Assembly: GCA_016745015.1 (NCBI GenBank)
Contig: JADGDH010000013.1
Span: forward strand, 1 to 33,930
Source of the DNA: Colwellia sp.
Lineage (GTDB): Bacteria; Pseudomonadota; Gammaproteobacteria; Enterobacterales; Alteromonadaceae
Reading direction: 5' to 3'
Length of the DNA stretch: 33,930 bases
Shown: positions 1 to 33,930 of the stretch, piece after piece
Numbering within the stretch: the stretch's first letter is position 1
How the letters are laid out: every line of letters begins with the position of its first letter
Translations under genes and position numbers: made by a program
The notes under the pieces: generated by a model
What the model was told of the DNA's origin: nothing
What the model saw: the letters and a program-made list of their open reading frames with translations, nothing else
Databases searched by the model: none

Positions 1-9
1 CAGTTAGTG

Positions 10-282
10 TTATTTGCTTGGGGGTACATAGCCTTCAATATCAGGTTCTATACCCTCAAATAAATAATCAACCATCGCTTTTTCTAAGAAAGTACGATCA
101 TCAACATTCATCATGTTCATTTTCTTTTCATTAATTAACATTGTTTGTTTTTTTTGCCAGTTTCCCCAAGCTTCTTTGCCTATATTGTCAAATATACGCT
201 TACCAACTTCACCTGGGTATAGTTGAAAAGCTAACCCTTCACCTTCTTTTTTAAGATTTTGGCAAAACACTGTACGGCTCAT
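10..282 (-). CDS. yggX: YggX family Fe(II)-trafficking / oxidative damage protection protein
   Basis: Complete 90-residue protein of the YggX family, small cytosolic proteins linked to iron handling and protection of Fe-S clusters from oxidative damage. The N-terminus MSRTVFCQ carries the conserved Cys7, and the core [20 protein letters not shown] and the [11 protein letters not shown] segment are the family hallmarks; the length equals the usual about 90 residues. It lies about 50 bases downstream of mutY on the same strand, the same mutY-yggX order as in Escherichia coli, and is probably co-transcribed with it. This pairing makes sense because MutY has a [4Fe-4S] cluster. Confidence 0.96.
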
Positions 283-332
283 AATTCTCTCTATTAATAT
301 TAAATAATCGTTTCTTTAATTTATTGCTGGCG

Positions 333-1496
333 TTAATTGGTTTGTAATAAGCCAATAAGTTTTTTTGTTGATGCTGCTAAACCTACGTTAGCCTCACTGT
401 GTAAATCATACCATTTTTGTTTTCTTGGTTCGCTAATTTCTTGATTTTTAATTTGTGGTAATTCACTTACGCTAATTCGGGTGCAATCAATTATTATAGG
501 TGTAATATCAAGATGAAAGTGGCTAAAAGTATGTCTAAATGTGGTTAGTTCTTGTTGTGAACCATGTTTTGCTGTGGCTATTAAGCCTAGCGATTGCAAT
601 AAGTTGGTAATTTCACTTTTATTAGTTACTTCATAAAAACACCATAAACCTCCCCAAATACCAGTAGGAGGGCGCTTTTCCATTAGAACGCTGTCACTCG
701 TTACTGTTGTAATTCTAGGGATCACCATAATAGTGCTTTTTTCTGGAATTTTTTTCTTTGGCTTCTTTTGAGGGAAGTCAGCTTGCAGAGAACTAGCCAT
801 TGCTAAGCAACTTGTTTTTATAGGGCATATTTCACAACTAGGCTTACTGCGAGTGCAAACCGTGGCACCTAGATCCATCATAGCTTGAGTATAAAAACCT
901 GTATCAATAGCGGGAGTTAGTGTTTCGCTTAACTGCCACAATGCTTTGTCGAATTTGGCTAAGCCATTATACCCTTCTACTAAGTAGTTTCGTGCTAATA
1001 CGCGCTTTACGTTACCGTCTAAAATAGGGTGGTGTTGATTTAACGATAAACTTAATATGGCTCCTGCGGTTGAGCGCCCTATGCCAGGTAAAGCAATAAC
1101 TTGCTCTATCTTTTCTGGAAAAGTACCATCATACTCACTGTTTATTAGTTGTGCTGCTTTATGCAAGTTGCGGGCTCTTGCGTAATAACCTAACCCTGTC
1201 CAGTGATGCAGTACATTGTCTTCATCGGCATGAGCTAAACTTTTTATGGTTGGAAAGCTTTCCATAAATCGTTGATAGTAGGGGATTACTGTTGCTACTT
1301 GAGTTTGTTGTAGCATTATTTCAGAAACCCAAACACTATAAGGTGTTTTGTTTTGCTGCCAAGGTAAGTGTTTTCTCCCTTGATGATGATACCAAGTAAC
1401 TACTTTAGCCGAGAATTGTTTAGCTGACCCTGTGGATATTTTTATTTTTTGTAATGAGTCAGGCTTAATTGGTGTATTAATAATTGTAAGCTTCAT
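333..1496 (-). CDS. mutY: A/G-specific adenine DNA glycosylase MutY
   Basis: Base-excision repair glycosylase that removes adenine mispaired with 8-oxoguanine. The 387 residues show [10 protein letters not shown] (catalytic Glu59, equivalent to Glu37 of E. coli), the helix-hairpin-helix [11 protein letters not shown] (136-145), catalytic Asp160 in LDGNVKRVL, and a [4Fe-4S] loop with Cys214, Cys221, Cys224 and Cys230 (C-x6-C-x2-C-x5-C). The C-terminal third (about 250-385) is the NUDIX-like 8-oxoG recognition domain. Compared with E. coli MutY the N-terminus is about 22 residues longer and no clear Shine-Dalgarno precedes this ATG, so the true start could lie slightly inside. It is the first gene of a mutY-yggX pair and is divergent from the rquA-like gene. 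Confidence 0.97.
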
Positions 1497-1615
1497 TTTT
1501 TCATTTGAAATAATGTGAGGCAGTGTAACTAATTATATTCGTTGACTCAAAAAATGTTTCGCTCTCATGAATAAATCGTTATATTAAAGCCCACTAAACC
1601 TTTTCTTATAGCATC

Positions 1616-2392
1616 ATGATTACAAATACTCTTCCTCATAACGTTTCAAAAAGTATAAGTAAAAAACAGTTCAGTAAATACGCTTTACCTGAATATTTAG
1701 CTAAGCATTATTGGTGGGCTTATTTGTCGCCAACGGGGGTTAAATTTTTTGACCGTCCTTTTATGGTTAATCGTATTTTATGGGGGCAATATCATAAAAT
1801 TGCGCAAGATGCGGTTAATTTATTTTCGTCTGAAAATGAGTTAGTTAATACTAAACAGAAGGTGGCAGGAGTTTCATGCGCCTATGGTGAGTTTTTTCCA
1901 AAGCTGGCATTGAATAACAATGTTGAGCAGCTATTTTTATTTGATATTGCACCTATTCAGTTAAGTCAAATGCAGAAGAAAATACCTGCACAGGTGCTAA
2001 CTAGCAAGTGTAAGTTGTTCTTGTCTAATGCAGAGCAAATTTCTCTTGCTAACCAGAGTGTCGATAGTTCTATTTTATTTTTTCTACTGCATGAACTCCC
2101 TGTGCAAGCTCGTGCAAATGTACTCGCAGAAACAATACGTATTACAAAATCAGGTGGTCGCATAATTATTGCTGATTATGCTGCTAATAGAGATAAACAC
2201 TTTTTTAATCGATTTAAAATATTTAATTCAGTGTTTGAAAAGTTAGAGCCTTTTTTAGCTAACTTTTGGCATTGCGATTTGAATGCTGAATTATTAGAGC
2301 AAGCTAAGTGCCAAGGAAGAAAAATTACAATGATTAGTGAACGTTATTATTTTTCTCGCTTTTATCGTTTACTTGAATTTAAAGTTGAATAA
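1616..2392 (+). CDS. rquA: Rhodoquinone biosynthesis methyltransferase-like protein RquA
   Basis: A 258-residue class I SAM-fold protein that matches what I know of RquA, the enzyme that converts ubiquinone to rhodoquinone by placing an amino group on the ring using SAM. The hallmark N-terminal stretch is present (YLAKHYWWAYLSP at 27-39, FFDRP 44-48, ILWGQY 54-59). The usual Gly-rich SAM motif I is replaced by VSCAYGEF (86-93), as I recall for RquA, followed by acidic Asp110, FFLLHELP (155-162) and SGGRIIIADYA (179-189). Rhodoquinone serves fumarate reduction at low oxygen, so the gene suggests a facultatively anaerobic lifestyle. It sits alone between mutY and yggL. A generic UbiE-like methyltransferase is the alternative, but the WWAYL block argues against it. 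Confidence 0.82.
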   Translation: MITNTLPHNVSKSISKKQFSKYALPEYLAKHYWWAYLSPTGVKFFDRPFMVNRILWGQYHKIAQDAVNLFSSENELVNTKQKVAGVSCAYGEFFPKLALNNNVEQLFLFDIAPIQLSQMQKKIPAQVLTSKCKLFLSNAEQISLANQSVDSSILFFLLHELPVQARANVLAETIRITKSGGRIIIADYAANRDKHFFNRFKIFNSVFEKLEPFLANFWHCDLNAELLEQAKCQGRKITMISERYYFSRFYRLLEFKVE

Positions 2393-2421
2393 ATTTGTTT
2401 TATTGCGTGAGGCTAACTCTG

Positions 2422-2427
2422 TATAAT
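2422..2427 (+). promoter_or_regulatory. Putative -10 element of the yggL-trmB promoter
   Basis: A perfect TATAAT lies 44 bases upstream of the yggL start in the short gap after rquA. At 17 bases upstream there is only a weak -35 (TTTATT, 2399-2404). The call rests mainly on the -10 and its position. Confidence 0.35.
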
Positions 2428-2470
2428 AGCGGCAATTATTTTTAGTGACTATATATTATGAGGCTATGCC

Positions 2471-2812
2471 ATGAAAGTTGATGCAAAAAACCGAAGCCAA
2501 CGACTACGTAAAAAATTGAGAGTTGATGAGTTTAAAGAATTAGGTTTTGATGTCGCTTGGCAGTTAAGTGAAGACATAACTAGCGACGAACTTGATGCGT
2601 TTATTGATAAGTTTTTTAATGAAGCTATTCAGCCTAATGGTTTAGGTTTTGGTGGCGAAGGTGACACTTTGTGGCACGGTTTAATTTGCACTCAAAAACT
2701 AGGCTCATGTACCGATGAAAATAGAGCAGCTGTTGAAAAGTGGTTAACTGGCAATGGTGCTAAGTCTGTAGCGGTAAGCGAGCTTTATGATGTTTGGTGG
2801 GCAAATGACTAA
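2471..2812 (+). CDS. yggL: YggL family 50S ribosome-associated protein
   Basis: Complete 113-residue YggL (DUF469) protein. The family is small and cytosolic, and E. coli YggL has been reported to bind the 50S ribosomal subunit. Family features are a basic N-terminus ([20 protein letters not shown]), the central FIDEAI-like block ([19 protein letters not shown]) and the C-terminal VSELYDVWW. The stop codon overlaps the trmB start, so the two genes are translationally coupled. The yggL-trmB neighbourhood next to mutY is conserved in gammaproteobacteria, though here rquA lies between them. Confidence 0.95.
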
Positions 2813-3539
2813 AAAAGAAATTCAAAAAACACACAAAACCATTGAGCAAGCTGAGCAAGAAGGTAAGTATATTCGTAAAGTGCGTAGCTTTGTTAAACGT
2901 GAAGGTCGTTTAACCAAAGGACAAGAGCGTGCTTTAAATGATCATTGGCAAACAATGGGGTTAAATCATAGTGATGGTTTAATTGATATAAAAGCACTCT
3001 TTGGTAATGACCATCCTACGGTTTTAGAAATTGGTTTTGGTATGGGCAAGTCATTAGTTGAAATGGCTAAAGCTGCTCCTGAATTAAATTTTATAGGCAT
3101 TGAAGTGCATAAGCCTGGCGTTGGCGCTTGTATTTCTTTAGCGTCAGAGCAAGGTGTAGAAAATTTAAAATTGTTTGAGCATGATGCTATTGAAATATTA
3201 GCTGATTGTATTAGTGATAATAGTTTAACAACCGTGCAATTATTCTTTCCAGATCCTTGGCATAAAAAAAAGCATCATAAACGTCGAATAGTTTCTGCTG
3301 AATTTGTAGAAACTATTCGTCAAAAACTTAAAGTTGGCGGTGTTTTTCATATGGCGACTGATTGGGAAAACTATGCTGAATGCATGTTGGAAGATATGCA
3401 AAACGCTCAAGGGTATGCAAATCTTTCAGAAAATAATAATTATGTACCGCGCCCAGACTCAAGACCTTTAACAAAGTTTGAGAGCCGAGGACACCGCTTA
3501 GGTCACGGTGTTTGGGATCTACAATTTTCTAAACAGTAG
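2805..3539 (+). CDS. trmB: tRNA (guanine-N7-)-methyltransferase TrmB
   Basis: Methylates G46 of the tRNA variable loop to m7G using SAM. The 244-residue protein has the SAM site [12 protein letters not shown], the acidic partner in [12 protein letters not shown], the family signature [15 protein letters not shown], and [11 protein letters not shown] near the C-terminus. I chose ATG 2805 because it follows a GGTGGG ribosome-binding-like sequence and overlaps the yggL stop; an in-frame ATG at 2787 would add six residues inside yggL. A hydrophilic N-terminal tail of about 50 residues precedes the fold, as in other gammaproteobacterial TrmB proteins. Confidence 0.96.
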
Positions 3540-3574
3540 TATATTGGTCAATCTTTATGTTGACTTGCATTATA

Positions 3575-3949
3575 TTACTTAATTGTAGGTGAATTTGTAG
3601 GTAAATACTTATTCTCAACAAAAAACAAATGTTGAGCATTGCGTAAGTTACCTGAGTCTTTAAGCCATTGCTCTGTAATTATTTCTCTTTGTAAAGCCGC
3701 ATACAATATGCGGCTTTTATATTGGCACCAGTAATATATTGTAGCTGCTTGGTGGCAATCGTTATTTGGAAACGTCTCGCTACGGTTGGCGCGTAATTCT
3801 TCAATAATATCAGTAATAACTTTCTCTTTTAGTTCTTCTTCAATTTTTTGTTTAAAGCGAGTGAAACGCTTAGCTTTAATTAATTGCCAAATTAGCCATG
3901 CTAATGAAGCGAGTGCAAGTACTGCGATAATTTGCATTTGTTTTCTCAT
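3575..3949 (-). CDS. DUF2489 domain-containing small membrane-anchored protein
   Basis: A protein of about 124 residues starting at the ATG for MRKQMQIIAV; an upstream TTG at 3976 would add nine residues. One N-terminal membrane segment (roughly residues 6-23, IIAVLALASLAWLIWQL) is followed by basic KAKRFTRFKQK and a soluble helical domain resembling DUF2489, which is common in Vibrio, Shewanella and Colwellia relatives. The function is unknown. It is convergent with trmB and divergent from the protease gene, and seems monocistronic. The family assignment comes from recall of the sequence pattern, so it is less certain than the ORF itself. Confidence 0.75.
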   Translation of the reverse strand: MRKQMQIIAVLALASLAWLIWQLIKAKRFTRFKQKIEEELKEKVITDIIEELRANRSETFPNNDCHQAATIYYWCQYKSRILYAALQREIITEQWLKDSGNLRNAQHLFFVENKYLPTNSPTIK

Positions 3950-4058
3950 ATAACAATTATGGAAAGATGATAACAATTTTCCATAATAAAATATCTGATT
4001 ATTTTGCTGACATTAGGTAGACTAGCCACCAATTTTAAATAAGGATTTTTTACGCTTT

Positions 4059-5105
4059 ATGTCTATCACTAAAATACTTTTACTTATTAGCTTAATTTTT
4101 ATTACTGCTTGTGCAAGTGCTGAAAACACTATTCAAAAATTATATAAATCAGTTAACCCTGCGGTTGTTGAGTTACATGTTAAAGCGTTAGCAGATCCAA
4201 AACCTGGGCAAGCTATATATAAAGCAAGTGTAGCTGGGTCTTTAGGTTCAGGCGCGCTCATTAATAAAAAAGGAAGAATCTTAACTGCAGCACATGTTGT
4301 AGATAAAGCCACAGAAATTGAAATTATTTATACCGACGGTACTAAAACTACGGGGCATGTGGTTTGGGTTGAATCAATGATTGACCTTGCTATGATTCAA
4401 GCTGTTGATGTGCCTGAAAATATTGAGCCATTGAAACTAGCAAAAGCGAGAGATTATCAAATAGGCGAAAAAGTGATCGTTATAGGTGCTCCTTATGGTG
4501 TAAGCCATAGTTTGTCTGTTGGTTATTTAAGTGGTATTCGTGATGGTAAGCAAATTCCAGCAACGGATATAACCCCTCGTTTATTGCAAACAGATGCATC
4601 GATTAATGTTGGTAACTCAGGCGGGCCAATGTTCAATAATAAAGGCGAAATTATTGGTATTGTTAGCCATATTTTGTCAAAAAGTGGTGGTAGTAATGGC
4701 TTAGGTTTTGTTGTTTCTATTGATACTATTCATGACATTATGAGTAGTGACCCAGGAACTTTTTCTGGTTTTATTCCTTTTTTGTTAAATGAACAACAGT
4801 CTTTTGCCTTAAATAATGCCGCAGGTCATGGCATGTTAATGCAGCATATAGTGCCACGAACTTTGGCTGACAAGCTTGGCTTTAAAGGCGGCAATATTAA
4901 TGTAACTATTGGTCATACTTCTTTATTGCTTGGTGGAGATATCTTGTTGGCAATTGATGGTCATAAAATTACAAGTATTGAATCAGCCATTAAAATTAAA
5001 CAACGTATGGCTGATGTGAAAAAAGGTGATGAAATATCTTTTACCTTTTTAAGAGCAGGTGAATTAAAAACCATTTATTGGCAAGTAGAAAACGAGCAGT
5101 ATTAA
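4059..5105 (+). CDS. Lipid-anchored S1C trypsin-like serine protease with PDZ domain (DegS/DegP-like)
   Basis: A 348-residue periplasmic protease. The N-terminus is a lipoprotein signal with lipobox ITAC and lipidated Cys18; Ala at +2 suggests sorting to the outer membrane. The HtrA-type catalytic triad is His79 (TAAHVVD), Asp109 (MIDLAMI) and Ser187 (NVGNSGGPMF). A C-terminal PDZ-like domain (about 255-345) includes LLGGDILLAIDGHKI. There is a single PDZ, as in DegS, but with a lipid anchor instead of a membrane helix. No rse genes lie nearby, so a sigma-E role cannot be claimed; a general envelope quality-control or regulatory protease is as likely. Confidence 0.9.
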   Translation: MSITKILLLISLIFITACASAENTIQKLYKSVNPAVVELHVKALADPKPGQAIYKASVAGSLGSGALINKKGRILTAAHVVDKATEIEIIYTDGTKTTGHVVWVESMIDLAMIQAVDVPENIEPLKLAKARDYQIGEKVIVIGAPYGVSHSLSVGYLSGIRDGKQIPATDITPRLLQTDASINVGNSGGPMFNNKGEIIGIVSHILSKSGGSNGLGFVVSIDTIHDIMSSDPGTFSGFIPFLLNEQQSFALNNAAGHGMLMQHIVPRTLADKLGFKGGNINVTIGHTSLLLGGDILLAIDGHKITSIESAIKIKQRMADVKKGDEISFTFLRAGELKTIYWQVENEQY

Positions 5106-5204
5106 GGGGAAGGGATTTTTCTTAATGGTTATAATGCGCAAAACTATTTAGATGAAAAAATACGTTTAGCAGTTGCCAAGCGTATGTTGAAAATTACAAA
5201 ATAA
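5106..5204 (+). other. 32-codon coding-like tail in frame after the protease stop
   Basis: After the protease TAA, the same frame stays open for 32 codons to a TAA at 5202-5204. The latter part reads as plausible protein (NAQNYLDEKIRLAVAKRMLK), with good amphipathic composition. It has no start codon of its own. It may be a remnant of a deleted gene or a fused tail. I do not recognise the family. Confidence 0.3.
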
Positions 5205-5238
5205 ATTTCACGTTGCAGAACAGTAAGTTTTTAAAGAA

Positions 5239-5276
5239 CTATACCCATCTCTAAGTCGGATGGGTATAGCTTTTTT
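5239..5276 (+). terminator. Rho-independent terminator after the protease gene
   Basis: A perfect 11-bp stem (CTATACCCATC, 5239-5249, with GATGGGTATAG, 5259-5269) has a 9-base loop and is followed by C and six T. It ends the protease transcript and lies between two convergent genes. Confidence 0.88.
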
Positions 5277-5280
5277 GTTG

Positions 5281-5859
5281 TTATTTTTGAACTTTTTCAG
5301 GTGTTTTTTCAGGAGGAAAGTTTACTAATAAATTATTAACCGTTGTATAAACTGCCTGATTTGTTTGCTCCATTGATAAATCAGCCTTTGCTTCATAACT
5401 ATCACTACCATGCCAAATTGCTTGGTTTACATCACTCATGTCTATTATTATTTTAGTAATAATGTCAGCTTTACTATTGATTGGCACACTTGTATTAACC
5501 CCAATGCTTGATCTGGAATTACCGCCCATTGTTGCTGTACCTAAACCAATACTAAATGATGAATTGTTTTGTTTTTCTCGTTCACTAAAACTAACTTGAA
5601 TGGTTATATCTGCGCTATTTTTGTCAGTATACTCATGCTTAGTTAAACCTTTTTCTGCTAGGGTAGTGTCAATCGCTGTTTGAATGCGATTAATCATAAT
5701 AGGGTTTGCATCAACAGAGGTATTAGCATTAGGGCTAAATTGATAACTAGTGAATAATTGAAAATTTGTATTAGGATTAAAATCAACATTAATGGTTGGC
5801 TTACTACTGCAAGCTGCTAATAAAGTGAATAAAAAAGAAATAATAAGAAATTGTTTCAT
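5281..5859 (-). CDS. DUF4136 family lipoprotein
   Basis: A 192-residue predicted lipoprotein. The signal peptide ends in lipobox LAAC with lipidated Cys17, followed by SSKPTINVDFNPNTNF, the typical start of DUF4136 proteins (a short strand after the lipobox, then YQFSP). The C-terminal half has the family pattern of a structural core ending in a helix with the NLLVNFPPE motif. The function is unknown; envelope location is inferred from the lipobox. It is convergent with the protease, with the terminator between them, and appears monocistronic. Confidence 0.85.
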   Translation of the reverse strand: MKQFLIISFLFTLLAACSSKPTINVDFNPNTNFQLFTSYQFSPNANTSVDANPIMINRIQTAIDTTLAEKGLTKHEYTDKNSADITIQVSFSEREKQNNSSFSIGLGTATMGGNSRSSIGVNTSVPINSKADIITKIIIDMSDVNQAIWHGSDSYEAKADLSMEQTNQAVYTTVNNLLVNFPPEKTPEKVQK

Positions 5860-6054
5860 AAATAAGTACCCATAAGTTTACTGTGAAATTAAGTCATCAT
5901 ACCAATCTTCAGACATATAAACATCACTTTGTTAAATAACTTGTTTCATTGTTAATGTTATGTTAATTGCGACTGTTTGAGTTGACTTTTATCACCAACA
6001 CGCCTTAAATGGTTATTTACGGGTGATCATGAATTATGTCTATAAGCAGAATTA

Positions 6055-7602
6055 ATGAATAGAGTAACTGAAATTAATGACAAACTTACCAAGCGGTTGC
6101 TGCTTTATATTTTATTATGGAGTACTTTTGTTTCTGTGTGCTCAACACTTGTTCAGCTTTATTCTTCTTTCCAAGAAGATTTATTATTATTAGAGCAACG
6201 CTTTGATAATATAGAAAAAAGTTATATTCCTTCTATTGCTAGTAGTTTATGGGATTTTAATAAGCCGTTAGTTGCTCAACAAATTCAAGGTATTGTTGAC
6301 TTACCTGATATAGGTTTTGTTAAAGTAGAAAATGATTTTGACTATCAGCAGCAATTTGGTAATGCAGAAATTATTGCTAAAAAGTTTGTTGAATTTCCCA
6401 TTGATTTTGATGGTAAACATGTAGGTCAACTACATGTTTATGCAGACCATCAAGATATTTATCAGCGATTGTGGCAGCATGCTGGGTTTATATTTACTAC
6501 TGAATTTATAAAAATATTTATAATCGCTTTTTTTATTATTCTTATTGTAGATAAAATGGTTATTCGACATTTATTTCAAATTACTCATTATGCTCAGCAA
6601 TTAGCTAGTCATAATTTAGATGAAGAGTTAACGCTTTTTAACCGTCCAGCAAAAGAGGATGAATTAGATTATCTTGTTAACGCAATTAATAGTATGCGTA
6701 TTAAACTTCAAGATGAAATTTTTAAACTAGAAGATGCGGAAAATGCTTTGCTTGCGTTAAATGGCGAATTAGAAGTAAAAGTTCATGATAGAACGGCAAA
6801 ATTAGAAGAAAGCAATAAACAATTACAAAGTTCATTTGATAATTTAACACTAGCGCAAGATCAACTAGTGCAGTCTGAAAAAATGGCTTCGCTCGGGCAG
6901 TTAGTTGCTGGGGTTGCTCATGAAGTAAATACACCATTAGGTATCTGTGTTACTTCTATTACTGCGTTAAAAGATAAAGTTGAGGATTTACAAAAAGCGG
7001 TAGACTCGCAAGAATTAACAAAATCTTTTCTTACTGATACACTAAACTTGTTAATTGAATATGAACAAATAATTGAACGCAGTTTAAATAAGTCTGTAAA
7101 GTTAATTCGTAGCTTTAAATCTGTTGCTGTAGAACAGCACACAGATCCCGAAGTAAATATCAACTTGTATCAACATGTTCATGATGTAGTTAATACTGTT
7201 AAAACACTATTTAAACAAAAGAAATATCATATTAATATTGATGTAGATAAAGAATTATCATTAATAACTTACCCTAGCGCATGGAACCAAATTCTAACCA
7301 ACTTTTTAATGAATTCTCATATTCATGGTTTTGAAAGTCGCCTTGAAGGTGAAATATCAATAACATTTACTAAAAGTAAGGGGCATTTAACTTTAATTTA
7401 TACTGATAATGGTAAAGGTATAGCAGAGGATATTAAAAAGCGTATATTCGACCCCTTTGTTACCACTAAACGTGGGCAAGGTGGCTCAGGTTTAGGCTTG
7501 AATATTGTTTTTAATTTAGTGAATGCTAAATTAGGAGGCACTATTAAATCACTAGAGTCTGAGCAGGGTGTTTGCTTTAAAGTGAAAGTGCCAATTAAGT
7601 AG
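6055..7602 (+). CDS. Orphan membrane sensor histidine kinase
   Basis: A 515-residue two-component sensor kinase. The order is: TM1 about 14-36; a periplasmic sensor about 38-148 with SSLWDFNKPLVAQQIQGI, a pattern seen in many proteobacterial sensor kinases; TM2 about 150-167; HAMP-like linker about 168-222; coiled coil about 222-275; a phosphoacceptor region with VAGVAHEVNTPLG (His289); and a HATPase_c domain with N-box NFLMNSHIHG (417-425), DNGKGI (451-456), FDPFVTTK and GGSGLGL (476-482). There is no receiver domain and no response regulator gene next to it, so it must signal to a partner encoded elsewhere. The ligand is not predictable from sequence. Confidence 0.92.
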   Translation: MNRVTEINDKLTKRLLLYILLWSTFVSVCSTLVQLYSSFQEDLLLLEQRFDNIEKSYIPSIASSLWDFNKPLVAQQIQGIVDLPDIGFVKVENDFDYQQQFGNAEIIAKKFVEFPIDFDGKHVGQLHVYADHQDIYQRLWQHAGFIFTTEFIKIFIIAFFIILIVDKMVIRHLFQITHYAQQLASHNLDEELTLFNRPAKEDELDYLVNAINSMRIKLQDEIFKLEDAENALLALNGELEVKVHDRTAKLEESNKQLQSSFDNLTLAQDQLVQSEKMASLGQLVAGVAHEVNTPLGICVTSITALKDKVEDLQKAVDSQELTKSFLTDTLNLLIEYEQIIERSLNKSVKLIRSFKSVAVEQHTDPEVNINLYQHVHDVVNTVKTLFKQKKYHINIDVDKELSLITYPSAWNQILTNFLMNSHIHGFESRLEGEISITFTKSKGHLTLIYTDNGKGIAEDIKKRIFDPFVTTKRGQGGSGLGLNIVFNLVNAKLGGTIKSLESEQGVCFKVKVPIK

Positions 7603-7700
7603 ACTAAAGAAAAAATTTATAGGTTAATGACTAATACCATTAATCCTATAAGTCCTCTGTATAATACCACCGTGAAACCAAGCAAAAAAATAAGCAAATA

Positions 7701-7729
7701 TTGACTTTTACCCGTTAAATCTATAGTAT
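7701..7729 (+). promoter_or_regulatory. Putative sigma-70 promoter of the SulP transporter gene
   Basis: TTGACT (7701-7706), a 17-base spacer and TAGTAT (7724-7729) form a reasonable sigma-70 promoter. It would give a 5' leader of about 110 bases before the transporter start. The leader holds an inverted repeat, AAATCTAA (7741-7748) with TTAGATTT (7777-7784). Confidence 0.45.
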
Positions 7730-7848
7730 TCCGCGCGTTAAAATCTAAGCGAAAACCCTATTATCACCTAGTCTTATTAGATTTAGGTAGTTATTAACTT
7801 CCAGAATGTGCCTTTTATCGAGCATTCAATAAAACCAATGAGATTATA

Positions 7849-9405
7849 ATGTTTGAATTACACGCCAGTAAAGTGTCGAATCTGAAAAATGATGTATTAT
7901 CAGGCTTAACCGTGGCTTTGGCTTTAGTACCAGAGGCCGTTGCTTTTGCTTTTGTTGCTGGCGTTGAACCATTAGTAGGTTTATATGCGGCCTTTATGGT
8001 GGGTTTAATTACTGCTATTTTTGGTGGTCGCCCCGGTATGATTTCTGGAGCAACAGGCGCTATGGCTGTAGTTATGGTTAGCTTAGTTGCTATTCATGGT
8101 GTTGAATACCTTTTTGCTACGGTAGTTCTCACCGGCTTGCTGCAAATATTAGCAGGGGTATTTAAGCTGGGTAAATTTATTCGCTTAGTTCCTCATCCCG
8201 TTATGCTTGGTTTTGTTAATGGCTTAGCGATTGTTATCTTTTTAGCTCAACTTGGCCAATTTAAAGTAGTAAATAGTGCTGGGGAGTTAGAGTGGTTACA
8301 AGCTTCCCCAATGATGGTTATGGCTGGGTTAATACTATTAACGATGGCGATCATTCATTTTTTACCTAAACTAACCAATGCAGTACCTTCTTCACTTGTT
8401 GCCATTGTTGTGGTAACAGTGTTAGTGCAAAGCTTAGGGCTTGATACTCGTACTGTTGTTGATTTTCTTCGTGATATGACTAATGATCCAGCAGCATCTA
8501 TTGCTGGTGGTTTACCACAGTTTTCTATTCCTAATGTTCCTTTTGACTTTGAAACATTAAAAGTTATTTTTCCCTTTGCAATAGTGCTTGCTGCTATTGG
8601 CTTAATTGAATCATTATTAACTTTAACGTTAATTGATGAATTAACGGGTACTCGTGGTCGAGGCAATAAAGAGTGTATTGCTCAGGGCGCGGCTAATACT
8701 GTAACTGGCTTTTTTGGTGGTATGGGGGGGTGTGCCATGATTGGTCAATCAATGATTAATGTCAACTCTGGTGGTAGAGGGCGAGCTTCAGGTATCACAG
8801 CAGCATTAGCGTTATTAGCTTTTATTTTATTTGCCTCTGGTTTAATTGAAATGATCCCGTTAGCTGCACTTGTTGGTGTTATGTTTATCGTTGTTATTGG
8901 TACGTTTGAATGGTCAAGTTTTCGTATATTGAGTAAGGTTCCTAAAGCAGATGCTTTTGTGATTATTCTTGTTTCAGGGGTTACAGTTGCAACTGATTTA
9001 GCGATAGCAGTAGTTGTAGGTGTTATTGTTTCAGCGTTAGTATTTGCTTGGGAACATGCAAAACATATTATTGTTCGCCGTAGTACTGATGAAAAAGGCT
9101 CAACAGTTTATGAAGTAACTGGCCCTATATTCTTTGGTTCTGTTTCTACTTTTCTAGAGCAATTTGATGTTGATAAAGATAGTGATGATGTCATCATTGA
9201 ATTTAAACGTTCTCGTGTAGCCGATCATTCTGCCATAGGCGCAATTGATACGTTAGCTGAACGTTATTTAGCTAAAGGTAAAACGCTGCATTTAAAACAC
9301 TTAAGTAGAGAATGCCAATTATTGTTAGAGAAAGCAGGTGATTTAGTTGAAGTAAACGTTATTGAAGATCCTGATTATCATATTGCAACAGATAAACTTG
9401 CGTAA
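7849..9405 (+). CDS. SulP/SLC26 family inorganic anion transporter
   Basis: A 518-residue inner-membrane transporter of the SulP family, which carries sulfate, bicarbonate or related anions. The N-terminal half has many hydrophobic helices and the family signature around [20 protein letters not shown]; later [20 protein letters not shown] and [13 protein letters not shown] match the transport core. A cytoplasmic STAS domain occupies about residues 410-500 ([36 protein letters not shown]). The substrate cannot be set from sequence; BicA-like sodium-bicarbonate uptake and sulfate uptake are both possible. There is no partner gene, and the unit is closed by a strong terminator. Confidence 0.93.
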
Positions 9406-9443
9406 AATATCCTGCATCTTGAGGTAGCTTGGGTATAAATGCT

Positions 9444-9490
9444 AAAAAAATGCGTTGATCAGTTATACTTAACTTATCAACGCATTTTTT
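9444..9490 (+). terminator. Rho-independent terminator after the SulP gene
   Basis: A long hairpin pairs AAAAAATGCGTTGAT (9445-9459) with ATCAACGCATTTTTT (9476-9490). An inner AGTTA/TAACT pairing lies in the loop. With A- and T-runs on both sides it could act in either direction. Confidence 0.88.
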
Positions 9491-9565
9491 ATGTTCAGGA
9501 TGAACGGTATTTCGCGGTGACAATACGTTAAAAAGCGATTATGGGTTTCCATAGGTAAAAGTAAA

Positions 9566-9889
9566 ATGCAATTAGAATTCTTTGATGTTCCAAGCCCTTG
9601 TGTAGGCGTATGTCAGTCTGATGAAAAAGGTTGTTGCCTTGGTTGTATGCGCACGCGTGATGAAAGAAAAGAATGGATTAACCTTGATAATGATAACAAG
9701 CAAAAAGTAATTAAACGTTGTATTCAAAGAAAAAGACGTCAAGACAAGAAAAAATTAGATAAAGCTACTGAAGTTATCGCTATTACAGAAGAACAGCATC
9801 AAGCAGAGCAACCTTCATTGTTAGATCCTCCTATAAAATCAAACTTGTCGAATGATAGCGATCTAGATTTTGGTGATTTTGAATTGTAA
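9566..9889 (+). CDS. DUF1289 domain-containing cysteine-rich protein
   Basis: A 107-residue protein. The N-terminal half is the DUF1289 domain, with CVGVCQSDEKGCCLGCMRT giving the conserved C-x3-C and C-x2-C cysteines (a likely metal site) and then EWINL. A basic stretch (KRCIQRKRRQDKKK) and an acidic, low-complexity tail ending in DLDFGDFEL follow. The function of the family is unknown; E. coli YdhL is a relative. The last 50 or so bases of this gene recur at 14282-14350 downstream of nasA, which marks this locus as the edge of a rearrangement. Confidence 0.88.
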   Translation: MQLEFFDVPSPCVGVCQSDEKGCCLGCMRTRDERKEWINLDNDNKQKVIKRCIQRKRRQDKKKLDKATEVIAITEEQHQAEQPSLLDPPIKSNLSNDSDLDFGDFEL

Positions 9890-9967
9890 TATTCACTTTT
9901 CCTATCTAAAAATATAATTTGAACCTTTTTAAACTTTTTAAATAAATCCTGATAAATAAGCGGCTGC

Positions 9968-9982
9968 GCACTTTTATTGTGC
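9968..9982 (+). promoter_or_regulatory. Putative NtrC-type enhancer site
   Basis: GCAC-N7-GTGC (GCACTTTTATTGTGC) fits the half-site geometry of NtrC sites (TGCACC-N5-GGTGCA). It lies about 95 bases upstream of a sigma-54-like promoter, a normal enhancer distance. It stands or falls with that promoter. Confidence 0.45.
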
Positions 9983-10076
9983 ATTACATGTGAAATTTGC
10001 ACAATATATAGAAGCTTGCTTTTTTAGTTTGCCGATATAGCGTGCTGTTATCGAAATAATCGTATTTTTTCTGTGT

Positions 10077-10092
10077 TGGTGTAAAACTTGCC
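10077..10092 (+). promoter_or_regulatory. Putative sigma-54 promoter of the nitrate assimilation operon
   Basis: TGGTGTAAAACTTGCC has GG and GC dinucleotides 12 bases apart, as in the -24/-12 consensus (TGGCAC-N5-TTGC). Its position upstream of a nitrate assimilation operon is where sigma-54/NtrC control is expected. The rest of the 293-base gap from 9890 to 10182 shows no gene. Confidence 0.5.
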
Positions 10093-10182
10093 TTAGTTAC
10101 CTATTAATAGCGTAAAAATATAGTTGTTTGATCACATCATGTCCTTATAAAGGTGAATAGTTGTGATGGTAAGGAAATAAAA

Positions 10183-11427
10183 GTGAAGAAGAATTTGGTT
10201 GTTATTGGTAATGGTATGGCAGGCATGAAAACAGTGGAAGAACTGCTTAGCTCTGCAAAAGACCAGTATAATATTACTGTTTTTGGTGCTGAACCCTACG
10301 GAAACTACAATCGTATAATGTTGTCGCCTGTGCTTTGCGGTGAAAAAACCATTGATGAAATTATGATTAATAATAGGCAATGGTATCAAGATAATGACAT
10401 CACCCTAAATGCTGGTGAAAATAAAGAAGTTGTTAAAATTGACCGCACTAAGCAGGTTGTTATTGCAAAAGATGGTAGCCAAGTACCCTATGACCGTTTG
10501 TTAATTTCTACGGGATCTAAACCCTTTATCATTCCGTTTAAAGGTCATGAGTTAGAAGGGGTTGTGGCTTTTCGTGATGTTTTTGATGTCAATAAAATGC
10601 TTAGTTATAGCGAAACAAAAAAATACGCGGTGGTATTAGGTGGTGGCTTATTGGGGTTAGAAGCCGCTAATGGTTTAACACAAAGAGGTATGCACGTTAC
10701 CGTAGTACATAATCTTGAAGTTTTACTTAATTTACAATTAGATAAAGTTGCTGCGCAATTATTACAACTTGAGCTGGAGAACCGTGGTATTAACTTTATG
10801 ATGGAAGCCAATACCAGTGAGCTTGTTGATGATGGTAATGGACATATTTGTGCAGTTAAGTTTGATGATGGTGTGCAAATTCCTTGTGATTTGTTCGTTA
10901 TGGCTGTTGGTGTAAGGCCTAATATCGCTTTGGCTCAAAGTGCAGGTATACACTGTGAACGCGGCATAGTAGTAAGCGATACACTACAAACATATGATCC
11001 TAAAATTTATTCAGTGGGCGAATGTATTCAACACAGAGGTGATATTTTTGGTGTTGTAGCACCTTTATTTGAACAAGCGAAAGCTTGCGCTAATCATTTG
11101 TCTGGCCATGGGGTCGCTTCATACAAAACCCTACCTAGTGCAACAAAATTAAAAGTAACTGGCATTAATGTTTATTCGTTAGGTGATTTTCATGGTGACG
11201 AAGAAAGTGAAATGATTAGTTTTAGTGATCCCTCTGCCAGTGTCTATAAAAAATTAGTCATTAAAGATAATCATATTATCGGTGTAGTGCTATACGGTGA
11301 TACTGGCGATGGCGCTTGGTATCAAAGTTTATTAGAGCAACGTATGAATATAGAAGACATGCGTGAGTTACTAATTTTTGGACAGCGTTACTTTCAGCAA
11401 GAATCAATCGCAGCGGATCTAGCATAA
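10183..11427 (+). CDS. NasC/NirB-like FAD-dependent NAD(P)H oxidoreductase (assimilatory nitrate reductase electron-transfer subunit)
   Basis: A pyridine-nucleotide-disulfide oxidoreductase of about 414 residues, similar to the N-terminal flavoprotein part of NirB. The FAD dinucleotide motif VVIGNGMAG is at the very N-terminus, the NAD(P)H motif VLGGGLLGLEAA near 150-160, and the second FAD contact in IYSVGECIQHRG. I chose GTG 10183, which follows TAAGGA at good spacing and starts directly with the Rossmann fold; an in-frame GTG at 10153 would add ten residues. The gene ends directly against nasA (TAA then ATG). It most likely passes electrons from NAD(P)H to NasA, but it lacks the siroheme/Fe-S nitrite reductase half of a full NirB. 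Confidence 0.88.
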   Translation: MKKNLVVIGNGMAGMKTVEELLSSAKDQYNITVFGAEPYGNYNRIMLSPVLCGEKTIDEIMINNRQWYQDNDITLNAGENKEVVKIDRTKQVVIAKDGSQVPYDRLLISTGSKPFIIPFKGHELEGVVAFRDVFDVNKMLSYSETKKYAVVLGGGLLGLEAANGLTQRGMHVTVVHNLEVLLNLQLDKVAAQLLQLELENRGINFMMEANTSELVDDGNGHICAVKFDDGVQIPCDLFVMAVGVRPNIALAQSAGIHCERGIVVSDTLQTYDPKIYSVGECIQHRGDIFGVVAPLFEQAKACANHLSGHGVASYKTLPSATKLKVTGINVYSLGDFHGDEESEMISFSDPSASVYKKLVIKDNHIIGVVLYGDTGDGAWYQSLLEQRMNIEDMRELLIFGQRYFQQESIAADLA

Positions 11428-14163
11428 ATGACAAATAATACACAACAAAATATAGCGATTAACACTCTTAGCACTGTTAAGAATATCAGCACTGTTAATA
11501 CCTTAAGCACTATTAAAACAGTTTGTCCATACTGTGGTGTTGGCTGTGGAATTTCCGCTGCGGTAGACTCAACCTCACGTGAGGTGATTATACAAGGTGA
11601 TGAACAACATCCGTCTAGTTTTGGTCGCTTATGCAGTAAAGGTTCTTCGTTAGCTGAAACCTTAGCCTTATCTAGCCGATTATTAACCCCTTGGATTAAT
11701 GGTAAAAAAGCTGATTGGTCTACCGCTACCAGCTTAGTTGCGGAAAGGTTTAAGCAAACCATTGAAAAGTATGGTACTGATTCAGTTGCTTTTTATGGCT
11801 CAGGTCAGTTGCTGACCGAAGATTATTATGTAGCTAATAAATTAATGAAAGGTTTTATTGGCAGCGCGAATATAGATACTAACAGTCGTCTTTGTATGTC
11901 TTCTTCGGTATCGGGCCATAAGCGAGTCTTTGGTACAGATACTGTTCCAGCTTGTTATGAGGATTATGAACATGCGAACCTGATTATTTTAGTTGGCTCA
12001 AATACCGCATGGTGTCATCCAGTATCTTTTCAGCGTATTAAAACCGCTAAAGAAAATAATCCCGCATTAAAAGTAGTGGTGATTGATCCGCGAAAAACAG
12101 CTACCTGTGATATTGCAGATTTACATATACCAATAAAGGTAGGTACAGATGTCGCTTTATTTAACGGTTTGTTAAGTTATCTTTATCAAGAAAACACCAT
12201 TGACCAATCTTATATTGAACAGCATACCCAAGGATTTGAAGAGACTATAACTGCGGCGCAAAATGATGCCTTTAATATAGATACTGTCTCAAAAAAGTGT
12301 CAATTAGCGACACATGTTGTTGATACTTTTTATCAATGGTTTAAAGACACGGATAAAACCTTAACGCTATATAGCCAAGGGGTAAATCAATCTTCTTCAG
12401 GATCTGATAAAGTTGGTGCTATCTTACATTGCCACTTAGCTACTGGACGAATAGGCAAACTAGGTTGTGGCCCCTTCTCATTAACAGGGCAGCCGAATGC
12501 GATGGGGGGGCGTGAAGTTGGTGGTCTTGCCAATCAACTTGCTGCTCATATGGACTTTACCGATGACAATATTGATAGAGTTCAGCGTTTTTGGCAAAGT
12601 GATAAGATAGCCACTAAGCCGGGTTATACGGCAACTGAATTATTTGATGCTATGCATGAGGGTAAAATAAAAGCCGTGTGGATTATGGCAACAAACCCAG
12701 TTGTTAGTATGCCTGATGCAGATAAAGTGAAAGAAGCGATTGAAAAATGTGATTTTGTTGTGGTTTCAGATTGTGTCGCTAATACTGACACGCTAGATCT
12801 TGCAGATGTTAAATTACCTGCAGCAGGATGGAGTGAAAAAGACGGTACAGTTACTAATTCAGAGAGGCGAATTTCAAGACAGCGAGCAATTTTGCCACTG
12901 GCTGGGGAGGCTAAACCAGATTGGTGGATTATCACTCAAGTCGCTAAAAAAATGGGCTTTGGTGACAATTTTAATTATCAAGCACCCGTAGACATTTTTA
13001 GGGAGCATGCCAGCCTCTCTGCTTTTGAAAATAACGACCAGCAAGCATTACGTGATTTTGATATTTCCTTGTTAGCAAATATCAGCAATCAAGAATATGA
13101 TGATTTTCAACCGACGCAATGGCCTATTAACGACGAAAAGCCACAAGGACAAGCCCGATTTTTTGCTGATGGTGGTTTTTATACGCCATCAAGAAAAGCA
13201 CAGTTTACCCCTCTTAAAGTGCGTGCTCCGCAAAATCAGCCATCTAAGCAATGGCCTTTAGTATTAAATACTGGTCGTATCCGTGATCAGTGGCATACTA
13301 TGACACGAACTGCGTTAGCATCAAGACTAAACCAACACAAGCCAGAGCCTTTTGTTGAAATAACCTCAGCAGATGCTTTATCTTTTGGTGTTCAACAAGG
13401 GCACCTAGCGCAGTTAGAAACTGCTTGGGGGAAAATGTTAGCGAGAGTTGAAGTGACCGATACTTTACCTCAAGGCAGTGTGTTTGTGCCTATGCACTGG
13501 ACTGCGCAATTTAGTAGTCAAGGGCGAATGGGTGCCTTGGTTAATCCCGCGGTAGATCCCTTGTCAAAACAGCCTGAAAGTAAGCATACACCTGTTAACA
13601 TTAGTCCTTATCAGGCACAATGGTATGGCTTTATTGTATCTCGTCATCCTTTAGTGTTAGATGGCATTGACTACACAGTATTAGTGAAAGGCGACGGTTA
13701 TTATCATTATGAATTAGCAGGAAAAAAGGAAATACATAATTGGCAATCACATATAGCGAACCAATTAGAACCACATTCGAAAAAATTGACTTGGCAAACA
13801 TATCTGGACGAGAAAAAATCTTTATTTCGTACGGCCTGTTTTACAGATGAACTATTGCAAGCGGTATTAATACTAAGCCCACATAGTGAATTACCTGAGC
13901 GGAATTGGTTAGGATCGCTTTTTTCGCCAACTAAGGAGTCATTGCAACCTGATGAGCGTTTGGCACTATTAACAGGAAAACCCCCTTTGGGAACTCCTGA
14001 TGTAGGTAAAATCATTTGTGCATGCTTTAATGTGGGTGAAAAAACAATTTTATCTGCGATAAAAAAAGATAACTTATCTACTTATCAAGAAGTAGGGGAA
14101 TCATGTAAAGCGGGTACCAATTGTGGTTCTTGTGTTTCTGAAATTAAAGCATTGTTAGCTTAA
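11428..14163 (+). CDS. nasA: Assimilatory nitrate reductase catalytic subunit NasA
   Basis: A 911-residue cytosolic molybdoenzyme that reduces nitrate to nitrite. A [4Fe-4S] site is formed by Cys33, Cys36, Cys40 (CPYCGVGC) and Cys69, and is followed by the molybdopterin oxidoreductase domain (SSSVSGHKRVFGTD, LVGSNTAWCHPV, GQPNAMGGREVGG, ATNPVVSMP) and the molydopterin dinucleotide-binding domain (LNTGRIRDQWHTMTR). The C-terminus is a BFD-like [2Fe-2S] domain with Cys864, Cys866, Cys899 and Cys902, which fits electron entry from the upstream flavoprotein. The first 31 residues are an unusual run of imperfect NTLST(V/I)K-like repeats. No nitrite reductase or nitrate transporter gene is adjacent, so those must be elsewhere. 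Confidence 0.96.
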   Translation: MTNNTQQNIAINTLSTVKNISTVNTLSTIKTVCPYCGVGCGISAAVDSTSREVIIQGDEQHPSSFGRLCSKGSSLAETLALSSRLLTPWINGKKADWSTATSLVAERFKQTIEKYGTDSVAFYGSGQLLTEDYYVANKLMKGFIGSANIDTNSRLCMSSSVSGHKRVFGTDTVPACYEDYEHANLIILVGSNTAWCHPVSFQRIKTAKENNPALKVVVIDPRKTATCDIADLHIPIKVGTDVALFNGLLSYLYQENTIDQSYIEQHTQGFEETITAAQNDAFNIDTVSKKCQLATHVVDTFYQWFKDTDKTLTLYSQGVNQSSSGSDKVGAILHCHLATGRIGKLGCGPFSLTGQPNAMGGREVGGLANQLAAHMDFTDDNIDRVQRFWQSDKIATKPGYTATELFDAMHEGKIKAVWIMATNPVVSMPDADKVKEAIEKCDFVVVSDCVANTDTLDLADVKLPAAGWSEKDGTVTNSERRISRQRAILPLAGEAKPDWWIITQVAKKMGFGDNFNYQAPVDIFREHASLSAFENNDQQALRDFDISLLANISNQEYDDFQPTQWPINDEKPQGQARFFADGGFYTPSRKAQFTPLKVRAPQNQPSKQWPLVLNTGRIRDQWHTMTRTALASRLNQHKPEPFVEITSADALSFGVQQGHLAQLETAWGKMLARVEVTDTLPQGSVFVPMHWTAQFSSQGRMGALVNPAVDPLSKQPESKHTPVNISPYQAQWYGFIVSRHPLVLDGIDYTVLVKGDGYYHYELAGKKEIHNWQSHIANQLEPHSKKLTWQTYLDEKKSLFRTACFTDELLQAVLILSPHSELPERNWLGSLFSPTKESLQPDERLALLTGKPPLGTPDVGKIICACFNVGEKTILSAIKKDNLSTYQEVGESCKAGTNCGSCVSEIKALLA

Positions 14164-14281
14164 TTACTTAGCTTGAATATGCATTTTTTGGTAACGAATT
14201 AAAGTATTGCCTAAGTGATTAGCAAAGGATTGTAGATCACTTTAATTTAATGTGACTATTTTTATACGCTTGTTGAAATGG

Positions 14282-14350
14282 CCAAATAAGCCTGAATTAG
14301 CGAATGATAGCGATTTAGATGATTTAGGTTTTGGTGATTTTGAACGGTAA
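14282..14350 (+). pseudogene. Remnant of the 3' end of a DUF1289 gene
   Basis: In the frame ending at TAA 14348-14350 the sequence encodes ANDSDLDDLGFGDFER, nearly the C-terminus of the intact DUF1289 protein (SNDSDLDFGDFEL). At the DNA level 14 bases (14301-14314 = 9849-9862) and 16 bases (14329-14344 = 9868-9883) are identical, and the bases after the stop are also alike. No N-terminal domain with cysteines precedes it. The remainder of the roughly 300-base gap after nasA shows nothing else before the tRNA promoter. Confidence 0.75.
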
Positions 14351-14391
14351 TATTTATCATTTCCTCCATTCAAAAAAGAATAATAAAACGG

Positions 14392-14420
14392 TTGCTAGCA
14401 GCCATAATTCTAGCTATTAT
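14392..14420 (+). promoter_or_regulatory. Promoter of the tRNA-Phe gene
   Basis: TTGCTA (14392-14397), a 17-base spacer and TATTAT (14415-14420) form a strong sigma-70 promoter. The GC-rich ACGCGC that follows is the discriminator type found at stringently controlled stable-RNA promoters. Confidence 0.75.
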
Positions 14421-14465
14421 ACGCGCTCTTTGAAACATTCATTGTTGCAACGTTTGATTGAAAAT

Positions 14466-14541
14466 GCCCCGATAGCTCAGTTGGTAGAGCAGAGGATTGA
14501 AAATCCTCGTGTCCCTGGTTCAATTCCGGGTCGGGGCACCA
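14466..14541 (+). tRNA. tRNA-Phe (anticodon GAA)
   Basis: A 76-base tRNA with CCA encoded. Acceptor stem GCCCCGA (14466-14472) pairs with TCGGGGC (14531-14537), followed by A and CCA. The anticodon stem GAGGA/TCCTC encloses loop TTGAAAA with anticodon GAA at 14499-14501. The D-arm (GCTCAGTTGGTAGAGC) and T-arm (CCTGGTTCAATTCCGGG) are canonical. Confidence 0.98.
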
Positions 14542-14552
14542 TCTTATAGTTT

Positions 14553-14579
14553 AAACCCAACCATTGTGTTGGGTTTTTT
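14553..14579 (+). terminator. Rho-independent terminator after tRNA-Phe
   Basis: The stem AAACCCAAC (14553-14561) with GTTGGGTTT (14568-14576) has a 6-base loop and continues into a T-run, 11 bases after the tRNA CCA end. Confidence 0.88.
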
Positions 14580-14675
14580 CGTTTATACCTCACTAAAACT
14601 GTGTGGGTGTAAAAATCATCAAATCATGTAAAAATCGTATAGAATTTAAATTATTTGAAATAAATTTTAGGACTG

Positions 14676-15530
14676 ATGATGAGTAATGTGTTTGATGTTA
14701 GTGGAAAAGTAGTATTTATAACTGGAGCAACTGGCGGTATTGGCAAAGCTGTTGCTAAAAAACTCCATTCAGAAGGCGCTATTATTGTTGCTACTGACTT
14801 AAATCAAATCTTACTTGATGAGTTAGTCGCTGAGTTAACGGATGAACGAATAATGGCCTTGGTATTGGATGTCACTGATACAAAGGGGCTGGCAACGGCA
14901 AGACAAGTTATTCTAGACCAATATGGTCAAATAGATATGGTGTTTGCCAATGCAGGTATTGCCTGCGATCCGCCGCAAACTGTTGCAACAATGCCTACAG
15001 AAATCTTCGAAAAGATCATTGAAGTCGATCTGTTAGGGGTTACTCGAACCGTTAAGACTTTCTTAAACGACGTAATTCGGTCTGAAGGACATATCTTGGT
15101 TACTGCATCTATATATGCCTATTTGAATGGCTTCTTGAATGCTCCTTACGCTGTCTCAAAAGCGGGTGTTGAAATGTATGGACGAGCACTTCGTGCCGAA
15201 ATATCTGGTACGGGCGCCACAGTAGGTGTTTTATATCCAGGGTGGGTAGATACGAATATTGCGAAGAATGCTTTAGGAGGAGATGAAAAGGCTTCGTATC
15301 TTGTCAAGCGCTATTACAAAGGCCCGTTTGGTAAAGCGGTATCAGCAGATTTTATTGCGAAAGAGGTATCAAAAGGTATTAAAAAACGTAAGCCTCGAAT
15401 TCACGCGCCTGCTCGCTGGGCGCCTTTATCAGCATTTAGAGGCTTACTTAGTCAATTTACAGACTGGGCGATAGATAGAGATAAAAAAGCCCAATCGGTA
15501 CTTAAAACTATTGAAAAACGAGATATTTAG
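14676..15530 (+). CDS. Short-chain dehydrogenase/reductase (SDR) family protein
   Basis: A 284-residue classical SDR. The NAD(P) motif TGATGGIG is at 16-23, VLDVTD at 63-68, the ANAG motif at 91-94, and the catalytic Ser145, Tyr158 and Lys162 (YAVSK) are all present. Asp41 after the second beta strand (ATDLNQ) favours NAD(H) over NADP(H). The C-terminal extension beyond about residue 240 is basic and Trp-containing, as in SDRs acting on lipid-like or hydrophobic substrates, but the substrate is unknown. The second ATG (14679) has better spacing to AGGA and may be the true start. The gene stands alone between the tRNA and the aminotransferase. Confidence 0.9.
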   Translation: MMSNVFDVSGKVVFITGATGGIGKAVAKKLHSEGAIIVATDLNQILLDELVAELTDERIMALVLDVTDTKGLATARQVILDQYGQIDMVFANAGIACDPPQTVATMPTEIFEKIIEVDLLGVTRTVKTFLNDVIRSEGHILVTASIYAYLNGFLNAPYAVSKAGVEMYGRALRAEISGTGATVGVLYPGWVDTNIAKNALGGDEKASYLVKRYYKGPFGKAVSADFIAKEVSKGIKKRKPRIHAPARWAPLSAFRGLLSQFTDWAIDRDKKAQSVLKTIEKRDI

Positions 15531-15706
15531 AATCTGTTTATTTTTACTGATTATTTTTTTCAGCAGTTTATTAGTCTTTTATCGTCATCTACTGTATTTC
15601 AATATTAATACACGATTATTTATGTTGCTTGATGTATAATTCTTAGTATTAGTTACTAGCATCAGTTATACAAAATACATACCGTTATTAGAAGGGGATT
15701 AAGTTT

Positions 15707-16894
15707 ATGTTTTCAAAATTAACGCAATTACCAGCAGATCCTATTTTAGGTTTATCTGTAAAATTTAAAGCCGATAGCAATCCAAATAAAATCGATCTTG
15801 GCGCAGGTATTTACAAAGATGAAAATGGTCATACTCCAGTTTTATCTTGTGTAAAAGCAGCTGAAAAATTTCGTTTAGAAAATGAAAGTAGCAAAGCTTA
15901 TATAAGCTCAGCAGGCTCTGCATTATTTAATGAAAAAATGACTTCGCTTATTTTAGGTGATCATAAAGTTATTAGTGAAAACCGTATTCGCACAGTATCA
16001 ACTCCAGGTGGTACGGGCGCTTTACGTACTGCAGGTGAATTTATTAAAGCCTGTACACCAGGCGCTACTATTTGGGTAAGTAACCCAACATGGGCAAACC
16101 ACCAAGGTGTTTTTACCGCTGCTGGTTTGAATGTTAAAACTTATTCATATTATGATTATGAAAATCACAGTTTAGATTTTGAAGGAATGCTTGCAGACTT
16201 AAAACAAGTATCTAAAGATGATGCAGTGCTATTACATGCTTGTTGTCATAACCCAAGTGGTATGGATTTGAGTAAAGAGCAATGGCAGCAAGTAGCCGAC
16301 GTTGCTAAGCAAATTGGTTTTATCCCTGTTGTTGATATGGCTTATCAAGGTTTTGGTCAAGATTTAGATGCCGATGCTTTTGGTCTTAGGTTAATGGCAG
16401 ACACTGTTGAACAAATGATTATTTGTAGTTCATGTTCAAAGAATTTTGGTTTATATCGTGATCGTATTGGAGCTTGTTCTATTATAGGTAAAAGCGCTAT
16501 TGCGGCTGACATTATTAACTCAGTATTACTTTCAGTTGTTCGCGTTAATTACTCTATGCCTCCTGCGCATGGTGCTGCTATTGTAGAAACAATTTTAAAC
16601 TCAGCAGAGTTAACAACTCAGTGGCACGGTGAGTTGAAAGAGATGCGTGATCGTATTAATGGTATGCGTCAGCTATTGGTTGATGAATTAGTGGCTAATG
16701 GTGTAACACGCGACTTTAGCTTTATTACCAAACAAAATGGCATGTTCTCATTTTTAGGCATTGATAAAGCGCAAGTACAGCGTTTACAAGATGAATATGG
16801 TATTTATATTGTTGGATCTAGCCGCATTAGTCTTGCAGGAATTTCACCTGACAATGTTAAGTACTTAACGCAATCTATTGCTAAAGTGCTTTAA
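15707..16894 (+). CDS. AspC/TyrB-type PLP-dependent amino acid aminotransferase
   Basis: A 395-residue class I aminotransferase of the aspartate/aromatic branch. PLP lysine Lys245 lies in SSCSKNFGLYRDRIG, Asn182 in HNPSGMD, Asp210 and Tyr213 in VVDMAYQGFG, and the substrate carboxylate Arg near 375 in SSRISLAG. The N-terminus (LTQLPADPILGL, LGAGIYKDENG) is typical of AspC/TyrB. It interconverts aspartate or aromatic amino acids with their 2-oxo acids; which is preferred is not clear. A good ribosome-binding site (AAGGGGA) precedes the ATG, and a TATAAT lies at 15635-15640. The gene is monocistronic with a terminator. Confidence 0.93.
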   Translation: MFSKLTQLPADPILGLSVKFKADSNPNKIDLGAGIYKDENGHTPVLSCVKAAEKFRLENESSKAYISSAGSALFNEKMTSLILGDHKVISENRIRTVSTPGGTGALRTAGEFIKACTPGATIWVSNPTWANHQGVFTAAGLNVKTYSYYDYENHSLDFEGMLADLKQVSKDDAVLLHACCHNPSGMDLSKEQWQQVADVAKQIGFIPVVDMAYQGFGQDLDADAFGLRLMADTVEQMIICSSCSKNFGLYRDRIGACSIIGKSAIAADIINSVLLSVVRVNYSMPPAHGAAIVETILNSAELTTQWHGELKEMRDRINGMRQLLVDELVANGVTRDFSFITKQNGMFSFLGIDKAQVQRLQDEYGIYIVGSSRISLAGISPDNVKYLTQSIAKVL

Positions 16895-16924
16895 TCACTT
16901 AGACTACAGCATGTTGAAACACAC

Positions 16925-16965
16925 AAAAAAAGCCCGTGGTTAATATTATTAATTGCGGGCTTTTT
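16925..16965 (+). terminator. Rho-independent terminator after the aminotransferase gene
   Basis: AGCCCG (16931-16936) pairs with CGGGCT (16956-16961). The inner arms GTTAAT and ATTAAT extend the hairpin. An A-run precedes and a T-run follows, so it may work in both directions. Confidence 0.87.
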
Positions 16966-16983
16966 ATTTGTATTATTGTTGGT

Positions 16984-17000
16984 TGTGTTAATATGTGTTA
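16984..17000 (+). promoter_or_regulatory. Direct repeat, likely ParD operator
   Basis: TGTGTTA occurs at 16984-16990 and again at 16994-17000, ten bases apart, i.e. on one face of the helix. It lies just upstream of the ParD start. Ribbon-helix-helix antitoxins commonly bind such spaced repeats to repress their own operon. Confidence 0.4.
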
Positions 17001-17032
17001 CAAGTAATTGTAGGTATTTATTAGGGGGCATT

Positions 17033-17284
17033 ATGCCACGCACCACCAGTATTACATTAGGTGAACATCAGCAACTCTTTATTGAGTCTCTCGTAAAAAG
17101 TGGACGCTATACTTCAACAAGTGAAATTATCAGAGATGCTTTGAGAAAAATGGAAGCATCACAAGGCTCCGAATGGTTGTTGTGTCAATTAATTGAAGGT
17201 GAAAAAGGTGAAGCTAAAGCTTGGGATGACGAAGGTTTGCTATCTCATGTAAAAAAGGAAGCTAGAAAGCGTGCCAATCTATAA
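17033..17284 (+). CDS. parD: ParD family type II antitoxin
   Basis: An 83-residue antitoxin. The start is ATG 17033, preceded by the strong ribosome-binding site AGGGGGC; an upstream TTG extension is unlikely. The N-terminal ribbon-helix-helix domain (TSITLGEHQQLFIESLVKSG, then RYTSTSEIIRDALRKME) binds DNA, and the C-terminal tail (about 50-83) should wrap and neutralise ParE. The gene overlaps the toxin gene by 14 bases, which ensures coupled synthesis. It sits between the aminotransferase terminator and a WYL-Wadjet operon, as expected for a module in a defence region. Confidence 0.93.
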   Translation: MPRTTSITLGEHQQLFIESLVKSGRYTSTSEIIRDALRKMEASQGSEWLLCQLIEGEKGEAKAWDDEGLLSHVKKEARKRANL

Positions 17285-17564
17285 GGTTTCACCAGTTGCA
17301 GAAAACGACTTAATTGATATCTATTTGCGTGGCATAAATAAATGGGGAGAAAAGCAAGCGGATGAATATCAAGCTCGATTAGTATCTGCTTTTAATATAT
17401 TGGTCAATAACCCAAATTTAGGCCGTAAAGTAACCATTCGTCCATCCTTAGAACAATATGATGTAAATCCATATATTATTTTTTATCGAAAGTTTAGTTA
17501 TGGAATACGTATTGCTCGTATCCTTTACAAAAATAGAGCAATAGAAAGACATTTAGGAAAATAA
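17271..17564 (+). CDS. parE: ParE/RelE family type II toxin
   Basis: A 97-residue toxin of the ParE branch, starting at GTG 17271 inside the parD 3' end. Family marks are YKVSPVAENDLIDIYLRG at the N-terminus, the central NPNLGRKV region, and the C-terminal strand block (NPYIIFYRK, GIRIARILYKNRAI). ParE members poison DNA gyrase; RelE members cleave mRNA. The sequence looks more like ParE, but the target is inferred from family only. Confidence 0.92.
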   Translation: MPIYKVSPVAENDLIDIYLRGINKWGEKQADEYQARLVSAFNILVNNPNLGRKVTIRPSLEQYDVNPYIIFYRKFSYGIRIARILYKNRAIERHLGK

Positions 17565-17592
17565 CCATAAACTAAGTGGTAATGCAAAAAAA

Positions 17593-17609
17593 GATTGCAA
17601 CATGCAATC
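17593..17609 (+). promoter_or_regulatory. Perfect palindrome upstream of the WYL-Wadjet operon
   Basis: GATTGCA-ACA-TGCAATC is a perfect 7-3-7 inverted repeat about 70 bases before the WYL gene. A second, overlapping inverted pair is CAACAT (17598-17603) with ATGTTG (17621-17626). These are good candidates for operators bound by the WYL regulator. A -10-like TATTAT is at 17637-17642. Confidence 0.45.
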
Positions 17610-17676
17610 AAAATAATTGTATGTTGTGTTGTTTACTATTATAGTGGTACTGTTTTTAGTTAACAGAGCCATATTT

Positions 17677-18597
17677 ATGTTACAAGAGATGAACCAAGCG
17701 CAAAAACAACGCTTAGCATTTATTGATTTTAGTTTGCAGTATTTTGGTTATATTACCCGTGCTGATCTTATCTATCGTTTTAAAACAGGGACCGCAGCAG
17801 CGACTCGCGATTTTGCTAGCTATCGTTCTTTAGCTCCTGAAAATTTATTGCTTATTCACCAAAGCAAGCAATATCAACGCACAAATGACTTTCAGCCTTT
17901 ATTTGAGCATGATGCTAATTCAGTACTTACTGGATTATCTCGTGGCTTTGGTGATGGTTTTTCGTTCACCATTGAGCCGAATGAATTATGTTTAGATGCC
18001 ATCAGATTAATTCACCCCAAAACAGACATTATTGCCGTGTTAATGCGTGCTATTGTTCAGAAAAAAGCGTTGAGCTGTCATTATATTTCGTTGTCATCGG
18101 GGGAAAGTCAGCGGATTTTAGTGCCCCATGCGTTAGTAAATAACGGTCATCGCTGGCACGTACGAGCATTTGACTATAAATCAAAACAGTTTAGAGATTT
18201 TGTCTGTACACGTTTTACTCAACTCAATATGCTTGATGATAGTATTTTAAATAAAGCTATTGATAACCATGATGAATTTAAAAGAATAAGTACTAAAAGC
18301 AAAGATAAACAATGGCTACGAATTGTCGACTTAACCTTAATACCTCACCCTAGCATCACTCACAAAAAAGCCATTGAACTTGATTACGATATGAGCAATG
18401 GCTGTCTAAATTTAGAAGTAAGAGCAGCACTGGTTGGTTATTTATTACAGCAATGGCAAGTCGATTCAAGTGAAAAGCACTCATTAACCTCAAGCCAATA
18501 TCAATTAGCTTTATTAAACCCTGCTAGTTTATATGGGGTCAAAAACTTAATGCTTGCGCCCGGTTATGTAATTCAAGAGGAAGAACTTAATGTCTAA
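17677..18597 (+). CDS. WYL-domain transcriptional regulator (BrxR/CapW-like) of the Wadjet operon
   Basis: A regulator of about 306 residues, starting at ATG 17677 or at the second ATG four codons later; an upstream TTG extension is unlikely. The N-terminal part (QKQRLAFIDFSLQYFGYITR) is a winged helix-turn-helix. The middle is a WYL domain in which the signature reads RWHVRAFDYKSKQFRDF, the form found in BrxR/CapW-type regulators. The C-terminal about 80 residues form a WCX-like dimerisation domain. Relatives repress phage-defence operons and respond to a nucleic-acid or nucleotide ligand. The stop overlaps the jetA start by 8 bases, so it is co-transcribed with and probably controls the Wadjet genes. 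Confidence 0.88.
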   Translation: MLQEMNQAQKQRLAFIDFSLQYFGYITRADLIYRFKTGTAAATRDFASYRSLAPENLLLIHQSKQYQRTNDFQPLFEHDANSVLTGLSRGFGDGFSFTIEPNELCLDAIRLIHPKTDIIAVLMRAIVQKKALSCHYISLSSGESQRILVPHALVNNGHRWHVRAFDYKSKQFRDFVCTRFTQLNMLDDSILNKAIDNHDEFKRISTKSKDKQWLRIVDLTLIPHPSITHKKAIELDYDMSNGCLNLEVRAALVGYLLQQWQVDSSEKHSLTSSQYQLALLNPASLYGVKNLMLAPGYVIQEEELNV

Positions 18598-20089
18598 AGA
18601 TCTTAGTTTTGATTATCTAAATCAGTTTAAACAGCACAGTGGTGCATTACGGCTATTATCATCACCACACTTTCCTTTATTAGCGAGTTTTTTCTTTATT
18701 GCCTTTATTAAAAATAATCGTCGCGCTGTACCGTATCAAGAATTGATCGCCTTGCTTGATTATCAACTACAAGATATTCATGATAGTCACGGTGAGTCTT
18801 TATTTCCTAAATCGGCTAAGGCTTACATTGATGATTGGATCAATCAAAAAGTGGGTTATTTGCGTAAATATATGCCACAAAATAGTGATGAACCAGAATG
18901 TGACTTATTACCTGAAGTTGAAAAATCGGTGCGTTGGTTACAAGAGCTGCAAGGGCGTGAATTTGTTGGTACTGAGTCTAGGTTGAAAATGGTTTTAGAT
19001 CTTGTTGCTGATTTAGTGCACGGTACATCACAAGATACCGAAAGTAAATTAATGACGTTGCGTAAACAGCAAGCTGAAATAGCACAGCAAATTAATGCCG
19101 TTGAACAAGGTATGGATGCTGGACTATCAGCAACTCAAATACGTGAAAGAATGTTTTTAGTGTCTGATATGTCTCGACAATTGCTCGGGGAATTTCGACA
19201 AGTAGAAGCTAATTTCAGGCAGCTTGATCGTAATACCCGTAAAACAATTACCTTAGCTGAACATTATAAGGGAAAAGTGTTAGAGCAAGTGCTATCAGGT
19301 CAAGACGTGATTGATGATTCCGATGAAGGTAGTTCGTTTAGTGCCTTTTTTGAATTATTGATGAGCCCGTCAATGCGCGAAAATTTACGGCAAGATCTTA
19401 AACAACTATTGAATTTGGAACAAACCCGTGAATTCGCGAAAAATGATGAGCTACTACGTCATTTATATGCCTACTTACTTGATGCGGGAACTAAGGTGAA
19501 TCAAACCAAGCATGTGATTACTGAACATCTAAGTCGCTATATTCAAGAACAATCACAAGATAATCGTCGTATTATTGAGCTTATTCGGGGCTTTGAGGCA
19601 AAAGCATTAAAAAATCCAGAATTTTTAAAAGTGCAGCATAAAGCATTAACCTTCCCATTAGATGATTTTTGTGCCGATATTTTCCCTGTAATGAGTCGTC
19701 ATTTATTTCAAGCAAAACACAAAGAGAAATTAGACTCATTAGTACAACTAGCCAGTAAAACGCCAAAGGTTGATTTAACCGCTTTATTTGAAATCAGTCA
19801 AGTCAGTGAAGCACAGTTACTGCACAATATTGAAAAAAGTCAGTACCTTAATCAAGGGCAAGCCACGTTAGCACAAATTGTTCAGCAATCACCTATTGAA
19901 CAGGGGCTTGACGAGGTATTAACCTATTTGAAAATTGCCTGCGAGCAACAAATCAAAGCGCATATTGACGATAACCACAAACAGCATATTAGCTGGCAAA
20001 TAACCACCGACGAAACACGACAAATATCTATTCCCCTAATTACTTTTATCAGAGAATCGCTTTCTATAGAGAATACACCAAATGAATGA
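18590..20089 (+). CDS. jetA: Wadjet anti-plasmid system protein JetA (DUF3375)
   Basis: A 499-residue protein of the DUF3375 family, the kleisin-like (MukF/MksF-like) subunit of type I Wadjet. The pattern fits: N-terminal winged-helix region (HFPLLASFFFIAFIKNNRRA), central helical part with long coiled coils (about 160-215, QQAEIAQQINAVEQGMDAG), and a C-terminal winged helix. In the family, JetA bridges the heads of the JetC SMC-like dimer and recruits JetB. Overlaps of 8 bases with both the WYL gene upstream and jetB downstream indicate one transcript with coupled translation. Confidence 0.93.
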   Translation: MSKDLSFDYLNQFKQHSGALRLLSSPHFPLLASFFFIAFIKNNRRAVPYQELIALLDYQLQDIHDSHGESLFPKSAKAYIDDWINQKVGYLRKYMPQNSDEPECDLLPEVEKSVRWLQELQGREFVGTESRLKMVLDLVADLVHGTSQDTESKLMTLRKQQAEIAQQINAVEQGMDAGLSATQIRERMFLVSDMSRQLLGEFRQVEANFRQLDRNTRKTITLAEHYKGKVLEQVLSGQDVIDDSDEGSSFSAFFELLMSPSMRENLRQDLKQLLNLEQTREFAKNDELLRHLYAYLLDAGTKVNQTKHVITEHLSRYIQEQSQDNRRIIELIRGFEAKALKNPEFLKVQHKALTFPLDDFCADIFPVMSRHLFQAKHKEKLDSLVQLASKTPKVDLTALFEISQVSEAQLLHNIEKSQYLNQGQATLAQIVQQSPIEQGLDEVLTYLKIACEQQIKAHIDDNHKQHISWQITTDETRQISIPLITFIRESLSIENTPNE

Positions 20090-20783
20090 ATCTAATAACC
20101 AAACAAAAAATACTGATGACACTATAGAGTCAGCAAATATCGTCACCAGTGAAATTGTAAAAACACAGAAGTCGTCAGTGCAAATCCGCTTGCTAAAGGG
20201 CGCGATATATCGGCAAAAACAAATTGATTTATGGACTTGGCTAGAACGCGATCAGTATCAAATTCGACAATACTTTGCTGAAATTGGTTTATCGTTGATA
20301 TTAGATGAAGCCGAGGGTTATGCTTTTTTACGACAAATGAATTTTGAAGAAATTCAAGAACCGTCAGAACAAAAACAGCAAGCACACACAGCAGAGACAA
20401 GTTTGCCGCGTTTGATTAACAAAAGAGCCTTACCTTTTGCGCAATCATTGTTATTAGTTTTGATCCGAAAACGCTTGGCTGAACATGATAGCGAAGAAAG
20501 TAGTCCGCGTTTAATTATAACTAGAGACGAAATACATCAATGGTTGCAGCCATATTTTAATGCTGAAAATAATGAATTAAAACAACAAAGAGGATTTAAT
20601 ATTCTGCTCAACAAAGTGACCGAACTGGGCTTTATTAAGGCATTGAAGAATTATCCGGATGAATTTGAAATACAAAGGATCATCAAGGCCTTTATTAATG
20701 CTGAACATATTGTTCAACAGCTTGAGTTATTAACCGCCTATGCAATAAGCAAAGCTAGCGAAACTGCAGAACAAGAGGATTAA
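20082..20783 (+). CDS. jetB: Wadjet protein JetB (DUF4194)
   Basis: A 233-residue DUF4194 protein, the KITE/MukE-like (MksE) subunit of Wadjet, made of winged-helix domains. After a hydrophilic N-terminus of about 35 residues come LLKGAIYRQKQIDLWTWLER and a repeated winged-helix fold up to FIKALKNYPDEFEIQRIIKA. In the complex it sits on JetA next to the JetC heads. It overlaps jetA by 8 bases and ends three bases before jetC. Confidence 0.92.
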   Translation: MNESNNQTKNTDDTIESANIVTSEIVKTQKSSVQIRLLKGAIYRQKQIDLWTWLERDQYQIRQYFAEIGLSLILDEAEGYAFLRQMNFEEIQEPSEQKQQAHTAETSLPRLINKRALPFAQSLLLVLIRKRLAEHDSEESSPRLIITRDEIHQWLQPYFNAENNELKQQRGFNILLNKVTELGFIKALKNYPDEFEIQRIIKAFINAEHIVQQLELLTAYAISKASETAEQED

Positions 20784-20786
20784 ATT

Positions 20787-23700
20787 ATGACTGAACATGT
20801 AAATGAAGGATTGTCAGAGTCTATACCAATCATTGCTCCACAATTAGCTGAAAGTACTGCACTGGTTAACACACTAGCGAAAGGGTTTCGTTTAGCCAAG
20901 TTAGAAGTGTTAAATTGGGGAACGTTTGACGGTAAAATATGGCAATTAACGGCACAACAAGATAATTGCTTATTAACCGGCAATATTGGTAGCGGTAAAT
21001 CAACGTTAGTGGATGGTCTAACAACATTATTAGTGCCGCCTCGAAAATTAGCCTTTAATAAAGCGGCTGGAGCCAGTGAAAATGAACGTTCGTTAGAATC
21101 TTATTTTCATGGTTTTTATACCTCGCAGCAAGATGACAATGGTAAAGCCAGATCTGTCGGTTTGCGCCAAGACAAACATTACAGTGTGTTGTTAGCTCAA
21201 TTTCATGCCAGTACGCTAAATGAAACTATTACCATTGCGCAAGTTTTTTGGTTAAAACCTGGCGAGCATAAAGTTAAACGACTTTACATTGTTGCTCGAG
21301 ATGCTTTGAGCATTACCAATGATTTTTCAGGCTTTGGTGCACAAATTTTACAATTACGTAAAAAATTGAGAAAAAATGAACAGGTGGAATTATTTGACAG
21401 CTTTGCGCCTTATGGTCAAAGTTTAAGTAAATTAATGGGCTTAGGCACAGACGGTAAAGCCTTAGAGTTATTCAACCAAACCATTTCAATGAAATCGGTG
21501 GGTTCAGTAACTGATTTTGTTCGTCAAAATATGTTAGAAAAGCCCAATGTAGAAGTGCAACTTGCTGAGCTTGAGCGTAACTATCAAGATTTAAAACGTT
21601 TACATGATACTGTAGTGGCTGCCCGTCATAAAGTTGATTTATTACAACCCGTGGTAAAACAAGGCGAGCAAGCGTTATCGGCACAAGAGGATAAAATACA
21701 ATATTTATCAGCACGCGATTGTATTGATTCTTTTATCGCTAAAAAATCGGTAGCACTTTATCAACAACGTTTAGATAAACGTCAACAAGAGCTTGACCGT
21801 TTACAGATAAAGCTTAGTGAACTTGAAAGTATTAAATCGTCTATTGAACGTAAAAAAACACAATTACAGGAAGAGATAAATAGTAATGGTGGTTTACGTA
21901 TTCAACAGCTAGCTGATGAAATTAATCGTTTAGTCGCAGAGCGGAAACAAAAGCAACAGATTTGTGATATTTACCAAAATTTATTAACAGACTTGAGCTT
22001 GCCAGAAAAATTAGATGCTGATGTGTTTTTAACAAATATTGATACCGCAAAAAATAAGGTTGAAAGCCAAACAGATCTTATTTTACAAGCTGATGACAAT
22101 ATTTTTTCTACGCGAAAATCACTTGGTGAGTTACAACAAAATCAAGTGGAAATTAATGATGAACTGAACGCGTTAAAACAGCGAAAGTCGAATATTCCAC
22201 TGCAACAATTAAAGTTACGTCAATGCTTATGTGATGCATTAAAATTGACCGAAGAACAATTACCCTTTGTTGGTGAATTACTGCAAGTAAAAACTAAACA
22301 AAGTCATTGGCAAGGCGCTATAGAGCGAGTATTACATAACTTTGCTTTATCATTAGTCGTGCCAGACAAACTTTACGCACAAGTATCTGAACTCGTTAAC
22401 AATACCCATTTAGGTGGTCGTTTAGTTTATTATCGAGTAAAAACAGAGCAATACCGGTTTATTAGAGATGATAATGACGTAACTCCATATATATTAACGG
22501 AAAAAATTGAAATAAAGCCTGATAGCGAACATTACACTTGGCTTAAAAATGAATTAAGTCAGCGCTTTAATTATCAATGTTGTGATGATTTAGCTGATTT
22601 TCGCCGCAGTGAAAAAGCTATAACAGCTAAAGGTCAAATGAAATCAGGCAGATCTCGTCATGAAAAAGATGATCGCCATGATATTAATGATAAACGTCGC
22701 TTTGTTTTAGGTTGGAGTAACCAAGCAAAAATAGCGCTATTAAGTGCTCAAGTTACAGGCCTACAAAACCAAGAACAGCAACAGCAGCAACAAATAACTG
22801 CCTTGAAACTTGATAAAACCCGGCAAGAAAATATTCGTATTAGCGCGAATAACTTGGCTAATTTTAATTTTTCATTTGAACAAATAAACTGGCCGTCAGT
22901 GAGTGGTTTTATTACTGAATTACAAAATGAAAAACAACAACTTGAACAAAGCTCTGATGTTTTAAAGCAGTTACAACAACAGCTTGGTAGTGCTGAGCAA
23001 GAATATACATTAGCTACCGAACAATTCAATAAAACCAATCAAGATGTTGGAAAAAAATCAGCTGAAATTGATAATGATCAACAAGCCTTAACTGACAACA
23101 AACAAATTTGGCAAATGTTATCTGAACATGAACAAACACAATACTTTGTTCTTATAGAGCAGTTTGTTCAGCAGTATTTTAGTGATAAGGCATTTAACTT
23201 ACGAGAAATAACGACCCGTAAACAAGAATTGAATAAAAAGTTAAATGACAAAGTACAACATTTACAAGAAAAAATAGGTAAAAAAGAGCGTGCTATGGTA
23301 AATGCTATGGCTGATTTCGCTCATGAATTTCCAAATGATGTTACCGAATTAGATAAAAGCCTTGCTTCTTTGTCTGAATATAAAACCATGCTTGATAAAT
23401 TAGTAGCTGAAGATTTACCAAAATATGAACATAAATTTAAAGAAATGCTTAATAGAGACACAATACGAGCTATGGCGATATTTAGAAGCCAGTTAGAAAA
23501 ATTCAATGAAGATATTGATGCGCGTATTGCCTTAATCAACCAAGCATTGCGCGGTTTAGATTATCAATCGGGCACCTATATAGAAGTTGATGCGGTTAAT
23601 TCTCTTGATGTCGACGTTCGTGATTTTAAAGAACGTTTAAAGCAATGTGTTGAATATGCAACCGATGACAGTTTGTATTCAGAAGAAAAATTTATTCGAG

Positions 23701-24287
23701 TAAAAGATTTAATTGAACAAATGCGTAATGACCCGAAATGGACCCAAAAGGTGGTAGACGTGCGTTACTGGCACTTGTTTAATGTAGTTGAGCGTTATCG
23801 AGAAGATGACAGTGAAAAAGAATGCTACTCCGATTCAGGTGGCAAATCAGGAGGTCAAAAAGAAAAATTAGCCTACTCAATTTTAGCGGCAGCAATATTA
23901 TTACAATATGGCTTAATTGATGAACAATATCACATGAACCGTAATGCCAAACGCCGTTTTAATTTAGTGGTGATTGATGAGGCATTTGCCAGAGGTTCAA
24001 AAGACAGTACGCGATTTGGCTTAGAGTTATTTAAAAAACTAGGCTTGCAATTGTTATTGGTTACACCCTTGCAAAAACTTGATGTTATTGAACATTATGT
24101 TCAACAGGTTCATTTTGTTGATCAAAGAAATAATTGCTCAATGTTATTAAATATGACCATTGAGCAATACCGTAAAAAAATGCGTCAACATAAACAAAAT
24201 TCAGCGACGTTATTAACTAATGAAACAGCTAATAACGAGTTAGCTAAAACAAACAGCCAATATCAAAATATGATTGAAGAGTTGTAA
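20787..24287 (+). CDS. jetC: Wadjet SMC-like ATPase JetC
   Basis: The 1166-residue SMC-type (MukB/MksB-like) motor of type I Wadjet, which extrudes DNA loops and senses small circular DNA. Walker A is GNIGSGKST (65-73). Long coiled-coil arms run from about 270 to 940, with a central hinge near 520-590. The C-terminal head carries the ABC signature SGGQ (1021-1024) and Walker B NLVVIDEAF (1059-1067), where Asp1064 and Glu1065 are intact. A short Gln-rich run (NQEQQQQQQ) lies in the second arm. All ATPase motifs look functional. The stop TAA shares a base with the jetD ATG. Confidence 0.95.
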   Translation: MTEHVNEGLSESIPIIAPQLAESTALVNTLAKGFRLAKLEVLNWGTFDGKIWQLTAQQDNCLLTGNIGSGKSTLVDGLTTLLVPPRKLAFNKAAGASENERSLESYFHGFYTSQQDDNGKARSVGLRQDKHYSVLLAQFHASTLNETITIAQVFWLKPGEHKVKRLYIVARDALSITNDFSGFGAQILQLRKKLRKNEQVELFDSFAPYGQSLSKLMGLGTDGKALELFNQTISMKSVGSVTDFVRQNMLEKPNVEVQLAELERNYQDLKRLHDTVVAARHKVDLLQPVVKQGEQALSAQEDKIQYLSARDCIDSFIAKKSVALYQQRLDKRQQELDRLQIKLSELESIKSSIERKKTQLQEEINSNGGLRIQQLADEINRLVAERKQKQQICDIYQNLLTDLSLPEKLDADVFLTNIDTAKNKVESQTDLILQADDNIFSTRKSLGELQQNQVEINDELNALKQRKSNIPLQQLKLRQCLCDALKLTEEQLPFVGELLQVKTKQSHWQGAIERVLHNFALSLVVPDKLYAQVSELVNNTHLGGRLVYYRVKTEQYRFIRDDNDVTPYILTEKIEIKPDSEHYTWLKNELSQRFNYQCCDDLADFRRSEKAITAKGQMKSGRSRHEKDDRHDINDKRRFVLGWSNQAKIALLSAQVTGLQNQEQQQQQQITALKLDKTRQENIRISANNLANFNFSFEQINWPSVSGFITELQNEKQQLEQSSDVLKQLQQQLGSAEQEYTLATEQFNKTNQDVGKKSAEIDNDQQALTDNKQIWQMLSEHEQTQYFVLIEQFVQQYFSDKAFNLREITTRKQELNKKLNDKVQHLQEKIGKKERAMVNAMADFAHEFPNDVTELDKSLASLSEYKTMLDKLVAEDLPKYEHKFKEMLNRDTIRAMAIFRSQLEKFNEDIDARIALINQALRGLDYQSGTYIEVDAVNSLDVDVRDFKERLKQCVEYATDDSLYSEEKFIRVKDLIEQMRNDPKWTQKVVDVRYWHLFNVVERYREDDSEKECYSDSGGKSGGQKEKLAYSILAAAILLQYGLIDEQYHMNRNAKRRFNLVVIDEAFARGSKDSTRFGLELFKKLGLQLLLVTPLQKLDVIEHYVQQVHFVDQRNNCSMLLNMTIEQYRKKMRQHKQNSATLLTNETANNELAKTNSQYQNMIEEL

Positions 24288-25510
24288 TGAAAGCACCAGC
24301 ACAACTTAAACAGCAACTAAAGAAAAAATGGCAAAGTCACTTTTTTCATAAAGCATGGCTTGAGCAATATTTACTGCAAAGTGGTAAGGAAGAAGTATCG
24401 ACTCATACGCTTTTTCCTTATTCACTAACCTTGAGTAAAATAACCGACAAACAAATGTTGCATCAATTTAATGAAGTAACTGATTGGATTGAACAATTAA
24501 CCCTTTTTCAAGTGAGAAATAGTCAATACTTTAATTTAACTTGGCAAGCGTTGAATTTTCGTAGTTTAGGCAAGCAAAAAATCCCTACCGCCATCACCTT
24601 TGCTAATATTGAGTGTTTGGCACGGTTTTTAGGGTATTGGCAGCAATGGCAAAATTTTATAGCAAAGGTGTTAGTAACCAATACACAATTTCCACTGTTA
24701 CTGCCTTGGTTGCAACACAAACCAAATGAGCTGTTGCAACATGTAGATGTTTGGTCGAAGATCTTATTAGTTTGTCATCATTTTGTTGCTAACCCTAAGC
24801 CTGATTGCTATTTGCGTGAGTTAAGTGTCAAAGGAATAGACACTAAATTTATTGGTTTACACAAAGGTATATTGAAAAAATTACTTGATCAATTATTATC
24901 CAGTGATGTTATTAATGCCGATATTAGTAAACTAACCGATCATGGTTTTGAAAAACGTTTCGGCTTAAAATTTCCTCAGCCAAGAATTCGATTTCGGGTA
25001 TTAGATCAAAGCATGATTGCCGATTTAGGTGGCTTTTCTGATCTAGAAGTCACTGTTGATGAATTTGCTAAGCTAAACCTTTTATGTGATAAGGTTTACA
25101 TCACTGAAAATAAAACTAATGGTTTAGCTTTTCCTCAAGTGAACAATGCTATTGTTATTTTTGGTTTAGGTTATGGTATTAATGCATTAAAAAATATAGC
25201 CTGGTTAAAACAATGTCGGCTTTATTATTGGGGAGATATTGATACCCATGGTTTTGCCATTCTTGCTCAGGCACGAAGTTATTTTCCTAAAATACACTCT
25301 TTTTTGATGGATGAAGCCACCTTACTTGCCTGCAAAGAATTTTGGGGTCAAGAGCCAGCAGATAAACGCCACCCAAGCAAGCATTTAGTTCAATTGACTA
25401 AAGCAGAACAAACTCTTTATCAACAGCTTAAAAATGAACATTTCCAAGAACGGCTTAGGCTAGAGCAAGAACGTATTCCCTTTGAATATTGGCAACAGAG
25501 GCTGTATTAA
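24287..25510 (+). CDS. jetD: Wadjet nuclease JetD (DUF3322/DUF2220, Toprim)
   Basis: The 407-residue DNA-cleaving subunit of Wadjet. The N-terminal DUF3322 domain spans about 1-190. The C-terminal DUF2220 domain is a topoisomerase VI A/Toprim-like nuclease with YITENKTNGLAFP (Glu274) and LYYWGDIDTHGFAIL (Asp317, Asp319, His321), the metal-binding acidic residues of Toprim. JetD cuts plasmid DNA after the JetABC complex has reeled it in. All catalytic residues look present, so the four-gene system appears intact. The rraA-like gene is convergent 46 bases downstream, and no terminator is visible between them. Confidence 0.94.
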   Translation: MKAPAQLKQQLKKKWQSHFFHKAWLEQYLLQSGKEEVSTHTLFPYSLTLSKITDKQMLHQFNEVTDWIEQLTLFQVRNSQYFNLTWQALNFRSLGKQKIPTAITFANIECLARFLGYWQQWQNFIAKVLVTNTQFPLLLPWLQHKPNELLQHVDVWSKILLVCHHFVANPKPDCYLRELSVKGIDTKFIGLHKGILKKLLDQLLSSDVINADISKLTDHGFEKRFGLKFPQPRIRFRVLDQSMIADLGGFSDLEVTVDEFAKLNLLCDKVYITENKTNGLAFPQVNNAIVIFGLGYGINALKNIAWLKQCRLYYWGDIDTHGFAILAQARSYFPKIHSFLMDEATLLACKEFWGQEPADKRHPSKHLVQLTKAEQTLYQQLKNEHFQERLRLEQERIPFEYWQQRLY

Positions 25511-25555
25511 GCTACTGGTATTAAACATATCTTCATGTATAAACTAATAAAATAT

Positions 25556-26035
25556 CTAAACAATTTTATCGCTAGTTACAATTACACCATCAGTATCAGC
25601 ATAAAGATAATCACCGTGGTTAATTTCAATACCACCAAATGATAAGCTAATATTTCTTTCACCTGACGTTACTGGAATATATTTTCTAGAACAAGTTCCT
25701 AGTGCATATAAGGCAACAGGAATTTCTGTTATTTGAAAAGTATCTCTGATGTAGCCATTGACTACGATACCAGCATAATTATTTTGATGAGCAAATTTCA
25801 TCAAGTTTTCACCTACTACGGCAAAGTATTCTTGGTCGACATCAACCACAACAACTTTTCCTGAGCCATCTTCATCTCTGAGAAGTTTTATTAGATCTGA
25901 ATTGTTTTTGTCTAATTTGATCGTAACTATTTCGCCTTGGCATTTGCTCGCGCCACCATAATTTTTATAGCCTGAGCCTAATACAAATACCTTATTACTG
26001 TGATCATCACAAATATCGGCAGTAAAAAATGTCAT
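25556..26035 (-). CDS. RraA family protein, possibly an aldolase/decarboxylase
   Basis: A 159-residue RraA-fold protein (LRDEDGSGKVVVVDVD, GIVVNGYIRD, SFGGIEINHGDYLYADTDGV). E. coli RraA inhibits RNase E and lacks the catalytic Asp. Here the motif is GYIRD with Arg97 and Asp98, the pair needed by 4-hydroxy-4-methyl-2-oxoglutarate/4-carboxy-4-hydroxy-2-oxoadipate aldolases, which also decarboxylate oxaloacetate. This favours an enzyme over an RNase E regulator, although the length fits both. It is divergent from the glutamate mutase operon with 128 bases between starts, so the two may share regulation. Its role in that pathway is inference. Confidence 0.8.
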   Translation of the reverse strand: MTFFTADICDDHSNKVFVLGSGYKNYGGASKCQGEIVTIKLDKNNSDLIKLLRDEDGSGKVVVVDVDQEYFAVVGENLMKFAHQNNYAGIVVNGYIRDTFQITEIPVALYALGTCSRKYIPVTSGERNISLSFGGIEINHGDYLYADTDGVIVTSDKIV

Positions 26036-26103
26036 AAATTAGTCCTGTTCTTTTTTATATAGGGTATAAGCCAGTATTCTAGCATTTTAGGAGTGTTTTA
26101 ATA

Positions 26104-26125
26104 GAATATTTGATACCATATATTC
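26104..26125 (+). promoter_or_regulatory. Inverted repeat between rraA-like gene and the glutamate mutase operon
   Basis: GAATAT (26104-26109) and ATATTC (26120-26125) form an inverted repeat with a 10-base spacer, in the 128-base divergent region about 40 bases before the mutase start. It could be an operator serving both directions. The AT-rich context makes chance likely as well. Confidence 0.25.
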
Positions 26126-26163
26126 AATAAAGTGAATAGTTATACATTGAGCGCAAAAATTAT

Positions 26164-26604
26164 ATGAAAGTAGTAACAGGCGTAGTGGGTAACGATATCC
26201 ATGTGGTCGCTAATCGATTAATTGAACTCTCTTTAAATGCGAGAGGATATGAAGTATTTAACCTTGGGGTTAATACTTATTTAGAAGAGTTTTTTGATGC
26301 AGCAGTGGAAACGGGAGCTGATGTTTTAATGATATCTTCTCTCAACGGTGAAGCAGAAGGTTGGAGCCGAGAAGTTAAGCTACTGAAAGCAAAATATAAA
26401 AATTTAGATGATATTATCATGATGATTGGTGGCAATTTAGTTGTTGGCACCGGCAATGCGGAAGATATCGTGCCAAGGTACAAAAATTATGGCTTTGATA
26501 TAGTGTGTCATCAGGTCGATTTAAATACGGGTTTGGATATGTTAGAAACTTTACTTAAAGAAAGAAGCATTCAAAGCAAAGAAACAAAAGAGAGTAATAA
26601 ATAA
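26164..26604 (+). CDS. glmS: Glutamate mutase small (sigma, B12-binding) subunit
   Basis: A 146-residue cobalamin-binding subunit of adenosylcobalamin-dependent glutamate (methylaspartate) mutase; glmS here is not the glucosamine-phosphate synthase gene. It has the base-off/His-on binding motif GNDIHVV with Asp11 and cobalt ligand His13, SSLNG (58-62) and MIGGNLVVG (87-95), all matching clostridial GlmS. One deviation: the Gly of D-x-H-x-x-G is Ala16. With the large subunit it interconverts L-glutamate and 3-methylaspartate. The TAA shares a base with the large-subunit ATG. No strong ribosome-binding site precedes this ATG. Confidence 0.92.
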   Translation: MKVVTGVVGNDIHVVANRLIELSLNARGYEVFNLGVNTYLEEFFDAAVETGADVLMISSLNGEAEGWSREVKLLKAKYKNLDDIIMMIGGNLVVGTGNAEDIVPRYKNYGFDIVCHQVDLNTGLDMLETLLKERSIQSKETKESNK

Positions 26605-27968
26605 TGAGTTTGCTGCAAGAAGAAAGAGAAATAATTCTTAGCAATGAGTATGTTGACACCTTTGACTTTGCCGAAGTGGCTGAGTTTGTTAAAAATGCTA
26701 GCAAAGATTTGTTTATATCTCATCATTTTAAGAAAAAAAGTAAAATGCTAGTGCAACCACGTGGCGGTTTTCCTACCTATAAAAAGCAATTTGCCCTTTA
26801 TGAATTTTTTGTTGATGCCAATGTTGATGTATTGCCGTTAACTATAGATTCTAATACCCGATTAAATGATTATGCTACATCAAAAAAAATGCTCCGCTTG
26901 AGTGAAGAAAATGATGTCGACATGCTTAATGGTTATCCTTTGGTGAATCATGGCTATCGTACAACACGCAAGATGATCACGCATTTTAATAAACCAGTCA
27001 GTTTACGCCATGGTACGCCTGATGCCAGATTATTAATTGAAACAGCAATAGCTTCGGGGATTTTTGAAATTGAAGGTGGCCCCATCACTTATCTTCTGCC
27101 TTATTCAAAAAACTTTCCGCTTGATAAAGCCTTTTTATATTGGAAGTATGTAGAAAGAGTGTGCGCTAACTATTCTAAACTAAATGAACCCATTAACAGA
27201 GAATCGTTTGGTCCATTGACGGCAACGTTAGTACCACCATCAATTACCATTGTTATTCAGCTACTAGAAATGCTGCTGTCATTAGAAGAAGGCGTAAAAT
27301 CATTTTCTGTATCGTTTGCTCAGCAAGGCTCTATGAATCAAGATATTGTCACGGGTGCAGTGCTTAAAAAGCTAGCAAAGTACTACGCAGCACAAATTAA
27401 TTGTAGCGACGCTTCTATACATTTGGTATATCACCAATGGATGGGCGCTTTTCCAATGAACAAAGATTACGCTGAGCAGTTAATTAATATGTCTACAGTG
27501 ATAGCGTCAATGGTTGGCGCAGATAAAATCATCACTAAAACCAGAGAAGAAGCGTCGGGTATTCCAACCAAAGAGGCTAATGCTAAAACTGTATCTAATA
27601 CGCAATATACGTTAGGTATTCTAAATGGTTTACCTAATGTGGTTGATGAAGAAGAAGAGGAAATGTTAACCCTACAGGTTAACGCAATAATGGAAGCCGT
27701 GTTTAATGACCCTGCCGATACTTTATGGCGAAAAGTTTTTAATTCTATCAAAAACGGTATTATCGATGTGCCTTTTTCTCCGCATATTATTAACCACAAT
27801 AATATGATCACCATTAGAGATGCCAAGAAAAATATCAGAATTATTAAAAGAGGGAATGTGCCCATTCCAGATCGTTGTTATGCCTACGACAAAGCGCAAT
27901 GTGATTTAACTAAAGATACGACTAGTATCGTCAATGACATTATTCATGATATAGGAATTATGCAATGA
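26604..27968 (+). CDS. glmE: Glutamate mutase large (epsilon, catalytic) subunit
   Basis: A 454-residue TIM-barrel subunit of glutamate mutase. Compared with Clostridium cochlearium GlmE from memory, the arginine claw that holds glutamate is intact: Arg53 (QPRGG), Arg86 (TIDSNTRLNDY) and Arg135 (LRHGTPD), as are Glu157 (EIEGGP), Tyr163 and Tyr167 (TYLLPYSKN). Further matches are FGPLTATLVPPS and YHQWMGAFP. This makes true glutamate mutase activity likely. The protein is about 30 residues shorter than the clostridial one, mainly at the C-terminus. It overlaps the next gene by four bases (ATGA). Confidence 0.94.
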   Translation: MSLLQEEREIILSNEYVDTFDFAEVAEFVKNASKDLFISHHFKKKSKMLVQPRGGFPTYKKQFALYEFFVDANVDVLPLTIDSNTRLNDYATSKKMLRLSEENDVDMLNGYPLVNHGYRTTRKMITHFNKPVSLRHGTPDARLLIETAIASGIFEIEGGPITYLLPYSKNFPLDKAFLYWKYVERVCANYSKLNEPINRESFGPLTATLVPPSITIVIQLLEMLLSLEEGVKSFSVSFAQQGSMNQDIVTGAVLKKLAKYYAAQINCSDASIHLVYHQWMGAFPMNKDYAEQLINMSTVIASMVGADKIITKTREEASGIPTKEANAKTVSNTQYTLGILNGLPNVVDEEEEEMLTLQVNAIMEAVFNDPADTLWRKVFNSIKNGIIDVPFSPHIINHNNMITIRDAKKNIRIIKRGNVPIPDRCYAYDKAQCDLTKDTTSIVNDIIHDIGIMQ

Positions 27969-29218
27969 GCGATTTAGACGTAGAACAAAGCAATGAAAAG
28001 CTACTTATTGATGTAGGTAGCACCTATTTTAAGCTCAGTAGAACAGGGCATATTGAACAGCACCTTAGGGATTTTAATAAAGATATTTTAGATGACCTAA
28101 TGTATAAATGCGGTAAAACAGTCGAGGGTTTTGCTAAAGATGATGTTTACATTTGTTCATCAGCTAATGGCGGGCTAACAACCCTAATTATCGGTATTAC
28201 TAATACCTTCTCACTAAAATATGCGACCAATATTGCCTTTAACTCAGGTATTAATATCATTGATACCGTGCTTTATCAGAATATTGAAGATTACTCACTA
28301 CCAAGCGATCTTATTGACGTTGTAATTATTGTTGGTGGAATCAATTCACACGGTAATATTTTTTCTGCTAATTTATATAACTATTTAGCTCAATTACGTT
28401 ATTCAAATATTGTTTTTGTTGGTAATGAAATCGATGTACCAGCAATAAAAGAAAACATTGAAAATATTGATATATTGCCAAATATTATTGACGACAGGCT
28501 TCATATTGTTGAAGAGCATTTAAGAGAATATTTAACTAACCTTTATCAAAAAGATATTGAAGGTAAAGAAGACATTAAGCACCTATACGATATTACCTCG
28601 AATCAAATATTCCCTACGCCATACATTGTGAATAAAACATTACCGTTAATTAATGCCAAATTTTCAGTAGTAAACCCTTTTATTTTGCTTGATATTGGTG
28701 GCGCAACGACGGATATTCATTATTCAAAAGATTTAGTTGATGACAACTTAGTGACTGAAAATGAATACGATAGATTAGTATTTAAAAAGCTTGGTGTGTA
28801 TAAGTCAAAGCAATCGTTAATTTTTGCCGCCAAAAATAATGAATTTGTTTATGAGCTACTCATGCATTTAAAAGTAACAGAAAATATTTTTGAAGAGCAA
28901 AGTGAAAAATCGACCAAAATATTGATGCAACTGGCTATCTTTTTGGTGTTATGTAAAATTTCACATTATAGAAAAGCCTATATAAATTTAAAGCTACTTG
29001 CTATTAACTCTATTGTGCTAACAGGTGGTATTACTAAGGTATTAACGAGCGACGAAATAGAAGATATCATTTCGTTTTTCTATAAAAAAATTCTTAATTC
29101 AGAACATAACCCTATGACTGTTCTTGATAGTAATTATGATATATGGACACTGGGAACTGTTAATACTGATGTCGATGCTGATACTTATATCAGTACGAAA
29201 GAAGAAAGAGGAAAATAA
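27965..29218 (+). CDS. glmL: GlmL/MutL-type reactivating ATPase for glutamate mutase
   Basis: A 417-residue ASKHA-fold ATPase, not the mismatch-repair MutL. Phosphate motif 1 is LLIDVGSTYFKL (13-24), the family motif SSANGGLT is at 65-72, phosphate motif 2 is LLDIGGATTDIHYS (241-254) with Asp243, and an adenosine-type motif is IVLTGGITKVL near 350-360. Members are found next to B12 mutases and are thought to reactivate the enzyme by exchanging damaged cobalamin. It is shorter than clostridial GlmL (about 460). The order S-E-L differs from the clostridial S-L-E order. The ligase gene follows after two bases. Confidence 0.88.
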   Translation: MSDLDVEQSNEKLLIDVGSTYFKLSRTGHIEQHLRDFNKDILDDLMYKCGKTVEGFAKDDVYICSSANGGLTTLIIGITNTFSLKYATNIAFNSGINIIDTVLYQNIEDYSLPSDLIDVVIIVGGINSHGNIFSANLYNYLAQLRYSNIVFVGNEIDVPAIKENIENIDILPNIIDDRLHIVEEHLREYLTNLYQKDIEGKEDIKHLYDITSNQIFPTPYIVNKTLPLINAKFSVVNPFILLDIGGATTDIHYSKDLVDDNLVTENEYDRLVFKKLGVYKSKQSLIFAAKNNEFVYELLMHLKVTENIFEEQSEKSTKILMQLAIFLVLCKISHYRKAYINLKLLAINSIVLTGGITKVLTSDEIEDIISFFYKKILNSEHNPMTVLDSNYDIWTLGTVNTDVDADTYISTKEERGK

Positions 29219-29220
29219 TT

Positions 29221-30795
29221 ATGTCAATAAACTGTATAAGAACACTGCTTGAAGGTGCTGTGCAGGCTCATAGCGATAAAGCAGCCATAGTTTATAACGA
29301 AAAAAGTATGACTTACGCTGAGCTTTTTATCAAAGTAAATCAAGTCGCTTTCTACTTAAACGAATTAGATCTACCAAAAGATTCACGCGTTGGTATTTAT
29401 TCTAAAAAGGGTATTGAGCAAGTTATTGCTGTGTTAGCTATTTTGTCTACCGACTACATATTAGTACCACTAACTACTTTGCTAAAATCAGAGCAGATTG
29501 AATATATAATTAATGATTGTGACATTAAGTGCATTATCACCGATAAGCTTAAGCTTGAAAGTATTGAAGAGATTAATTTTGGCGGTCATATTATTTCATA
29601 TGAAACTGCCAGCAAAGGCATAGCGTCATTTGAAGAAATATTCAAATACTATAACAAGCCTTATACATGTGATATCAATGGTCACAGTAATGCGGTTATT
29701 ACCTATTCTTTTGGTGTGTCTGGTACACCAAAAGGCATTGTTATTTCACACCGAAATTTAATTGATTCTGCTCGTGTTGTTTCTCAGTATTTACAGTTAG
29801 AACAAAATGATGTGATTTCAGGCTTACTTATTTTTAATCTTGATTATGGCTTAAATCAAATTTTTTGTACCTTGTATAAAAGGGCAACATTAGCGCTGCA
29901 CCGATTTATTTTACCAGAAGATTTCTTTAACCATTTAATTAACGACAAAATTACTGTTTTGCCACTAATGCCAGTTAATATTTCACAAATGTTTGATGAA
30001 GATATGCACCGAATTCCTAACGCTGAGCTTTTTTCTGGTGTTAAAACTATTACCTCTTCAGGTGGCAATGTTACCGCTAAAATGATCAAAGATTGTAAAA
30101 ACACCTTCCAACAGGCTAATTTTTATTCAATGCATGGTTTAACTGAAGCATTTCGTTCAACTTATCTTGATCCCTCACAAGTTCAAATTAGGCCAGACTC
30201 TATCGGTAAAGCTATTCCTGATGTTGAACTCTATGTGATTAATGAAGAAGGCAGAGAGTGTGGAGTTCGTGAAGTAGGCGAATTGATCCATCGAGGTGGC
30301 TATATTTATAGAGGTTTTTGGAATGCCCCTGAACAAAACTCAGAACGGTTCAAGTCTGTACAAATATTAAAAGATGTTATTAACTTAGAAGGTCAATTAA
30401 CTGACGAACTGGTTGTCGCTACGGGTGACTATGTATACAAAGATGAAGAAGGTTACTTTTACTTCGTTTCTAGGCAAGATGACATGATTAAAACTCGCGG
30501 CTTTAGGGTTTCGCCTATTGAAATTGAATCTGTGGTGGAAAAAAATATCCCACAAATAGAGAAATGTGCTGTTTTCGGACTAGACAATGAGCTTATCGAA
30601 GAAGAAATTGTCATGGTTTACTCAGCAAAAAGTGAAATAACAGAAAAAGAGATATTGTTTGAGCTGAAAAAACACCTAGCTTCTTACATGATACCAAGTA
30701 GAGTTGTTTACAAAAAATCACTACCATTAGTGCAAAGTGATAAAAATAAAATTAATAAAGAAGCGCTGAAGAAAGCATTATCATCAGTACGTTGA
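29221..30795 (+). CDS. AMP-forming acyl/aminoacyl ligase of the glutamate mutase operon
   Basis: A 524-residue stand-alone adenylating enzyme of the ANL superfamily. The phosphate loop is SFGVSGTPKG (163-172), unusual in place of TSGSTGxPKG. The A5 motif is MHGLTEAFRSTYLDP (304-318), with TGDYVY (401-406), Arg418 and the A10 lysine Lys510 (DKNKINKEAL). NLDYGLNQ (206-213) and RPDSIGKAIP resemble the ligase group annotated as exosortase A system-associated. There is no fused carrier or other domain. It would activate a carboxylic acid as an adenylate and transfer it to CoA, a carrier protein or an amine. Its place as the last gene of the mutase operon suggests 3-methylaspartate, glutamate or a derived acid as substrate; this is inference. 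Confidence 0.88.
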   Translation: MSINCIRTLLEGAVQAHSDKAAIVYNEKSMTYAELFIKVNQVAFYLNELDLPKDSRVGIYSKKGIEQVIAVLAILSTDYILVPLTTLLKSEQIEYIINDCDIKCIITDKLKLESIEEINFGGHIISYETASKGIASFEEIFKYYNKPYTCDINGHSNAVITYSFGVSGTPKGIVISHRNLIDSARVVSQYLQLEQNDVISGLLIFNLDYGLNQIFCTLYKRATLALHRFILPEDFFNHLINDKITVLPLMPVNISQMFDEDMHRIPNAELFSGVKTITSSGGNVTAKMIKDCKNTFQQANFYSMHGLTEAFRSTYLDPSQVQIRPDSIGKAIPDVELYVINEEGRECGVREVGELIHRGGYIYRGFWNAPEQNSERFKSVQILKDVINLEGQLTDELVVATGDYVYKDEEGYFYFVSRQDDMIKTRGFRVSPIEIESVVEKNIPQIEKCAVFGLDNELIEEEIVMVYSAKSEITEKEILFELKKHLASYMIPSRVVYKKSLPLVQSDKNKINKEALKKALSSVR

Positions 30796-30857
30796 CAAGA
30801 ACATTTATCTAGCTAGTTAACCTAGCTAGTCAATCTAACTAATTCATATAAGCAACT

Positions 30858-30886
30858 AAAAAACCTAACGTTATGTTAGGTTTTTT
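30858..30886 (+). terminator. Rho-independent terminator after the glutamate mutase-ligase operon
   Basis: A perfect 12-bp stem AAAAAACCTAAC (30858-30869) with GTTAGGTTTTTT (30875-30886) and a 5-base loop. It is likely bidirectional, and would also serve the minus-strand EF-hand gene. Confidence 0.9.
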
Positions 30887-31006
30887 GTTCTGCTTTGGTA
30901 TGACATTACACATACCAATAAATCATAAAGAAGTGACAAACCGTAACAGCTAATACGAACAAGAGAAGCCTAAAAAAGTAGGCATGTTCAAAGGGAAGTA
31001 TTTAAC

Positions 31007-31225
31007 TTATAAAGCTAATTCAATAACCATTTCTTTTAATTCGTCTTTAGAAATAGAATTACTATGGTTTTTGTCAAAACGATTAAAAATAGACTCACAC
31101 ATACTAATGCCTTTGTCTTGCAATAACACGTCAATGAGCTCAACAAATTCTGTACGGCTAATTACACCGTCTTTATCTTCATCAAACACTTCAAACAACT
31201 CATCTACCCACTGATTCAATTCCAT
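31007..31225 (-). CDS. Small EF-hand calcium-binding protein
   Basis: A 72-residue protein that is almost only an EF-hand pair. Loop 1 is DEDKDGVISRTE, a canonical 12-residue loop with Asp, Asp, Asp, Gly6, Ile8 and Glu12. Loop 2 is DKNHSNSISKDE, which keeps Asp1, Asn3, Ser5, Ile8 and Glu12 but has Asn instead of Gly6. There is no signal peptide, so it should be cytosolic and calmodulin-like. A good ribosome-binding site (AAGGA) lies 9 bases before the start. It has no partner gene on its strand. Confidence 0.85.
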   Translation of the reverse strand: MELNQWVDELFEVFDEDKDGVISRTEFVELIDVLLQDKGISMCESIFNRFDKNHSNSISKDELKEMVIELAL

Positions 31226-31418
31226 GAGGGTTCCTTAGGTAATTAGAGAAAAATCAATATTTAAACTTTATCGTTTATTAAAGCGTTTGTGAATAAATTT
31301 TTATAAATATTTACAAAGTGATGGATTCTAAATAATAGTGAAATCGAATAGAATACTTTAACTTTGTACTAGCTTTGTAATAACACTGTTAAAAATAAAA
31401 ACAATATGGAAAGACAAA

Positions 31419-32915
31419 ATGATGAATAATTGGATCGTTATCCCCTTGTTAGTTTTGCTTATAAGCTTTAATTCTTATAGCGAGGGGCAGAGTTTTACAC
31501 TTGAAAACTGCCATGTTGACGGTATTAAAGCGCAAGTAAAGTGTGGCAAATTGAAAGTACCTGAGAACTACAGTAAACCTGATGGTGAGCAGATCAATAT
31601 TAATTTTGTAGTGTTGCCAGCAATAGACAGTAGCGATAATAAAACCCCTTTAATGTTTTTAGCAGGTGGACCTGGACAAGCCGCTGCCGAATTAGCCGTG
31701 GGTTTGCGTCAAGTTTTTAGTGAAGTACGTAAAACTCGTGATTTGATTTTGGTTGATCAACGAGGTACTGGGCAATCGCACCCCATTCAATGTGAAGATG
31801 CATTAGAGCAGGATATTTACGCAATAACGCCAGAAGAATTTTCAGCACAAGATATTAAAGATTGCCTTGCTACTTTTAGTGGCGATTTAAGCCAATATAA
31901 TAGTGAAAATGCTATTCGTGATTTTGACGGTGTTCGCGTAGCATTAGGGCATAAACAAATTAACATTTATGGTGGTTCATACGGAACTCGCGCTGGGCTT
32001 GTTTATATGCGACTGTATCCTAATTCTTTGCGTAGTGTTGTGCTTGATAGCGTTGGGCCAATTGAAGTGCCTATTGGTTTATTTGGGCAAAGCTCCGCAC
32101 GATCTTTCAATTTATTATTAGCTAATTGTCAAAAAGAGCTAAGCTGTCAACAAGCTTATCCTGAACTTAAGCAAGAGTTTAGCGCTTTATTAGCACGTTT
32201 AGCACAAGAGCCTGCACAAGTTAATATTGCTCACCCACGCTTAGGAACACAAACCAAGTTTATTATCAGTGAAGCTAAATTATTAGGTACTTTGCGTACG
32301 CAATTATACTCAGTATCCACACGTTCATTAGTTCCTTTGGTTATACATCAAGCTTATTTAGGTAATTATATGCCACTAGCAGGCTTAGTGGCGCAATCAG
32401 ATGGTGGACAAGGGATCTACCTTGGCTTGTTGTTTAATATTACTTGTAATGAAGATTTTCCTAAAATATCAGCGATTGATTTTGAACAAGATGCGAACAA
32501 TAATTTTGGTGGTGATGATAGTCACTTTGGTTTTAAAATGGTTTGTCCTCTCTGGCCTCAATATCGCCCTAGTGAAGAATTCTATCAAACAGTAACTGCT
32601 GATATTCCAACGCTGATCTTATCAGGTAATTTAGATCCAGTTACGCCGCCAAGTAATGGTGAATTCACTGCCAATTCATTACCAAATAATCATCATATTG
32701 TTATTGAAAATGCTGCACACACTGTTGCTATGAACACTTGTGCCAGTGATATTATCAATGAATTTTTAACAAGTTTAAAACCTAAAGAGCTTGATGAATC
32801 TTGCTTAGAAGATGTTCCCAATGAGTCTTTTATGACTAATTTAAACGGTGGAACATTAATCCCAGAAGCCAAAAAAATAACGTCTTCTGCACAAATACAA
32901 GGAAGTGAAGAATGA
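31419..32915 (+). CDS. Exported alpha/beta hydrolase, TAP-like (proline iminopeptidase/tripeptidyl aminopeptidase type)
   Basis: A 498-residue secreted hydrolase. An N-terminal signal peptide (hydrophobic IVIPLLVLLISF, cleavage near residue 20) precedes an alpha/beta fold with the oxyanion motif AGGPGQ (82-87), VDQRGTGQS (112-120), nucleophile elbow GGSYGT (Ser187), Asp406 (SGNLDPVTPP) and His434 (NAAHTVAMN). A lid region lies at about 215-330, and paired cysteines (31/42, 237/243) fit a periplasmic or extracellular location. Relatives release N-terminal amino acids from peptides. Its ATGA overlap with natA shows co-transcription with an ABC exporter, so the two probably act in one process. 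Confidence 0.9.
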   Translation: MMNNWIVIPLLVLLISFNSYSEGQSFTLENCHVDGIKAQVKCGKLKVPENYSKPDGEQININFVVLPAIDSSDNKTPLMFLAGGPGQAAAELAVGLRQVFSEVRKTRDLILVDQRGTGQSHPIQCEDALEQDIYAITPEEFSAQDIKDCLATFSGDLSQYNSENAIRDFDGVRVALGHKQINIYGGSYGTRAGLVYMRLYPNSLRSVVLDSVGPIEVPIGLFGQSSARSFNLLLANCQKELSCQQAYPELKQEFSALLARLAQEPAQVNIAHPRLGTQTKFIISEAKLLGTLRTQLYSVSTRSLVPLVIHQAYLGNYMPLAGLVAQSDGGQGIYLGLLFNITCNEDFPKISAIDFEQDANNNFGGDDSHFGFKMVCPLWPQYRPSEEFYQTVTADIPTLILSGNLDPVTPPSNGEFTANSLPNNHHIVIENAAHTVAMNTCASDIINEFLTSLKPKELDESCLEDVPNESFMTNLNGGTLIPEAKKITSSAQIQGSEE

Positions 32916-33697
32916 TACAAGTTAATAATTTGCGTAAAACCTTTGGTGGTAGCAAGAAAAGTTTTGTTAGTCGCATAATTCATAGCAAAGAACAAAGCCC
33001 TGTTATTGCCTTAGATGGTTTATCTTTTAGTGCTAATGATGGCGAAATTACCGGAATTTTAGGGCCTAATGGCGCAGGAAAAACCACCTGTTTACGCACG
33101 CTTTATGGTTTATTAAAAGCCGATGAGGGAAATGCGATAATTGATGGCATTGATGTGGTTAAAAATCCACTAGCTGCCCGAGCACGTTTAGGGATATTTC
33201 CTGATAAGTTTGGCCTGTATGAGCGTTTAACAGCATATGAGCAAATAGATTACTTTGCCAGTATTCACGGTTTGCAAGGAGACGCTAAACACCAAGCAAT
33301 TGAAACAGTCATTAAAGATTTAGATATGACTGAATTAGCGCACCGTAAAACGGTGGGTTTTTCTCAAGGGCAACGAATGAAGGTAACCCTTGCGCAAGCA
33401 TTAGTTCATCAGCCCAAAAATTTTGTTTTAGATGAACCCACACGTGGTCTAGACGTGATGAGTACACGAGTGTTGCGTAATTATTTAGCTCGCTTTAAAG
33501 AAAAAGGTCATTGTATTTTATTTTCATCACATGTAATGCAAGAAGTTGCCGCTTTGTGTGATCGCGTTATTATTGTTGCTAACGGGAAATTAGCGGCAGA
33601 AGGAACACCTGCCGAACTTTGTGAATTAGCAGGTGAAACGCAACTAGAAGAAGCCTTCGTTAAAATTATCGGCTCAGATGAAGGAGTCGCAGCATGA
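32912..33697 (+). CDS. natA: NatA-type ABC transporter ATP-binding protein
   Basis: A 261-residue cytoplasmic ATPase of an ABC exporter. Walker A is GPNGAGKTT, the Q-loop region is FPDKFGLYERLTAYEQ, the signature is FSQGQRMKV (a variant of LSGGQ), Walker B is NFVLDEPTRGLD, and the switch histidine is in LFSSHVMQEV. It resembles NatA of sodium-extruding NatAB systems; the substrate is not certain. It overlaps the hydrolase gene by four bases and the next ORF by four bases (ATGA). Confidence 0.9.
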   Translation: MIQVNNLRKTFGGSKKSFVSRIIHSKEQSPVIALDGLSFSANDGEITGILGPNGAGKTTCLRTLYGLLKADEGNAIIDGIDVVKNPLAARARLGIFPDKFGLYERLTAYEQIDYFASIHGLQGDAKHQAIETVIKDLDMTELAHRKTVGFSQGQRMKVTLAQALVHQPKNFVLDEPTRGLDVMSTRVLRNYLARFKEKGHCILFSSHVMQEVAALCDRVIIVANGKLAAEGTPAELCELAGETQLEEAFVKIIGSDEGVAA

Positions 33698-33840
33698 TTA
33701 CGTTAAATATAAACCAATTCAAGGCATTGTTAAGTAAAGAATTGAAAGAAGCGTTTCGTGATAAACGTGCCATGATGTCTGATGTTAGCGCTATGATGAT
33801 TGGTTCAGCTATTAGCTTAGTTGAAGGAGACGCAGCATGA
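33694..33840 (+). pseudogene. 48-codon ORF duplicating the start of the permease gene
   Basis: ATG 33694 to TGA 33840 encodes 48 residues. The first 28 (MITLNINQFKALLSKELKEA, then FRDKRAMM) nearly repeat the first 28 of the next ORF. The ribosome-binding site and end are duplicated too: AGGAG-N7-ATGA occurs at 33682 and again at 33825. The last residues (LVEGDAA) look like the end of a longer protein. It could be a permease paralogue with an internal deletion, or a tandem duplication kept as a short coupled ORF. Confidence 0.65.
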
Positions 33841-33930
33841 ATACGTTAAATATAAGCCAGTTCAACGCATTGTTAAGTAAAGAGTTAAAAGAAGCGTTTC
33901 GTGATAAACGAGCTATGATGATGGCCATGA
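33837..33930 (+). CDS. natB: NatB-like ABC permease, 5' end only
   Basis: The first 31 codons of an ORF that runs off the window. The start MNTLNISQFNALLSKELKEA, then FRDKRAMMMAM, is typical of NatB/ABC-2 permease N-termini, where a cytoplasmic helix leads into the first membrane segment. It follows natA and the duplicated short ORF, coupled through ATGA. The symbol is given on context only. Confidence 0.65.
   Translation, partial: MNTLNISQFNALLSKELKEAFRDKRAMMMAM

Follow-up and report, generated by a model that had tools for sequence, protein, structure and literature searches.

What is an operon that encodes both subunits of glutamate mutase and ends with a gene for an adenylation-fold protein used for in a Colwellia species? 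Glutamate mutase is textbook knowledge in anaerobic fermenters and is known in a few antibiotic clusters, and the hosts of the cassette described here are many marine bacteria, largely aerobic or microaerobic. The operon lies in a 33,930-nucleotide stretch of one contig (JADGDH010000013.1), the whole of which is called the window below and which contains the following features:

15707-16894, + strand: cassette-linked AspC-like transaminase paralog (AAT2; PRK09257, 573 bits)
25556-26035, - strand: cassette-linked RraA-fold paralog (class II pyruvate aldolase / oxaloacetate decarboxylase fold; PF03737; E-x20-R-D)
26164-26604, + strand: gene of the glutamate mutase S (B12-binding) subunit (NF002612; motif D-I-H-V-V-A)
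26604-27968, + strand: gene of the glutamate mutase E (catalytic) subunit (PF06368)
27965-29218, + strand: divergent gene of a putative GlmL/MutL-type reactivase, L (PF13941)
29221-30795, + strand: gene of an ANL-fold protein related to TIGR03098 (altered P-loop, YSFG; K510 at an unconstrained A10 site)
30857-30887, + strand: terminator-like hairpin (14 pairs, then a T-rich tail)

The original prediction, made from the letters of this DNA, described four coupled genes (S, E, a GlmL-type gene and a ligase-like gene) closed by a strong terminator. The open reading frames of the window confirm this layout, with a 1-base overlap at the S/E junction, a 4-base overlap at E/L and a 2-base gap at L/ANL, and the terminator-like hairpin is found downstream. 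Between positions 25400 and 31300 no cobalamin riboswitch or other RNA was detected, the one sub-threshold match falling at the terminator. AAT2 is 9.3 kb from the S gene in the window because Wadjet genes intervene. Searches of the open PMC library listed no title or abstract dealing with this S-E-L-ANL cassette.

Conservation and spread of the cassette

A scan of GTDB genomes returned 219 relatives, of which 80 were kept, giving 81 loci together with the window. The S-E-L-ligase neighbourhood, which the original prediction had proposed to look for in other genomes, recurs in all 80 kept relatives, its order unbroken as far as the contigs extend. S and E are present in all 81 loci, L in 80 and ANL in 76; each L or ANL gene missing from a locus coincides with a contig end, and wherever the ANL gene is found (76/76) it directly follows GlmL. 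Using GlyA as the housekeeping yardstick, the Campylobacterota stand at 81–93% for E and at 57–59% for GlyA, and their cassette copies form a single nested clade. Because E is far closer than GlyA and the copies make up one nested clade, the comparison indicates that the cassette moved by horizontal transfer between phyla, namely marine Gammaproteobacteria and Campylobacterota.

Two genes absent from the original prediction, one RraA-fold and one coding for a transaminase, are part of the conserved unit. The RraA gene, upstream of S and oriented divergently from it, accompanies the operon in 73 of the 81 loci, at no more than 600 bases from S in 65. The transaminase gene, a dedicated partner in many Gammaproteobacteria, lies upstream of the operon in 36 loci and shares its strand; in 32 of them the distance is at most 2.6 kb. 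RraA is missing within about 9 kb in five Campylobacterota loci (L124, L133, L135-L137) and lies 0.7–9.2 kb away in eight others. None of the 22 Campylobacterota loci (18 with at least 3 kb of upstream sequence) has the transaminase nearby, and it is missing in 16 of the 50 remaining loci with at least 3 kb upstream. Within the genus (39 genomes), the operon-linked RraA copy occurs in all nine operon-bearing genomes, two copies being fragmented or cut; at least three RraA-type matches were counted in eight of the nine, versus two of the 30 operon-less genomes, with three each, the exception among the nine (G357) having two only. AAT2 is present beside the housekeeping AAT in eight of these nine genomes (the window's own copy and seven at 84–92%), was not found in the ninth (G787), and occurs without the cassette in two of the 30 operon-less members. 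The RraA and AAT2 partners of the cassette are thus extra paralogs. Of the 45 gene clusters that occur most often around the loci, the next after these two, a cytochrome-c-like gene confined to Campylobacterota, reaches only 10 of the 81 loci, and a count of intergenic words in 43 of the 81 loci gave promoter-like words only.

The mutase and its product

The S protein scores 151.5 bits against NF002612 (methylaspartate mutase S; cut-off 110) and 91 bits against TIGR01501, below the cut-off of 136. E matches PF06368 with an E-value of 4.5e-114 and obtains 367 bits with TIGR01503, slightly below the cut-off of 390. L is more distant, with 91.5 bits against PF13941 (MutL) and 76 bits against the NCBIfam GlmL equivalog, far below its cut-off of 475, and the motifs around IDvGSTYFK and DiGGATTD are conserved in the alignment (n=76). 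The full B12-binding motif is D-x-H-x-x-G. DIHVVA is found in 73/73 relatives with an S gene in the picked gene set (81 loci in all), so that the axial-histidine part, D-x-H, is kept as DIH in every one, and the glycine is replaced by alanine in all 73.

Both subunits are homologous over most of their length to the Clostridium glutamate mutase (GlmS/GlmE, PDB 1cb7, 6h9e), from which the cassette differs in forming a separate subfamily, in the terminal alanine of the S motif, in a shorter E (454 versus 483 aa) and in having no ammonia-lyase partner. The equivalents of 6h9e R66, R100, R149, E171, Y177 and Y181, substrate-contact residues as named in PMC9545868, are all retained in E, and the motifs of the arginine claw (R66/R100/R149), E171 and Y177 are counted in 80 or 81 of the 81 loci. 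Because all the checked substrate-contact residues are retained, the mutase very probably makes 3-methylaspartate, as originally predicted. Plasmid carriage was considered and rejected: the 30 PLSDB records with a relative of E all fall under 60% identity, their E proteins being 27–38% identical to cassette E.

A methylaspartate ammonia-lyase, which together with a full mesaconate pathway would have spoken against the prediction, was not found above cut-off genome-wide with PF07476 alone; a single sub-threshold match of 22 bits is on another contig. By eye, none recurs in the 45 commonest gene clusters of the 81 loci. Absences from the source genome are not absolute, since it is a 293-contig assembly of 94% completeness. 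As the unit recurs in the 80 kept relatives and the genome yielded no methylaspartate ammonia-lyase above cut-off, the S-E-L-ANL operon is a distinct 3-methylaspartate module. This half of the proposed new pathway is supported; the other half, in which the fourth protein acts as an ordinary AMP-forming activator, is not.

The ANL-fold protein

The fourth protein comprises PF00501 (1e-58) and PF13193 domains, and its best NCBIfam model is TIGR03098 (426.6 bits, under the cut-off of 592.35). It has the motifs DYGLNQ and GLTEAFRS in common with this exosortase-A-associated acyl-CoA ligase family, whose six tested in-genus members score 701–762 bits, versus 427 for the cassette protein; unlike in TIGR03098 systems, neither an exosortase nor a TIGR03099 partner is among the recurring neighbours of the cassette (45 clusters, 81 loci). 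Its AlphaFold model is poor (mean pLDDT 62.5).

The ANL fold and the A4, A5, A7 and A8 motifs are present, and ten sites are unchanged in the family (n=75): F164, D208, Y209, E309, R312, D403, R418, D420, G427 and D507, the A8 residue K424 being kept alongside R418/D420. The A3 P-loop reads SFG[LMVI][TS]GxP[KN]G instead of the standard (T/S)SG(S/T)TGxPKG, with F164 in place of serine in 75/75. At the A10 lysine site (510) the relatives carry K in 25, Q in 28, R in 15, L in four, S in two and I in one; the site has changed at least 24 times on the tree and is among the 38 most variable of 524. The A10 lysine is described as fully conserved across class I adenylate-forming enzymes, and the position that our mapping equates with F164 as 94% Ser, in PMC6122825. 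All 20 in-genus control relatives outside the cassette retain both the A10 lysine and the P-loop serines. Site 510 is possibly mis-aligned within a remodelled loop, against which the downstream [IV]-[ND]-K anchors speak; K513 is kept in 70/75, K or R occupies 508 in 64/75, and lysine is missing at both 508 and 510 in 16/75.

The family has lost hallmarks of an adenylating ligase, a point absent from the original prediction, and is probably not a standard member of that class. Activation through adenylation is doubtful because the A10 lysine is found in 25/75, its site having changed at least 24 times, and phenylalanine replaces the P-loop serine throughout, while the other motifs are invariant; the window copy itself retains K510, so activity is possible there. 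The invariant amino-group aspartate D208 and arginine R312 make an amino acid that bears an additional carboxylate a plausible ligand. The protein offers a natural test of an adenylation-fold enzyme whose adenylation lysine has been freed from selection.

Candidate uses of 3-methylaspartate

The cassette, with its distinct mutase subfamily in a compact and strongly conserved setting and with partners that match neither known use, probably employs 3-methylaspartate in a way not described so far. Our preferred, tentative explanation is that the cassette, spread by lateral transfer, produces (2S,3S)-3-methylaspartate and uses it up. The mutase would convert L-glutamate to 3-methylaspartate, AAT2 would transaminate this to 3-methyloxaloacetate, and the RraA-fold enzyme would decarboxylate the latter to 2-oxobutyrate, our best guess for the end product. 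These would then be the genes of a glutamate-mutase route to 2-oxobutyrate and isoleucine, to which, as far as we know, none have been assigned. The ANL protein probably would bind the amino diacid in the Asp208/Tyr209/Arg312 pocket without standard ATP adenylation, and its role may lie in handling an adenylate or thioester formed beforehand, or in partnering the mutase.

The metal/substrate motif of the RraA fold is D-x20-R-D. The cassette paralog, 32% identical to the two other RraA copies of the source genome, has the fold and the R-D motif in common with the RraA and HMG/CHA aldolase family (PDB 3c8o, 1q5x, 3noj), with R97 and D98 in 68/68 aligned sequences, but carries E instead of D at the first position in 67/68, which counts against the route. 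HMG/CHA aldolases are described as having oxaloacetate decarboxylase activity dependent on the R-D-motif arginine (PMC5065237), and a glutamate mutase pathway to 2-ketobutyrate appears in a list in PMC7476758. The transaminase/RraA steps are possible on these grounds, with several points against them: the most constant extra gene is ANL, which they leave unexplained; the source genome and 11 other carriers already possess a threonine deaminase gene; and RraA or the transaminase is missing at some loci, AAT2 occurring in operon-less genomes as well. The K510 of the window copy in turn opposes the altered-adenylation part of the explanation. A combined reading is rather unlikely as a whole: that the cassette underlies this 2-oxobutyrate/isoleucine route or a similar new 3-methylaspartate use, and that its ANL protein, spread horizontally with it, has given up ATP adenylation and become a partner that the B12 radical mutase cannot do without. 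Comprising five to six genes and present in cultured isolates, the cassette has a product accessible to deletion and metabolomics.

A second, slightly more doubtful possibility is the one put forward in the original prediction, in which the ANL protein would adenylate 3-methylaspartate and pass it to CoA, to a carrier protein encoded elsewhere or to an amine, giving a small specialised product. The cassette resembles the VinH/VinI mutase with the stand-alone adenylation enzyme VinN, which is proven in vicenistatin biosynthesis according to PMC11284099. D208 and its aromatic neighbour recall VinN D230/F231 as given in PMC11253843 (an equivalence drawn from an LgrA alignment, not from structure), R312 is in the loop that bears K330/R331 in VinN, and all three are invariant; they are equally so in the 20 non-cassette relatives, and so are not specific to 3-methylaspartate. 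K510 in the window copy is favourable, whereas, unlike in VinN, the A10 lysine and P-loop are unconserved in the family, the former missing in 50/75 at a freely evolving site. Two PP-binding matches in the source genome, each a small stand-alone protein encoded away from this contig, speak for this possibility; one is AcpP-like going by its fab neighbours and the other an 85-aa ACP near KAS-, Lnt- and exosortase-like genes (by eye). Neither is linked to the operon, as the prediction of no linked carrier had it, and an NRPS or PKS product was rejected accordingly. The cassette departs from the vicenistatin starter pathway in that neither a carrier nor a PLP decarboxylase nor a PKS is linked to it; the 45 most frequent clusters of the 81 loci include no carrier and no VinO-like decarboxylase, and the two TIGR03099 matches of the genome, far below cut-off and LysA-like, were discarded as VinO candidates.

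The position of the ANL gene right after GlmL suits an unlikely third explanation, a non-adenylating accessory that, together with GlmL, helps to assemble, protect or reactivate the B12 enzyme, or that carries out the thioester-conformation half-reaction alone, with its adenosine/ribose-binding residues and A8 lysine retained. D403, R418/D420/K424 and G427 are indeed kept while A10 and A3 are altered. We know of no precedent for such an ANL-fold accessory, the invariant D208, Y209 and R312 pocket suggests a small-molecule ligand, and the basic residues at 513 and 508 would allow a shifted lysine. Finally, the idea that the cassette is left over from glutamate fermentation by the mesaconate (methylaspartate) pathway, whose clusters contain the same mutase and GlmL families, is largely refuted and very improbable, as an ammonia-lyase is found neither above cut-off in the genome nor among the frequent neighbours and the cassette is strongly conserved, with no decay.

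Composition and spread of the cassette

The four genes named in the original prediction, and their spacing, were borne out exactly, and the strong terminator placed after them corresponds to a 14-pair terminator-like hairpin at 30857-30887. Family searches with the window proteins identified S and E as glutamate mutase subunits and L as a divergent GlmL/MutL protein. The last protein contains both ANL domains, and its best NCBIfam model, TIGR03098 (exosortase-A-associated ligase), scores below threshold. The conserved unit is larger than these four genes, as it also includes an RraA-fold gene and a transaminase.

Features of the cassette and of the interval it encloses
15707-16894, + strand, AspC-like transaminase (AAT2)
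16976-17564, ParDE pair, preceding the Wadjet set
17617-25510, + strand, Wadjet set: WYL-domain gene, JetA (DUF3375), JetB (DUF4194), JetC (SbcC-like ATPase) and JetD
25556-26035, - strand, RraA-fold gene
26164-26604, + strand, S
26604-27968, + strand, E
27965-29218, + strand, L
29221-30795, + strand, ANL-fold protein

A scan of GTDB genomes with an E alignment gave 219 relatives, the best 80 of which were kept and, with the window, make up 81 loci. These best 80 of 219 include, among others, Colwellia, Thalassotalea, Oceanospirillaceae, Halieaceae-type bacteria, Vibrio, Granulosicoccus, betaproteobacteria, Sulfurimonas, Arcobacter relatives and one bin labelled Rhodothermales. The conserved S-E-L-ligase neighbourhood that had been proposed as a check was found with its order unbroken in the 81 loci: S and E are present in all, L in 80 and the ANL gene in 76, every missing L or ANL gene coinciding with a contig end. 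Beyond the RraA-fold gene and the transaminase, no widely recurring neighbour was found around the 81 loci. One locus from a Colwellia bin (L063, on the same contig as L058) has a short ANL frame (361 aa, 284 aligned) within a contig that runs on, the sole such case among the 76 ANL-bearing loci.

The cassette is rare in the wider groups: among sampled genomes, an E of the cassette type occurs in 4 of 369 from the class, 3 of 394 from the order and 2 of 397 from the phylum. Within the genus, the cassette ANL gene is carried by 9 of 39 genomes (the own copy and eight at 80–93%, one partial). GlyA of the window's genome, a single gene, served as yardstick. Five Campylobacterota carriers gave a usable GlyA hit (L073, L103, L104, L109 and L133; L124 gave none and L138 a fragment), at 57–59% identity, against 81–93% for Campylobacterota E (median 89, 22 loci), a high identity that may partly reflect unusual constraint on E, and 70–86% for the ANL protein (21 loci). 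The signal from E is shared by L, S and the ANL protein. In a midpoint-rooted tree of S, E, L and the ANL protein from 75 loci, read by its branching order, the 21 Campylobacterota form one clade nested beside Oceanospirillaceae, and the two Vibrio loci fall apart, one with Reinekea and the other with Neptuniibacter. The cassette of the Rhodothermales-labelled bin, which is probably misbinned, falls among Granulosicoccus-type loci. No close copy was found among PLSDB plasmids. The B12 cassette, with its remodelled ANL enzyme, has been transferred widely.

The RraA-fold gene and the transaminase

Both partners are dedicated cassette paralogs. The divergent RraA-fold gene is clustered upstream of the operon in the window, in six same-genus loci (L012, L013 and L055-L058) and in two from other families (L050 and L051). 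Overall it occurs in 73 of the 81 loci, always on the opposite strand and less than 600 bases from S in 65. Of the eight absences, those in L073 and L090 are explained by contig ends and that in L062 by a broken frame whose pieces were seen; in the other five loci (L124, L133, L135, L136, L137) the gene is truly absent within about 9 kb. RraA-like genes occur in all 39 genus genomes, the operon-linked copy being found in the same nine as the cassette ANL gene (in two pieces in G764, cut by a contig end in G787). At least three RraA-type matches are seen in eight of these nine genomes, and two in G357; among the 30 operon-less genomes, two have three, 22 have two and six have one. Several genes, the cassette RraA among them, are split in the Colwellia maritima assembly (L054/L062), suggesting sequencing errors. 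In the Arcobacter relatives L103, L109, L129 and L138, a gene of ~700 aa resembling, by eye, an OvoA-type 5-histidylcysteine sulfoxide synthase lies near RraA.

Of the 81 loci, 36 have the transaminase, 32 of them within 2.6 kb, and it is present in 34 of the 50 non-Campylobacterota loci with at least 3 kb upstream; it was found in none of the 22 Campylobacterota loci, 18 of which have at least 3 kb upstream. Within the genus, AAT2 is present in eight of the nine operon genomes (the own copy and seven at 84–92%; G787 is without it) and in 2 of the 30 operon-less ones (91–92%), accompanied by housekeeping-type copies at 68–74%. The matches in G764 are at 58% and contain stop codons. G784, operon-less and AAT2-bearing, keeps the upstream gene order of the window, and after AAT2 the cassette is absent. 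The Wadjet-type defence set between the transaminase and RraA in the window is complete, and none of the other 80 loci has a match to its JetC.

Mutase chemistry and a candidate route

The S motif reads DIHVVA in 73 of 73 proteins examined, ending in Ala and not in the Gly of the classical motif. The arginine claw (R66, R100, R149), E171 and Y177 of glutamate mutase, named in PMC9545868, all have equivalents in window E, and the short motifs around them recur in 80 or 81 of the 81 loci. With these residues kept, the predicted conversion of glutamate into 3-methylaspartate is the safest inference. The reading of the operon as a new 3-methylaspartate module is supported.

The genome holds no ammonia-lyase match over the cut-off, and no carrier protein linked to the cassette was found, either among the neighbours of the 81 loci or in the own genome, where no dedicated decarboxylase was recognised either. 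The chemistry that remains would thus be transamination by AAT2, followed by aldol cleavage or decarboxylation by the RraA-fold enzyme, which would give 2-oxobutyrate. Arg-dependent oxaloacetate decarboxylation is described for HMG/CHA aldolases, relatives of RraA (PMC5065237), and 2-oxobutyrate is listed as product of the glutamate mutase pathway (PMC7476758). The catalytically needed HMG/CHA Arg is kept in 68 of 68 aligned cassette paralogs. This route is tentative and rather doubtful, because 12 of the 17 carriers tested, the window's genome among them, have a threonine deaminase C-terminal domain over the cut-off (the five Campylobacterota carriers tested gave no such match), because the paralog motif has E where D is expected, and because it leaves no role for the ANL protein, the most constant of the extra genes.

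The ANL-fold protein

We aligned 75 full-length cassette ANL proteins with 20 same-genus relatives from outside the cassette, 34–38% identical to the window protein; all six of the latter run against NCBIfam exceed the TIGR03098 cut-off. Invariant in the 75 are D208-Y209 (A4), T308-E309 (A5), R312, D403 (A7), R418, D420 and G427 (A8), and K424 is found in 74, the remaining one being unknown. The P-loop TSGSTG is changed to SFG[LMVI][TS]G, position 164 being Phe in all 75. The A10 lysine site holds K in 25, Q in 28, R in 15, L in 4, S in 2 and I in 1, and K in all 20 non-cassette relatives; it ranks among the 38 positions, out of 524, that vary most, and has undergone at least 24 changes on the tree, itself built partly from the ANL protein. 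According to PMC6122825, this lysine is fully conserved and the position that we map to Phe164 is Ser in 94%; PMC8388817 describes the lysine as the key catalytic residue. Given the altered P-loop and the variable lysine, standard adenylation is unlikely for the family as a whole, and the activation of the product by adenylation put forward originally is doubtful. The window copy retains Lys510 and may still be active. The pocket, being conserved, suggests an amino acid as ligand. VinN relies on D230 and F231 for 3-methylaspartate (PMC11253843), and we liken these to D208-Y209, an equivalence that is our own reading of the alignment; the pocket residues are equally conserved in the 20 non-cassette controls and are thus not specific.

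Two further loci showed individual features. At 6073-9819 of L144 (G000:C200), a free ACP adjoins genes that by eye resemble KAS, an N-acyltransferase of the Lnt kind and a membrane protein of the exosortase kind. Just past the window, at 838-1128 of L015 (G000:C275:33000-40459), a run of N is found and the same protein start occurs twice, at 838 and 1037, which is probably an assembly gap.
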